A stretch of 64,000 nucleotides of DNA from Actinomycetota bacterium. GTDB taxonomy: Bacteria > Actinomycetota > Acidimicrobiia > Acidimicrobiales > Ilumatobacteraceae. The notes beneath the pieces are model-generated. The model was not told the origin of the DNA. It ran no database searches and was given only the letters and a program-made list of their open reading frames with translations. A program made the translations under genes and the position numbers. Numbering within the stretch: position 1 is the stretch's first letter; each line of letters starts with the position of its first letter. Shown here piece by piece: positions 1-64,000 of this stretch. The stretch covers positions 1-64,000 of the forward strand of contig WLHL01000001.1 in assembly GCA_009702755.1 (NCBI GenBank). The letters run 5' to 3'.

Positions 1-1031
1 CCGAAGATGTCGATGTTGTCCCAACCTTCTTTGTTGTCACCACGTGGTGGGTAGTAGTTGATGCTCACCTTATGGAAGACATTGCCGTAGAGGTCTGGGT
101 TATTGGCGGGGTCAAGAATGTCTTCGAGAACTCCAAGCTTTGACTCTTCTTTTGTCTTGAAGTTTTCAGGAGCGTCAAGAACTTCACCATCACGGTTACC
201 CAAGATGTTGGTGGAGTACCAACCAGCAAGACCCAACTGACGAGCCTTCAACATTGGTGCAAGAACTGTCTTCATCAGGGTCTGGCCTGTTTTGAAGTCC
301 TTACCGGAGATTGCGACACCCTTTTCAGTGGCCATGTCGCGAAGGAATGGCATGTCAACTGCAAGGTTGGGGGAGCCGTTTGCGAAGGGCACACCTTCAA
401 GAATTGCTGCGTATGCATAGAGCATGGATGGAGCAACGACATCAGAGTTGGCGTCGATGGCCTTTTCAAATGCTTCGACTGTTTCGTGCTCGGCGCCTGG
501 CTCAATGAAGATCTCAGTGCTCGCACACCAGATCATCACAACGCGGTCGACTTTCTTCTCATCACGGAAACGGTTGATGTCGGCACGGATGCCTTCCAAC
601 ATTGCGCGCTTACTCGTGGTGGCCATGATGTGCTCGCCATCAAGGTTGCGCGCATACTTGCGCTCGAAGGCTGCCTTCATGGGGCGGATCTCACGAAGCA
701 CATCAGAGATTGCTTCGATGTGCTTGCCCTGCTCGAGCACGCCGGCGCGAGACGCTGCGACGTAGGCATCGTCGGGGAACACGTCCCATGCGCCCCAGAC
801 AATGTCTTCGAGGCGAGCAAGGGGAACGAAGTCCTTGACGAGAGGGGTGCGCTTTTCGGTGCGCTTGCCCAGACGGATGGTGCCCATCTGGGTCATGGAG
901 CCAATGGGTTGGCCCTGTCCACGCTTTGCGAGTTCAACGCCAGCGATGAGGGTGGATGCCACTGCGCCGAGGCCAACGGTGAGAACACCGAGCTTTCCAT
1001 CGGCGGGGGCAATAGTGCGGGTTTCAGACAT
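1..1031 (-). CDS. ino1: inositol-3-phosphate synthase (myo-inositol-1-phosphate synthase), C-terminus cut by window edge
   Basis: Reverse frame from ATG at 1031 reads MSETRTIAPADGKLGVLTVGLGAVASTLIAGVELAKRG...GKDFKTGQTLMKTVLAPMLKARQLGLAGWYSTNILGNRDG...KEGWDNIDIFG and stays open to position 1. Absent from the ORF track because it is truncated. Confidence 0.9.
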   Translation of the reverse strand, partial: MSETRTIAPADGKLGVLTVGLGAVASTLIAGVELAKRGQGQPIGSMTQMGTIRLGKRTEKRTPLVKDFVPLARLEDIVWGAWDVFPDDAYVAASRAGVLEQGKHIEAISDVLREIRPMKAAFERKYARNLDGEHIMATTSKRAMLEGIRADINRFRDEKKVDRVVMIWCASTEIFIEPGAEHETVEAFEKAIDANSDVVAPSMLYAYAAILEGVPFANGSPNLAVDMPFLRDMATEKGVAISGKDFKTGQTLMKTVLAPMLKARQLGLAGWYSTNILGNRDGEVLDAPENFKTKEESKLGVLEDILDPANNPDLYGNVFHKVSINYYPPRGDNKEGWDNIDIF

Positions 1032-1050
1032 GGCTCCCACGCTAGTTGGG

Positions 1051-1974
1051 CTAGTACGGGGTAGAGGCGATGAACTCGTTAATGATGGCCGTGAGTTCGG
1101 GTCCCTTGTCTTCTTGAACGAAGTGCCCACCGTCGATAATCGTCGTGTGGGGCTGATTTTGTGCTCCAGGGACGCTTCTTTGGAAGATTCGGTGGCCACC
1201 GGCAGTGACGGGATCTCCATCACTAAATGCGGTGAGCAGTGGCTTGGTCCACGCTTCAAGAACCTTCCAGGCCTCGCGGTTTGCTTGGGCACTGGGGTCA
1301 TCGGGGCCGGTGGGAACGAGTGACGGGAAGATACGCGAACCAGCAGTGAATTCATCACTAGGGAAGGGGGCGTCGTAGGCGGCGACAATTTCGGCACCCA
1401 GCGGCTTCGAGTTCGATGCTGCCTCGACCATGCGGCCGATATGCCACTCGGGCGATGTCTGGCTGAACTTCTGCCAATTCAAGAATGCTTCTGTGGGCTT
1501 CCGGTCGCCAGTAGGAAGGCCAGTATTCGATACAACAATGCGACGGAAGCGATCGGGGAATGCGGTGACAAGGCGAAGTCCGACAAGACCGCCCCAGTCC
1601 TGTCCAAAGAATGTCATGTTGGTGAAGTCATTCTTCACTAACCATTCCGACATCCACACGACGAAACGTTCGTATGTGTAATCACTCATCTGCGTTGGCT
1701 TATCGCTGCGACCAAATCCAATGAGGTCGGGAGCAATCACGCGATGTCCTGCTGCAACTAAGCCAGGAATCATTGTGCGATAGAGGTACGCCCACGATGG
1801 TTCGCCGTGCATAAGGAGAATGGTGTTCGCTGCGTCGCGCGGACCCTCATCAATGTGATGAACGCGTAGTGAGACGCCACTTCCGTCGGCGGCAGAAATG
1901 TCCGTATATATGGGGCTGTATGGCCAGTCGGGAAGATTGTCGAATCGATCATCGGGAGTGCGGACGAATTGCAT
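1051..1974 (-). CDS. haloalkane dehalogenase-like alpha/beta hydrolase
   Basis: Motifs HGEPSW, GQDWGG (Asp nucleophile followed by Trp), DGD after strand 7 and DGGHFVQED (His base), typical of haloalkane dehalogenase subfamily I. Confidence 0.8.
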
Positions 1975-3133
1975 TGCTACCTACCTTGTTGGTTGCACGG
2001 TATATCTCGCAGTCGGGACGGTCGCTAAGCACAGTCCATTCCCAGTGATTCTGCAGAATTTATACTGTGTTATTCTCAAATTCGTGCAAGCGTTTAACTC
2101 AAATAAGAATCTGCCGCTAGAAATTCATGTAATTGGTGCAGGTGTGCTGGGCGTCTGGGCGGCGTTATCAATATTGTTTCGAGTGGTTTTCTCGATCGGG
2201 TTTATTTCAAACAATCTGCCTTACGTCATAACAGACTTCTTTTATGTCACATTTAGTGGTCCTGGATATGGCTGGGAAGGGTTGCACCAATCAATTGTTT
2301 TGGGCATCGGTCCGTTGCATCTGTTCACGGTTCTCTTGGTTGTGGTGGGTGGGGCCGCTTTTGTCACAAAAAGTAAGGCCCTTGCAGCCGGGGCGGCTGC
2401 TTTAGCGATACTCCACATACTCTTTATTTTCACTGGATACGGCCCAATGCAACAAACCCTGTGGGCGTTGCTCCGATTTGTCGTGCTTTTGGCTGGAATA
2501 GGGCTTTCTGTCGCTCCATACATATCGAACCCTGATCTTGCAAAGAACTTTGGAGATGATTTGAAGGAATCGGTTGATCAACTTTCGACCATTGTGAAGT
2601 CCAAAGGACTCAACATTCAGAATCCGCTAGCAAATAATGCTGAATCACAAACGGCGCCTCCACACGGCAACCTAACTCCACCCGGCAACCCAACCCAAGA
2701 AGGTCAACCCAACATGTCTAACTTCCAGAACCCCATGGGTAATCCAGGTGCTTTTGGTGCCAATTTCCATACACCGTGTTATTACGTCCAATCGTACGCA
2801 ACAGGTAATCAACTTGTCTCAGTTGCCCAGCTCCAACAAATGGCGCGCAGCGGAACGATTCAGCCGGCCACCATGGTGCAACACAAAGACGCAGGGTTCC
2901 CTGTGCCGGTGAACACTATTCATGGCGTGTTTTCAACTCGTACCTTTATGACGGCACTCTTGTTGAGTATTTTTCTGGGAGGTCTCGGAGTTGATCGCTT
3001 CTATCTCGGCTACACCGGACTCGGAATTCTCAAACTCCTAACTTTGGGAGGCTGCGGTATCTGGTCTCTTATTGATCTCGTCTTAATTGCAATGCGAAAC
3101 TTGCCAGATGCCGATGGCAACCCTCTGTCTTAA
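1898..3133 (+). CDS. multi-pass membrane protein with GYF_2-like and C-terminal TM2 domain; true start probably downstream of 1974
   Basis: C-terminus [48 protein letters not shown] is a TM2 domain. [33 protein letters not shown] resembles GYF_2. The first ~26 codons overlap the divergent dehalogenase gene. Confidence 0.75.
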
Positions 3134-3193
3134 TCGGGGCGAGAGAACCTTTTCAACCACTTTTATTAACCAACAACAGAACTGGATAACAAG

Positions 3194-3559
3194 ATGAATA
3201 CACAGCCACCACCACCACCAAGTGGAAACTTTGGAAACTTCGGTGGCCCTGCGGGCGGACCGCCTCCAGGCGGGCCAGGCGGATATAGCTACGGACAAGC
3301 CCCAATGGGCCCCGTGAACAACAACATGGTGATGGCAATTCTCACAACTTTGTTTTGTTGTTTGCCGTTCGGAATTGCCGCCATCGTTAATGCATCTCAA
3401 GTCAATAAGAAGTTGGCAATGGGCGATTACAACGGCGCAGTGCAGTCGGCTAAACAGGCCAAAACCTGGTCAACAGTGGCACTTGTTGTCGGACTCATTG
3501 GCGCTGTTTTGTACGTTTTGATAATGGCTATCGCCGGCGCCGCATCTTCTGGTTACTAA
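3194..3559 (+). CDS. CD225/dispanin family small membrane protein with Pro/Gly-rich N-terminus
   Basis: NNMVMAILTTLFCCLPFGIAAIVNASQVNKKLAMGDYNGAVQSAKQAKTWSTVALVVGLI is a typical CD225/dispanin pattern. Confidence 0.8.
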   Translation: MNTQPPPPPSGNFGNFGGPAGGPPPGGPGGYSYGQAPMGPVNNNMVMAILTTLFCCLPFGIAAIVNASQVNKKLAMGDYNGAVQSAKQAKTWSTVALVVGLIGAVLYVLIMAIAGAASSGY

Positions 3560-3587
3560 AAACATCTAGTAACCAAGCAATTGCCTT

Positions 3588-3980
3588 GTGCGTAGTGCAA
3601 AAAGTCGTTTACTCATAACTGCGTCTGGGTCGGTAGGACTGGTTTTTCTGGCCCTCAACAATCCAGCGGAGACCTCTTGGCTGCCTCCATGTATCTTCTT
3701 GGAATTGACTGGGCTTGAATGCCCAGGATGTGGAAGTACTCGTTGCCTTCATGAGGTTCTGCGTGGAAATCTGAGTACGGCAACGAACTTGAACGTGTTG
3801 TCGATTATTGCGATGCCTTGGTTGTTGTGGCGGTTTGGAAAATGGTTGGTCGGAAGACCTTCTACGACGAGTCAGCTTGACCATCGATTCATCATTGGCA
3901 TCGGTGTGTGTGTCGTTGTCTTTGGAGTTCTGAGAAATATTGATTATGCCCCGTTTACGTATCTATCAGCTGCGAAGTAA
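3588..3980 (+). CDS. DUF2752 domain membrane protein
   Basis: LTGLECPGCGSTRCLHEVLRGN is the DUF2752 signature; two hydrophobic segments follow. Confidence 0.75.
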   Translation: MRSAKSRLLITASGSVGLVFLALNNPAETSWLPPCIFLELTGLECPGCGSTRCLHEVLRGNLSTATNLNVLSIIAMPWLLWRFGKWLVGRPSTTSQLDHRFIIGIGVCVVVFGVLRNIDYAPFTYLSAAK

Positions 3981-3990
3981 GTGAGAGTCG

Positions 3991-5127
3991 ATGTCCAATT
4001 CAGGCTGGTACCCGGACCCGGCAAACAGGTTTCACTTCCGATACTTCGATGGTGTTTTGTGGACAAACCAAGTCAGTGTGAATGGTGAAGCAACGGTCGA
4101 TCCAGTTCCCGTTGGGCAGCCAGCGGACTGGCAATGGACCTTCTGTAAATCATGTGGAGCAATTTGCATGTTTGATGACGACCACTGTTGGAAATGTGTT
4201 TCTAGTTTTCCCGAGAATCGTGTCTTCGGCTTGCCTCCACAGCCGTCTCATGGCGCTCCTGTTGTCTCGCAATATGAGTCAGCTCAAAATGCGATGGCAA
4301 GCGCATTTGAGCACGCGCAACGTGCCCTCGATCAAAACCGTGCGAAAGACGCTTTGCGAGGCTTCGATGAAGCACTCTGGCATCGACACTTTGCGGAGCA
4401 GCTAATGATGCAGTTGCCAAAGAATGGCACTTCATTTGGGGTTGGCGTATCACTTTTGACCATGGGTCTTGGTCCGACGGACTTGATTGTTGGACCTCTC
4501 GTTCGCAGTTTTGTTAACAAGCGAACTCAGAGTAAACGTGAAAAAACTGTGGCTAATGATCGACTAATCATTCAAGCGCACGGGTTGATTGCACTCTCAA
4601 ATGTTCCTGAATTCCTTGATCAAGCCAATGGTGAACATGAAGTGTTGGTTCGTTTCGCTTTTGCCTTTCAGCCGCCAGGGAATATGAGCCGTGCTGATCA
4701 TTCAATGTCCGATAGTCAACTGAAGTATTTCATCAGCGCTCAAATATCTCGCATGCAAAATGAGTTTCCAGATCTCAATAGCCTTCTGAGTGATTTTGCG
4801 GTCTATTTCCAATGGCTTGACCTTGGCCGACAACTGGCTTCGATGGGTTACCCCATTGGACACCTTTTGACCGGTGAGCGTCCACGTGGCCAACAGAACT
4901 CATCCAACAATGGTCAAGGGTCGAGTGGAACATCCGCCTACAACGAAGCATTGTCGGTTCTTGGGTTGAGTGGTGATGTGACCCAAGAGGAGATAAAGCA
5001 GGCCTATCGACGGATGACAAAGAAATTTCATCCGGATGTTCATGCAACTGCATCTATTGATATCCAAGAACTTGCGGAGGAGAAGATGCGGAAGGTCAAC
5101 GAGGCATACGAAATTCTCACTTCTTGA
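3991..5127 (+). CDS. DUF2510 - zinc ribbon - C-terminal J-domain protein
   Basis: N-term GWYPDPANRFHFRYFDGVLWTNQV (DUF2510); CKSCGAICMFDDDHCWKC (two CxxC); C-term LSVLGLSGDVTQEEIKQAYRRMTKKFHPDVH...KVNEAYEIL with HPD motif. Confidence 0.85.
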   Translation: MSNSGWYPDPANRFHFRYFDGVLWTNQVSVNGEATVDPVPVGQPADWQWTFCKSCGAICMFDDDHCWKCVSSFPENRVFGLPPQPSHGAPVVSQYESAQNAMASAFEHAQRALDQNRAKDALRGFDEALWHRHFAEQLMMQLPKNGTSFGVGVSLLTMGLGPTDLIVGPLVRSFVNKRTQSKREKTVANDRLIIQAHGLIALSNVPEFLDQANGEHEVLVRFAFAFQPPGNMSRADHSMSDSQLKYFISAQISRMQNEFPDLNSLLSDFAVYFQWLDLGRQLASMGYPIGHLLTGERPRGQQNSSNNGQGSSGTSAYNEALSVLGLSGDVTQEEIKQAYRRMTKKFHPDVHATASIDIQELAEEKMRKVNEAYEILTS

Positions 5128-5227
5128 CCAAAAACTAACCATTAGGGGTCTGATCGCAGCGGGAAAACTCGAGGTGCCTGGACCAAATCGGGCTCGCGGG
5201 GATGCTGTTGGGTTAGGAAATCAGTGA

Positions 5228-5280
5228 GAATTGGTCGTTTTTTCGCTTTTTGAGGCATTTTTTGCTCAAAACGCCAATTC
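5228..5280 (+). promoter_or_regulatory. candidate hairpin in the ilvB 5' leader
   Basis: GAATTGGTCGTTTT (5228) and AAAACGCCAATTC (5268-5280) are near-perfect inverted repeats; an inner TTTTGAG...CTCAAAA can pair alternatively. Confidence 0.4.
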
Positions 5281-5315
5281 AATAGGTAGTCGTCCACGGA
5301 TTCAGGAGACACCCG

Positions 5316-7069
5316 ATGTCAGCCAAAGAGATACTCACTGGAGCTGAAGCGCTCATCCGTTCGCTTGAAATGGAAAATGTGGAGACCATGTTTGGTCTTC
5401 CTGGTGGCTGCATTCTTCCGGCGTATGACCCTTTGCTGAAATCCAGCATTCGCCACATCCTCGTTCGACACGAACAAGGTGCAGGCCACATGGCGCAGGG
5501 CTATGCCCATGTCACTGGTCGCCCTGGTGTCGCCATGGTGACAAGTGGTCCGGCCGCAACAAACATGGTGACACCTCTTTGCGACGCATTCATGGACAGC
5601 ATTCCGATGGTGTGCATCACTGGTCAAGTTGCGACAACTGCAATTGGTACCGATGCTTTCCAAGAGTGCGACACGATCGGCATTACCCGAAGCGTGACAA
5701 AGCACAACGAACTCATCATGCGCGCCGAGGACATTCCGATGGCTGTGCGTCAGGCTTTTCACATCGCAACGACGGGTCGTCCTGGCCCTGTGTTGCTCGA
5801 TGTCCCCAAAGACATCCTCATTAACACGATGGAATGGAATTGGCCAACGGACGAAGAAGTTCTCGCTGCGTTACCTGGTTATCGCACCGTCACAGAAGGT
5901 GACCCAAAGCAGATCAAAGCTGCCGCAAAGTTGTTGTTGTCATCTGAGCGTCCAGTTCTGTATTTGGGCGGTGGCGTGTTGAAGGCACGTGCTGCAGAAG
6001 CAGTGAAAGAACTCGCTGAAATGTTGCAAGCGCCTGTCGTCACAACATTGATGGCTCGTGGAGCATTCCCCGATAATCATCCACTGTGTTACGGCATGCC
6101 CGGTATGCACGGCACAGCCACTGCAATCACTGCAATGCAAAAGGCTGATCTTTTGTGTGCACTCGGTGCTCGTTTCGACGACCGTGTCACTGGAAAGATC
6201 GCCGGCTTTGCACCTGAAGCAAAGATCATTCACGTTGACATTGACCCTGCAGAACAAGGAAAAGTTCGTAAGCCCGATGTGCCATTGACAGGCGATTGTC
6301 GTGTCATCGTTGAAGAAATCATCAAAGCCATTAAGGAATTACAGGCTGCAGGCACTGCACAAGTCGACATCACGCCATGGCGTAGTCGTGTCAACGGATG
6401 GCGTGAACAGTTCCCACTTGTGTATGAACCAGCAGAACCTGGTGCTCGTTTGAAGCCGCAGTTCTGCCTTGAGCGTTTGCGTGATCTTGCACCTGAAGGC
6501 ACCATCGTGTGCGCTGGTGTTGGTCAGCACCAGATGTGGACAAGCTTGTACTGGGAATTCAATGAGCCATACACATGGGTGAACTCCGGTGGTCTCGGAA
6601 CAATGGGCTTTTCTGTGCCTGCAGCAATTGGTGCAAAGGCTGGTCAACCAAACAAAACCGTGTGGGCGATTGACGGTGACGGTTGTTTCCAGATGACTGC
6701 ACAAGAACTGGTGACTGCAACCACTGAAGGCATTCACGTGAAGATTGCAATTCTCAACAACACATACCTCGGCATGGTGCGTCAATGGCAAGAGATGTTC
6801 TACGGAGAGCGTTATTCCGAAGTTGATTTGTCCGGTTGCCCTGACTTCGTGAAGTGGGCCGAAGCAATGGGTTGTGTCGGAATCCGCGTTGAGTCACCAG
6901 AAGAAATCGATGCAGCCATTGAGCGCGCGAACAGCATCAATGACCGCAGTGTTGTGATTGAGTTCCGCGTTGAGGAATTCGAAAAGGTGTTCCCCATGGT
7001 TCCTGCAGGCGCAGCGAACGATGATGTGCTTCTTCACCCGATGCAAGAAAGCCGTCGGGAGTTCCTCAA

Positions 7070-7073
<4 letters not shown>
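5316..7073 (+). CDS. ilvB: acetolactate synthase large subunit
   Basis: GAEALIRSLEMENVETMFGLPGGCILPAYDPL...RHEQGAGHMAQGYA, ThDP motif GDGCFQMTAQELVTATTEGIHVKIAILNN; followed by ilvN and ilvC. Confidence 0.97.
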
Positions 7074-8655
<1,582 letters not shown>

Positions 8656-8678
8656 TTCTTCTCACTGCGAAGACTTTC

Positions 8679-8712
8679 AAAAGGAGCGTCACCTTCGGGT
8701 GGCGCTCCTTTT
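8679..8712 (+). terminator. Rho-independent terminator after ilvC
   Basis: AAAAGGAGCGTCACC TTCG GGTGGCGCTCCTTTT perfect stem with tetraloop and T tract. Confidence 0.85.
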
Positions 8713-8791
8713 GCGTTCCTGGGTTGGTGAATTGTGACGACTGGCTAATTCCGACTTGTTAGGTCGGGAATTGGCAGATAGGGTTCCCGCC

Positions 8792-10105
8792 ATGAGTAAC
8801 GCCAATTGGGGTTTTGAGACCCGTCAGATCCACGCAGGACAGCAGCCAGACCCCACCACAGGTGCTCGCGCTGTTCCTATCTACCAGACCACCTCGTATC
8901 AGTTCCGCGACAGCCAGCACGCTGCAAACCTTTTCGCACTCGCAGAGATCGGCAACATTTACACCCGCCTCATGAACCCCACCACGGGTGTTCTTGAAGC
9001 TCGCTTGTCAGACCTTGAAGGCGGCACAGCGACTGCAGTTGGTCTTCCAGGAGCACTTGTTGTTGCATCTGGTCAGAGCGCGGCAACTCTCGGCATTCTC
9101 ACGCTTGCTGAAGCGGGTGCGCACATCGTTGCATCGCCATCGTTGTACGGCGGCACATACAACTTGTTGCACTACACATTCCCGAAGATGGGCATCGAGG
9201 TCACCTTTGTTGATGATCCAGATGACCTCGCGCAATGGAAGGCAGCGATTCGTCCGAACACCAAGTTGTTCTTCGGCGAAGTTCTTGCCAACCCGAAGAA
9301 CGACGTGTTTGACATCGAAGGTGTCTCCAAGGTTGCACATGATCACGGCATTCCGTTGATGCTCGACAATACTGTTCCAACTCCGTACGGCATTCGTCCG
9401 TTGGAGTGGGGTGCAGACATTGTTGTTCACTCTGCAACCAAGTTCCTTGGTGGTCACGGCACAGCAATCGCAGGCGCAATCATTGATGGTGGAAAGTTTG
9501 ACTTCGCTGCAAGTGGTCGTTTCCCGAACTTCACAGAGCCAGACCCCAGCTATCACGGTCTTGCGTACTGGCCAGCACTTGGTGCCGGTTCGTACATCAT
9601 CAAGGCACGCGTGCAGATGTTGCGCGACCTCGGTATGTCGGCAAGCCCATTCAATGCATGGAGCATCTTGCAAGGTGTTGAAACATTGTCATTGCGCATG
9701 GACCGCCACTGGGACAACGCAGGCAAGGTTGTGGAGTTCTTGGAAAAGCAAAGCGAAGTGGTTGGCATCAACTACGCAGGTTTGCCAACAAGCCCATGGC
9801 ACGAGCGTGCGAAGAAGTACTTCGGCGGCAAGGGTTTCGGTTCCGTGATCGCAGTTGAATTGAAGGGTGGCCGCGAGGCTGGTCAGAAGTTCACAGAAGC
9901 TCTGCAGTTGCACAGCCATGTTGCAAACATTGGTGATGTCCGCAGCTTGGTGATTCACCCAGCATCAACAACACACAGCCAGCTCACGGAAGAAGAGCAG
10001 CGCTCTGCTGGTGTTGCTCCGGGTCTCGTGCGTTTGTCGGTTGGACTTGAGTCCATCGCAGACATCATCGCTGACTTGGAATTGGGCTTCGCCGCAATCC
10101 GCTAA
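8792..10105 (+). CDS. metY: O-acetylhomoserine sulfhydrylase (PLP-dependent)
   Basis: MSNANWGFETRQIHAGQQPDPTTGARAVPIYQTTSYQF...VHSATKFLGGHGTAIAG; the track's start at 8756 is upstream of the ATG at 8792 that best matches the family. Confidence 0.92.
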   Translation: MSNANWGFETRQIHAGQQPDPTTGARAVPIYQTTSYQFRDSQHAANLFALAEIGNIYTRLMNPTTGVLEARLSDLEGGTATAVGLPGALVVASGQSAATLGILTLAEAGAHIVASPSLYGGTYNLLHYTFPKMGIEVTFVDDPDDLAQWKAAIRPNTKLFFGEVLANPKNDVFDIEGVSKVAHDHGIPLMLDNTVPTPYGIRPLEWGADIVVHSATKFLGGHGTAIAGAIIDGGKFDFAASGRFPNFTEPDPSYHGLAYWPALGAGSYIIKARVQMLRDLGMSASPFNAWSILQGVETLSLRMDRHWDNAGKVVEFLEKQSEVVGINYAGLPTSPWHERAKKYFGGKGFGSVIAVELKGGREAGQKFTEALQLHSHVANIGDVRSLVIHPASTTHSQLTEEEQRSAGVAPGLVRLSVGLESIADIIADLELGFAAIR

Positions 10106-10115
10106 GCACTAACGC

Positions 10116-10150
10116 AAAAGGCCCGTCTGCATTTGCAGACGGGCCTTTTT
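10116..10150 (+). terminator. Rho-independent terminator after metY
   Basis: AAAAGGCCCGTCTGC ATTT GCAGACGGGCCTTTTT. Confidence 0.9.
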
Positions 10151-10215
10151 GTTTAGAAGAGGAGGATTTGGCGGGACACGAGATCTGGAATTAGCGCAAT
10201 GACTATGATGCATTT

Positions 10216-11601
10216 ATGAAAATACGGATCGCAACGGCGACTGCTCTTGGATGTGCACTTCTTTATTTCTTCGCTTCAACGAGTGCAGTGGTGGTGTCGG
10301 CAGACACGGTCCCTGTTTCCTCAAGCTCCGTTTCTTCGATGCCTAGTGCAACTTCAACAACTAGCACGAGCCTTCCAGCTGTTATGCCAGCAGCTCATTC
10401 GTTTGGTCCAAACTCTTTCCTGACGATTAGTGATGTTCCCCGTCAGTGGAACAATTGGTTGGCATGTCAATACGAAACACAAACCTATTGTTATGAACCT
10501 CTGAAGATTATTGATTCAAGTGGCAATGAGCAGCCAGCCCAAGGGTCGTTGATTCCAAATACGAATTGCCATGGCAATGGTTCTCCTTCCAGCTACAACC
10601 CAGAAGTCATTAATCCATTGTGCGATCTAACTGGGGCTCATTGGATGGAAGTTGGCGTAGGAGGAGCATTTACGAAAACTGATCTCGCAAATACGTATCG
10701 TTGGAAGTTAAGAACTGGAAAGATCGAACCTAGTGTGTTGATGTTGGGTGACACGCAACAGACTGTGGTTGGCGGTGACGCCACCACAGGATGGACCCTT
10801 GAGATTTGGGCAAAACCTGCGGTAAAGGCCTACTTGGAGGGCTGTTACTCGGCTTCCACTTGTCCGAAGACTTCAGTTGCACGAAGCTCTGAGATTGCGT
10901 TAGCTGGGTATTGCAGAATGCTGAGCATTGATTCATATTCCCAATCTGGTGTTTCGGTGTCAACTGTCGAACTACGCAGTGCACTGCGGGGAACCTTCAT
11001 TGCAACAAATGGAATATCTCAAAGTTGGAAATTCTCATTAGATACTTTCTTTGTAACTGCAGTGTCCCCGCATTTTCTTCCGCCAGATTCAAGTGGAAAA
11101 TCAGAGATCACGCCGGGCTTTGTGCGCGTGTTTTTACCAAAGGCCTACATCATCCTAGATCGTGGGTACAAGAGCCTGTCGCTTGTCACCCCTGAAAGGG
11201 TGAAGCTGACAGTGTCTGGTGAAAATGCGACCGCAAAGGTGACTCCGACGGATCATGGGATTCTGGTTGACACCGGTGTCACTCATTTCTCCGCTCCTAA
11301 TCCAGAAATGATGGTCCTTAAGGCTGATGATTCTTTAACTGCAGTTCCACCAGCTTCTGTTGTGCCATCAGCAAAGCCGACTCTTGCAACATTGAAAAAA
11401 GGAAAGTCGAAGACACTGAGCTCGATTGCAAAGCCGAAGGCTTCTCAAAGACCGAAGTGGACTGCGTCGGGTGCCTGCAGAATCTCGGGTACTCGGGTCG
11501 TGGCATCAAAGAAGTCCGGCACATGCAAAGTGACAGTCAGAGTCTTGAACACAAAGAAGAAATATGTTGTTCTGAAGACTGTGTCGTACAAAGTCTCTTG
11601 A
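10216..11601 (+). CDS. secreted protein of unknown function with Lys-rich Cys-paired C-terminal module
   Basis: N-terminal signal sequence MKIRIATATALGCALLYFFASTSAVVVSA; C-term WTASGACRISGTRVVASKKSGTCKVTVRV. Confidence 0.6.
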   Translation: MKIRIATATALGCALLYFFASTSAVVVSADTVPVSSSSVSSMPSATSTTSTSLPAVMPAAHSFGPNSFLTISDVPRQWNNWLACQYETQTYCYEPLKIIDSSGNEQPAQGSLIPNTNCHGNGSPSSYNPEVINPLCDLTGAHWMEVGVGGAFTKTDLANTYRWKLRTGKIEPSVLMLGDTQQTVVGGDATTGWTLEIWAKPAVKAYLEGCYSASTCPKTSVARSSEIALAGYCRMLSIDSYSQSGVSVSTVELRSALRGTFIATNGISQSWKFSLDTFFVTAVSPHFLPPDSSGKSEITPGFVRVFLPKAYIILDRGYKSLSLVTPERVKLTVSGENATAKVTPTDHGILVDTGVTHFSAPNPEMMVLKADDSLTAVPPASVVPSAKPTLATLKKGKSKTLSSIAKPKASQRPKWTASGACRISGTRVVASKKSGTCKVTVRVLNTKKKYVVLKTVSYKVS

Positions 11602-11605
11602 CGAG

Positions 11606-12484
11606 TTATTCGTCGTCGGATTGATTACGCAGGAACTCTTCTAGTTCTGCAGCTAAGTCATCGCCGGTGGGCATGTTCTTTTCGACAAGTTGATCGTGGC
11701 GATGCTCAAGCATTTGCACATACGCAGACGCCTGCGGGTCACCCTCAACAGCAGCATCGTGCAGTTCTTGCCAACGGCTAATCTCCTGTTGCAGGTTCGC
11801 ATGATCAGTGGGAATGCCCAATACGTGCTGTAAGTGTTGCAATAACGCCGCGGCGCTCTTCGGATGTTGTGCATGCATCAGGTAATGCGGAACGCCGACG
11901 CGCAAACTGATGTTGGGAATCTTCGCCTGATCAAGTGCGTCGAGGAGTACGCCGGCAACACCGGTAGGGCCTTGATATTGCGGACGGCTGAGCCCCAGTC
12001 GCGATGCCAAATCTGAGTTCGTTGTGCTGCCCACAACGAAAGGAACACGTGAGTGCGGCACTTGCTCTGCAGCAGCACCGAGGCTGATCACCAATGTGCA
12101 ACCAAGGCCCTTGGCAACTTCCACAACGGACTGAGTAAAGACAGCCCAGGAAACATGTGGTTCCACGCCGTTCAGCACCACCATGTCGCGCGCACCCTCG
12201 GGGTAACGAATAACGGTGAACTCGTTTTCTGGCCAACGAATCTGGCGGTCACCATCAGTATCGGTGAATACCTCGGGGCGTTCTTGCGTGAAGTCAAAGA
12301 ACGGGTCGGGGTCGATATCGGCAACAACTGCGAAATCGCGTTCCTTCAACATCCAATCAAGTGCCGATGTTGCAACACCACCGATGTCGAAGAGGCCACG
12401 CAGTGCCACCAACATCACAGGGTTGCGCAATGGCTCAATGTCATCCCAATAGGTTTCGAGGACTTCTTCGACTGACAGAGGCAT
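11606..12484 (-). CDS. PAC2 family protein
   Basis: GPTGVAGVLLDALDQAKIPNISLRVGVPHYLMHAQHPKSAAALLQHL typical of actinobacterial PAC2 proteins. Confidence 0.85.
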   Translation of the reverse strand: MPLSVEEVLETYWDDIEPLRNPVMLVALRGLFDIGGVATSALDWMLKERDFAVVADIDPDPFFDFTQERPEVFTDTDGDRQIRWPENEFTVIRYPEGARDMVVLNGVEPHVSWAVFTQSVVEVAKGLGCTLVISLGAAAEQVPHSRVPFVVGSTTNSDLASRLGLSRPQYQGPTGVAGVLLDALDQAKIPNISLRVGVPHYLMHAQHPKSAAALLQHLQHVLGIPTDHANLQQEISRWQELHDAAVEGDPQASAYVQMLEHRHDQLVEKNMPTGDDLAAELEEFLRNQSDDE

Positions 12485-12495
12485 TGCGTAACAAT

Positions 12496-13635
<1,140 letters not shown>

Positions 13636-13641
13636 TCATTT

Positions 13642-14850
13642 ATGCCTGGTCCAACAGAATTGCGACGTATTTCCGCCCGCCTCGGCGCTATTGCCGAGTC
13701 CGCCACCCTTGCGGTGGACGCTAAGGCCAAGGCCCTGAAGGCCAAGGGCGAAAACGTCATCGGTTTCGGTGCAGGCGAGCCCGACTTCCCAACCCCGGCT
13801 CACATCGTGGAAGCAGCCATCAAGGCGTGCTCCGAGGTGAAGAACCATCGCTACACACCCGCTGCTGGTTTGCCAGAGCTTCGTGAAGCCATCGCAGTCA
13901 AGACAATGCGCGATAGCGGCTTTGCATGCACCGCAGACCAGGTGCTCGTCACCAACGGTGGGAAGCATGCAGTGTTCACAGCGTTCGCAGCATTGTGCGA
14001 TGAAGGTGACGAAATCATTTGTCCCGCTCCGTTCTGGACGACATACCCCGAAGCAATCTCACTTGCTGGCGGCGTTGCAAAGGTCATCGACACTGAGGAA
14101 GCAAATGGCTTCCGCGTCACCGTTGCACAACTTGATGCAGCACTCACACCAAAGACAAAGGCATTGCTTTTCGTTTCGCCCGACAATCCATCTGGTTCTG
14201 TGTATCCAGAATCAGAAGTGCGTGCCATTGGCGAATGGGCAGTGAAGAACAAGGTGTGGGTCATCACCGATGAGATCTATGAGCACCTCACGTATGGTGA
14301 CAACAAGTTTGTATCAATGCCCACAGTTGTCCCGGAACTCGCCGAGCAGTGCATCATCCTCAATGGTGTTGCAAAAACATATGCAATGACAGGCTGGCGT
14401 GTTGGCTGGATGATCGGTCCTAAGGACATCATCAAGGCCAGTATTAACTTCCAGTCACATGCAACATCGAACGTGTCGAACGTTGCGCAGATGGCTGCAC
14501 TCGCAGCTGTTAGCGGTGACCTCTCTGCGGTGTACATGATGCGCGAAGCGTTTGAACGCCGCGGAAAATTGATGCATAAGATGCTCACCAGCATTCCTGG
14601 CGTGACATGTATGGAGCCACAGGGTGCGTTCTATTGCTATCCAAACTTCTCTGCACTGTTGAATCGCGACATCCGTGGCAAGAAAGCCACCACCACATTG
14701 GAACTCGCCGATCTCATTCTCAATGAGGTGCAGGTCGCGGTTGTTCCCGGTGAAGCTTTTGGTACCCCAGGCTTTATGCGATTCTCCTTCGCTCTCAGCG
14801 ATGAAGACTTGGTCGATGGCGTCCAGCGCATCATCGACCTCGTGAAGTAA
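13642..14850 (+). CDS. aspC: aspartate aminotransferase family (class I PLP)
   Basis: [46 protein letters not shown]...[23 protein letters not shown] at 13642, not the track start 13219, which lies antisense to serC. Confidence 0.92.
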
Positions 14851-14904
14851 CCGATTTTTTCCAGTAATCGTCATTCATAGAGTCTGTTTTTCTACGGACT
14901 CTCT

Positions 14905-15120
14905 CGGAAGTGCTACGGTCATATCTGCATCCCAATAGGGGTGTTGCGCAAGCAACAGCGAAGTCCGGTGAGATTCCGGCACTGTCCCGCAACGGTGGTT
15001 CAGACAGAGGCAACTCTGCACTGACAAGTCCGGTCGCCTGAGCTTGCGTGCGAAAAACCAGTCCTCGAAGGAAGGGCGGTCCGCGGAGGCAACCGGCGTG
15101 AGCCGGATTCTGTGACCCAA
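14905..15120 (+). ncRNA. cobalamin riboswitch
   Basis: AAGTCCGGTGAGATTCCGGCACTGTCCCGCAACGGT core plus GACAAGTCCGGTCGCCTG, directly upstream of a BtuF-like gene; boundaries approximate. Confidence 0.9.
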
Positions 15121-15156
15121 CCTTCTTTCTCCAGACTTACTTGGAGGAAGATCCAC

Positions 15157-16065
15157 ATGAAATACAAAGTCCCATTCAGGAGGCGAGCAATCACTGCGAT
15201 TGTGGCCTCCGTTTTTATTCTCGGCGCATGCGGCGGGCAAGGCAGTGAAACTGCCGACACCACGTCGCCTGAACAGTCGTTGAAGATTGTCAGCTTGTCA
15301 CCGACAGCAACCGAAATGCTCTACGCCATTGGCGCAGGTAATCAGGTTGTAGCTGTTGACAACTTGAGTACTTTTCCAGCGGAAGTAGAACCCAAAGTCA
15401 CGAAGATTTCTGCGTATGAGCCCAGTGCAGAAGCAATTCTTGCGTATGAGCCAGACGTTGTTCTGATCTCGAATGACATGAACAAGATCACGGAGCAGCT
15501 CACGTCGGCTGACCCGGACATCAAGGTGTGGACAGGTGCAGCGGCAGCATCACTTGACGATGTGTATTCACAGATCAACGAGTTGGGTGCACTGACTGGC
15601 CGTGTTGATAACGCCAAAGAAGTTGTGTCATCGATGAAAGCGCGGATTGATGCAGCGATTCCAAAAAGTGGATGGGGAATTGTTTATCCCGTTTATTACG
15701 AATTAGACAACACCTTTTACAGTGTTACTTCGAACACTTTCGTCGGTTCATTGTTAAGTGAATTAGGAATGAAAAGCATTGCTGATGGGGCGGAAGAAGG
15801 AAACGATTATCCGCAGTTGAATGCAGAAGCAATCGTGAAGGCGAATCCCGCCATCATCTTCCTTGCTGATACGAAGTGTTGTCAACAAACTGCCGCCACT
15901 GTTGCGGCACGCGCTGGGTGGTCTGGCATTGATGCAGTTGTGAATCAGAATGTTGTTGAACTTGATGACGACATTGCATCCCGTTGGGGACCACGCATCG
16001 TTGATCTCATTGAGCAATTCGCTAAGGCGTACTCCTCGGTGATGGAAAAAGCGGCTGGAAAGTAA
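15157..16065 (+). CDS. btuF: cobalamin ABC transporter substrate-binding lipoprotein
   Basis: Lipobox ILGACGG; KIVSLSPTATEMLYAIGAGNQVVAVDN...EPDVVLIS; ATG at 15157 preceded by GGAGG. Confidence 0.9.
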   Translation: MKYKVPFRRRAITAIVASVFILGACGGQGSETADTTSPEQSLKIVSLSPTATEMLYAIGAGNQVVAVDNLSTFPAEVEPKVTKISAYEPSAEAILAYEPDVVLISNDMNKITEQLTSADPDIKVWTGAAAASLDDVYSQINELGALTGRVDNAKEVVSSMKARIDAAIPKSGWGIVYPVYYELDNTFYSVTSNTFVGSLLSELGMKSIADGAEEGNDYPQLNAEAIVKANPAIIFLADTKCCQQTAATVAARAGWSGIDAVVNQNVVELDDDIASRWGPRIVDLIEQFAKAYSSVMEKAAGK

Positions 16066-16077
16066 CTCGTCCTATTT

Positions 16078-17142
16078 ATGTCGTCGTCCATCACAGCAAC
16101 ACAGAGCACCGTCCACGGTGCGAGTCGGTGGTTGATCCCCGCCTCGGTCGTGGCGTTGTTTCTGGCTGTGTTGGGCGGCGTCATGATTGGGCCAGCTGGC
16201 CCGACATGGTGGCGAGTCCCCTTAGAGCTTCTCAACCGTCTCCCGCTTATCTCCATTGACAGCGGGATGACGTCGATGGAGTGGGCAATCATCTGGCAGA
16301 TTCGTGCACCACGCGTTGTTCTGGCTGCGATTGTCGGTTCCACCTTGTCGATTGCAGGCGCTAGTTATCAGGGCGTCTTTCGCAATCCGTTAGTCGACCC
16401 ATATTTGTTGGGCGTAGCTGCCGGTGCGGGGCTTGGCGCCACCATCGTCATCACGGTGAATCGCAGCGGCTCAAGCGATTGGATTATTGACCCGTTGCCT
16501 CTTGCTGCATTCCTCGGTGGTCTTCTCGCGGTGCTGGCAACGTATCTCGTTGGTTCATCTGTCAAGAACGATCGCAGTTCCATCAGCCTCGTTCTCGCTG
16601 GTGTGGCAGTCACGTCGTTAGCCACGGCGATGCAAACGTTCTTGTTGCAGCGCAACTCCGACGTTGTGCGTCAGGTGTACTCCTGGATCCTTGGTCGTCT
16701 CTCTACAGCAACATGGAGCGATGTTCGTCTCGTGATTCCATACGTATTGGTCTCAACAGTGGCGTTGCTCATGCATCGTCGTTTGCTTGATGTGTTGCGC
16801 GTGGGCGATGAAGAGGCAACAGCACTCGGTGTTGATGTGTCGCGTGTTCGACTCATTGTTGTAATCTCGGCAACTCTGGGTACCGCAGCAGTGGTCGCTG
16901 TGAGCGGTCTCATTGGTTTCGTCGGCATCATTGTTCCCCATGCCATCCGTTTAGTGGTTGGTAGCTCATATCGCATCGTGCTGCCAATGTCGTTGCTGCT
17001 TGGTGCTGTATTTCTCATTGTCGCCGATATTCCCGGACGCATTCTTGATAACCCCGCAGAAACACCCATTGGGGTCGTGACTGCTTTCTTGGGTGCACCA
17101 TTCTTTCTTCTCATTCTTCGAACAAGGCAGGCTCAGCGATGA
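16078..17142 (+). CDS. btuC: FecCD-type ABC transporter permease (cobalamin)
   Basis: IRAPRVVLAAIVGSTLSIAGASYQGVFRNPLVDPYLLGVAAGAGLGA. Confidence 0.92.
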   Translation: MSSSITATQSTVHGASRWLIPASVVALFLAVLGGVMIGPAGPTWWRVPLELLNRLPLISIDSGMTSMEWAIIWQIRAPRVVLAAIVGSTLSIAGASYQGVFRNPLVDPYLLGVAAGAGLGATIVITVNRSGSSDWIIDPLPLAAFLGGLLAVLATYLVGSSVKNDRSSISLVLAGVAVTSLATAMQTFLLQRNSDVVRQVYSWILGRLSTATWSDVRLVIPYVLVSTVALLMHRRLLDVLRVGDEEATALGVDVSRVRLIVVISATLGTAAVVAVSGLIGFVGIIVPHAIRLVVGSSYRIVLPMSLLLGAVFLIVADIPGRILDNPAETPIGVVTAFLGAPFFLLILRTRQAQR

Positions 17143-17921
17143 CATCGCTCGCATTTGAAAACGTCAGCGTGCAATATGACGGCCGCACTGCGGTGCATGG
17201 CTTTACCGACACCATCAAGCCCGGTGAATGGTTGTGCATTATTGGTCCAAACGGCGCCGGCAAGTCATCGTTGTTGCGTGCCATTACCGGTGTGACACCG
17301 CATGGTGGCCGCATCTTGGTGGATGGCTCGCCACTCACTGCACGCTCATCGCGTCGTCGCGCACAACTGATTGCCTATGTTCCACAGTCTCCGGTGTTGC
17401 CATCAGGCATGACCGGTGCTGAGTATGTACTTTTGGGTCGCAACCCGTTTGTGACTCACTTTGGTCAGGAATCAGCACTTGATCACAGCATGGTGAACGA
17501 TGTGATCTCTCGCCTTGATCTTGCGGATCTTGCGCAGCGAGATGTGGACACGCTCTCTGGTGGCGAACGCCAGCGTTTAGTGATTGCACGTGCCATTGCT
17601 CAAGAAGCACCCATCTTGTTGCTCGATGAACCAACGAGTGCACTCGACATCGGGCATCAACAACAAGCGTTAGAACTTGTTGACAAACTGCGTCGTGAGC
17701 ACGGCCTCACCGTGGTGTCGGCGATGCATGACCTCACACTTGCAGGCATCTATTCCGACCGTCTCGCCTTAATGCATGCAGGGCATCGTGTGGCGCACGG
17801 ACCTGCAGAAGATGTTCTGCGCGCAGAGACACTTGGAGAGTTCTACGGAGTCTCAGTACGGGTGCATCGCGAGGATGACGGCACCATCGTTGTAGTGCCA
17901 AACCGAACCTCGCTTCGCTAG
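17139..17921 (+). CDS. btuD: ABC transporter ATP-binding protein (cobalamin)
   Basis: Walker A GPNGAGKSS, signature LSGGERQR, Walker B ILLLDEPTSALD; ATGA overlap with btuC. Confidence 0.92.
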   Translation: MTSLAFENVSVQYDGRTAVHGFTDTIKPGEWLCIIGPNGAGKSSLLRAITGVTPHGGRILVDGSPLTARSSRRRAQLIAYVPQSPVLPSGMTGAEYVLLGRNPFVTHFGQESALDHSMVNDVISRLDLADLAQRDVDTLSGGERQRLVIARAIAQEAPILLLDEPTSALDIGHQQQALELVDKLRREHGLTVVSAMHDLTLAGIYSDRLALMHAGHRVAHGPAEDVLRAETLGEFYGVSVRVHREDDGTIVVVPNRTSLR

Positions 17922-17954
17922 CGAGTTGAATTCGCCTGCGAGTACCGTGGGGGA

Positions 17955-18620
17955 ATGGCACGCCCCCTTGACGCCCGACTTCTCGACGCTTGCGTTGAGG
18001 GATGTGCTGCCACTCATCAGCTTCTTCTAGAGACTGTCGACGCCATCAGTCCTGACGCCTTTGCAGAGCCTTCTCGACTGCCTGGGTGGACTCGCGGCAC
18101 GATTGTGGGGCACCTAGCCCTCAATGCACAGAGCCATGTTGAGCTGTTGGCGGCGGCCGCTCGGGGGGAGTCCGCTCGGCAGTATGGCGGTGGGCCAGAG
18201 GTTCGCTCTGCTGCGATCGCGGAAGCGTCGTTGTGGGCCCCTGAGAAGGCTGTGAAGGAACTTCGCAAGGCCATCTACAGCCTGGAAGGCGCATGGGCTG
18301 GCTCAACATATGACACATGGCAGGGAACTGGGACGGCTTCTTCGGGGTCTGTTATCTCAATGCATGAACTTCCTTTTCTTCGCTGGCGTGAATGCGTCCT
18401 TCATCTCACCGATCTCGATGTCGGCATTGAGTACGACCAATGGCCTTCGCATTACGTGCGGTTGGAATTGGATCGCCAGAAGATGGCATGGGCCGCAAGC
18501 CACGCCATGGGACTCACGCAACTTCCGCAAGCGGCAATGAAGTTGGATGAGAAGCATCGTCTTGCATGGTTGTTGCAGCGTGCAGAGGTCGATGGACTTC
18601 CTCAAGGCCTTGGGTTGTAA
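17955..18620 (+). CDS. maleylpyruvate isomerase (MDMPI/DinB-fold) family protein
   Basis: LLETVDAISPDAFAEPSRLPGWTRGTIVGHLALNAQSHVELL matches the MDMPI N-terminal pattern. Confidence 0.75.
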   Translation: MARPLDARLLDACVEGCAATHQLLLETVDAISPDAFAEPSRLPGWTRGTIVGHLALNAQSHVELLAAAARGESARQYGGGPEVRSAAIAEASLWAPEKAVKELRKAIYSLEGAWAGSTYDTWQGTGTASSGSVISMHELPFLRWRECVLHLTDLDVGIEYDQWPSHYVRLELDRQKMAWAASHAMGLTQLPQAAMKLDEKHRLAWLLQRAEVDGLPQGLGL

Positions 18621-20221
18621 TGCGCCGTCGAATGTTTGCAGCCGCGGTTGGCATCGTTGCGCTTGTGTCCTTTGCGACTCCCAGCGTTGTCTCTGCACAC
18701 GCAATTCTTGATTCATCGAGCCCCGTTGCATCGTCGGTGATCATGCAGTCTCCGGAAGAAGTTCGTTTGGATTTCAACGAAGCGATTGAATCCACCCTGC
18801 TAAATGTCCGGCTCTTTGACGCGGAACAAAAAGAAGTGGCGATTGAGCGTGCTGAATTGCTCGCGGTTGATCCGTCAGTCGTTGTCGCGCCACTTCCAGA
18901 TCTCTCAAACGGCGTGTATGTCGTTGTGTGGCAGGTCGTGAGTTCTGATGGCCACCCCGTGTCGGGTGCGTTTCCATTTGAGGTGGGTGAGCAGTCATCA
19001 GGAACAAGTGAAGATGTTCTTGAAAAGATTCTGAACAGCATCAACACGGAGTCACCGTTGGGCACTCCTCTTGCCATCGCACGATTTGTTTCATTTCTCT
19101 CGTCGATTGTCTTACTGGGAACTGTGGTTTTGACATGGGGATCATCACTGATTGTCGCGCCGAGAGCACGCAGGTTGATGCGTTCGTCCGTGGTGGGGCT
19201 TGCAGTGGGCTCAGTCGCCGTGTTGCTCCTGCAGGGTCCATATGCATCAAGCAGAGGATGGGGAGCAATCTTTGATACTCAATTGATCAGTGAGGTGATG
19301 TCCACGCGCCTCGGAATCGCAATGCTGATACGTCTCGCATTGGTTCTGTTGTGGGGCGTTGTTTGTGTGGCGGTCGCGCACGCTGCCACCTCCTGGTGGA
19401 AGAATCTTGCGTTCCTGGCCGCTGTCGGCACTATTGCGACCTTCTCGATGAGTGGGCATCCCAGCGCCGCCTCGCTTGCGCCACTGTTCATGCTGGTTGA
19501 TGCCGTGCACGTTGGTGCAGTTTCTGCATGGGCAGGCGGGCTCATCGCGCTTACTGTGTTGCGCCGTGAAGAGGGAGCAGACGCAGCTCGCTTCTCTCGC
19601 ATTGCAACATGGACAATGCCGCTCGCAGCGGTGACGGGTGTCGTGCAAGGTCTGCATCTACTTGATGGTCTCGGTTCCCTCACGAGTTCCACCTATGGAA
19701 AATATCTTCTCCTCAAAATTGTCGTCGTCGTTGGTGCTGTCATTCTTGGTGCACGCGCTCGGAGAGAACTTGTTCATTCCGACTCTCCAGGATTTGGAAA
19801 GACAATCCGAGTGGAAGCAACACTCATGGTTGCGGTTCTTGCCGTCACCGCGATGTTGGTGGGTACATCTCCGCAGGACACTGGTCCTTCATCGTCTCAA
19901 GTCTTTAGCGCGACACAGATTCGCTCTGGCATTGTCGCCGATCTCTCCGTGTTCCCCACACGAGTGGGAACTGCCGAGGTGCATGTGGTGCTCACGCCGC
20001 CAGGTGGAGCATTGAAGCCAGTCACGAATGTCTCCGTGTCGCTGGCCCTGCCGTCACGTCAGATTCCGCCTATTCCCGTGAAGATGTATGAGTTGGGCCC
20101 GAATCACTGGACAGGTGTTGTCAGCATTCCGTATTCGGGCAACTGGTCATTCGAAACCCGCGTACAGCCAACGGAGAATTCAACACTGTTGTACACCGAT
20201 TCTTTTGACGTGGCTGACTAG
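18620..20221 (+). CDS. copCD: CopC-CopD fusion copper transport/resistance protein
   Basis: Signal peptide then HAILDSSSPVASSVIMQSPEEVRLDFNEAIE...VWQVVSSDGHPVSGAFPFEV (CopC), multi-TM CopD region; ATG overlaps the upstream stop (TAATG). Confidence 0.88.
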   Translation: MRRRMFAAAVGIVALVSFATPSVVSAHAILDSSSPVASSVIMQSPEEVRLDFNEAIESTLLNVRLFDAEQKEVAIERAELLAVDPSVVVAPLPDLSNGVYVVVWQVVSSDGHPVSGAFPFEVGEQSSGTSEDVLEKILNSINTESPLGTPLAIARFVSFLSSIVLLGTVVLTWGSSLIVAPRARRLMRSSVVGLAVGSVAVLLLQGPYASSRGWGAIFDTQLISEVMSTRLGIAMLIRLALVLLWGVVCVAVAHAATSWWKNLAFLAAVGTIATFSMSGHPSAASLAPLFMLVDAVHVGAVSAWAGGLIALTVLRREEGADAARFSRIATWTMPLAAVTGVVQGLHLLDGLGSLTSSTYGKYLLLKIVVVVGAVILGARARRELVHSDSPGFGKTIRVEATLMVAVLAVTAMLVGTSPQDTGPSSSQVFSATQIRSGIVADLSVFPTRVGTAEVHVVLTPPGGALKPVTNVSVSLALPSRQIPPIPVKMYELGPNHWTGVVSIPYSGNWSFETRVQPTENSTLLYTDSFDVAD

Positions 20222-20230
20222 CGAATTGGC

Positions 20231-20665
20231 TTACAGTCGTCGCACCACGATGTGGTGAGGCATGTCGGTCGGTTCATCAATGAATCCGTCACCTACCGTC
20301 TGGAAGCCACACTTCTCGTAGAAACCAAGTGCTGAATCGCGTGCACGGGCCCACACGATTTCGGCGTTTCGTTCTGCAGCTAACGCAACACCGGCCCGAA
20401 TCAGTTGTGCGCCGTAACCACCCGATTGTAATGAAGTATCAACGGCCATGCCTTTGAGTTGCATGGCGGCGACTCCTGGAGCTTCGGGGCATTCCTTGAT
20501 GAACCATGTTGATGTTGCGATGACATCACCGGACTGCACAATGCCAAAGTGCACAACATCGGGGTATTCATCCTCGGGATAGTGCGCATCAGTTGCAGGC
20601 GTTCCTTGTCGAAGCACCCGAACACGCAAAGACATGATCTCGTCAATCGTAAGTTGCTGCACCAT
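20231..20665 (-). CDS. GNAT family N-acetyltransferase
   Basis: LKGMAVDTSLQSGGYGAQLIRAGVALAAERNAEIVWARARDSALGFYEKCGFQTVGD. Confidence 0.88.
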   Translation of the reverse strand: MVQQLTIDEIMSLRVRVLRQGTPATDAHYPEDEYPDVVHFGIVQSGDVIATSTWFIKECPEAPGVAAMQLKGMAVDTSLQSGGYGAQLIRAGVALAAERNAEIVWARARDSALGFYEKCGFQTVGDGFIDEPTDMPHHIVVRRL

Positions 20666-20667
20666 TG

Positions 20668-21714
20668 CTATTTCACCGAAGCGACATTGATGTTTGAGCC
20701 TTCGTTGCGCGCGCTTTCGTACATGGCCTCCACAATGCGATGAGCTTCGAGCGCAACGGAGAAATCAGGGAAGCCTGGTTCTTTGTTGATCGCAGTGAGA
20801 ATAAATGCCGCGTCAGGGTTCGCGTGGGTATGAGCCAAGGGTGCAGTTTTCGCAAGTAATTCTTCGCCCTCTAATGATCCCGTGCTGCCATCTGCATCGC
20901 TCCATGTCACAGGCCCAAACCAATCATCCCCCGCGATGATCACAGTCCGGTTCTCGCAGAACACTTCAACGTGTCGCAGGCTGGGTCGCGAGAGATTGTC
21001 GTGCCAGATTGTGGTGAGAGTGCCGATCGCGCCGTTCGTAAACTGCACAGAAGCAGCGACGCAATCTTCGATTCCCTCAATGCCGTGTTGATATGTGGCA
21101 CGTGCGCTCACCGACGCAACGTCGCCAATGAGAAAGCGCAACATGTCGACATCGTGGATACTGTGCTCGAGCAACGTGCCCGCGCCTGCTTTTTCGATGT
21201 CTCCGCGCCATGTTGACTTGTAGTGGCCTTGAATCGGGATGAACTGATCATCACGAAAGACCACAGCCATCGGTGCACCAGCCGCTGGGTCAGTGATGAG
21301 TTCACGCGCCCACAAATATGCAGGGGAGCGGCGAAGAATAAGACCGCATTGATGGGTGAGACCAGAACCGCTTGCTGCGTCGTACATCTCGCGTGCTTTA
21401 TTGAAACCTGTGCTGAGTGGCTTCTCGCAGAAGAATGGTTTCCCTGCCGCAATGCACATGTCGACGAGTCGTTGATGTTCATTTGTCCATGTGCAGATGT
21501 AGACGATGTCGCTGCTTGCAATGACTTCTGCTTCCGAATTCATCACGGTGCTACCGGAACCTTGTGCAAACACTTCCGCACGTGCGGTGTCGATGTCGTA
21601 ACAACCACCACGAATCATCTCAACACCAGATCGTTTCAACATCTTTGAGTGAAACGTCGCGATATGTCCAGTTCCAATGAATCCAACAATGGGAGGGCGA
21701 TCAGCAATTGTCAC
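20668..21714 (-). CDS. Gfo/Idh/MocA family oxidoreductase
   Basis: VGFIGTGHIATFHSKML...ICTWTNEHQRLVDMCIAAGKPFFCEKPLS. Confidence 0.9.
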   Translation of the reverse strand: MTIADRPPIVGFIGTGHIATFHSKMLKRSGVEMIRGGCYDIDTARAEVFAQGSGSTVMNSEAEVIASSDIVYICTWTNEHQRLVDMCIAAGKPFFCEKPLSTGFNKAREMYDAASGSGLTHQCGLILRRSPAYLWARELITDPAAGAPMAVVFRDDQFIPIQGHYKSTWRGDIEKAGAGTLLEHSIHDVDMLRFLIGDVASVSARATYQHGIEGIEDCVAASVQFTNGAIGTLTTIWHDNLSRPSLRHVEVFCENRTVIIAGDDWFGPVTWSDADGSTGSLEGEELLAKTAPLAHTHANPDAAFILTAINKEPGFPDFSVALEAHRIVEAMYESARNEGSNINVASVK

Positions 21715-21747
21715 AGTTTGGAGATTAGTAGTTGGGGCGAAAGTGAA

Positions 21748-22790
21748 TTAGCTCACTGGGAGGATGAGTGTGTCGGTTCCAAGTGAAGTTTTCAGTTTTA
21801 CCCGCACTTCTCCACCCCATGGCGAAGTGGAGTTCTTGAATCCGACCGAGTAATGGGCATTTGAGTTGATGGTTGCGTGAGGGGTTGTTCCGCTGGTGAG
21901 AGAGAGATTCTGCCCTGAAGTAGTAATCAGACGGACGGCTGCTTTCACAGCTTTGCCAGCTGAAGGATTGTTGACTTTAACTTCAATCGTCGCGTATGCG
22001 GTTCCACCAAACCATGAGAGGGAACGAAGGGATGCGCAGGCCCCTGATGATCCGCAAACATATGAGGAGTCATCAGAATTTGCAACGATTGCGTTAGAGA
22101 GATCGACGCCGTTCACATTGAATGAGTAGAGCATCCCCGATTGTGTTTGGAATCTGTCAAAGAGCATCTCACAGGAACTTGTGAAACAAATTCTGTAGCC
22201 AGTCCCTTCAGAAGTCATTTTGAGTGGACTGCCATCGCTTCCCCCCGCTTGTCGTTGGGAAAGTCGACCATTGAATAAGTGGTATGCGTATTTCCAAGCT
22301 GGGGAATCGGTGTATGAGTTATCCATCATTGATTGGAAGCCACTTGATGACCAAGAGCTCAGTCCTTGTACGAATGAAGTTGTTGCTACTGATTCACCAG
22401 AGACCACAGCCTCGTTCTGATCATTTGATTCACCTGAGTTCACACTGTCGTTCTGTGCATCTCCCATGTCTGGCGCAATTGATTCATTGTCTGAATAGCC
22501 ACTAGTTGTGTTGTCTGTGTACGGAGGTTGAGCGAGATCAGGAATCACAGGATTCTGGATTCCTTGGCTTGCAAGGTTCATACCCTCCATACACATGTCA
22601 AATGCCGTGTATCCATCAAGGTCGCTGCCTTCTTGCGTCAGGGCATCACACATCTTGACTTTCTCTTCGTAAGTCATGTTCTTTGCAATCGATGCAGGAT
22701 TGACGTCGATAGTCACGTTGGAGAGCCATTGATATCCACCGAAGACAGCAGCGACGAGAACTCCGATGGCAATGAGAGATTTATTCACGT
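21748..22790 (-). CDS. membrane-anchored extracytoplasmic protein of unknown function
   Basis: N-terminal TM (V/M)NKSLIAIGVLVAAVFGGYQWL from GTG near 22790, acidic Asn/Ser/Glu-rich linker, C-terminal beta-rich domain. Confidence 0.55.
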
Positions 22791-22855
22791 TGAAAAAGTA
22801 ACAGAAGATTTGTGAGGAGCTGTCTTTGCAGTGCGTGTGGCTCGGATGCAAATGA

Positions 22856-22902
22856 AAACGCCCGGTGGCTCACAATCTTTCGACTGCGGCCACCGGGCGT
22901 TT
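22856..22902 (-). terminator. Rho-independent terminator downstream of hupB
   Basis: AAACGCCCGGTGGC ... GCCACCGGGCGTTT inverted repeat. Confidence 0.8.
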
Positions 22903-22924
22903 CCCAGTGCTTGTTAAGGAGCGA

Positions 22925-23416
22925 CTAGCGCTTCTTTGCTGCCTTCTTCACAGCCTTCTTAGGTGCTGCTTTCTTGACAGCCTTCTTAGGTGCTGCCTTC
23001 TTCACAACCTTCTTAGCGACAGGCTTCTTTGCAGCAGCCTTCTTCTTAGCTGGTGCTGCCTTCTTCTTTGCAGGTGCTGCGGACTTCTTGGCTGCTGGTG
23101 CAGGAACTGCCTTCTTGGTGTTCAGCTTTGGAGCTGGTGCAACACCGAGTGCAATGTCCTTGAATCCCTTAAGGGCTGTGATCTTGGCAACTGTTTTTGC
23201 CTTGATCTGGATTGTTGCTCCGGTGGCCGGGTTACGGCCGGTGCGTGCTGGACGCTTGATCTTTGCAAACTTTGCAAAACCGGAAATATTTACGACTTCA
23301 CCCTTTGCAACATTGGCGAGGATTACATCAATGGTTCCCTCGACCAACTTTGCTGCGGTCTTGTTATCGACCTCAGTGTGGAGTGCTACTGCTTGAATGA
23401 GTTCACGCTTCTTCAT
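22925..23416 (-). CDS. hupB: HU-family DNA-binding protein with histone H1-like Lys/Ala/Pro tail (HupB type)
   Basis: MKKRELIQAVALHTEVDNKTAAKLVEGTIDVILANVAKGEVVNISGFAKFAKIKRPARTGRNPATG followed by PAKKKAAPAKKKAAAKKPVAKK repeats. Confidence 0.93.
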   Translation of the reverse strand: MKKRELIQAVALHTEVDNKTAAKLVEGTIDVILANVAKGEVVNISGFAKFAKIKRPARTGRNPATGATIQIKAKTVAKITALKGFKDIALGVAPAPKLNTKKAVPAPAAKKSAAPAKKKAAPAKKKAAAKKPVAKKVVKKAAPKKAVKKAAPKKAVKKAAKKR

Positions 23417-23541
23417 GGATGTCACCGTAACCCACCTAGTCAATGAAATCGGGGATTTCCGACACCTGTTTCTCGTCACACCAAAACGGGGGGATGGGAC
23501 TACCGAACAAGCATCTTCAGAGCGACGTGTGGGATGGCGTG

Positions 23542-24510
23542 TTAGGGCACCATCAGCACTCGACCGAATGCCTGGCGACTCTCGATATATCGGTGTGCGT
23601 CGGCAGCTTCTGCCAAGTTGAAAACCTTGTCGGTGACCACAGTGAGCGCGCCCGTGGCGACCTGCTGAAGAAGTCCCGCAATCATTGGGTGGGTTCGTCC
23701 ACCGTTCATTGCCATCTCTGCACCTAAGAAAACACCATGTATTTCTGCATTTTTGGCCATTAATCCACCGATTTGAGGTGGTTGCGCCTCTCTGCCTGCG
23801 TTTCCTACGTAACTCACACGACCGCGGTAGCCCAACGATGCGATGCTCGCTTCGAGTGTTTTCCCACCAACGGGGTCAACAACCAAGTCGACACCCTTGC
23901 CGCCGGTGATGTCCATGATCGCCTTCGCGGTGTCCACCTGTGCGTAGTTAATGGCGTGGTCGAGGCCGTAGTCCTTGAGTCGGGCGAGACGATCATCGCT
24001 AGAAGCCGTGGCAAAAACAGTGGCGCCTGCGGCCTTGGCCAACTGGATGGCAGCGAGTCCGACTCCGCCAGCACCAGCCTGAATAAGGACAGATTCTCCG
24101 GCCTTCAAGCGGCCGAATTCGAACAGGCAATCGTGGGCAGTGCCGAATTCGATGGGCACACCTGCACCCTGTTGCAGAGAAACGCCGTCAGGCAGCGCCC
24201 ACACAGATGCAGTAGCAACGCTGACAACTTCTGCATGTGAGCCATACGCCATGGTGGCAACAACTGGCTGGCCTTTCACGAATTGTGTGACACCGTCGCC
24301 GACTTCACGAATGATGCCGGAGCATTGGTATCCGACAATGTGCGGAGTGGTCGCGAGTGCACCACCTTGGCGATGCAAAAGGTCGCCGCCCTGAATGCCA
24401 ATGAAGGCGACATCAATCAGCACGCCACCTTTGCGAAGTTGCGGCTCCGCCACTTCTTCATAACGGAACACTTCAGGTCCGCCGACATTGTCATACACAG
24501 CTGCTTTCAT
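23542..24510 (-). CDS. zinc-type alcohol dehydrogenase / NADPH:quinone oxidoreductase family
   Basis: ESVLIQAGAGGVGLAAIQLAKAAGATVFATASSDDRLARLKDYGLDHAINY. Confidence 0.9.
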   Translation of the reverse strand: MKAAVYDNVGGPEVFRYEEVAEPQLRKGGVLIDVAFIGIQGGDLLHRQGGALATTPHIVGYQCSGIIREVGDGVTQFVKGQPVVATMAYGSHAEVVSVATASVWALPDGVSLQQGAGVPIEFGTAHDCLFEFGRLKAGESVLIQAGAGGVGLAAIQLAKAAGATVFATASSDDRLARLKDYGLDHAINYAQVDTAKAIMDITGGKGVDLVVDPVGGKTLEASIASLGYRGRVSYVGNAGREAQPPQIGGLMAKNAEIHGVFLGAEMAMNGGRTHPMIAGLLQQVATGALTVVTDKVFNLAEAADAHRYIESRQAFGRVLMVP

Positions 24511-24530
24511 GAGTGTGACAGTAGTGCTGG

Positions 24531-26063
24531 TTATTGACGACGGCGTACTTGGGGCGCCAGCGCAAAAACAATGACCACAAGCGCTGCAAGGGAAAAGGCT
24601 GACTGGCTTGTGACATCGCCTGGTCGAGCCAAGAGTTGTGCAATTGCAATGGGGATTGTGGTGGTGTCGTTACGCGAAAGAAATGATGTTGCACCGAACT
24701 CTCCCAGCGATATTGCAGCAGACAACCCGACTGCCCTAATCAGTGCTGGTTGCAACAGTGGGAACTCAATGTGTCGCCAACTGCGCCACGGATGAGCACC
24801 CAGCGATGCCGCAGCATCCGAGAGGTCCTCAGGGATTGCATCAAGAGCAGGTCGTATCGCTCTCACAGCAAGCGGAAGTGCAAGTACTGAGTGCACAACG
24901 GGGATGAGCCACCACTGAGAACGCCAGTTCACCGGTGACTGATCAAAGGCGATGATGAGCCCGAGACCAAAGGTGACTGCGGAAACTACAAGTGGTAACG
25001 CAGTAATACTCGCGACGATGGATGAACGCTGTTGCGCGACACTGATAATGAGTGCGGCAATGGGCGCGAGGACTGCACAGATTGCTGCGAAGAAAAGTGA
25101 TGTCATGAGTGTCTGTGGAATGTTCACGCCAACAGCTTCGGTGGAGCCATTGAAGAGCCATTGATAGCCGCGCAGTGAAAACTGTCCGTTCAAAGTGAAT
25201 GATCGAATGACCACTGCAACAAGTGGGCTGACAACAACGATGGCGGGGACAGCGACAGAAAAAAACAGAGCCAGTCCGAATGGTGTTCGAGATGTCGTGA
25301 GCATCTGAATTGTCTGGGTTGCTGTGCGAGGTTCGCGCGAAGCCGGATTTCCCCAACGAAGAACCAGAAGAACAACAACTGCTTGAACAACTGCGAGCGA
25401 TGTTGCTGTTCGTGTGTCGCCTAGTCGAATTGCCTGTGTGAAGATTTCTGACTCAATGGTGCGGTGAGAGATGTCGCCCAGAATTGCAATCACTGCAAAA
25501 CTTGTGAAGCAGTAGAGAAAAATGATCGCAGCGGCATTCCGAAGAGATTCACGAATGTGAGGAACAACGACATAGAGAAATGTGCGCACTCGGCCAGCAC
25601 CTAAGTCTGCAGCAGTGTCCTCCATTGCTTTGTCGAGAAGCAACCATTGTGGCCCCACGATGCGAACGACGATTGCGACGTTGAAGACAATATGTGCCCA
25701 CAGAATCGCTGGAATGCCTGCCGCGGGAAGAATCGCTTTGATTCCCGTTGCCACAACAACTGCGGGCATGAAGAAGGGGATTGTGATGAGTGCCGTGAGT
25801 ATTCGCGAGAAATGAAATGTGTGTCGCGAAATTGCCCAGGTAAAGGGCAGGCCCACAGCAAGCGTGAGAGCTGTTGATGCAATGGCTTGCCACAGCGTGA
25901 ACCACCAGACTCCACGCAAAGAAGATTCTGTGAGTGTGTCAACAATGTCTTGAGGTCGTGCAAACTCCGCGAGCATCGAGAGAACAGGGAATGCAAAGAA
26001 CAGCGCCAACAGTGCAACGACGAGCACCTGCAGCCGCTGGGCTGTTCTTGCGACCGGGTTCAT
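24531..26063 (-). CDS. thiP: thiamine/iron-type ABC transporter permease with two fused permease halves
   Basis: 521-aa track ORF with two BPD-type permease segments (SLRNAAAIIFLYCFTSFAVIAILGD; DAAASLGAHPWRSWRHIEFPLLQPALIRAVGLSAAISLGEFGATSFL); ATG overlaps the thiB stop. Confidence 0.85.
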   Translation of the reverse strand: MNPVARTAQRLQVLVVALLALFFAFPVLSMLAEFARPQDIVDTLTESSLRGVWWFTLWQAIASTALTLAVGLPFTWAISRHTFHFSRILTALITIPFFMPAVVVATGIKAILPAAGIPAILWAHIVFNVAIVVRIVGPQWLLLDKAMEDTAADLGAGRVRTFLYVVVPHIRESLRNAAAIIFLYCFTSFAVIAILGDISHRTIESEIFTQAIRLGDTRTATSLAVVQAVVVLLVLRWGNPASREPRTATQTIQMLTTSRTPFGLALFFSVAVPAIVVVSPLVAVVIRSFTLNGQFSLRGYQWLFNGSTEAVGVNIPQTLMTSLFFAAICAVLAPIAALIISVAQQRSSIVASITALPLVVSAVTFGLGLIIAFDQSPVNWRSQWWLIPVVHSVLALPLAVRAIRPALDAIPEDLSDAAASLGAHPWRSWRHIEFPLLQPALIRAVGLSAAISLGEFGATSFLSRNDTTTIPIAIAQLLARPGDVTSQSAFSLAALVVIVFALAPQVRRRQ

Positions 26064-27061
26064 TACAAGAAGATGTTTCTCCAAGTATCGATCCACTGAT
26101 CGCGGTTCTTTTCAATCTTCTCTGCAGATGGTGTGCTGCTGGTTGCGGGGCGCACTGCATGCTTCACGAAGACATCGGGGAGAACCGCGTCCTTGTTGAC
26201 CGGGTACACGAATAATGAAGTGGGCATTGATTCTTGGAACTTCTGTGCCAACAGATAATCGACGAGCTTTTGGGCCAACTCTTCATTCTTTGAGCCACGC
26301 AGAACGCCGACGTATTCAGTCGCTTTGAAACATGTTGCAGTCACAACACCAGTGGGTGCTGTCGTGAGCGGTGTTGCAGAAAAGAGCACTTCTGCTGCGG
26401 GGCTTGATCCGTACGACACAACGATTGGGTACTTGCCCTTGCCCGAAGAGCCAGAAAAGTCGATGGTGTAGGCCGCGGTCCAATCACTAGCGATGCGAAC
26501 ACCATTGGCTTTCAACTGCTTCCAGTAGTTTTGCCACTTTCCTTCACCAAAGTGTTCGATGCTGGCGACAAGAAAAGCAAACCCAGGTGCTGAGTTCACG
26601 GGGTCCGGTGCAGTTAAAAGTCCCTTGTATGTGGGAAGTGCAAGGTCTTCAAATGTCTGTGGTGGTGTGATTCCACGTGATTCAAACCACGCCTTGTCAT
26701 AGTTCAGACAAACATCGCTCTCATCAACTGGTGTGTAATCCAATAAAACATTTCCTGATTGCGCTCGTGAGAGAAAAGTGTTGTCGATGCCGAACATCAC
26801 GTCACCTTCTGGATTGCCAGATGTGAGAATTGCCTTGCTCACCATGGAGCCGGTGTCGCCCGCAGTCACAACCCTGACTGTTGCGCCAGTCGCTGCAGTG
26901 AAGTCATCAAAGATTCCTTCAGCGGGAGTGAACGCGTCATAGGAGATCAGGGTGATCTCTTTCGCACTCTCTTCAAATGAACCTGTGATGACGGAGCAAC
27001 TCGCAAGAGCAGAGCCAGCGACGAACGAGACCACAAGAAATATGGCAACGATCTTTTTCAT
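26063..27061 (-). CDS. thiB: thiamine ABC transporter substrate-binding lipoprotein
   Basis: Lipobox SALASCS; EITLISYDAFTPAEGIFDDFTAATGATVRVVTAGDTGSMVSKAIL...DVMFGIDNTFLSRA; downstream of a TPP riboswitch. Confidence 0.88.
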   Translation of the reverse strand: MKKIVAIFLVVSFVAGSALASCSVITGSFEESAKEITLISYDAFTPAEGIFDDFTAATGATVRVVTAGDTGSMVSKAILTSGNPEGDVMFGIDNTFLSRAQSGNVLLDYTPVDESDVCLNYDKAWFESRGITPPQTFEDLALPTYKGLLTAPDPVNSAPGFAFLVASIEHFGEGKWQNYWKQLKANGVRIASDWTAAYTIDFSGSSGKGKYPIVVSYGSSPAAEVLFSATPLTTAPTGVVTATCFKATEYVGVLRGSKNEELAQKLVDYLLAQKFQESMPTSLFVYPVNKDAVLPDVFVKHAVRPATSSTPSAEKIEKNRDQWIDTWRNIFL

Positions 27062-27063
27062 GA

Positions 27064-27720
27064 TTATCTATTTCCTTTGTTGAGTGTGGAGATGACGGCG
27101 AGAGCGCCGGTACGCAATGAGATGCGCACCTCTGACGATGTTGCAATGTTGCTGACACCACGCGACGCGAATGAATGCAACGTGTCGCGCTTCAATTCCC
27201 ATTGCAGTCCGGTTGTTGTCACACCTTTGGCGTTGCCGCCAAGGGGAATCAACGAGACAGTGCTGCCGATGGGGAGTTCTAGTTCAGTTGCTTCGCGTGG
27301 AGTCACGATGCGCACGTAGTTGTCGCCAACATGTGCCGACATGGTTGCGTCGTCTGCGTGCGACACCAATGAGTGCACCATGGCAAGTAGGTGATCGAAG
27401 CGATCTCCGCCACCAGACAAAAGATGAATATGGCGGTAGTCAAACTTGCGCGCGAGTTGCAGTGCGAGTTCAGTATCGGTGACGTCTTTATCCGTCGGAT
27501 GTTCAATGATCTCAGCATCGCTGGCGTGTGCTTCGACCAAATGTTCTGGTCGGATGGAATCCATGTCGCCAATGAGGAGGTCGGGCTGAAAACCCATTGC
27601 AGTGGCGTGTTCCCACCCAGAGTCGGCAGCAATCACCAGTGCAGCCTCAGGTAAGTGATCGCGCACGGAAGATTCGGGTGAGTTGCCGCCGATAAAGATA
27701 AGTGCGTGGCGTGGAGCCAT
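27064..27720 (-). CDS. thiamine pyrophosphokinase
   Basis: VIAADSGWEHATAMGFQPDLLIGDMDSIRPEH...HPTDKDVTDTELAL...LLSGGGDRFDHLLA. ATG at 27720 has better SD spacing than the track's ATG at 27726. Confidence 0.9.
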   Translation of the reverse strand: MAPRHALIFIGGNSPESSVRDHLPEAALVIAADSGWEHATAMGFQPDLLIGDMDSIRPEHLVEAHASDAEIIEHPTDKDVTDTELALQLARKFDYRHIHLLSGGGDRFDHLLAMVHSLVSHADDATMSAHVGDNYVRIVTPREATELELPIGSTVSLIPLGGNAKGVTTTGLQWELKRDTLHSFASRGVSNIATSSEVRISLRTGALAVISTLNKGNR

Positions 27721-27728
27721 TTCCATTT

Positions 27729-27815
27729 CCCTCCGCCGGCATTACCCGGATCAGGTTCACGGGTCGGTGGCCGCGGCCACCCTCTCAGCCCGCCGAATCG
27801 TGCGAGCTCCCCTTG
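27729..27815 (-). ncRNA. TPP riboswitch (THI element)
   Basis: Reverse complement reads GGCGGGCTGAGAGGGTGGCCGCGGCCACCGACCCGTGAACCTGATCCGGGTAATGCCGGCGGAGGG. Confidence 0.95.
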
Positions 27816-27834
27816 GTGTTATGTGAAGTGAAGA

Positions 27835-28752
27835 CTATCGTGCGAGACGTTGCATGTCAGGTTCGATGAAGATGAATCGAGCGCTGGGAACCACTGCGCG
27901 CATTGCCGCTTCAGACTCATCAATGATTCGGCTGACGTCCTCTGCGGAAAGGTCAGGCGCAAAAATTGCCTTTGTGGCAACGAGCAACGTGTCGGGGCCG
28001 AGGTGTTCGGTATGCATGTAGATCACTTCAGATATCTGAGGGTGATTTCGTAATGCATTACTCAGCAACAAGCGGTCTGCCTTGGAAGCGGTCTCGCCGA
28101 GAAGTAGTGCTTTCATTTCAACGCCCAAGACGAAAGCCACGACAACGAGGAGCACGCCAATTGCAATCGAACCTGCGGCATCCCAGCGAGGGTTGTGGGT
28201 GTAGTGACCGAGAAGCACGCCAAAGAGCGCAAGGAACAGGCCAGTCTCTGCTGCAACGTCTTCCAGAAGAACCGTTGGCAGTTCAGGTGACTTCGAAGTA
28301 CGGATGAACTGCCAGTAACTCTGCCCAGCGGGCTTGACATGCCCCACTTCCTTCACTGCAGTGCGCAATGAGTAGGTCTCCAACAGGATTGCCACCACAA
28401 GAATGCCGATCGCGATACCAAGGCTTTCCGTTTCGTGTGGGTGACGCATCTTGCTGATGCCTTCATAGATGGCAAAGAGTCCACCCATGCTGAACAGCAC
28501 GAGGGCAACAATGAACGCCCAGAAATAGCGCTCGCGCTGGTGTCCGAACGGGTGTTCCTCGTCGCCCTTACGCACTGAACGCTTGGCGCCCAACAGGAGC
28601 AACCCTTGATTGCCCGTATCGGCAAAAGAGTGCACGGATTCCGCCACAAGCGCAGCTGAGCCAGTGAGCAAGAAGCCCACAAACTTTGAAATTGCGATTC
28701 CGAGGTTCGCGAAAAACGCCGCGATGATCGCCTTACGACTGCCTTCATTCAT
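27835..28752 (-). CDS. cation diffusion facilitator family transporter
   Basis: KFVGFLLTGSAALVAESVHSFADTGNQGLLLLGAKRS...HPFGHQRERYFWAFIVALVLF. Confidence 0.9.
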   Translation of the reverse strand: MNEGSRKAIIAAFFANLGIAISKFVGFLLTGSAALVAESVHSFADTGNQGLLLLGAKRSVRKGDEEHPFGHQRERYFWAFIVALVLFSMGGLFAIYEGISKMRHPHETESLGIAIGILVVAILLETYSLRTAVKEVGHVKPAGQSYWQFIRTSKSPELPTVLLEDVAAETGLFLALFGVLLGHYTHNPRWDAAGSIAIGVLLVVVAFVLGVEMKALLLGETASKADRLLLSNALRNHPQISEVIYMHTEHLGPDTLLVATKAIFAPDLSAEDVSRIIDESEAAMRAVVPSARFIFIEPDMQRLAR

Positions 28753-28811
28753 GCGTCTAGGTTGTCACATAGGGGCGTGCAGCCTCGGAACGTCGTCCAT
28801 GGGGGTATGGA

Positions 28812-29600
28812 ATGGGTTATCTAGATAACAAGATTGCAGTTGTGACCGGTGGAGGTCGTGGCATTGGTAAGGCTATCTCGCTTGCACTTGCTGAACAAGG
28901 TGCAACGGTCGCAATCAACTACCGACGCGACAAAGAAGCTGCAGAAGAAACATTGCGCGAGATTCTTGATGCCGGAGGCGTGGCGAGTGTTCACCAGGGT
29001 TCTAATGATGTTCCTGCAGAGAACTTTTCTATGGTGCAAGAAATCATTGAGACGCATGGCGGCATCGACATTGTTGTTGTGAATGGTGGCAATGCATCAA
29101 AGGGACGCAGTGTTGTCGACACGGAAGCAGAAGAAGTGTGGAACCTTGTCGCAACACATGCGCTCGGGCCACACCAGTTGTGCCGTGCGTTCTTGCCGCA
29201 CATGCGTGCACGCGGTGGCGGACACGTGGTGTTTATCTCATCAGTTGCCACAAGCGGCATGTCGGCAAATGGTGCGCCGTACAACATGGGCAAAGCAGCG
29301 ATGGAAGCTCTCGCGCTCACGTTGGCGAAGGAAGAACGTCCCCACAACATTCGCGTCAACATCGTGGCGCCGGGGCTCGTGGAAACAGATATGGGTGTGC
29401 GTCTTGCGCGTGCCCTGACGGGCAACCGTGAGGCCGGGGACCTTCGCTTTATGGACGCGGCCGCGCCTTTCGGCCGAGTGTGCCAGCCCGAGGACATTTC
29501 TCAGGCCGTCCTCTATTTCTGCTCCCCACAAGCTTCGTATGTCACGGGTCAGCGCATCCAGATTGATGGTGGCGGAAGCAACCTCCGGGTGGGGCAGTAA
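28812..29600 (+). CDS. SDR family oxidoreductase (FabG-like)
   Basis: VVTGGGRGIGKAISLALAEQGATVAI, YNMGKAAMEAL, C-term YVTGQRIQIDGGGSNL. Confidence 0.92.
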   Translation: MGYLDNKIAVVTGGGRGIGKAISLALAEQGATVAINYRRDKEAAEETLREILDAGGVASVHQGSNDVPAENFSMVQEIIETHGGIDIVVVNGGNASKGRSVVDTEAEEVWNLVATHALGPHQLCRAFLPHMRARGGGHVVFISSVATSGMSANGAPYNMGKAAMEALALTLAKEERPHNIRVNIVAPGLVETDMGVRLARALTGNREAGDLRFMDAAAPFGRVCQPEDISQAVLYFCSPQASYVTGQRIQIDGGGSNLRVGQ

Positions 29601-29630
29601 CAGCTAGTCGGTGTCGCTAACCTTCGTGTC

Positions 29631-30254
29631 GTGAGCAGTCCACTGGCCCCCCAGAACACAGACACCATTGTCGAAATTACCGAAGAAGCGTTGAAGCAAC
29701 TTCTGGTCCTTCGCGATGAGGAACCAGAGAAGGAACGACTCGGTCTTCGTTTAGAAGTTATTGCTGATCCGGGCGAAGAGTTCAAGTACGACTTGTCATT
29801 CGAGATCGTGACGCAAGCTGCTTTCAGCGATGAAGTTCGCACAATCGGCGGACTCAAGGTCATCATTCCGTTGCAGTCGTTTGAACACATCAACGGTGCA
29901 TCACTTGATTACAACGAGCGTCAAGGCCTCATTATTCGTAATCCGAATAAGCCACCAGCACCGATGATCGATGGTCTCATCTCTGACGATGAAACTGCAG
30001 CAGCTGTTGAAGCAGTCATCTCCACTGATGTGAACCCTTCTCTTGCATCACACGGCGGATTCGTTACGTTCGTCGGACACGACGGAGAAGGCGTTGCGTA
30101 TCTCACGATGGGCGGCGGTTGCCACGGTTGCTCAATGAGCAAGATGACAATGCTCGAAGGCGTGCAGACCACATTGGTCGAGCAAGTACCAGCAATTCTC
30201 AAGGTCCGCGACGTGACCGACCACGCCACCGGCGCAAACCCGTACTACAGCTGA
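29631..30254 (+). CDS. nfuA: NfuA-type Fe-S cluster carrier (HesB-like N-domain plus NifU C-domain)
   Basis: TVEITEEALKQLLVLRDEEP-type N-domain and GGGCHGCSMSKMTMLEGVQTTLVEQVP; GTG start. Confidence 0.87.
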   Translation: MSSPLAPQNTDTIVEITEEALKQLLVLRDEEPEKERLGLRLEVIADPGEEFKYDLSFEIVTQAAFSDEVRTIGGLKVIIPLQSFEHINGASLDYNERQGLIIRNPNKPPAPMIDGLISDDETAAAVEAVISTDVNPSLASHGGFVTFVGHDGEGVAYLTMGGGCHGCSMSKMTMLEGVQTTLVEQVPAILKVRDVTDHATGANPYYS

Positions 30255-30286
30255 GTTCCCAACAGCGCGTGCGCGCATGACAGGCT

Positions 30287-31120
30287 GTGCAGATGCATGT
30301 TTCACAGTTGTGGTCGTATCCGGTGAAGTCCATGGTGGGCGGAACCGTTGATTCCATTGAACTCACCAGCCTTGGCATTGTTGGCGATCGTCATTGGGCG
30401 GTTCGTGACTTAGAACGCGGCGGTATTCGCGGTGGCAAGAAGATTGGCAATCTGATGAAGCTCTCTGCTGCGCGTGATGGCGATGCCGTGTTGATCACAT
30501 TGCCAAATGGTGCAGTGGTGTCTTCAGCCGATGCGCAAGTGAATGCAGTGTTGTCTGAAGCATTAGGAGAATCCGTTGCGTTGGAATCACTTCCTGCTGA
30601 CGGAAATCATGAGCACTTTCGTCGTGGCCCTGCTGATTCTGAAGACATGGTGGAAGAGTTGCGCAACATCTTTGGCAGAGAAGCCGATGAACCATTGCCC
30701 GACTTCAGTGTGTTCCCACCTGAAGTCGTTGAGTTTGAATCACCTCCGGGTACTCATTACGACTGTTGGCCGCTTTTGGTGATGACATCATCTGCGCTGG
30801 AGGCATTGAAGACTGCATTGCCAGAGTCGGTGATTGATATCCGTCGTTTTCGGCCGAGCATTGTGATTGACGGGGCAGATGCAGGTCATCCTGAGTTCTC
30901 GTGGAAGGGTCGAACCGCATCAATTGGCTCAGCAGTTGTTGAGTTTTTGGACCCATGCCCGCGCTGCATCATGGTGACACGCGAGATCAATGCTGAGATT
31001 CCACAAGACCGTTCTATCTTGCGCCACATCGTGCGTGATCTGAATCAGAACCTTGGCGTGTATGCGCGCATCCTCACGCCTGGCACTGTTTCTCTCGACG
31101 ACGTCCTCGATTTTGAGTAG
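30287..31120 (+). CDS. MOSC domain-containing protein
   Basis: VSQLWSYPVKSMVGGTVDSIELTSLGIVGDRHWAVRD...FRPSIVIDGADAG...DPCPRCIMVTREI. Confidence 0.88.
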   Translation: MQMHVSQLWSYPVKSMVGGTVDSIELTSLGIVGDRHWAVRDLERGGIRGGKKIGNLMKLSAARDGDAVLITLPNGAVVSSADAQVNAVLSEALGESVALESLPADGNHEHFRRGPADSEDMVEELRNIFGREADEPLPDFSVFPPEVVEFESPPGTHYDCWPLLVMTSSALEALKTALPESVIDIRRFRPSIVIDGADAGHPEFSWKGRTASIGSAVVEFLDPCPRCIMVTREINAEIPQDRSILRHIVRDLNQNLGVYARILTPGTVSLDDVLDFE

Positions 31121-31131
31121 TCAATTGGCTA

Positions 31132-31455
31132 CTACGCAGGCGTCCAATACACGGACACTCGACGATTCGTTGACGTATCTTTTTCATTCGACTTAATAAC
31201 AAAACCTTGGTAGGTAATCCACATTGTGAGTCCTTTACCTGAAAGGTAATCAGCAACTGCTTGTGCACGGAAGTCAGCGAGGTTTTGCAAATACTTTTTA
31301 GAAATTGTGTTGTTGTGTCGTGAGAAACCAGAGACGAGAAGGGTTCCACATTTTCCTCTGATGTCTTTGAGAGCTTTATTCAAAAGCGCCTTGTCAGCGG
31401 CATCAAGTGTTATTTCTGACGGCGCAAAATCAATCTGTGGCAGTACAAGTTGTCC
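31132..31455 (-). other. OmpA-like domain at the C-terminus of the giant protein
   Basis: LVLPQIDFAPSEITLDAADKALLNKALKDIRGKCGTLLVSGFSRHNN...NLADFRAQAVADYLSGKGL...NRRVSVYWTPA. Confidence 0.75.
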
Positions 31456-34400
31456 AGCTAATGCTGGAATGTTTGTCTTCTTTTCAACACTGAGCGATGT
31501 CTTGCCGGGCCGAACATTAAAGCTCTTTGGTGCCCCCTCTGAGACGCCGCATTGGTTATTGGTGATGATTCGAACCTTCGCTCCCTTTACTGACTTGGGA
31601 ACAACGATGCGTGCCCCAGTGTCTTCTGGGTCTACTTTGACTGTGGCTCGGCGGATGACTTTTCCTGTGCCATCCAAAACGATGAACGACACTGACTGCA
31701 CGCCTGCTAGCGCAGCGGTAGTTCCGAACCTGACGGCAACAACGTTTTCATATCTGTTCACACTTGGCGTTGGAGCAACTGCTGATTTCGAAATTGTGAT
31801 GGGGGCTTTTCCTGCACTAATGATGATGGAAGTAGCAGGAGACACAGGCGACGTATTGCCTGCGAGATCTGAAACGGTAGATGTCATTGACCATGTGCCA
31901 CTCGTCATCGTGCTCATTTCGCACATTGTTACAGCTGGTGATGACTCAAAGGAACAAGTGGCATCCTCACCCTTTGGTCCAACACCGGTCACAGTAGCAA
32001 TATCTCCGGCTGCAACTCCTGCAACCGAGATGTTCGGTGTAGCGTCCAGAGATGTTGATGCTCCATCGTCTTGCGCGTTAAATGGCGCTGCGCTTGCGGC
32101 AGGAGCAGTGGTGTCAATGACAGCAGTCAAAGTTGGTGTGGGCGATGAAGAGTTTTGGGCTTTATCGGTAATGATCGCAGTGATTGACCATGAGCCATCT
32201 TGAAGAGTGGGCAATGTGCATGTGCGGTCAGTTGAAGTAGCGGTGAATGAGCACTGCAGGGTCTGAGTGTTGAGGCTTGCTGTCACTACAACAAAGTCAG
32301 AGTCGCTTGCATCAGAGATGAATACTGATGGTGTGTTGTCGCTGGTGATTCCATCTTTAGAACTGGTGCCAGTGTCTGATAAGTCAACAAAAGAGGCAGC
32401 TTTTGTTGCTAAAGGCGCAGTGGTATCAATTGTGATTGTTAGTTGTTCCGACGCGGCGACCATTAAACCTGCGATGATTTGTCGTGCTCTATAAGACCAG
32501 GTTCCATCAGCAAGGGTTGTGGCAGTGCACACCTCGGTCACATTCTGAGGAATCAAACTGCACACCACATTCGGGAATCCAGATCGTGTGAACGTCACAG
32601 TGGTGTCAATAGATGGGACCAAGTCACCAATGACGACACTCGGCGTGGAGTCTGACAGTGATATAAAATTGATGGGGATTTGAATACCCGCTGTAATGGC
32701 GCGAACAGTGATATCTCCACTTGAGGATGCGGTGGAGTTAGAGATGTAGTTCCCCGCGTCGGTGCCGGTAAGGGTAATGCCCGTAATGTTGACGGGTTTA
32801 TTGCGGCCAAGTTCAGCATCGTCGAATAACGCAGTACTTGAGACCAAGAATGAGTCGCCACTCAGACGGTTGTCGGTATAGGTGACGGTTGCAATATTCG
32901 TGGCGTCATATGTTTTGTTGTTTGCCACGGGCACAACGAGAAGAGGTCGTGCGGTGATGTTTGCTGTTGTGAGAGCAGTGGTGTTGTGGGTGTAGTTGTC
33001 TGCGTCTGTTCCAGTCAGTGTGATTGCGGTAGCTGTAACAGTTTTCTCTGTGCCCACGTTCTTGTCGTTGAAGGTTGGTGAGCCTGTGATCGTGATGGTA
33101 TCTCCAGCGATTCGATCGTCGAGGTACGTGACTGTTGCGTTGTTTGTCTGGTCGTATGTTTTGTTACTTGCAGTGATGATGACGGCAATGTTTCGTGCGG
33201 TGATGTTGGCTGTTGTGGTTGCGGAGTTATTTGACGTGTAGTTGCTTGCGTCAATACCTGACAATGCAATGCCGGACGCGGTCACGGTCTTTTCGGTTCC
33301 AACGTTTTTGTCGCTAAATGTTGAATTTCCGCTGATAGTGAGAACGTCACCAGCGATTCGATCGTCGAGGTACGTGACTGTTGCGTTGTTTGTCTGGTCG
33401 TATGTTTTGTTACTTGCAGTGATGATGACGGCAAGGTTTCGTGCGGTGATGTTGGCTGTTGTTGTCGTTGATGTGTTGGGTGTGTAATTTGCCGCATCTA
33501 TTCCAGTCAGTGAGATTCCCGAAGCTGTGACCGTCTTGTTCATTTCAACGTTCTTTGATGCAAAGGTCGGTGTTCCAGTCACCGTCAGCACATCTCCAGC
33601 GATTCGATCGTCGAGGTAGGTGACTGTTGCGTTGTTTGTCTGGTCGTATGTTTTGTTGTCGGCGGTGATTGTGACAGTAAGGCTGCGTGCGGTGATGTTT
33701 GCTGTGGTGGTGGCGGTGGTGTTTGGTGTGTAGTTGGCGGCGTCGGTTCCGGTGAGGGTGATGCCACTGGCGGTCACTGTTTTGCCATTGCTGACGTTCT
33801 TGTCGCTGAATGTCGCTGTGCTTGAGATGGTGAAGAGGTCATCTGAGATGCGATTGTCGACATAGGTGACGTTTGCTGTATCCGAAGCGTCATATGTCCT
33901 GTTTGTCGCAGAAATTCCAACAGTCAAGGCTTTAGGCGTGATGTCGGCAGTGGCTGTTGGCGAACCAGCAAGGGTCAAGGTGTAGTTGGCGATTCGTGAA
34001 CCAGACAAACTTGCCGTGGTCAAAGACACAACCTTTCCAACTCCGGCGTTCTTGTCTGCGAAGGTTACTACAGGGGATGCCAACGCAATCTTTGTCGAGT
34101 CGTTTGTATCTCCTGCAGGAACATTGACCAGCGTCAGGGCGCTCGGTGTTGTGATAGTTGCACTAGTTGTGCGGTTGTAAGTGCGAGACGATGGTGTCAC
34201 TAATGATCCACCGATTGTCAGTGGTCGCTGAGTGATGTTTGCTGAGAATGTGGGAAGCGTCAGTGTGTAATTGGCCGCGTCAACGCCAGACAATGTGTAG
34301 CCCGATGTCGTAATTCCAATACTTGTTCCCACTGTGGCTTGGGCAAAAGTGAAGGCGGGAACTCCACTCAACGTCACATCATCTGTCAGTTGAACGTCAC

Positions 34401-37400
34401 TTAAGCCAGGGCTGGCTGGTGGAGTGACTTGGGGTGTGGCGTCAGTGGTGGCGTCGTATTGACGATTGACGACAGTGAATGACCCTGTAATCGTGAGCAC
34501 TCGCGGAGTGATGTTTGCCGTCGAGACCCCGTTGATCGTCGCAGATGGCAAAACATAGTTGGGTGCATCAACGCCTGACAGGGTCACGTTTGCAGATGAC
34601 ACAATTTTCCCATTCGAGACACTCTTTGAACTGAATGCAGCATCTCCGCTAACAGTGAAGACATCGCCGTTGATTCGGTTATCTGAGTAGGTCACCGAAG
34701 CTGTGTTGGTTCCGTCGTACACCTTGTTAACTGGTGTCACATTGACTGACAATGATCGTTGATTAATGGTGGCAGTTGCCGTAATGGTTGTGGCGTAGCT
34801 GTAATTGGTGGCATCAATGCCAGTCACCGCAATGCCAGAGACGGTCACAGTTTTGCCGGCCCCTGCCATCTTGTTCGCGAATGTTGCTGAGGTAAAGCTA
34901 ATGGAAAGAACATTGCCTGCAACTCGATCATCTGCAATTGTGACGCTGGCTGACGTCGTTCTGTCGTACGTCTTATCGGATGCAGTTGCGGTGAGAGTGA
35001 GTGTGCGAAGTGTGATGTTTCCGGTTGTAGTGGTTGAGGTGTTGGGTGTGTAGTTGCTGGCATCGGTTCCGCTGAGCAAAATGCTTGAGGCCGTCACAGT
35101 TTTTGCATTTCCGACCGTCCTTGATGAGAATGTCGCTGTTCCAGTAACTGTGAAATCATCTCCTGCAAGTCGATTGTCTGCATAGGTAACAAGTGCCGTC
35201 GTTGTGCTGTCATACACCTTGTTGCTAGCGGTGATAGTGACGGCCAAGCTGCGTGCGTTGATATTTGCTGTGGTGGTGGCGGTGGTGTTGGGTGTGTAGT
35301 TGCCCGAGTCGGTTCCGGTGAGAGTGATGCTGGAAGCGGTGACGGTCTTTGCAAGCCCCACGTTCTTGTCGCTGAATGTAGATGTTCCTGAAACTGTGAA
35401 TTGGTCTCCAGAGACGCGGTTATCGCTGTAAGTCACAGGTGCAGTGTCTGTGCTGTCATACGTCTTGTTAGTTGAAGTCACCGTGACTGACAACGTTCTT
35501 TGGTTAATGGTTGCAGTTGTTGTAATTGTGGTTGGGTACGAATAGTTGGCGGCATCAGTTCCCGCAACAGAGATTCCCGACACTGTGACTGTTTTATTGA
35601 CACCCACAACTTTTGTAGCAAAAGTAGATGACGTATACGTGATTGAGAGGGCGTTTCCTGCCACACGATCATCGCTAATGGAGACCGTTGCATTTGTTGT
35701 GCGGTCGTATGTCCTATCTGTTGCGGTTGCCGTCAATGTCAGCGTTCGCAGTGTGATGTTCGCAGTCGTTGTGGCTGAGGCATTTGGCGTGTAGTTTCCG
35801 GCATCCGTTCCAGAGAGTGAGATACCACTGGCAGTCACCGTCTTGCTGGTGCCGACAGTCTTGGAAGTAAATGTTGCAGTACCACTGACGGTGAAGTCAT
35901 CTCCAGCAACTCTCGTATCTGCGTATACAACAGTTGCGGCGGTCGTGCTGTCGTACACCTTGTTGCTGGCGGTGATGGTGACAGTCAGAGTTCTGGCCGT
36001 GATGTTTGCAGTCGTTGTGGCCGTGGTATTCGGGGTGTAGTTATTGGCATCGACACCAGAAAGAGAAATGCCAGTTGCAGTGACGGTCTTTCCCGTTCCA
36101 ACGTTCTTGTCACTAAATGTGGGGGTTCCACTGACCGTGAAGACATCACTAGAGACTCGATTATCGCCGTATGTGACGGACACTGAATCTGTGGCGTCAT
36201 ACGTTCTGTTGCTTGCCGTAATGGTGATGTTGACAGTTCGTCGTGTGATGTCTGCCGTCGTTGTTGGCGATCCAGTGAGAGACAACGTGTAATTCAATGA
36301 GGTCGTGCCAGTTAGCGATGCAGAGGTCAGCGAAACGGCCTTATTTGTTGCAACAGTTTTGTTGGTGTATTGCGCTACCAACCCGGCGAGAGCAACTTTC
36401 GACGGGTTGTTTGCATCGCCTACGGGAACATTGAGCAGCGATAGAGCACTGCTATCGGTGATGGTGCTTGATGTCGTGCGGTCGTACATCTTTGTTGAAG
36501 CGACAATTAATGAGCCATCAATGGTGAGTGGTCGTTGTGTGATGTTGGCAGTGAATGTAGGTGAGGTGAGCGAATAGTTATCGGCATCGGCTCCGGTGAG
36601 TGAATACCCAGAGGTGGAGATGCCAATGTTTGTCCCCACAGTTGCTTGGGCGAAAGTGAATGTTGGTACACCTGTCAAGGAGGTGTCGTCACCCACTTGC
36701 ACTTCTGATAGCCCGGTGCTGGCGGGCAGGGTGACCTGACTGGTGGCATCTGTCGTTGCGTCATACGGACGATTGGCAACTGTGAACGTTCCCGTCACTG
36801 TGAGATTTCGCTTGGTGATGTTGGCAGTAGTAGTCGCGGTGGTGTTATGCGCGTAGTTATTGGCATCCGCGCCAGAGAGTGCGATGCCGGTCGCAGTGAC
36901 CGTCTTCCCATTGACTGCGGTTTTGTCGTCAAAGGTGGCAGTACCCGAAACGGTGAACAAGTCTCCATTGATTCTGTTATCTGCGTAGGACACCGATGCT
37001 GCAATGGCGGCGTTGTACACCTTGTTGCTGGCGGTGATGGTGACGGCAAGCGACTTTGCGGTGATGGTGGCGGTGGTCGTCGCCGTCGTGTTTTGCGTGT
37101 AGTTGGCTGCGTCTGTCCCAGAGATGGCGATGCTTGCCGCAGTCACTGTTTTTCCAGTTCCAACGTGCTTGTCGGCAAACGTGGGGGTTCCTGTGACCGT
37201 GAGGGAGTCGCCTGACACACGGTTGTCGGAGTACACAACGCTTGCGGTGGTGGTGCGGTCGTACACCTTGTCGCTGGCGGTAATGGTGACGGCAAGCGAT
37301 TTTGCGGTGATGGTGGCGGTGGTCGTCGCAATCGTGTTGTAGGTGTAGTTGCCAGCATCGGTACCACTAATGGAAATTCCTGAAGCAGTAACTGTCTTGT

Positions 37401-40400
37401 TTGACGCCACCGTTTTGGTGGAAAATGTTGGTGTACCGGTCACTGTGAAGACGTCACCAGAGACGCGGTTGTCTGCGTATGCAACGCTGGCAGTGGTGTT
37501 GCCGTCGTACGTCTTGCCGCTGGCCGTGATGGTGACGGTGAGACTGCGTGCTGTGATATTGGCAGTTGCCGTCGCAGTGGTGTTCTGCGAGTAGTTACCA
37601 GAGGCTGCACCACTCAACGAAATTGAGTTTGCGGTAACAGTCTTTGATGTCCCAATCTCTTTGTCGGAGAATGTCGGAACGCCACTGATGGTCATCACGT
37701 CGCCCGATACACGGTTGTCTGTGTACACAACGCTGGCGGTGGTGTTTCCGTCGTATGTCTTGTTGCTGGCGTTGATTGTGACGTTGAGAGTGCGAGGTGT
37801 AATGGTCGCATAGGTAATGGGGGAGTTGTTCACCGACACTGCGTAGTTGCTGAGGTCAGCTCCGGTGAACTGGAACGATGTAAGTTCCACAATCTTGTTC
37901 ACGCCAACATTTGCATCAGATCTAAAGCGTCCACGTGGGTTGGTGACTCCCACTAGGTCGTTTCCTTGAACGCCAACAAGTGTGAGATCTGCAATGTCGT
38001 ATGAGGCGGTTCGTGTTCCGTCGTACACCTTGTTTTGTGCCTGAAGTGTTCCAGTTACTTCAAGTGGTCGCTGCTCAATATCGGCAGTCGATGTCGAGGT
38101 GAGGTTTTGTTGGTAATTGCCGGCATCTGTTCCAGTGATGGTGATGTTTGTGATGGAGACCGGTTTACCAAGAGCTGCAGTCTTCGTTGTGAACGCCGCG
38201 GTGCCTGTCACGGTGAAGACATCACCAGACACTCTGTCGTCACTGTAGACAGCGGTAGCGTTAACCGTTGCGTCGTACATCTTTGTATCAGCAACTGCGG
38301 TCACGTTCAAAGTACGAATCGTGATGTTTGCAGTCGTGGTCGTGCCGGTGTTTTGTGAATAGTTAGCGGCGTCGCTTCCGCTAATCGTGATACCAGTTGC
38401 GGTGACTGTCTTTGTGGTTCCGATGTTCTTGTTGTCGAAAGTCGATGTTCCACTCACCGTGAACAAGTCCCCGCCGACGCGATCGTCAATGTAAGTCACT
38501 GATGCACTGGTATTGCCGTCGTACACCTTGTTTGATGCCGTGATAGTCACGGCTAATGATCGTGTGGTGATGTTGGCTGTAGTGCTGGATGTGGTGTTCG
38601 GGGTGTAGTTGCCAGAATCCGTACCCGACAGCGTGATGCCACTGGTGGACACCGTCTTTCCCGTCCCCACTGTCTTGTTGGCAAATGCCGACGTTGCCGA
38701 GTAGTTGAAGGTGTCGCCCGAAACTCTGTTGTCGCTAAATGTCACTGTTGCTGCTGTCGTCCGGTCATAGACCTTGTTCACACCGGTTGTAGTGACAGTC
38801 AATGTTCGGCGTGTGATGTTTGCGGTATTTGTCGCAGTGGAGTTTGGGGTGTAGTTGCCTGAATCCGTCCCGGACAACGTGATGCCGCTTGCGGTAACAG
38901 TCTTCACGGTTCCCACGTTCTTATCTGAGAACGTCGCAGTTCCACTCACCGAGAAGGTGTCGCCTGAAATTCGAGTGTCTCCGTACGTCACCGACGCGAC
39001 ATCGTTTCCGTCGTATGTCTTGGACGTTGGCGTGATGGAAATAGTTACAGATCTTCGTGTGATATCGGCAGTGGTTGTTGGGGCACCGACAATGGACAAG
39101 GTGTAGTTGGTGGATGTTGACCCAGTGAGAGATGCGGTCGAGAGGGTGACAGTCTTTGCTGTCCCCACGTTCTTATCGGCGTACGATGCGACGAGAGATG
39201 TCAACGCCACCTTTGATGGTGTGTTTGCATCGCCTGCGGGGACATTTTGCAACAGCAACTGAGCAGAATCAGTAATGGTCGCTGTTACTCCTTTGTCGTA
39301 CACCTTCGACGAAGAAACAGCTAATGCACCGCCGATTGTCAAGGGTCGTTGGGTGATGTTGGCAGCGAAGCTTGGTTGTGTGAGCGCGTAGTTGTTGCCA
39401 TCTACTCCGGATACGGAATAACCAGTGGTTGAAATTCCAATTCCGGTACCCACGGTGGCCTGCGCGAAGGTAAACGTAGGAGTTCCCGTCAGTGCAGCGT
39501 CGTCGCCAGCTACAACATCAGACAGACCGGCACTCACTGGGAGTGTCACTTGCGCCGTTGCGTCGGTAGTGGCGTCGTACTGGCGGTTTGCAATCGTGAA
39601 TGTTCCTGTCACGGTAAGGGGACGTTTTGTGATGTTGGCCGTCGATGTGGTGCTGGTGTTGTGGTCGTAGTTACCCGCATCGGTGTTTGTCACCGTGATC
39701 CCAGTTGCGGTCACGGTTTTTGACGTTCCGATGTTCTTGTCGCTAAAGGTTGCCGTAGAGCTGAAAGTCAGAGCATCGCCTGATACACGGTTATCGGTAT
39801 ATGTCACTACTGCAATATCGCTTGCGTTGTAGACCTTGCTAGATGGAGTGATTTCAATGGTGAGGGGTCGTTTTGTGATGTTGGCAGTTGTGGAGGCGGT
39901 GGTGTTTTGGGTGTAGTTACCAGCATCGGTACTGGACAATGAAATACCGCTTGCAGTAACAGTCTTCCCGTCGCCCACGTTCTTATCTGAGAATGTTGGC
40001 GTGCCGGTGATGACAAGAATGTCTCCAGAGATGCGGTTGTCGTTATATGTCACCGTTGCAGTCGTAGTACGGTCGTACACCTTGTTGGATGCCGTGATGG
40101 TGACAGTCAACGTGCGACGGTTGATGTTTGCCGTTGTTGTCGTGGAGGTGTTGGGTGAATAGTTGGAGGCATCAACACCAGAAAGCGAAATGCTGTTTGC
40201 AGTCACCGTCTTTGACAATCCATAGTTCTTATTTGAGAATGTTGCAACGCCACTCACTGTGATGTCGTCGCCCGACACTTTGTTATCGGCATACACGACA
40301 GATGCAGTCGCGTTTCCGTCATAGGTCTTGCTAGAAGCTGTAATAGTGACTGCAAGCGATCTCGCCAGAATAGACGCAGTTGCGGTTGCTGTTGTGTTGA

Positions 40401-43400
40401 ATGAGTAGTTCGCTGAATCCACACCACTGATTGCCATGTTGGTGGCGGTCACAGTTTTGTTGGTCCCCACGTTTTTGTCTGCATATGTCGGAGTTCCACT
40501 GACGGCGAGAGTGTCTCCAGATATACGAGTGTCAGTGAAGGAAACTGATGCATTCATGGTTCCGTCATATGTTTTATTGCTGAGTGTGAATCCAAGTGTG
40601 ATGGAGCGTTGGGTGATGTCAGCCGTCGTCGTGGGAGCACCAACGGTGGTGATGGTGTAATTGGATGCAGTGGTGCCAGTAAGAGCCGCAGTTGCAACGC
40701 TGACTATCTTGCCCGTTCCAACATTCTTGTTGTCGTACGTGGCGGTCAATGATGTCAGCGCAACCTTCGCAGCGTTGTTCGCGTCTCCTGCAGGAACATT
40801 GACCAGGGTGAGAAGTGATGTGTCAGTGATGGTGGCGGCCGTTGATCTGTTGTAGGTCTTCGTGCTTGTCACGCCCAATGTTCCGCCAATCGTGAGTGGG
40901 CGCTGCGTGATGTTTGCGGTGAAACTCGGGGGCGTTAACACGTAGTTGGCGGCGTCGGCCCCAATAACGGAATAGCCCGTTGTTGTAATTCCGATTCCAT
41001 TGCCCACAGTTGCCTGAGCAAACGTGAATGTCGGAGTTCCGGACAATGTTGTGTCGTCACCAGCTTGCACATCTGATAGGCCAGCACTGACGGGCAGTGT
41101 GATTTGCGGAGTGGCGTCTGTGGTGGCGTCGTACTGACGGTTGGCAACGGTGAAGGTTCCGGTCACTGTCAAAGATCGACGAGTGATGTTTGCGGTTGTG
41201 CTGGCGGTGGTGTTCTGCGAATAGTTGGCCGCGTCAGTTCCCGACAGTGTGATGCCAGTCGCCGTGACGGTCTTTGCATCGCCGAAGTTCTTGGAGTCAA
41301 AGTTTGCGGTGCCACTGACAGTTAATTGATCTCCGGAGACACGATTGTCCGCATATGTCACCGAAGCCACAGTCAATGCGTTGTAGATCTTGTTTGTTGC
41401 GGTGATGGTGACATTGAGGGTTCGCAGCGTGATGTTTGCAGTGGCGGTTGGTGCACCCACAGTGCTGAGCACATAGTTCGAAACTGAAGTTCCAGTGATG
41501 CTGGCGCTAGAGAGCGACACGGTCTTTGCATCGCCAACCGTTTTGTTTGCGTATTGAGCAACAAGACTAGTGAGTGCAAGCCGCGTTGCATTTCCTGCGT
41601 CAATGGAGGCAACGTTTACAAGTGTGAGCGCTGCCGTGTTGGTAATGCTGATTGATGTTGCGGAGTCGTAGGTCTTGGTTGATGGAACTACCAACGAACC
41701 TCCGATAGTCACCGTGCGTGTAGTGATATTGGATGACAGAGTCAATTGGGTCAACGTGTAGTTCGATGCATCGTCTCCGGTGATGGAGTACCCAGAACCG
41801 GTGATGGAAATTGCTGTGCCAACATTTGCGTTGTTGTACGTGAAGACGGGAGTTCCAGTCAATACGACATTGTCTGCCACTTGAATCGGAGTAATTCCTG
41901 GACTGGCTGGAACCGACACATTGCCGGTTGCATCAGTTGTTCCGTCGTAGATGCGATTGGACGCGGTAAATGTTCCCGTAATGGTCAGTGTTCGCGTACT
42001 AATTGACGCTGTTGTTGTTGCTGTTGTATTTCCCAAAACATAATTGTTGGAACTTGCGCCACTAATGGCGATACCTGTTGCGGTGATGGTCTTGCCAGTT
42101 GCGGCTGACTTATTGGCGTAAGTGGCAGTTCCTGTGATGGTGAGAGTGTCGGCGGCGACCTTGTCGCTCGCATACGTCACTGAAGCAGTGGTAGACGCGT
42201 CGTACGTTTTCCCGCCGCCACTAATGGTCACAGTCAGAGTTCTCACGGTGACATTTGCGGTTGTGGTCGCAGAAGTGTTTGGTGTGTAGTTCGAGGCGTC
42301 AGTGCCAGAGAGGGAAATGCTGGTAGCTGTGACGGTTTTTCCCGTTCCAACTGTGGCGGAATCAAAGGTGGGAGTTCCACTCGCGGTGAAAGAGTCGCCA
42401 CTAATTCGATCGTCTGTGTACGTAACAGACGCAGCGGTTGATCCGTTGTACACCTTGTTGGTGGCTGTGATGGTGACAACGAGAGGTTTTGCGGTGATGT
42501 TCGCGGTTGTTGTCGCTGTGGTGTTCGCAGTGTAGTTTGCGGCATCGGTACCGGTGACCGAGATGCCTGTTGCATTGACAGTCCTTGATGTTCCCGCTGC
42601 TTTGCTGGCAAATGAAGCAGTACCTGTGATGGTGAGGGTATCGCTCGCAACTTTGTTACTGCCGTACGTCACCGACACAGTTGTTCCGGCGTCATACACC
42701 TTGTTGGAAGCGGTGATGGTGACAGTCAGCGACCGCTGAGTGATATTTGCTGTTGTTGTTGCGGTGGTGTTTGCGGTGTAGTTCCCTGCATCTGTTCCAG
42801 AAATAGAAATGCCAGACACCGACACTGTCTTGTTTACTTCAACAATCTTCGTGGCATATGTTGCTGACGTGTAAGCCAATGTGACTGTGTCTGCACCAAG
42901 CTTGTCGCTCGCTAATGTGACGGTTGCTGTAGTTAGGCCGTCGTAGGTTTTGTTGACGCCTGTTGCCGTGACGGTCAACGTTCGTGCGGTGATGTTGGCA
43001 GTAGCGGTTGGGGATCCTGTAAGGCTTAACGAGTAGTTGGCGGCTGACGTGCCAGACAATGATGCGGATGTCAGTGAGACAGCTTTGGACGTACCAACTG
43101 TCTTTGTTGCGTACTGCGCAACGGGCGACGCAAGTGCCAACTTTGATGCGTTGCCTGAATCGCCAGCTGGAACATTGGACAACGTGAGGAGACCAGAGTT
43201 GACGAATGTTGCGGTGAGTGCGCCGTCGTACACCTTGGTAGATGCAACAGACAACGTTCCGCTCACGGTGATTGTGCGAGCCGTGATATTTGCTGACAGA
43301 ACGGGCAGGGTCAATGTGTAGTTAGCAGCATCGGCGCCGGCGAGTGAATAGCCGCTCGTGGTGATGGAGAGTGTGATGCCGATTCCGGCTTGAGAAAATG

Positions 43401-46071
43401 CAAATGATGGCGTTCCAGAGAGCGAAACGGAATCAGTTCCTTGAATTGTTGCAAGCGTTGGTGACGCGGGCGTCGTTACTGTCGCTGTTGTGGTGGCGTC
43501 GTAAAACTTGTTTGAGGACGTAAAGGTGCCCGTGATGGTGAGGGCACGTTGTGAGATCGTTGCTGTTGTTGTTGCACTTGTATTTGGCGTGTAGTTAGCG
43601 GAGTCCGTTCCGGAGACTGTGATTCCAGTTGCAGTAATGGTTTTGTTTGCTGCTGCTGTCTTGTCGGCGTAGGTGGCTGTTCCGGACACAGTGAGAAGAT
43701 CACCAGAAATACGGTCGTCTGTGTATGTCACTGATGCTGACGTGTTCGCGTTGTATGTCTTTCCACCACCGGTGATTCCAACAAGCAGAGCACGTTGGGA
43801 GATTGTTGCTGTAGTTGTAGCACTTGTGTTTTGTAGTGAGTAGTTGCTCGCATCTGTTCCGGAGACTGTGATTCCAGTTGCAGTGATGGTTTTGTTTGTT
43901 GTTGCTGTCTTGTCGGCGTAGGTGGCTGTTCCGGACACAGTGAGAAGATCACCAGAAATACGGTTGTCGGTGTACGTCACTGTGGCAGCCGTGGTTCGGT
44001 CATATGTTTTGCCGCCTCCCGTGATGCCGATAGTGAGGGGGCGCGTCGAGATATTTGCTGTCACAGTCGCTGTGGTGTTGTACGTGTAGTTGGCAGCATC
44101 GGTACCAGAAACGGAGATTCCTGTGGCTGTGATGGTTTTGGTGGAGCCCACAGCTTTCGTTGCGTACGTGGCAGTTCCCGTGATTGTGATGTTGTCTCCG
44201 GACAGGCGGTTGTCGGTGTAGGTCACAGTGGCGGATGTATTTCCGTCGTAGGTCTTGCCGCCACCACTGATGCCAATGGTGAGAGTTCTCAGGGTGATGT
44301 TCGCAGTGGTGGTGGTGCTGGTGTTGTGCGTGTAGTTAGCGGCGTCTGTTCCAGAAATTGTGATACCAGTTGCTGTCACCGTCTTTGATGTACCAACGGC
44401 TTTTGAATCAAATGTTGCGGTTCCGCTGACTGTAAATAAGTCGCCAGAAATTCTGTCGTCAAGGTAAGTGACGCTTGCTGTTGCATTCCCGTCGTATTGT
44501 TTGTTGGTTGCCGTGATTGTGACAGCAAGCGCCTTGGCAGTGATGTTTGCGGTGGCCGTTGGCGCGCCACTCAGCGACACGGTGTAGTTGAATCTCGCAG
44601 AACCGGAAAGGGTGGCCGAGGTAACAGACACCGTCTTTGAGGTGCCGACATTTTTGTTTGCGTACTGAGCAACGATGTTTGTGAGCGAGAGGTTCGAAAG
44701 TTCGGCGGATACTGCGTTGACAAGTGTTAACGCTCCAGTATTGGAAATTGTTGCACCTGATGTTCCGTCGTACACGCGAGTGGACGGAACTTGGAGTGTT
44801 CCGCCAATGGTGAGAGTACGTGCGGTGACATTTGCCGTCGCGGTGGCGTTACTTGGGAACGTGTAGTTATCCGCATCAGCACCATCGCCAGATATTCCAG
44901 AAATGTTGATGGTGAGACCTGTGCCGATACCTACCTGTGTGAATTGAGATGTCGTGGCACTAATAGTTCCAAGAACATCTCCCACGACACGAGTGTCGCT
45001 AGCAACTGTGAATGTCGCAGTCGCTGTCCCGTCGTACGTCTTATTGACACCTGCGAATGTGATGCTGAGGGAGCGCTTCATAATCTCTCCCACCAACGAT
45101 GGTTGAGTGAGCAAATAGTTGCTTGCAGTGGTTCCGCTGAGGCCGTAAGAGAGGCTTGGTGTTACTGGGATATTCGTACCCACTGAATCTTGTGTGTAGG
45201 TGAACGTTGGCGATCCCGAAATGGTGATGCTGTCGCCACTCAGAATTCCATTCAACGTTGGAGTTCCCATTGCAGTGGCAGTTGTTGTGCTGTCGTAGGT
45301 CTTGCTAAATGATGGAGGAGTGATGGTGACGCTCTGTTGTGCAATGGTGGCTGTCGTCGTGGGTGCACCTGACAACGTGATGTAGTAATTCCCAGCTTGC
45401 GCTCCGGTCAAAGTTGACGATGTAGAAAGACTCACCGTCTTGCCGACTCCAGCGTTTGCATTTGCGAATATCACTACCGGCACCAATGTCACCGTGTCGC
45501 CATCAAGAACATCAATTAATCCAGGGGTTAAAGAGTCGGTCGCAATCGTCGCAGAATTTGATCTGTCGTACGTCTTATTGTTTGCTGTAAAACTTCCGCG
45601 AATAGAAAACGCACGTTGCTGCACTGTGATGGCAATCATGGTGCTCGTTGATTCGCCACTTTGTGCTGTGGCGACAACATTCATTTGATAATTACCTGCA
45701 TTGGGGCCGTTGTTAATTTGGTACAGCGTCAAGGTTGCGCCGGTGTCTGACGCATTCGAGAAAACGGCAGACACGTTGCTTGGCACATTTGTCGTTGTCC
45801 ACGAAATTGGGCCAGTCGCACTTTCAAGATCTGCAGTGAGGTCAAATGACGTGTCATCCCAAATTCCGTAGGACAGGACAACGTTGGTGTTCGTTTGATT
45901 AGTGATGACGAGTGCATAAAGAGTTGATGCACCCGTAACGATGAAGATCAACAGCCCAAACAGTGCCAAGACTTTTCGGAGAGAGACGCGCGCCCATCGA
46001 CTCCTTGCAAAATACCCCTTAGTAAGAGGTGCCTCCGTATCCACGAAGAGAGGATATAGATGAATGTCCAA
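31132..46071 (-). CDS. giant secreted repeat protein (about 50 YDG/MBG-like repeats, Ig-like modules, OmpA-like C-terminus)
   Basis: Single uninterrupted 4979-codon ORF; TM/signal LRKVLALFGLLIFIVTGASTLYALVI; repeats with K.YD.....VTY.D.R.SGD...V.GT.TF..K.VGT.KTVTA.GI.LSGTDA.NYT.NT.ATTTANIT; start uncertain (TTG at 46071). Confidence 0.92.
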   Translation of the reverse strand: MDIHLYPLFVDTEAPLTKGYFARSRWARVSLRKVLALFGLLIFIVTGASTLYALVITNQTNTNVVLSYGIWDDTSFDLTADLESATGPISWTTTNVPSNVSAVFSNASDTGATLTLYQINNGPNAGNYQMNVVATAQSGESTSTMIAITVQQRAFSIRGSFTANNKTYDRSNSATIATDSLTPGLIDVLDGDTVTLVPVVIFANANAGVGKTVSLSTSSTLTGAQAGNYYITLSGAPTTTATIAQQSVTITPPSFSKTYDSTTTATAMGTPTLNGILSGDSITISGSPTFTYTQDSVGTNIPVTPSLSYGLSGTTASNYLLTQPSLVGEIMKRSLSITFAGVNKTYDGTATATFTVASDTRVVGDVLGTISATTSQFTQVGIGTGLTINISGISGDGADADNYTFPSNATATANVTARTLTIGGTLQVPSTRVYDGTSGATISNTGALTLVNAVSAELSNLSLTNIVAQYANKNVGTSKTVSVTSATLSGSARFNYTVSLSGAPTATANITAKALAVTITATNKQYDGNATASVTYLDDRISGDLFTVSGTATFDSKAVGTSKTVTATGITISGTDAANYTHNTSTTTTANITLRTLTIGISGGGKTYDGNTSATVTYTDNRLSGDNITITGTATYATKAVGSTKTITATGISVSGTDAANYTYNTTATVTANISTRPLTIGITGGGKTYDRTTAATVTYTDNRISGDLLTVSGTATYADKTATTNKTITATGITVSGTDASNYSLQNTSATTTATISQRALLVGITGGGKTYNANTSASVTYTDDRISGDLLTVSGTATYADKTAAANKTITATGITVSGTDSANYTPNTSATTTATISQRALTITGTFTSSNKFYDATTTATVTTPASPTLATIQGTDSVSLSGTPSFAFSQAGIGITLSITTSGYSLAGADAANYTLTLPVLSANITARTITVSGTLSVASTKVYDGALTATFVNSGLLTLSNVPAGDSGNASKLALASPVAQYATKTVGTSKAVSLTSASLSGTSAANYSLSLTGSPTATANITARTLTVTATGVNKTYDGLTTATVTLASDKLGADTVTLAYTSATYATKIVEVNKTVSVSGISISGTDAGNYTANTTATTTANITQRSLTVTITASNKVYDAGTTVSVTYGSNKVASDTLTITGTASFASKAAGTSRTVNATGISVTGTDAANYTANTTATTTANITAKPLVVTITATNKVYNGSTAASVTYTDDRISGDSFTASGTPTFDSATVGTGKTVTATSISLSGTDASNYTPNTSATTTANVTVRTLTVTISGGGKTYDASTTASVTYASDKVAADTLTITGTATYANKSAATGKTITATGIAISGASSNNYVLGNTTATTTASISTRTLTITGTFTASNRIYDGTTDATGNVSVPASPGITPIQVADNVVLTGTPVFTYNNANVGTAISITGSGYSITGDDASNYTLTQLTLSSNITTRTVTIGGSLVVPSTKTYDSATSISITNTAALTLVNVASIDAGNATRLALTSLVAQYANKTVGDAKTVSLSSASITGTSVSNYVLSTVGAPTATANITLRTLNVTITATNKIYNALTVASVTYADNRVSGDQLTVSGTANFDSKNFGDAKTVTATGITLSGTDAANYSQNTTASTTANITRRSLTVTGTFTVANRQYDATTDATPQITLPVSAGLSDVQAGDDTTLSGTPTFTFAQATVGNGIGITTTGYSVIGADAANYVLTPPSFTANITQRPLTIGGTLGVTSTKTYNRSTAATITDTSLLTLVNVPAGDANNAAKVALTSLTATYDNKNVGTGKIVSVATAALTGTTASNYTITTVGAPTTTADITQRSITLGFTLSNKTYDGTMNASVSFTDTRISGDTLAVSGTPTYADKNVGTNKTVTATNMAISGVDSANYSFNTTATATASILARSLAVTITASSKTYDGNATASVVYADNKVSGDDITVSGVATFSNKNYGLSKTVTANSISLSGVDASNYSPNTSTTTTANINRRTLTVTITASNKVYDRTTTATVTYNDNRISGDILVITGTPTFSDKNVGDGKTVTASGISLSSTDAGNYTQNTTASTTANITKRPLTIEITPSSKVYNASDIAVVTYTDNRVSGDALTFSSTATFSDKNIGTSKTVTATGITVTNTDAGNYDHNTSTTSTANITKRPLTVTGTFTIANRQYDATTDATAQVTLPVSAGLSDVVAGDDAALTGTPTFTFAQATVGTGIGISTTGYSVSGVDGNNYALTQPSFAANITQRPLTIGGALAVSSSKVYDKGVTATITDSAQLLLQNVPAGDANTPSKVALTSLVASYADKNVGTAKTVTLSTASLTGSTSTNYTLSIVGAPTTTADITRRSVTISITPTSKTYDGNDVASVTYGDTRISGDTFSVSGTATFSDKNVGTVKTVTASGITLSGTDSGNYTPNSTATNTANITRRTLTVTTTGVNKVYDRTTAATVTFSDNRVSGDTFNYSATSAFANKTVGTGKTVSTSGITLSGTDSGNYTPNTTSSTTANITTRSLAVTITASNKVYDGNTSASVTYIDDRVGGDLFTVSGTSTFDNKNIGTTKTVTATGITISGSDAANYSQNTGTTTTANITIRTLNVTAVADTKMYDATVNATAVYSDDRVSGDVFTVTGTAAFTTKTAALGKPVSITNITITGTDAGNYQQNLTSTSTADIEQRPLEVTGTLQAQNKVYDGTRTASYDIADLTLVGVQGNDLVGVTNPRGRFRSDANVGVNKIVELTSFQFTGADLSNYAVSVNNSPITYATITPRTLNVTINASNKTYDGNTTASVVYTDNRVSGDVMTISGVPTFSDKEIGTSKTVTANSISLSGAASGNYSQNTTATATANITARSLTVTITASGKTYDGNTTASVAYADNRVSGDVFTVTGTPTFSTKTVASNKTVTASGISISGTDAGNYTYNTIATTTATITAKSLAVTITASDKVYDRTTTASVVYSDNRVSGDSLTVTGTPTFADKHVGTGKTVTAASIAISGTDAANYTQNTTATTTATITAKSLAVTITASNKVYNAAIAASVSYADNRINGDLFTVSGTATFDDKTAVNGKTVTATGIALSGADANNYAHNTTATTTANITKRNLTVTGTFTVANRPYDATTDATSQVTLPASTGLSEVQVGDDTSLTGVPTFTFAQATVGTNIGISTSGYSLTGADADNYSLTSPTFTANITQRPLTIDGSLIVASTKMYDRTTSSTITDSSALSLLNVPVGDANNPSKVALAGLVAQYTNKTVATNKAVSLTSASLTGTTSLNYTLSLTGSPTTTADITRRTVNITITASNRTYDATDSVSVTYGDNRVSSDVFTVSGTPTFSDKNVGTGKTVTATGISLSGVDANNYTPNTTATTTANITARTLTVTITASNKVYDSTTAATVVYADTRVAGDDFTVSGTATFTSKTVGTSKTVTASGISLSGTDAGNYTPNASATTTANITLRTLTLTATATDRTYDRTTNATVSISDDRVAGNALSITYTSSTFATKVVGVNKTVTVSGISVAGTDAANYSYPTTITTTATINQRTLSVTVTSTNKTYDSTDTAPVTYSDNRVSGDQFTVSGTSTFSDKNVGLAKTVTASSITLTGTDSGNYTPNTTATTTANINARSLAVTITASNKVYDSTTTALVTYADNRLAGDDFTVTGTATFSSRTVGNAKTVTASSILLSGTDASNYTPNTSTTTTGNITLRTLTLTATASDKTYDRTTSASVTIADDRVAGNVLSISFTSATFANKMAGAGKTVTVSGIAVTGIDATNYSYATTITATATINQRSLSVNVTPVNKVYDGTNTASVTYSDNRINGDVFTVSGDAAFSSKSVSNGKIVSSANVTLSGVDAPNYVLPSATINGVSTANITPRVLTITGSFTVVNRQYDATTDATPQVTPPASPGLSDVQLTDDVTLSGVPAFTFAQATVGTSIGITTSGYTLSGVDAANYTLTLPTFSANITQRPLTIGGSLVTPSSRTYNRTTSATITTPSALTLVNVPAGDTNDSTKIALASPVVTFADKNAGVGKVVSLTTASLSGSRIANYTLTLAGSPTATADITPKALTVGISATNRTYDASDTANVTYVDNRISDDLFTISSTATFSDKNVSNGKTVTASGITLTGTDAANYTPNTTATTTANITARSLTVTITADNKTYDQTNNATVTYLDDRIAGDVLTVTGTPTFASKNVEMNKTVTASGISLTGIDAANYTPNTSTTTTANITARNLAVIITASNKTYDQTNNATVTYLDDRIAGDVLTISGNSTFSDKNVGTEKTVTASGIALSGIDASNYTSNNSATTTANITARNIAVIITASNKTYDQTNNATVTYLDDRIAGDTITITGSPTFNDKNVGTEKTVTATAITLTGTDADNYTHNTTALTTANITARPLLVVPVANNKTYDATNIATVTYTDNRLSGDSFLVSSTALFDDAELGRNKPVNITGITLTGTDAGNYISNSTASSSGDITVRAITAGIQIPINFISLSDSTPSVVIGDLVPSIDTTVTFTRSGFPNVVCSLIPQNVTEVCTATTLADGTWSYRARQIIAGLMVAASEQLTITIDTTAPLATKAASFVDLSDTGTSSKDGITSDNTPSVFISDASDSDFVVVTASLNTQTLQCSFTATSTDRTCTLPTLQDGSWSITAIITDKAQNSSSPTPTLTAVIDTTAPAASAAPFNAQDDGASTSLDATPNISVAGVAAGDIATVTGVGPKGEDATCSFESSPAVTMCEMSTMTSGTWSMTSTVSDLAGNTSPVSPATSIIISAGKAPITISKSAVAPTPSVNRYENVVAVRFGTTAALAGVQSVSFIVLDGTGKVIRRATVKVDPEDTGARIVVPKSVKGAKVRIITNNQCGVSEGAPKSFNVRPGKTSLSVEKKTNIPALAGQLVLPQIDFAPSEITLDAADKALLNKALKDIRGKCGTLLVSGFSRHNNTISKKYLQNLADFRAQAVADYLSGKGLTMWITYQGFVIKSNEKDTSTNRRVSVYWTPA
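31800..32705 (-). other. three Ig-like modules each with one Cys pair
   Basis: VVCSLIPQNVTEVCTATTLADGTWSY, LQCSFTATSTDRTCTLPTLQDGSWSI, ATCSFESSPAVTMCEMSTMTSGTWSM. Confidence 0.75.
32705..45625 (-). repeat. about 50 tandem YDG/MBG-like protein repeats of ~82-98 codons
   Basis: Manual segmentation at the (N/D)IT-xR junctions gave 50 units; 12.9 kb / 50 is about 258 bp per unit, consistent with the observed unit lengths. Confidence 0.88.
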
Positions 46072-46244
46072 CTCTGCTTTGGTGCCTGCAAACAGAGGAC
46101 TTTGGGAAACTTACATCGATGTCATTTGAATGTGATGACAGAGTCCACCACTCCGGTCACCAGAAGAGCTCACAACGCATGAACAGAAGCACTCTTCTGC
46201 ATCGCCGGTGCCACCGCCTCCTGTTGGCTAGTTAGTCTCGCCAT

Positions 46245-47279
46245 ATGAGGATTGGTGTACTGACTGGTGGCGGAGATTGTCCAGGTCTGAACGCTGTGAT
46301 TCGTGCGGTAACTCGTAAAGCGATCAACGATTTCGGCGATTCCGTCGTTGGGTTTCTTGATGCATGGGATGGCGTGCTTGAGAAACGCTCCACCGAACTG
46401 ACAGTTGCTCGACTCGCGGGCATCTTGCCTCGTGGCGGCACGATTCTCGGTACACGGCGCGGTAGTCCGTACGACTTGCCCGATGGTCCCGCACAGGTCA
46501 AACAAAATCTCGCCGACATGGGCGTTGATGCATTGATTGTCATCGGTGGCAATGGTTCATTGTGGGTCGCATCACACTTGAACGAAGATGTCGGTATTCC
46601 AATCGTTGGTGTTCCAAAAACAATCGACAACGACATTGCTGAAACAGACGTGTGTTTCGGTTTCCACACTGCAGTGCAAATTGCAACAGATGCAATTGAT
46701 CGTTTGCACACCACCGCAGAAAGTCATGACCGCGTCATGGTGGTGGAAGTCATGGGACGTGACACGGGGTGGATCGCAACGTATGCCGGTATTGCTGGTG
46801 GCGCCACTGCAATTCTCATTCCCGAACGCCCTTTCGACATCGACGACATCGCAAATGAAGTGAAGCGAAAGCATTCACGTGGTCGGTATGCATCCATTGT
46901 TGTCGTGGCCGAAGGTGCAATGCCGAAAGAGGGCACAATGCCTGAGCCTCGCTACGACCTAGATCCGTTTGGCCGACCACGGCTCGGTGGCATCAGTGTG
47001 GAAGTTGCTCACGCAATCGAAGAGCGCACTGGCTTTGAAACTCGAGTGGTGCAGATTGGTCATGTGCAACGCGGTGGAACGCCGAATGCATTTGATCGTG
47101 TCTTGTCAACACGTTTGGGTATTGCAGCTGTTGAAGCACTGCACGCCGGTGAATGCAGCACCATGGTGGGTGTGCGAAACGAGCAGATTGTCCACGTGCC
47201 ACTATCCGAGGTGGTGGGCAAAACTCGCCACGTCGACTTGTCGCTGTACGACGATGTTGCCACCGTGTTCTTTGGCTAA
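46245..47279 (+). CDS. pfkA: 6-phosphofructokinase
   Basis: MRIGVLTGGGDCPGLNAVIRAV...GVPKTIDNDIAETDVCFGFHTAVQ...VMVVEVMGRDTGWIA. Confidence 0.93.
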   Translation: MRIGVLTGGGDCPGLNAVIRAVTRKAINDFGDSVVGFLDAWDGVLEKRSTELTVARLAGILPRGGTILGTRRGSPYDLPDGPAQVKQNLADMGVDALIVIGGNGSLWVASHLNEDVGIPIVGVPKTIDNDIAETDVCFGFHTAVQIATDAIDRLHTTAESHDRVMVVEVMGRDTGWIATYAGIAGGATAILIPERPFDIDDIANEVKRKHSRGRYASIVVVAEGAMPKEGTMPEPRYDLDPFGRPRLGGISVEVAHAIEERTGFETRVVQIGHVQRGGTPNAFDRVLSTRLGIAAVEALHAGECSTMVGVRNEQIVHVPLSEVVGKTRHVDLSLYDDVATVFFG

Positions 47280-47309
47280 CTGCTCGCGAGTAGCCACCAG
47301 GGAAGAGTC

Positions 47310-47876
47310 TTAGCGACGCTTTCCTTGCTGTTTGGCCTTCTTTGCAGCCTCTGCTGCTTTACGAGCCTTGCGTGCTTCACGCTTTGCAGCCTGTTCCGCT
47401 TCGTCCTTTTCAAGCACGCCCATGTTGGCAACAGCTGATTGCACTGCGAAGCGCTCGTCAGCGGCAACAAGTTGACGGAAACCCTTGAGTGAACGTGAGT
47501 ACTGGATCACCATGAGGTGAACGGCATCGAGGCCAAACTTCTCAATTGCTTTTGGAAGAAGATCATTCAATTCTTCAAGAGTGGGGTCTTCAGAAGAATC
47601 ACCCAACTGTTCAATCGACCACTGTGTGCATGGTTCAGCAAGGATGACGCCACTGTCATGAGCAACGCGACGCTTAGCGATGCCATCACGGATTTGTGCG
47701 CCAAGTGATGCTTGATCTTCGAATGCACCGTCGGAGAGTCCCACAAGACGAGCAAAGGCATCTTTGAGTTCACCCTCCAAAGCGGAAGCAAGTGTGGCGA
47801 TGGTGGAGTCCTCGAGATTCTCGATTGCTGCTGTGTAGCGGCGGTCGAGGAGGAAGCGGTCCTTGTCGTCGTTCAT
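47310..47876 (-). CDS. conserved hypothetical protein with Lys/Ala-rich C-terminal tail
   Basis: MNDDKDRFLLDRRYTAAIENLEDSTIATLASALEGELKDAFARLVGL...EAEQAAKREARKARKAAEAAKKAKQQGKRR. Confidence 0.65.
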   Translation of the reverse strand: MNDDKDRFLLDRRYTAAIENLEDSTIATLASALEGELKDAFARLVGLSDGAFEDQASLGAQIRDGIAKRRVAHDSGVILAEPCTQWSIEQLGDSSEDPTLEELNDLLPKAIEKFGLDAVHLMVIQYSRSLKGFRQLVAADERFAVQSAVANMGVLEKDEAEQAAKREARKARKAAEAAKKAKQQGKRR

Positions 47877-47921
47877 GAGGGGCCTTTCAGAAGTACGTTG
47901 CAAGGCTAATTGGTTACGTGG

Positions 47922-48725
47922 TCATCGAGACAACGCTTGCAGCTCAAGAACACGAACTTTCATGGGTAATCCGGTGGTGATGCTGGGGAGAGAGCCACGA
48001 AGACCGAGGCTGGAACGCCATGTCACCTTCCATCTGATTGACATTTTCGTGTTGTACGTCCGCACTGATTGTGTGTGCGATGCCGATCGGTAGGTGTACA
48101 TGCATGGTGTTGATGCTGAGTCACCCACTGATGGTGTCCATTCACGACCAGGCCCGGTGCACGATGCGGGTGCTGATCCATTGCCCGGGGAATAGAGCAA
48201 TGTGTTTGGTGTTGCAGTGGTCGTCACAGAAATAGGACCTCCTGGAGTTTGTATCCATGCGGTGACACTGATGGGCTTCCACACAAGTTTGGGAACCCAA
48301 AACCACGTACCAACACCGACAACCATGCGATTCGCTGGTGGTGATGTACGCATCAACAATGTGGGGACGAGTCGTGAGACTTTGCTCGCAGCCGTTTCTG
48401 CAACTCGTGTGGGTGCATCGGTACGAATCCATTGATATCCCACAATCTTGTTGCCGCATGCTTTGTAGAACAGGGTCTCTTGTGTTGTTGTGGCGTCACT
48501 GTTTTGCACCGTTAATGGATCAATACCACTGACTGTTTCCCACACGCACCCGTCACTTTTCGGTGGCGCATCAAAACGAACTTGAGCTTCGATGGCATCA
48601 CCGTTTGTACTGCCAGAGCCAGAACCCTGCGCCCAGACGGTGGGTGAGTGGTGAAGAGGAATCACCACAAAAAATGCGGCAAAGGAAACGAGGAATGGAA
48701 AGGCTCGGAAATGGGTTGGTTTCAT
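47922..48725 (-). CDS. secreted protein of unknown function
   Basis: Signal peptide MKPTHFRAFPFLVSFAAFFVVIPLHHSPTVWAQ from ATG at 48725; Trp-rich core VGVGTWFWVPKLVWKPISVTAWIQTPGG. Confidence 0.65.
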   Translation of the reverse strand: MKPTHFRAFPFLVSFAAFFVVIPLHHSPTVWAQGSGSGSTNGDAIEAQVRFDAPPKSDGCVWETVSGIDPLTVQNSDATTTQETLFYKACGNKIVGYQWIRTDAPTRVAETAASKVSRLVPTLLMRTSPPANRMVVGVGTWFWVPKLVWKPISVTAWIQTPGGPISVTTTATPNTLLYSPGNGSAPASCTGPGREWTPSVGDSASTPCMYTYRSASHTQSVRTYNTKMSIRWKVTWRSSLGLRGSLPSITTGLPMKVRVLELQALSR

Positions 48726-48875
48726 GGTGAATCTCCTGTGTTGTTGGCCTGTATTGCGGGCGGGGATTGTGCCGAACATTGGGATGAATGTGCAGTCGGG
48801 TGTCCCGCGTGTGGGAGATGTGTACGCCGATAGCATGTCTAGACCCCGAAAACGGGTGGTTTTTAGCGAAAGCGA

Positions 48876-50999
48876 TTGGCGTCCATGACCCAACAGCATC
48901 CCGAGATGGCAGAAGAGCAGGCCTACATCGTTTTCGCGTATGAATGTCTCGAAGCCAGCAAAACCGGAGCGATGAAAATCCGTGAGCTCACGTCGTCAGG
49001 TCCTGGTGGCACATTTCAAGCGCGGCTTGAGCGCAACGTATTTGACGAAAACCTGGTGCACCGTCTTGAGCAATTAGAGCTCGGTGATGCAGCTTTAGTT
49101 TTTGGCCGTATTGATCGCACAGCAGATGAAGGCGATGAGATTGAAGCGTTCCACATCGGACGTCTTGCTGTTGCAGATGCAAACCGTGAACCAGTTGTTG
49201 TCGACTGGCGTGCACCTGTTGCAGAGCCGTTCTATCGGGCAACCGGTCGTGAGCCGATGGGGTTGTTGCGTCGTCGTCACTTCGTTGTTGAGTCCGCACG
49301 TCTCTTGGCGTTAGAAGACGAACTCTTTGGTGAAGGTCATCTTGGCATTGGCCATGATGAAGGCTTAGGCGGCGAAGATCCTCGTCAAGGTTTGCGCGGA
49401 TACAGCACATTGCTCACTGCACTGGGCAAGAGCCGTACTGGTCAACTCGGCGACATCGTTGCGACCATTCAGTCTGAACAAGACGAAATCATTCGTTCAC
49501 CGCAAGGTGGAGTGTTGGTGGTGCAGGGTGGTCCGGGTACGGGCAAGACAGTTGTTGCGCTACACCGCGCCGCGTACTTGCTGTACACACATCGTTTCCC
49601 TCTCGAAGATCAAGGCGTGTTGGTCATTGGCCCAAACCGCATCTTCCTGCGCTACATCGAACGTGTGTTGCCTTCCTTGGGTGAAGCTGGTGTTGAACAA
49701 GTGATCTTGGCGGACCTCATTCCCGATGCAACTTTCGGTGGTCGTGAATCATCAGATATTGCACGTGTGAAGGGCCAAAAGAAGATTGCTCGCGTCATCG
49801 ACAAAGCAATCACTGATCGTGAGCGTCCATTGCGTGAAGACGTGGTGCTTCCCTATGGCACCGGATACGCACGATTGCGCGTTGAAGAGTCGGTCAACAT
49901 TGTGAAGGCTGCGCGTCGTCGTTTCCATCGCCATAACGCAGGGCGTCGTTTCGTCGAGAACGAAGTGTGGTCGGCGATGGCTGCCACCGTTCGTAGCGGT
50001 GCGGAAGCCGAAGATGTACGCGAATCATTGCGCGAACTGCCAGAAATGCGCGCTGTGTTCGAGCGCATGTGGCCGTTGTTGACACCCACACAATTACTGC
50101 ATGATTTGTTTGGCTCAAAGGCACTTCTCAAACTTGCGGCCCAGGGCATTCTTCCTGAATCTGAATATCTATTGTTGCATCGCGAACGTTCAGAATCAGT
50201 CGCCGATGTTCGTTGGACAACTGCTGATGCTGCATTGCTCGATGAGGCCCGTCACTTGTTAGGGCCCAAGCCTCGCCGGAACGGCAAGATCGATGATGCT
50301 GATGAGATTCGTACGTATGGCCACATCGTGGTCGACGAAGTGCAAGACCTCACACCAATGCAATTGCGTATGGTCACCCGCCGCTCACTCAGTGGTTCAA
50401 TGACTGTGGTGGGCGACATCGCTCAGGCAACGGGGCCATTGGCTGCCAATGACTGGAACGATGTGTTGGAACATCTTCCAACAAAGAAAGACCCCCGCGT
50501 TGTGGGTCTCTCTGTTGGCTATCGCATCCCTGCGCAGATTATGGAACTTGCCGACAAAGTGATGTTGGCGGCAACACCCGGATTGCGTGCACCACGCAGT
50601 GTGCGTGAAGGTGATGAAGGCCCCGCAATCATTCCTGTTGCAGCCGGGGCATCGCTTGTTGACGCTGTTGTCGCATGCGCTGCTGATGTCACTGCTCGTG
50701 GTGGCGGTCGTGCAGCAATCATTTGTGCAGAAGATTCCATCGAGGAAATCTCCAACGCTTTGAACACAGCTGGTATCAAACATGGTCTGGCACGTGCTGC
50801 GGGATTAGATCAAGACTTGTCCATCGTTCCTGCCACCATGGCAAAAGGCTTAGAACTTGACGATGTGATTGTGGTGGAGCCTGCAGCAGTTGTCGCAGAA
50901 GACCCGCAAGGTCTGCGTTTGCTGTACGTGACGCTCACGCGCTCAACACGCAGCTTGTCAATCGTGCACCAGCAGCCATTGCCGAATGCAATGCTGTAA
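48876..50999 (+). CDS. HelD/HelR-like UvrD-superfamily ATPase (RNA polymerase recycling)
   Basis: GPGTGKTVVALHRAAYLLYTHR, VDEVQDLTPMQLRMVTRR, WRAPVAEPFYRATGREPMGLLRRRHF; TTG start at 48876 or ATG at 48885. Confidence 0.82.
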   Translation: MASMTQQHPEMAEEQAYIVFAYECLEASKTGAMKIRELTSSGPGGTFQARLERNVFDENLVHRLEQLELGDAALVFGRIDRTADEGDEIEAFHIGRLAVADANREPVVVDWRAPVAEPFYRATGREPMGLLRRRHFVVESARLLALEDELFGEGHLGIGHDEGLGGEDPRQGLRGYSTLLTALGKSRTGQLGDIVATIQSEQDEIIRSPQGGVLVVQGGPGTGKTVVALHRAAYLLYTHRFPLEDQGVLVIGPNRIFLRYIERVLPSLGEAGVEQVILADLIPDATFGGRESSDIARVKGQKKIARVIDKAITDRERPLREDVVLPYGTGYARLRVEESVNIVKAARRRFHRHNAGRRFVENEVWSAMAATVRSGAEAEDVRESLRELPEMRAVFERMWPLLTPTQLLHDLFGSKALLKLAAQGILPESEYLLLHRERSESVADVRWTTADAALLDEARHLLGPKPRRNGKIDDADEIRTYGHIVVDEVQDLTPMQLRMVTRRSLSGSMTVVGDIAQATGPLAANDWNDVLEHLPTKKDPRVVGLSVGYRIPAQIMELADKVMLAATPGLRAPRSVREGDEGPAIIPVAAGASLVDAVVACAADVTARGGGRAAIICAEDSIEEISNALNTAGIKHGLARAAGLDQDLSIVPATMAKGLELDDVIVVEPAAVVAEDPQGLRLLYVTLTRSTRSLSIVHQQPLPNAML

Positions 51000-51004
51000 C
51001 TCAG

Positions 51005-51337
51005 TTATTCAGCACAGCTTTCATAAGCGTTACTGAAGATGGGGAATTCGTCAGCACCAGCGCCATCTCTGATCTCAGTTTCGATTGCCGTGAATCGTTC
51101 GAATGAAACCTGATCGGCGATGTAGTCAAAGACACATTGACACGTTGTGGTGTCTCCGCCGTTAGCGACACAACTGTTGACAAAAGTTGTTTGAACCTCA
51201 GAGGGGTATTCAGAACTGTAGAAACCCGCATCGGCTTCGGGGACAATGGTTTCCGAGACGGTGCTGGCAGAACTTCCGCACCCAGCAAACAAAATGATTG
51301 CTCCGACAAGAGCTGACCGAACCAGAAACTTCTTCAT
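51005..51337 (-). CDS. small lipoprotein, unknown function
   Basis: Lipobox LFAGC; C-terminal NSCVANGGDTTTCQCVFDYIADQVSFERF. Confidence 0.65.
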   Translation of the reverse strand: MKKFLVRSALVGAIILFAGCGSSASTVSETIVPEADAGFYSSEYPSEVQTTFVNSCVANGGDTTTCQCVFDYIADQVSFERFTAIETEIRDGAGADEFPIFSNAYESCAE

Positions 51338-51360
51338 TGCAGAAGTATGGCAGGTGCTAA

Positions 51361-51783
51361 CTACTGCAGAAGTGTGGGGGCTGATTCCATGATCAGCGCG
51401 AGGTACCGCACGGCTTTGTCGGCGTCAGCGGGGCGAGTGCGCTTCACAGAAACGTTCACGAAGTTCACAATCTTGCTGACATCTTCCACAAGGTCAACGC
51501 CGGATTCTTGAAGCTGTGGCTCCAGCACCTTCCAGATCGCATTTGTTTCAGCCACTGCGCGATTCTTCGTCGCGCTGTCTTTGTCGACAATTGCTTGGCC
51601 AAGTCCCTGAATAACAGTCCCGAGTTGCTCTAAGAGTTCCAGCGATGTTCCCGACGGTGTGGGGATTGTCGTTGATGTTGTAACACCGGGAAGTGTGGTG
51701 GTCGTGGTGAGAATCTGCGTCGAGCATGAGCTCACAGAAACAGCAAGAAGACCAATTGTCAGAAGGCGGGCTGAGTTCTTCAT
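51361..51783 (-). CDS. small lipoprotein, unknown function
   Basis: Signal MKNSARLLTIGLLAVSVSSC. Confidence 0.6.
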   Translation of the reverse strand: MKNSARLLTIGLLAVSVSSCSTQILTTTTTLPGVTTSTTIPTPSGTSLELLEQLGTVIQGLGQAIVDKDSATKNRAVAETNAIWKVLEPQLQESGVDLVEDVSKIVNFVNVSVKRTRPADADKAVRYLALIMESAPTLLQ

Positions 51784-51809
51784 CGTGGGGCTCCGATGTG
51801 TTGTGAGAG

Positions 51810-52472
51810 TTAGACAGTGACGAGGATTCGCTCGGTGGCGAACTTTTCGACAGTGATGTCTGTGCCATGAACGGTAACGGTCATGTCGCCTGCTGCGGTT
51901 GTGGCGCCGATTACACCACTCATACCAGGCATGAGGTTTGTCTTCTCGAGAAACTCAAGCATTCCCGGGGAAAACTCAAGTTCTTCAGGAATGCGCGACA
52001 CGATGAAGTGCTGTCCTTCGGTGAGGCTCTTCAATTTCGTGGCAACGGGGGGAACATACCCAGACCCAGGGATGGGATTGCCGTGTGGGCAAGTAGTGGG
52101 GTTGCCCAACTTGATACGCATGGCGTCTTCGACGGCATCGGACATCACGTGTTCCCAACGACCCGCTTCACGGTGTGCCAAGGCCCACGACAGACCCAAG
52201 ATGTCGGTCATGAAACGTTCTGCAAGACGATGACGGCGAACCACACGTTGCGCAAGTACTTCACCATCGTCGGTGAGAGTGATGTGCCCGTCGTTCACGA
52301 CAATGAGGCCTTCTTCGAGAAGACGCTTGATCATTTCTGATACGGAAGGCCGCGACACACGGAGGCGGTCAGCGATACGCGCTTGAATAACTTCGAGATT
52401 GTCCTCGCGTAATTCGAAGATGCATTCGCAATACTCCTCAAACGCTGGGTGGTGCTCTCCGGGATTCGGCAT
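51810..52472 (-). CDS. DtxR family metal-dependent transcriptional regulator
   Basis: ARIADRLRVSRPSVSEMIKRLLEEGLI...VVRRHRLAERFMTDILGL...EAGRWEHVMSDAVEDAM...NPTTCPHGNPIPG. Confidence 0.92.
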   Translation of the reverse strand: MPNPGEHHPAFEEYCECIFELREDNLEVIQARIADRLRVSRPSVSEMIKRLLEEGLIVVNDGHITLTDDGEVLAQRVVRRHRLAERFMTDILGLSWALAHREAGRWEHVMSDAVEDAMRIKLGNPTTCPHGNPIPGSGYVPPVATKLKSLTEGQHFIVSRIPEELEFSPGMLEFLEKTNLMPGMSGVIGATTAAGDMTVTVHGTDITVEKFATERILVTV

Positions 52473-52481
52473 GGCGTAATT

Positions 52482-53051
52482 CTAATGCTGACCGATGGAG
52501 CGCAATCCGCCCCATGCCATGACTGCGAGACTGCGGCCGAGAGAATCGGGCTGGAAGGGCTTGCCCGACTTAATGACCTGTCGACTCACAGCTTCCGCCA
52601 TACCCACAATGCCGATGGCAAAGGCGTAAAGGTCTTCTTGGGCAACGTTGACCGCAATGAACGGCGAGATGGCTCGAGCAGCGCCTTCTTCAAATTCGCT
52701 CACGATGTCTTCGAACTCATCATCAACTCGAGCGGAGCTTTCAAACAACAAAGCAAATGCATCGCGGTTCTTGTCGACCCACGTGAAGTAGGCGATCATG
52801 CCTTGCTCGACTTGCACACGTGGCTCACCCGAAGAAGAGATGGATGTAGTCACGCTCGAGAGAAGATCTTCGCCGACGTCTTTGAGCAGTTCGAGATAGA
52901 GAGCGCGCTTTGAATCGAAGTATTGGTACACGACGGGCTTTGTGATGTTGAGAGCATCAGCAATGCCGTTCATCGATGTCGCGTGATAACCGGCGGTGGA
53001 GAACGCCTTGAGTGCTACGTCGAGAATTTGACGACGACGATCTGTGGACAC
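52482..53051 (-). CDS. TetR family transcriptional regulator
   Basis: RRQILDVALKAFSTAGYHATSMNGIADALNITKPVVYQYFDSKRALYLELL. Confidence 0.92.
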   Translation of the reverse strand: MSTDRRRQILDVALKAFSTAGYHATSMNGIADALNITKPVVYQYFDSKRALYLELLKDVGEDLLSSVTTSISSSGEPRVQVEQGMIAYFTWVDKNRDAFALLFESSARVDDEFEDIVSEFEEGAARAISPFIAVNVAQEDLYAFAIGIVGMAEAVSRQVIKSGKPFQPDSLGRSLAVMAWGGLRSIGQH

Positions 53052-53054
53052 CGC

Positions 53055-53318
53055 TTAGAGACCGTTCTCAATGTCTTCGCGCTCAGCAGCCTTCACTGCA
53101 TGACCAATCACGATGGATGGTGCGAGGAGAATGGAACCAATAATGAGACACACAATCACGAACGTGACGAGTGGTCCCTTGAAGCCGAAGGCATATGCCA
53201 TGACAAAACTGCTGATGGCGAGTGCATAGAAGAGATAGCCGATGCGGTTAGCCAACAAGTTGAGGTGGGCGACTCGTTCGCGTCGCGCTCTCACAGGGTC
53301 ATGCTGAGGGCTATTCAT
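53055..53318 (-). CDS. small two-TM membrane protein
   Basis: NRIGYLFYALAISSFVMAYAFGFKGPLVTFVIVCLIIGSILLAPSIVIGHAVKAA. Confidence 0.7.
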   Translation of the reverse strand: MNSPQHDPVRARRERVAHLNLLANRIGYLFYALAISSFVMAYAFGFKGPLVTFVIVCLIIGSILLAPSIVIGHAVKAAEREDIENGL

Positions 53319-53359
53319 CTCCTAAAGGGTAGGCGAATGCCTCGAGATTCAACCAGCGG

Positions 53360-54277
53360 TTACAGATTCGTGGGCAGCAATCGTGTGAGATAGCCAAAGA
53401 ACAGGAACAAAGTCGGCAAAAACACAACAGCAGCCACGGGGTAGACAATGACCGCGCGCCATTTCTTTCCGGCCCACCAGCGGGCAATGCCAGCAATCGC
53501 AATCAGTAGGAATGCAAACAGAATCACCATCGGCCATGCAGATGGATCATGGAACCAGCCTTCAGAGAGAACAACTTCTGGCTCATCTGTTTCGGCGACG
53601 AACACAGTGGGCTTTTGCGGAGCAATCTCTTTCACAAGCTCGGCTGAAATGATCATGCGATTTTCTGATGTCCACTTTGGATGGCATGTGACAAGAGTGA
53701 GAATGGCGCGAGCGGGATCGACGGTGCGAATCACATCGACATCAGTTGCTTGCACAATGGTGGGCGGGCCTGTCACGAGATACACGAATTCACCGCGTGA
53801 TGTCTGCAACACGATGCGGTCGCCTTCAACAAGTTCGTTGACGCGTCCAAACGGTGCACCGAAGGTTGTGCGATGTCCTGCAAGAGACACGTTGCCCAAT
53901 TGGCCGGGGAGCGGTGAGCCAGCAAAGAGCCCTGGACCTTTTTCCAGTTCTTTGTATCCCACGCCAGCAACGACGAACTTGTCGACGTTGATTTTGTCGA
54001 TGACGATCTGGGCAACAACGTCGCCTTTTGCAGGGGCAGGGGGAAGTGTCGTGGTGGTCGGCGCATCTGTTGATGACGCAGCAATTGTGGTCTTGGTGAC
54101 GAATTGCGATTTGAGTTTGTTCTGTGCCTGGCGTTCAGCAAGGCCCGTACCCCACAACTGATACGCCACAAAGAGAAGAAGGAGAACGCCAGCGGAAATG
54201 AGGGTCTTGCCCACGAGGTCAAGACCGGAATTGATGCGCTGCTGGCGCTTCAGTGCCTTGATATCCGTGGAATCCAT
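53360..54277 (-). CDS. class E sortase
   Basis: IDKINVDKFVVAGVGYKELEKGPGLFAGSPLPGQLGNVSLAGHRTTFGAPF...ILTLVTCHPKWTSENRMI (TLxTC and catalytic Arg). Confidence 0.9.
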   Translation of the reverse strand: MDSTDIKALKRQQRINSGLDLVGKTLISAGVLLLLFVAYQLWGTGLAERQAQNKLKSQFVTKTTIAASSTDAPTTTTLPPAPAKGDVVAQIVIDKINVDKFVVAGVGYKELEKGPGLFAGSPLPGQLGNVSLAGHRTTFGAPFGRVNELVEGDRIVLQTSRGEFVYLVTGPPTIVQATDVDVIRTVDPARAILTLVTCHPKWTSENRMIISAELVKEIAPQKPTVFVAETDEPEVVLSEGWFHDPSAWPMVILFAFLLIAIAGIARWWAGKKWRAVIVYPVAAVVFLPTLFLFFGYLTRLLPTNL

Positions 54278-54339
54278 ACAGAACTGACCCTACTGGCGCG
54301 TTGTTGTCTCGCTCTGGTGTTCACTAGCGTGGCGGGCGC

Positions 54340-54975
54340 ATGGAAACCGTCATTGAACTCAAAGGAGTAGTGGCGGTGCTGGGTTCTTTCCCTGCGCTGG
54401 CGGGCGTGAGCCTCAGTGTGCAGCGCGGCGAAATTCTTTTGCTGCAAGGGCCAAACGGCGCGGGCAAAACCTCACTGTTGCGTGTGTGCGCAGGCTTGAT
54501 GCCCATCGAGCGCGGCACGGGGAGCATCTTGGGTATCGACCTTGCGACGAATAGACAGGACATTCGTACGCGTGTCGGTTTGCTGGGTCACACGAATGGT
54601 TTGTATCTCGATCTCACAGTCGAGCAGAACATTCAGTTCTGGGCATCGACGGTTGGCGCTTCACAAGAAGAAGTCGCAAACGCTATGAGCACCATGCGCG
54701 TTGATGGTCGTTTAGCGAAAGTGAAAGCAGGGCAGTTGTCGGCCGGGCAACGTCGTCGTACGGCATTGGCCAGTCTCATAGTGCGTCGCGCAGAGATTTG
54801 GTTGCTCGATGAGCCACACGCGGGGCTCGATGCTGCGGGTCGCGATGAACTTGATGCGTTGTTGCGCAATGCGGTTGCAGCAGGCGCAACAGTGGTGTTG
54901 GCAAGTCATGAAAGTGAACGCGCTGCAGGTTTGGCAACGCGCACTGTGACTGTTGATGGCGGTGGTGCGCGATGA
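54340..54975 (+). CDS. ccmA: heme exporter ATP-binding protein CcmA
   Basis: LQGPNGAGKTSLLRVCAGLMPIERGTGSILGID, LSAGQRRRTALASLIVRRAEIWLLDEPHAGLD. Confidence 0.9.
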   Translation: METVIELKGVVAVLGSFPALAGVSLSVQRGEILLLQGPNGAGKTSLLRVCAGLMPIERGTGSILGIDLATNRQDIRTRVGLLGHTNGLYLDLTVEQNIQFWASTVGASQEEVANAMSTMRVDGRLAKVKAGQLSAGQRRRTALASLIVRRAEIWLLDEPHAGLDAAGRDELDALLRNAVAAGATVVLASHESERAAGLATRTVTVDGGGAR

Positions 54976-55667
54976 GTACGTTCGAACAACGTCGTCGTGT
55001 GGCATTTGCTGTTGCGCGCAAAGATCTCACCATTGAATGGAACAGTCGCATTCTTGTGAATCAAGTGGCACCGTTCGCCGCCATCATCATGGTGTTGTTT
55101 GCGTTCGCCCTCGACAACGAAGGCATCTTGCAACGCGTGGCACCGGGTCTCGTGTGGTTGGCAACGTTGTTCTCGATGTTGGTTGTCATTCAACGCACAT
55201 TTGCAGTTGAGTCGGCTGATGGTGCACTTGATGCATTGCGCGTCGCAGGTGTTGACCCGTCGGCGATCTTCATCGGCAAGTCATTGGCGCTCATGGTGCA
55301 GTTGTTTGCGCTCGAGTTGTTGCTCGTGGGCACAGCAGTTGTGCTCTACGGGGTGGAAATGAGCCTTGTGGGGTTCGCCGAGGCGATTGTCACACTGCTC
55401 ACTGCCACGGTCGGACTTGCCTGCGTGGGCACCTTGTATGGCGGACTCGCCGCTGGTGCACGAGGACGAGAGACCCTGTTGCCACTTTTGTTGTTGCCGG
55501 TGGTTGCCCCTGTCCTTATTGGGGCAACGCGCGCCACCGAGGCTGCTTTTGGCAGTGGCGGCGCCCAGGTGTCAGAGGGCTGGCCCTGGATTCTGCTGCT
55601 GGCGGTCTTTGCTGTGATCTTCGCCGTGGTGGGTTCTGTGGCATTTGGCCCTCTCGTCGACGAGTAG
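54972..55667 (+). CDS. ccmB: heme exporter protein CcmB
   Basis: VARKDLTIEWNSRILVNQVAPFAAIIMVLFAFALDN..., multi-TM, position between ccmA and ccmC. Confidence 0.88.
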   Translation: MSTFEQRRRVAFAVARKDLTIEWNSRILVNQVAPFAAIIMVLFAFALDNEGILQRVAPGLVWLATLFSMLVVIQRTFAVESADGALDALRVAGVDPSAIFIGKSLALMVQLFALELLLVGTAVVLYGVEMSLVGFAEAIVTLLTATVGLACVGTLYGGLAAGARGRETLLPLLLLPVVAPVLIGATRATEAAFGSGGAQVSEGWPWILLLAVFAVIFAVVGSVAFGPLVDE

Positions 55668-55707
55668 CCGATTTCCCTCGGGGGGTTTGGCAGGTAAGAC
55701 TTGGGGC

Positions 55708-56454
55708 GTGAATTCTGCTGTTGCCTCCCCACGCGGAACCGGAACTCGAAACACCCGCATTCTCGGGATCCTCACAATTGCCTCGATGGCATTTCTTGCT
55801 CTCTTGGGTCTCGTTTTTTCCGCTGAAGACAGAGACCAGGGCAGCTCCGTTCGCATTATGTACGTGCACGTGCCGTCTATCTGGGTGGCCTACATCGCCT
55901 TCGGAATGACAGCTGCGTGTTCCGCGATTTATCTCTCATCGCGCAACCGTTCTCTCATTTGGGATCGCTTCGCTGGCGCAGCAGGCGAGATTGGCGTTCT
56001 CTTCGTTGCGGTTTCTTTGGTGACCGGCAGTTTGTGGGGCCGCCTGAGTTGGGGCACCTACTGGGTATGGGATGCACGACTTACCAGTACCGCGTTCCTC
56101 TTTATTACCTATCTCGGTTACTTGGCTGTGCGCCGTTTAGGTGGCACACATCGCCAGCGCGCGCGTCGTTCTGCCGTTCTTGCACTCCTCGCGATTCTTG
56201 AAATTCCGCTCGTGCACTTCAGCGTGCGTTTGTGGCGCTCGTTGCATCAAGAAGCCACTGTTGCAACGGGTGGCACCGATGTGCACATGGACGGCCTGAT
56301 GCTGTTCTCGCTCTTCTTCGGTTTGATTTCGTTCACCTTGCTGTTCTTATGGCTTGTGATTCATCGTCAGCGCTCTTTGGCGTTGGAAGATGCAATGGAG
56401 AATCGTGGTCTTGATGCAGCAATCGAAGCGCGACGTGAAGAGGCAGTGAGCTAA
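55708..56454 (+). CDS. ccmC: cytochrome c maturation protein CcmC
   Basis: VRIMYVHVPSIWVAYIAFGMTAACSAIYL...GSLWGRLSWGTYWVWDARLTSTAFLFI (WWD motif); GTG at 55708. Confidence 0.92.
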   Translation: MNSAVASPRGTGTRNTRILGILTIASMAFLALLGLVFSAEDRDQGSSVRIMYVHVPSIWVAYIAFGMTAACSAIYLSSRNRSLIWDRFAGAAGEIGVLFVAVSLVTGSLWGRLSWGTYWVWDARLTSTAFLFITYLGYLAVRRLGGTHRQRARRSAVLALLAILEIPLVHFSVRLWRSLHQEATVATGGTDVHMDGLMLFSLFFGLISFTLLFLWLVIHRQRSLALEDAMENRGLDAAIEARREEAVS

Positions 56455-56588
56455 TGGAAGACGCAAGTTTCATCATCGGCAGTTGGGTTCTCACCTTCGT
56501 TGCAATCGGTGCGTATGCAGCTTTCGTGATTCGTCGCGGACGTGAGTTGTCTCGCAATGCAACATCCGAGGAAATGCCGTGGACCTGA
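56454..56588 (+). CDS. ccmD: cytochrome c maturation protein CcmD (44 aa)
   Basis: ATG overlapping the ccmC stop; MEDASFIIGSWVLTFVAIGAYAAFVIRRGRELSRNATSEEMPWT, one TM. Too short for the supplied ORF track. Confidence 0.85.
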   Translation: MEDASFIIGSWVLTFVAIGAYAAFVIRRGRELSRNATSEEMPWT

Positions 56589-57064
56589 CACCTCGCACTT
56601 CGGGTGATGCTGCGTCACCTGCGAAGAAGAAGCGCAAGTGGGCACCGATTGCATTCATTGTTGTTGCACTCATTGCTGGTGGCGTGGTTGTTACTCAGTT
56701 TCTTACGACTGCCATTGACTACTACTGCAATGTGGACGAAGTGGGTTCTCGAGAAGGATGCACCGATGATCGTCGTGTGCGTGTGCAGGGCATTGTGGAG
56801 CAGTACTCCGTCAAGAGTGTGGACGGCTCCACTGAGTTCTCTATGACGTTCAATGCAAAAAAGATTTCCGTGAAGTACCTCGGCGATCCGGGCGGCGTGT
56901 TCCAAGAATGCATTCCTGTGGTCGCGCATGGTCGCGTGGTGAATGGTGTGCTGGAGAGCGATCGCATCGAAGTGAAGCACAGCAATCAATATGTCGAGAA
57001 GAACGAAACTCGTCTCGACGAAGCAAATAATGAGGCAGCCGCATGTTCGGTGTCGGAGGGATAG
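56579..57064 (+). CDS. ccmE: cytochrome c maturation heme chaperone CcmE
   Basis: DRRVRVQGIVEQYSVKSVDGSTEFSMTFNAKKISVKYLGDPGGVFQECIPVVAHGRVVNGVLESDRIEVKHSNQYVEK with HxxxY heme-binding motif; GTG start. Confidence 0.9.
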   Translation: MDLTPRTSGDAASPAKKKRKWAPIAFIVVALIAGGVVVTQFLTTAIDYYCNVDEVGSREGCTDDRRVRVQGIVEQYSVKSVDGSTEFSMTFNAKKISVKYLGDPGGVFQECIPVVAHGRVVNGVLESDRIEVKHSNQYVEKNETRLDEANNEAAACSVSEG

Positions 57065-59010
57065 GCGGCCCACTCGGACGCGCCTCCTTAATTGTGGGGC
57101 TCGTTGCCGCAGTCTTCGGCATGTTTGCCGCCATCTCCGGCACCCGCAGTAACGACGCACGAGTTCTTCGTCTTGTGCCGCGGTTTGCATACCTTGCTTG
57201 TGCCGGTGCAATTGGCGCTTTCGTCGCAATGGAGATTGCACTTATCAATCGCGACTTCACCTTGGAGTACGTACAAAAGGTGGGCTCAAAGAGCACGCCG
57301 GCGCTGTACAACTTCACCGCAATCTGGAGCGCTCTTGAAGGCTCCATTTTGTTGTGGGTGTTAACACTCACTGGTCTTTCTGTTGGTGTGGTGGTGAAGT
57401 ACCGCAAGAAGATGAACGACCCCATGGTGGGTTGGGCGATGGCCACGATGTTCTTCGTCACCATTTTCTTCTTCCTTCTCACACTGGGCCCCGCGAACCC
57501 GTTTGTTCTTGGGGCACCTGGCGTTTTTGATGGCCCTGGCCCTAACCCGTTGTTGCAGAACCACGTGCTGGTGGTGTTCCATCCGCCGATTCTGTATCTC
57601 GGGTATGTCGGCATGACAGTGCCATTCGCATTCGCCATGGGTGCGCTCATCACGGGTCGCGTGGGTGAAGGTTGGCTTGTTGAAACTCGCCGCTGGGCTC
57701 TCATTTCGTGGGGCTTCCTTACACTCGGCATCATCCTTGGTTCGTGGTGGAGCTACGAAGTGTTGGGCTGGAGCGGCGTGTGGGCATGGGACCCAGTGGA
57801 GAACGCATCGTTCATCCCGTGGTTAACAGCGACTGCATACATTCACTCGGTGTTGGTGCAAGAACGTCGCGGCATGTTGCGCGTGTGGAACTTGTCGTTG
57901 TTGGTGGCCACATTCAGTCTCACCATTCTCGGAACATTCCTCACACGTTCAGGCATCTTGAACAGCGTTCACGCATTTAGTGATTCCGACATCGGACCGT
58001 TCCTGTTGTCCTTCTTTGCACTCATCGTTGTGGTGTCGGTGGGGCTCATTGGGTGGCGCGGTGACCAATTACGTTCACCAGGCACTATCGACTCTCCGTT
58101 GTCACGTGAAGGTGCATTCCTTGCCAACAACGTGGTCTTTAGTGTGTTCGCCTTTGTGGTGTTGCTGGGCACGGTGTTTCCATTGGTGGTGGAAGCACTG
58201 CAAGATCGTCAGTTAGTTGTTGGCGAGCCGTTCTTCGACAAGTTGGCAGTGCCCACTGGTCTTGTGTTGTTGTTCCTCATGTGCGTCGCGCCGGTGTTGC
58301 CGTGGCGTAAGGCGTCGGGAGAGTTGCTACAGCAACGTTTGTTCTGGCCTGCGTGGGCTGGCATTGCTGCGTTGGCATTCTCTGTGGTGTTGGGTGCAAC
58401 AGGGTTTGCATCGCTGCTCACATTTACTCTTGGCGGTTTCGCCGGTGGCGCTGCATTGCGTCAGTTGGTGTTGGCCACACGTCGTCAGGGTTGGCGCGGT
58501 TTCGTGGGTCGTGCGAACGGCGGCATGGTGGTGCACATCGGTGTCATTCTCATCGCGGTTGCGCTTGCTGCATCAAATAGCTACACACACAGCCAAGAGT
58601 TGTCGCTGAAAAAGGGCGTTGTTGCGAACTATGGCGGACACACCTTTGAACTGATTGGTTTCCGCGAAACCACCGATGATCGTCGCACCGAGATAGCTGC
58701 GCTTGTGAGCATTGATGGTGGTCAGGCGTATGCGCCGGCAGTGAGCAAGTACAAAGCGATGGGCATGAACATCGGAACGCCATCGGTGAAGACATCGTTT
58801 GCCTACGACTTGTATCTCACGCTTGAGCCGCCTGTGAAGGTGACGAGTGATGCAGCCAAGATCAAGGTGTTTATTAAGCCGATGGTGATGTGGTTGTGGA
58901 TTGGTGGCGGACTCATGGGTCTTGGCACGTTGTTGTCTGCATTCCCTGGTCGACGTCGTCGCCCAACAGACCCGACGTCTGCTCGTGTTCCTGAAGCGGT
59001 GGATGCATGA
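57043..59010 (+). CDS. ccmF: cytochrome c heme lyase subunit CcmF
   Basis: WWSYEVLGWSGVWAWDPVENASFIPWLTATAYIHSVLVQERRGMLRVWN (WWD domain), multi-TM. Confidence 0.93.
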   Translation: MFGVGGIGGPLGRASLIVGLVAAVFGMFAAISGTRSNDARVLRLVPRFAYLACAGAIGAFVAMEIALINRDFTLEYVQKVGSKSTPALYNFTAIWSALEGSILLWVLTLTGLSVGVVVKYRKKMNDPMVGWAMATMFFVTIFFFLLTLGPANPFVLGAPGVFDGPGPNPLLQNHVLVVFHPPILYLGYVGMTVPFAFAMGALITGRVGEGWLVETRRWALISWGFLTLGIILGSWWSYEVLGWSGVWAWDPVENASFIPWLTATAYIHSVLVQERRGMLRVWNLSLLVATFSLTILGTFLTRSGILNSVHAFSDSDIGPFLLSFFALIVVVSVGLIGWRGDQLRSPGTIDSPLSREGAFLANNVVFSVFAFVVLLGTVFPLVVEALQDRQLVVGEPFFDKLAVPTGLVLLFLMCVAPVLPWRKASGELLQQRLFWPAWAGIAALAFSVVLGATGFASLLTFTLGGFAGGAALRQLVLATRRQGWRGFVGRANGGMVVHIGVILIAVALAASNSYTHSQELSLKKGVVANYGGHTFELIGFRETTDDRRTEIAALVSIDGGQAYAPAVSKYKAMGMNIGTPSVKTSFAYDLYLTLEPPVKVTSDAAKIKVFIKPMVMWLWIGGGLMGLGTLLSAFPGRRRRPTDPTSARVPEAVDA

Positions 59011-59606
59011 GCGATACGCCGATGCTTGAAGCCGAAGAAACGGGCGCACCTCAGAAGCGGCCGGTGGTGCGGTTTGTTGCTGGAGCAGTGGGCGCATTGA
59101 TGGTGGCGTTCTTGGTGTTGTTGGCATTTGCAAACCCTGGCGGCACGGAGTCGGCAGAGTCACCGTTGTTGGGCAAGCCTGCACCAGCAGTGAAGAGCAC
59201 CTTGATTGATGGCGGCACCTTTGATTTGTCTCGTCGCAAGGGAAGTTGGGTGGTGTTCAACTTCTTCAACAGCACGTGTGTGCCATGCCGCCAAGAGCAC
59301 CCCGTGTTGGTGAAGTATGCGGAAGCACAAAAGGGCAGCGATGACCCTGTCGAGCTGTACACCATCGTGAACGATGACACCGACGAAGCAGTGAGGGCAT
59401 TCTTTGCCAGCAACGGTGGCGACTGGGGCAAAGTGCGCGATGACGACGGCGCCATCTCCGTTGCATTCGGCGTGGCGAAAGTGCCCGAGACATGGGTGAT
59501 GGACCCTGATGGATATGTGCGCGTGCGCATCTTGGGTGCACTCACCGAGGGCTTCCTCACGACTCGAGTCGATGAACTCAAGCGTCAGTATGCGGGGCAG
59601 TCGTGA
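59007..59606 (+). CDS. ccmG: thioredoxin-like CcmG/DsbE/ResA family
   Basis: WVVFNFFNSTCVPCRQEHPVLVKYAEA with CxxC; TM anchor. Confidence 0.88.
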   Translation: MSDTPMLEAEETGAPQKRPVVRFVAGAVGALMVAFLVLLAFANPGGTESAESPLLGKPAPAVKSTLIDGGTFDLSRRKGSWVVFNFFNSTCVPCRQEHPVLVKYAEAQKGSDDPVELYTIVNDDTDEAVRAFFASNGGDWGKVRDDDGAISVAFGVAKVPETWVMDPDGYVRVRILGALTEGFLTTRVDELKRQYAGQS

Positions 59607-60100
59607 AGAAGCTGAAGTCGTGGCCGATGTGGATGCTGATGGCTCTGATCACAGTGAGCTTGTTGGCTGTGGGCACCACGCGCGACACAGGCCCATTGAC
59701 ACAGGGTGATCGCATTGATGCGATTACAAAGCGTGTTGCGTGCCCAACATGTGACGGTGAGAGCGTGTTTGTTTCTCGTGCGTCGGCTGCAGAAGCAATT
59801 CGCAAGCAAGTGGCGCGTGAAGTAGCTGCGGGCGAGAAAACTGACACCGAAATCATCGGCAGTATTGCGCAGTCGTTTAATGCGAAAATTCTCTTGGTGC
59901 CACGTGCGACGGGTCTTGATTCTTTGGTGTGGGTGTTGCCCATTGCCGTATTGGTGTGTGCAGTGGCAGGGCTTGCGATGGCATTTCGTAAATGGCGCAG
60001 GCAGAACACTGCTGGCGCTACCGGCGATGACTTCGCATTGGTGAACAAACTGTTGGCTGATGGTGTGGGCGTTGATCCCACTGACGATGAGAACGTGTGA
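59603..60100 (+). CDS. ccmH: cytochrome c maturation protein CcmH (CcmL-type)
   Basis: RVACPTCDGESVFVSRASAAEAIRKQVAREVAAGEKTDTEIIGSIAQSFNAKILL; GTG start. Confidence 0.85.
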   Translation: MKKLKSWPMWMLMALITVSLLAVGTTRDTGPLTQGDRIDAITKRVACPTCDGESVFVSRASAAEAIRKQVAREVAAGEKTDTEIIGSIAQSFNAKILLVPRATGLDSLVWVLPIAVLVCAVAGLAMAFRKWRRQNTAGATGDDFALVNKLLADGVGVDPTDDENV

Positions 60101-60819
60101 TGTCTGACGAACTGCGCGATGAACAGCAATTCTTGCTGAACTCTTTGCGAGATCTTGAACGTGAACGCGAAGCAGGCGACATTGATGACGCTGACTATGA
60201 GACGTTGCGTGATGGATATGTGTCGCGCACCGCAGCAATTACTCGTGAACTAGAAGGCATTGCAAAGCGCCAACCGTTACGAGTGACTCCATTGCGCAAG
60301 CGCATTGTGGCCATTGTGGCTGTTCTTCTTCTTGCAATAGGAAGCGGTGTTTCGGTGGCGCAATTCTCAGGCCAGCGTTTGCCAGGGGAGTCTGCAACGG
60401 GTGGTATTGAACAAAGCACTGCGGTGTTGTTGTCGACTGCACGACAGCTGAACTTTGTTGACCCATCGAAGGCCATTGAGTTGTACAGCCAGGTGTTGAA
60501 ACTCGAGCCCGACAACGTGGAGGCACTCACGTATCGCAGTTGGCTGCTGACATTGTCGGCACGCAATGCCACTGGTGATGTGAAGCAATTGGCGTTGATT
60601 ACTGCGGTGACTGATTTGACGAAGGCGCAAGAGGTTGACCCGGAGTATCCCGATGCGCATTGCTTCTTGGGCATCGTGTATTTCCGCTTCCTGGAACAGG
60701 CATCGCTGGCGAAGAAGCAATTGGATGTGTGCGTGGAGATGAACCCACCAGCGTCAGTATCGAGCTTTGTGAATGCAATCGTGAAAGAAGTGGACGCCGC
60801 CGTTAAGCGCGGCGGCTGA
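60097..60819 (+). CDS. ccmI: CcmI-like TPR protein
   Basis: LRDLEREREAGDIDDADYETLRDGYVSRTAAITREL, one TM, TPR-like SKAIELYSQVLKLEPDNVEALTYRSWLL. Confidence 0.8.
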   Translation: MMSDELRDEQQFLLNSLRDLEREREAGDIDDADYETLRDGYVSRTAAITRELEGIAKRQPLRVTPLRKRIVAIVAVLLLAIGSGVSVAQFSGQRLPGESATGGIEQSTAVLLSTARQLNFVDPSKAIELYSQVLKLEPDNVEALTYRSWLLTLSARNATGDVKQLALITAVTDLTKAQEVDPEYPDAHCFLGIVYFRFLEQASLAKKQLDVCVEMNPPASVSSFVNAIVKEVDAAVKRGG

Positions 60820-60854
60820 TTTGGTGAGATGAATAAGCGGCTATTGTTTCAAGA

Positions 60855-61409
60855 GTGCGGGTCGGTTCAACAACTATTCTTCGGGTTTTTACAGCTGCAG
60901 GTTTAACACTTTTATTGGCCTGTGGTGAAGTAAGTGAGTCAACTGTTAGTAGTTATTCGACTTATCCCTCATCGAACATCGTGGATGCCTCTCCACCAAC
61001 AACAGAGGCGCCGGCTACAACCGTTGATGTGGCTTCGCTTGAGATTGATCAAAATGCTTGCTTCAACTCGATTGCAATAGTCCAGTCAAATGCTGACGGT
61101 GTACAAGCAGCTGTAGACAACTTCGACATGTTCGGTAATCCTTATGCATCTGTTTTTGCGAAGCTTCAACAACAATTGGCGTCTATTGCAAATAATGCGT
61201 CGTTCCGTGTCTCAGGTGAAATCAACGCAATGTCGGATCTGATGGGAAGTTTGTATGAAGCAGTTCTATATCAAGACGACTACGGCTATGACTTTGCGGT
61301 TCAGCAGTCGTCTTCAATTTCATCCAATTTGATGCGTTCATGCGGGGATATTGGTGCTACTTGCCCAGATGGTAGTGATATCGCGGCCAGAAATTACAAC
61401 TGTGAATAA
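60855..61409 (+). CDS. lipoprotein, unknown function
   Basis: Signal with lipobox TLLLACGEVSEST; GTG start. Confidence 0.55.
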   Translation: MRVGSTTILRVFTAAGLTLLLACGEVSESTVSSYSTYPSSNIVDASPPTTEAPATTVDVASLEIDQNACFNSIAIVQSNADGVQAAVDNFDMFGNPYASVFAKLQQQLASIANNASFRVSGEINAMSDLMGSLYEAVLYQDDYGYDFAVQQSSSISSNLMRSCGDIGATCPDGSDIAARNYNCE

Positions 61410-61424
61410 GAAGGAAGAACGGAA

Positions 61425-61976
61425 ATGTTGAGAGTGAAGATGATGTTGGTATCTGCTTTTGTTTTTGTAGGGGCAGCCGGGTGTGCGGTTAAGAGTGAGG
61501 TCCTGGCCGATCATTTGCCTATGTATGAAGGATGGTGTGCTTACAATATTGAGGTTGGAGCTGTCAGCAACACCCTTGAAGGTTGTGTTCAGGACTCTTG
61601 GAATGCAGGACAATCCGGAGATTCAAAACCTCTCTACAAATCCTTTGAATCAATGGACAAGATGAATGAATACATAGCTTTTGAGTCTGGTATCAGAATG
61701 TATTGCAAATTGATGAAGGATTCGCCCACAGAGTATGAACAACTAATGGGGCTTACACGGGTTGGAGAATTGACATATGAGCAGTGCAAACGTCAAATCA
61801 TTGATCTGAATATGATCACGTCCATTTTGAAATCTGTGCCGTATGACCCGAACAGAAGCCGCGGATGGGTATATGAACCAGGGGTCACTTATCGAATTGA
61901 TGGTGATGTGTACAACGATCCATTTGGTCTCGACTACAAGAATGGTTCATCAGACGTTTTTGGTGACGGAAAGTAG
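61425..61976 (+). CDS. lipoprotein, unknown function
   Basis: MMLVSAFVFVGAAGCAVKSE lipobox. Confidence 0.6.
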   Translation: MLRVKMMLVSAFVFVGAAGCAVKSEVLADHLPMYEGWCAYNIEVGAVSNTLEGCVQDSWNAGQSGDSKPLYKSFESMDKMNEYIAFESGIRMYCKLMKDSPTEYEQLMGLTRVGELTYEQCKRQIIDLNMITSILKSVPYDPNRSRGWVYEPGVTYRIDGDVYNDPFGLDYKNGSSDVFGDGK

Positions 61977-62089
61977 AACTTTCAAAGACAAAAGATTGGA
62001 GCCTTCGGACGTTGGCAGTCGTCCTGACTCCCTCCTTCTGCGCACATTGTGAAATGCAGTAAGTCCCCAGCGCTAAGCGGGGCAACTGT

Positions 62090-62248
62090 TTATGCAGTGT
62101 CAGAGGGATTCGCCAATTCGTCAGTTTCGCCTGAATCAGAAGTGCTCTCTGCTTGGATGGGCGAAAGAAAAGGATTGCGTTCGGAGAGACAGTTGCACAC
62201 CACCCATTCCCCGGGGCCGCAACATGAAATGAACTTCTGATTGGTCAT
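62090..62248 (-). CDS. candidate 52-aa Cys-containing small protein
   Basis: MTNQKFISCCGPGEWVVCNCLSERNPFLSPIQAESTSDSGETDELANPSDTA, GAGGGA upstream of ATG. Confidence 0.4.
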   Translation of the reverse strand: MTNQKFISCCGPGEWVVCNCLSERNPFLSPIQAESTSDSGETDELANPSDTA

Positions 62249-62283
62249 TGTTCCCTCATAGATTTTGTTGACGATTGCGTGAC

Positions 62284-62400
62284 TTATGCGCCGCCACCCA
62301 TCATGAATGCAAGAAGAATGCCGATCACAATGATGAGGACAACGGGAAAGAAGATTCCCCAGATGATGATCATTGCGGTCCACCAAAACAACTTGCCCAT
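62284..62400 (-). CDS. 38-aa hydrophobic single-TM peptide
   Basis: Reverse strand: CGCAGGAGGTGAAC-ATG, MGKLFWWTAMIIIWGIFFPVVLIIVIGILLAFMMGGGA-stop, with a near-ideal Shine-Dalgarno. Absent from the track (<60 aa). Confidence 0.7.
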   Translation of the reverse strand: MGKLFWWTAMIIIWGIFFPVVLIIVIGILLAFMMGGGA

Positions 62401-62497
62401 GTTCACCTCCTGCGACTAACTGCAACGGTATGGGAGGGGTGTTTCAGATTTCCCCACACCCATTTGTTAGACAGTCGAAAGATACAAAGGAGAACCA

Positions 62498-62653
62498 ATG
62501 GGGTTGTTCAGTTACTACCTGGGATACAAGCGGGCGACGAAGAAGGCCCGGGCGGTTCGAGATTCATATGAAGATGATTCCGAAGAGATCTGCGACAACT
62601 GCGGATATGCCGCGCGACAGCACTCCGATGAAGGTGATTGTCCGACCTATTAG
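62498..62653 (+). CDS. 51-aa CxxC (zinc-ribbon-like) small protein
   Basis: AAAGGAGAACCA-ATG; MGLFSYYLGYKRATKKARAVRDSYEDDSEEICDNCGYAARQHSDEGDCPTY-TAG. Absent from the track (<60 aa). Confidence 0.65.
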   Translation: MGLFSYYLGYKRATKKARAVRDSYEDDSEEICDNCGYAARQHSDEGDCPTY

Positions 62654-62805
62654 AAAATGGACTCACTGCATCTCATGGTGAAACTCGTTGAAAATAAAGG
62701 GTTTTGCTCTCTCGGAATGTCCAGAAACCGAAAAAACTAAAGAATGTATACTCCTCAGCCCCGCAGGCCCTGCGGGGCGAAAAACTTCGACAGGAGACCA
62801 CATAC

Positions 62806-63816
62806 ATGACCTATTTCTTCGGCGGCAGGAATCACTCAGTTCTCACCAAAAAGCAGATAAATGCAGGGGTGGGTTCTCTTATAGGACTAGCCGTTGGAGA
62901 CGCACTCGGAGCTCCATTTGAATTCCGACCTGCAGGTCTGTATCGCTCGACATTCCCGAAGCCCGTATTGGACGGCAGAGGCGAAATGATTGGTGGCGGT
63001 GCTTTCGATTGGGCGCCGGGTGAATTCACCGATGACACTCAGATGGCATTGGCCTTGTCAGAAGCACTGATCGCTGCCGACGGAGAATGTGAACCGAAGA
63101 GAATCTGGGATCACTTCAAGGCATGGAGCCTCGGTGCAACTGACATCGGTAATGGCACGCGTGCCGTGTTGTCTTTACCCAATTTCGCAACGGCAGCTCG
63201 AAAGGTGCACGACGAAACAGGAAAAACGGCTGGCAACGGTTCTCTCATGCGTGTTGCGCCTGTTGCGCTTGCAGGAGTCGGTCGTGATTCTGTTTGGGTG
63301 CGCAGGGCAGCAGTTGTTCAATCACACTTGACGCACTACGACGGTTGGGCGGGGAATAGTGCCTTGGTTGCAGCCGACATCATCTATCGCCTCATCACAG
63401 GTGTTCACATCGAAGAAGTCCTTGGACGCGTTCATGCCAATGTCGGACCATCACGAAGGAATGCGTTCGAAAATTTCCTGACAGGCGATTGGACTCCTGA
63501 AGATGCTGGTGAGATGTCAAATGGTCTGTCATTGATCTGTCTTGCACAAGCTGTGTGGGCGCTGCGCAACACGTCAAGTTTTGAAGAAGCTGTCACGACT
63601 GCAGTGAACCTGGGCGATGATGCCGACACGGTTGGTGCTGTTACTGGTGCGCTCGCTGGTGCACTGTATGGATTCGATCAGATTCCAACGCGTTGGCGCA
63701 ATGCACTGAATGGACAAGTACGTCAACCCGACGGCGAGATGAAGTTTTATGACGAGACAACTCTTGTGGACATTGCTTTGTCCCTGATGGGAGCCCATGA
63801 CGTGAATCCGATGTAA
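62806..63816 (+). CDS. ADP-ribosylglycohydrolase (DraG) family protein
   Basis: GSLIGLAVGDALGAPFEF...PGEFTDDTQMALALSEAL...NLGDDADTVGAVTGALAGALYG; ATG at 62806 preceded by CAGGAGA. Confidence 0.9.
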   Translation: MTYFFGGRNHSVLTKKQINAGVGSLIGLAVGDALGAPFEFRPAGLYRSTFPKPVLDGRGEMIGGGAFDWAPGEFTDDTQMALALSEALIAADGECEPKRIWDHFKAWSLGATDIGNGTRAVLSLPNFATAARKVHDETGKTAGNGSLMRVAPVALAGVGRDSVWVRRAAVVQSHLTHYDGWAGNSALVAADIIYRLITGVHIEEVLGRVHANVGPSRRNAFENFLTGDWTPEDAGEMSNGLSLICLAQAVWALRNTSSFEEAVTTAVNLGDDADTVGAVTGALAGALYGFDQIPTRWRNALNGQVRQPDGEMKFYDETTLVDIALSLMGAHDVNPM

Positions 63817-63863
63817 TGCCTTATTGCCCATCGATAGTGAAGAAGAAAGAGAAAGAGAATAAA

Positions 63864-64000
63864 TGAGTATTGAAACAACAATCGTGTCAGCAATGGGGAA
63901 GATCGGAAATGTGTCTGATGTAGACCGCGTCCTCCAGGGGAAGAACGGCTACTTCAGTCCGACGAAGTATCCCGATGCTGATGGTCCAACAGGAGCAATG
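63864..64000 (+). CDS. hypothetical protein, truncated by window end
   Basis: MSIETTIVSAMGKIGNVSDVDRVLQGKNGYFSPTKYPDADGPTGAM... open to the window edge; purine-rich AGAAAGAGAA upstream. Confidence 0.45.

Follow-up and report, generated by a model that had tools for sequence, protein, structure and literature searches.

Fibrillar adhesins are marked by great length and tandem stalk domains, and the YDG domain is listed among their stalk domains (Monzon and Bateman 2022, PMC9210967). Enrichment in threonine has also been reported for these proteins. Here we describe a giant protein encoded in a 64,000-nucleotide window, the whole stretch of DNA that was analysed, from a genome of the Ilumatobacteraceae. 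With YDG-stalk fibrillar adhesins it shares a very long chain (4970 residues), predicted secretion, tandem YDG domains (50 units), a threonine-rich composition and an actinobacterial host; threonine and serine together account for 31.7% of its residues, in line with the reported enrichment. In contrast to them, it has neither a recognised adhesive domain nor an LPxTG-type anchor, and it ends in an OmpA-like tail instead.

Periscope proteins are made of near-identical repeats whose number varies between strains, whereas the units of the giant protein are 44% identical on average and their order and lengths are stable between species. Judged on unit identity and between-species order, the giant protein is thus not a periscope protein. 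SiiE, the giant adhesin of Salmonella, consists of its own Ig domains throughout and leaves the cell through a type I export system. The three C-terminal Ig modules of the giant protein fit the SiiE Ig domains (2yn3, 2yn5) best by fold, but its bulk consists of YDG domains and its N-terminus looks Sec-type. GhpA, the grappling-hook protein of Aureispira (9flp and related), is likewise about 5,000 residues long with tandem domains; it is a surface appendage and was the best PDB match of our YDG model. This match is generic, however (TM ~0.2, 11% identity), and evidence for a hook or an oligomer is absent for the giant protein.

Results

A single open frame encodes the giant protein

The minus strand of the window carries an open reading frame at 31132-46071 that comprises 4979 codons from a TTG and contains no internal stop. 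From its codon-position composition, ~91 stops would be expected in this frame; the two remaining minus-strand frames contain 164 and 171. This confirmed the single uninterrupted ~14.9 kb frame described in the first-pass annotation, but its start had to be corrected. Since an NTG is found at one aligned position in five genomes, and this position corresponds to the GTG at 46044 of the window, translation most likely starts at this GTG (Table 1). A near-palindromic block, CCTCTTACTAAGRGG, surrounds the GTG start and a TATAKC-like element lies upstream of it (both ~46020-46060, minus strand); each is conserved in most of the five genomes. Judged from the sequence, they may represent a candidate operator and leaderless promoter. 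A sigma-70 promoter scan upstream of the giant gene gave no match.

Table 1. Features of the giant gene and its surroundings (window coordinates).
Feature	Position	Strand	Basis or remark
MOSC gene	30287..31120	+	conserved left border; flanks giant gene
Giant gene	31132..46044	-	GTG to stop, 4970 aa (most likely start); open frame and aligned NTG in 5 genomes
OmpA-like C-terminal domain, divergent	31135..31437	-	profile search and homologous paralogue
Three Big_13-type Ig modules	31813..32670	-	71 bits to Big_13; one C-x10-C pair per module
Array of 50 YDG units, 82-95 aa each	32701..45612	-	PF18657 profile; cysteine absent
Units 37-39 and 40-42, three-unit tandem duplication	34762..36243	-	missing from G001 and G026 arrays
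Unit 30, odd unit	37798..38067	-	<=38% identity to any other unit
Unique N-terminal region, ~100 aa	45613..45912	-	possible Ig-like tip; sub-threshold family matches only
Signal peptide (predicted)	45913..46044	-	basic n-region, hydrophobic core, probable cleavage near STLYA|LV; read from sequence
3' remnant of deleted ~230-aa gene	46162..46231	+	complete at that place in G001, G026, G011
Phosphofructokinase gene	46245..47279	+	conserved right border; flanks giant gene

Domain architecture and predicted structure

From the N- to the C-terminus, the protein consists of a signal-like segment, ~100 unique residues, 50 YDG domains, three Big_13-type Ig modules and an OmpA-like end. The N-terminal hydrophobic segment noticed earlier is indeed present; it spans ~20 residues and its cleavage site is moderate only. 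The unique region that follows is 63-100% identical in four other genomes and represents a candidate adhesive region.

Where the first-pass annotation counted about 50 units, there are exactly 50 at the K-x-Y-D anchor. All 50 stretches scored above the curated Pfam cut-off of 25 bits for PF18657 (YDG), with 38-63 bits each and 1918 bits in sum. The repeats had been called YDG/MBG-like, of which the YDG part stands, while no MBG model matched the protein in the Pfam scan. By length, the units fall into classes A (82-84 aa), B (~93 aa) and C (95 aa), which are arranged in a partial A-A-A-A-B-C pattern of higher order, and neighbouring units are 47% identical, compared with the mean of 44%. In two other species, the counterpart of the odd unit 30 shares 93% identity with it. 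The claim of three Ig-like modules was upheld by the Big_13 profile and by structure prediction. Neither Pfam nor NCBIfam matches to the protein included an adhesive domain, and no NCBIfam model names it. The earlier comparison with filamentous adhesins does not fit if meant in the FHA/TpsA sense, since no domain of that type turned up and the host belongs to an actinobacterial family.

An AlphaFold2 model of five consecutive YDG units, computed from an input alignment of 15 window and relative segments, predicted beta-sandwich domains (pLDDT 94.7) with a recurring beta-strand pattern and a short helix at the conserved D-A-x-N-Y. Its best PDB fold matches were mostly surface fibres built of Ig-like repeats (Aureispira GhpA, an Aeromonas RTX adhesin extender, cadherin). 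Because their TM-scores are low, these matches to the predicted model mark a generic Ig-like fold and not kinship. No solved YDG structure was recovered by profile search. In a model of the C-terminal part, three Ig domains were predicted confidently, with SiiE as the closest fold (E 1e-13), while the OmpA-like end was modelled poorly (pLDDT mostly <60).

The OmpA-like tail and the orientation of the protein

The 'distinct C-terminus' of the first-pass annotation exists and proved to be OmpA-like, a family that had been left unnamed. Against PF00691, the tail of the giant protein reached 22.8 bits and a paralogue with the same tail 31.5 bits, under and over the cut-off of 27.2, respectively, and a profile search from the tail arrived at solved OmpA domains (E 2.7e-4). 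By profile the tail appears to belong to the same family as the OmpA-like peptidoglycan-binding domains of PF00691, including that of mycobacterial Rv0899. In OmpA of A. baumannii, the diaminopimelate-binding residues are Asp271 and Arg286 (PMC7573547). The arginine is invariant across the aligned tails, whereas all of them show S/A-R-H/Y/Q-N at the place of the Asp (GFSRHN in the giant protein), so that only one residue of the canonical pair is kept. The loop that contains the Asp position also carries a two-residue insertion in the tail of the giant protein.

The same tail is shared by otherwise different secreted proteins in 14 of 33 congeners. Among these is a paralogue family of ~1,190 aa proteins (L057:1048-4605, L054:1-2079, L058:1822-5373) with a signal peptide, Big_13 modules (five in L057), a CDGP domain and the OmpA-like tail, and it also terminates another YDG protein of the genus (G026:C96). 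Since this tail closes different proteins within the genus, the balance tips slightly towards reading it as the anchor of the giant protein. Sortase-anchored surface proteins carry an LPxTG-type motif, a hydrophobic segment and a basic tail at the C-terminus. Anchoring by sortase was rejected, as the last 50 residues contain no such motif and the C-terminus reads ...RRVSVYWTPA. A class E sortase gene is located within a few kb of the giant gene (53360-54277, minus strand; NCBIfam 167.6 bits, above cut-off).

Conceivably, the protein could be mounted the other way round, with the N-terminal hydrophobic segment serving as a membrane signal anchor and the Big_13/OmpA-like end distal and binding. 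The merely moderate cleavage site behind a hydrophobic stretch of this length, the OmpA-like end without the canonical Asp, and the closeness of the three Ig modules to the binding-type Ig domains of SiiE would all fit such an arrangement. However, the occurrence of one tail on several otherwise different secreted proteins is what would be expected of an anchor, and characterised OmpA-like domains are cell-wall binders. We consider the reversed orientation unlikely and tentatively retain the C-terminal end as the one held at the cell.

Conservation of unit order and sequence

In G001, 34 of the 35 units compared (units 1-5 and 8-37) matched best the window unit at the same position of the array, with 81.9% identity versus 66.0% for the best other unit. 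Similarly, 34 of 39 units of G026 found their best match by position, and 38 of the 39 were identical in length. Changes in unit number were located near the C-terminal end, namely the duplication of three units in the window lineage and, in G001, a terminal run of greater length. The G001 copy displays a frame break and a deletion of ~118 bp in units 6-7. The break lies where a tract begins that shares 86-91% identity with the window, as compared to ~71% before it, and is best explained by a chimeric join or a recent recombination event. The relatives' loci that bear accessions belong to Ilumatobacteraceae or Actinomycetota MAGs.

For the orthologous units of the window and G001, pN was 0.114 and pS 0.663 (dN/dS ~0.08; silent sites are close to saturated). 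The corresponding values were 0.108 and 0.669 for phosphofructokinase, and 0.215 and 0.607 for the MOSC gene. As its values are close to those of phosphofructokinase, the YDG array appears to evolve about as conservatively as this glycolytic enzyme; its low pN may in part stem from a strong bias in composition. Together with the colinear units, this points to purifying selection and supported the proposal that the intact frame is under selection.

Presence and absence of the giant gene among relatives

The genes flanking the giant gene are conserved. In G001, G026 and G011, MOSC is followed by the giant gene (reverse), a ~230-aa gene and phosphofructokinase, where the order in G011 and G026 was read from two contigs each, the contig ends cutting the array. 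The conserved ~230-aa gene (L064), located upstream of phosphofructokinase in these three genomes, has no Pfam match and underwent several losses in the genus. In G023, as in the window, it has shrunk to a 3' remnant beside phosphofructokinase. Because the giant and the small gene occur together in G001, G026 and G011, the remnant points to a later deletion in the window lineage; the idea that the short sequence upstream of phosphofructokinase is a scar of giant-gene insertion was rejected.

At the same site, the giant gene is missing in six congeners. The flanking genes are separated by 72, 25 and 46 bp in G012, G004 and G006, respectively, and by the small gene alone in G003, G016 and G018. 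The phosphofructokinase of G012 is 99% identical and the tree groups G012 with the window and G023 (99/99). On these grounds the giant gene would have been lost in G012, repeated gain at one site being less likely. YDG domains are scarce in the class, being found in 4 of 296 sampled genomes, all of them Ilumatobacteraceae; such carrier counts from YDG hits are lower bounds, as several genomes break inside the array, while the absence of the gene is firm where the empty site lies on a single contig. A phage origin of the giant gene was rejected, as no similarity was found among 50,697 phage records, and so was a plasmid origin, where only distant Proteobacteria YDG proteins (30-43% identical) were encountered.

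Several further long proteins were observed in the genus. YDG proteins of 2300-4700 aa, apparently non-orthologous to the window gene, are encoded on G007:C23, G023:C43, G015:C7 and G026:C96. An open frame of 6930 aa, which is larger still, is located on G026:C1 near 65000-66000 and resembles the C-terminal modules of the giant protein in its Ig-like similarity. The window itself also encodes an HU/IHF-type DNA-binding protein (22925-23479, minus strand) with a long Lys/Ala/Pro-rich C-terminal tail derived from short tandem repeats.

Discussion

The giant protein belongs to a known kind, the YDG-stalk surface proteins, and less usual are its fixed unit order and its clean loss in close relatives. 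Since YDG is a recognised stalk domain, and in agreement with the five-unit model, the earlier suggestion of a cell-surface stalk is well supported, and we regard this role as very likely. The alternative wording, 'stalk or adhesin', holds for the stalk; an adhesin is plausible, though no adhesive domain was detected, and we only lean towards adhesion as the role of the protein.

Taken together, and with the orientation left soft, the giant protein is probably a Sec-secreted cell-surface fibre, whose expression and location are predictions. It would be exported through the Sec system by means of its signal-like N-terminus, and its domains, stacked end to end, would form a rod of ~200 nm, as estimated from ~54 Ig-sized domains of ~4 nm each. 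The Big_13/OmpA-like end would stay held in the cell wall, while the unique N-terminal region would be presented outward to make contact with a particle, an alga or a neighbouring cell. A more far-reaching proposal, namely a genus-specific giant-fibre family of the Ilumatobacteraceae in which the Asp-less OmpA-like tail is a new wall or surface anchor of a monoderm lineage and all 50 units are fixed in position by selection, appears doubtful to us.

Rather than an adhesin, a brush of long Thr/Ser-rich rods could form a protective coat or decoy against phages or grazers. Such a role is compatible with the Pfam and NCBIfam scans, which found no adhesive domain, and with the patchy distribution among close relatives, as might be seen in surface features under frequency-dependent selection. 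On the other hand, unit order is strictly conserved, as are single units such as unit 30, which exceeds the needs of a brush, and evidence for glycosylation is absent, which makes this explanation rather improbable. Finally, an assembly artefact or a decaying, functionless repeat gene, as might be suspected from the G001 frame break with its lost ~118 bp and from the other genomes that break inside the array, is highly improbable: the open frame is not an assembly collapse or expansion, since its longest exact repeat is 85 bp and its units are colinear in two other species, and the window copy is fully open, unit order and lengths agree across independent assemblies and pN is far under pS, so that the artefact considered in the first-pass annotation was not borne out.

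Returning to the surface fibre, the giant protein is probably an optional surface trait, because some close relatives carry its gene and others lack it. Within a genome of 1.8 Mb, ~0.8% of the length is devoted to this single surface protein. Its unit order outlasted the near-saturation of silent sites, while close relatives cleanly lost the gene. The giant gene is therefore a good natural test of why bacteria retain very long repeat proteins, and also of the role of optional surface fibres in a group that is here seen through MAGs only.
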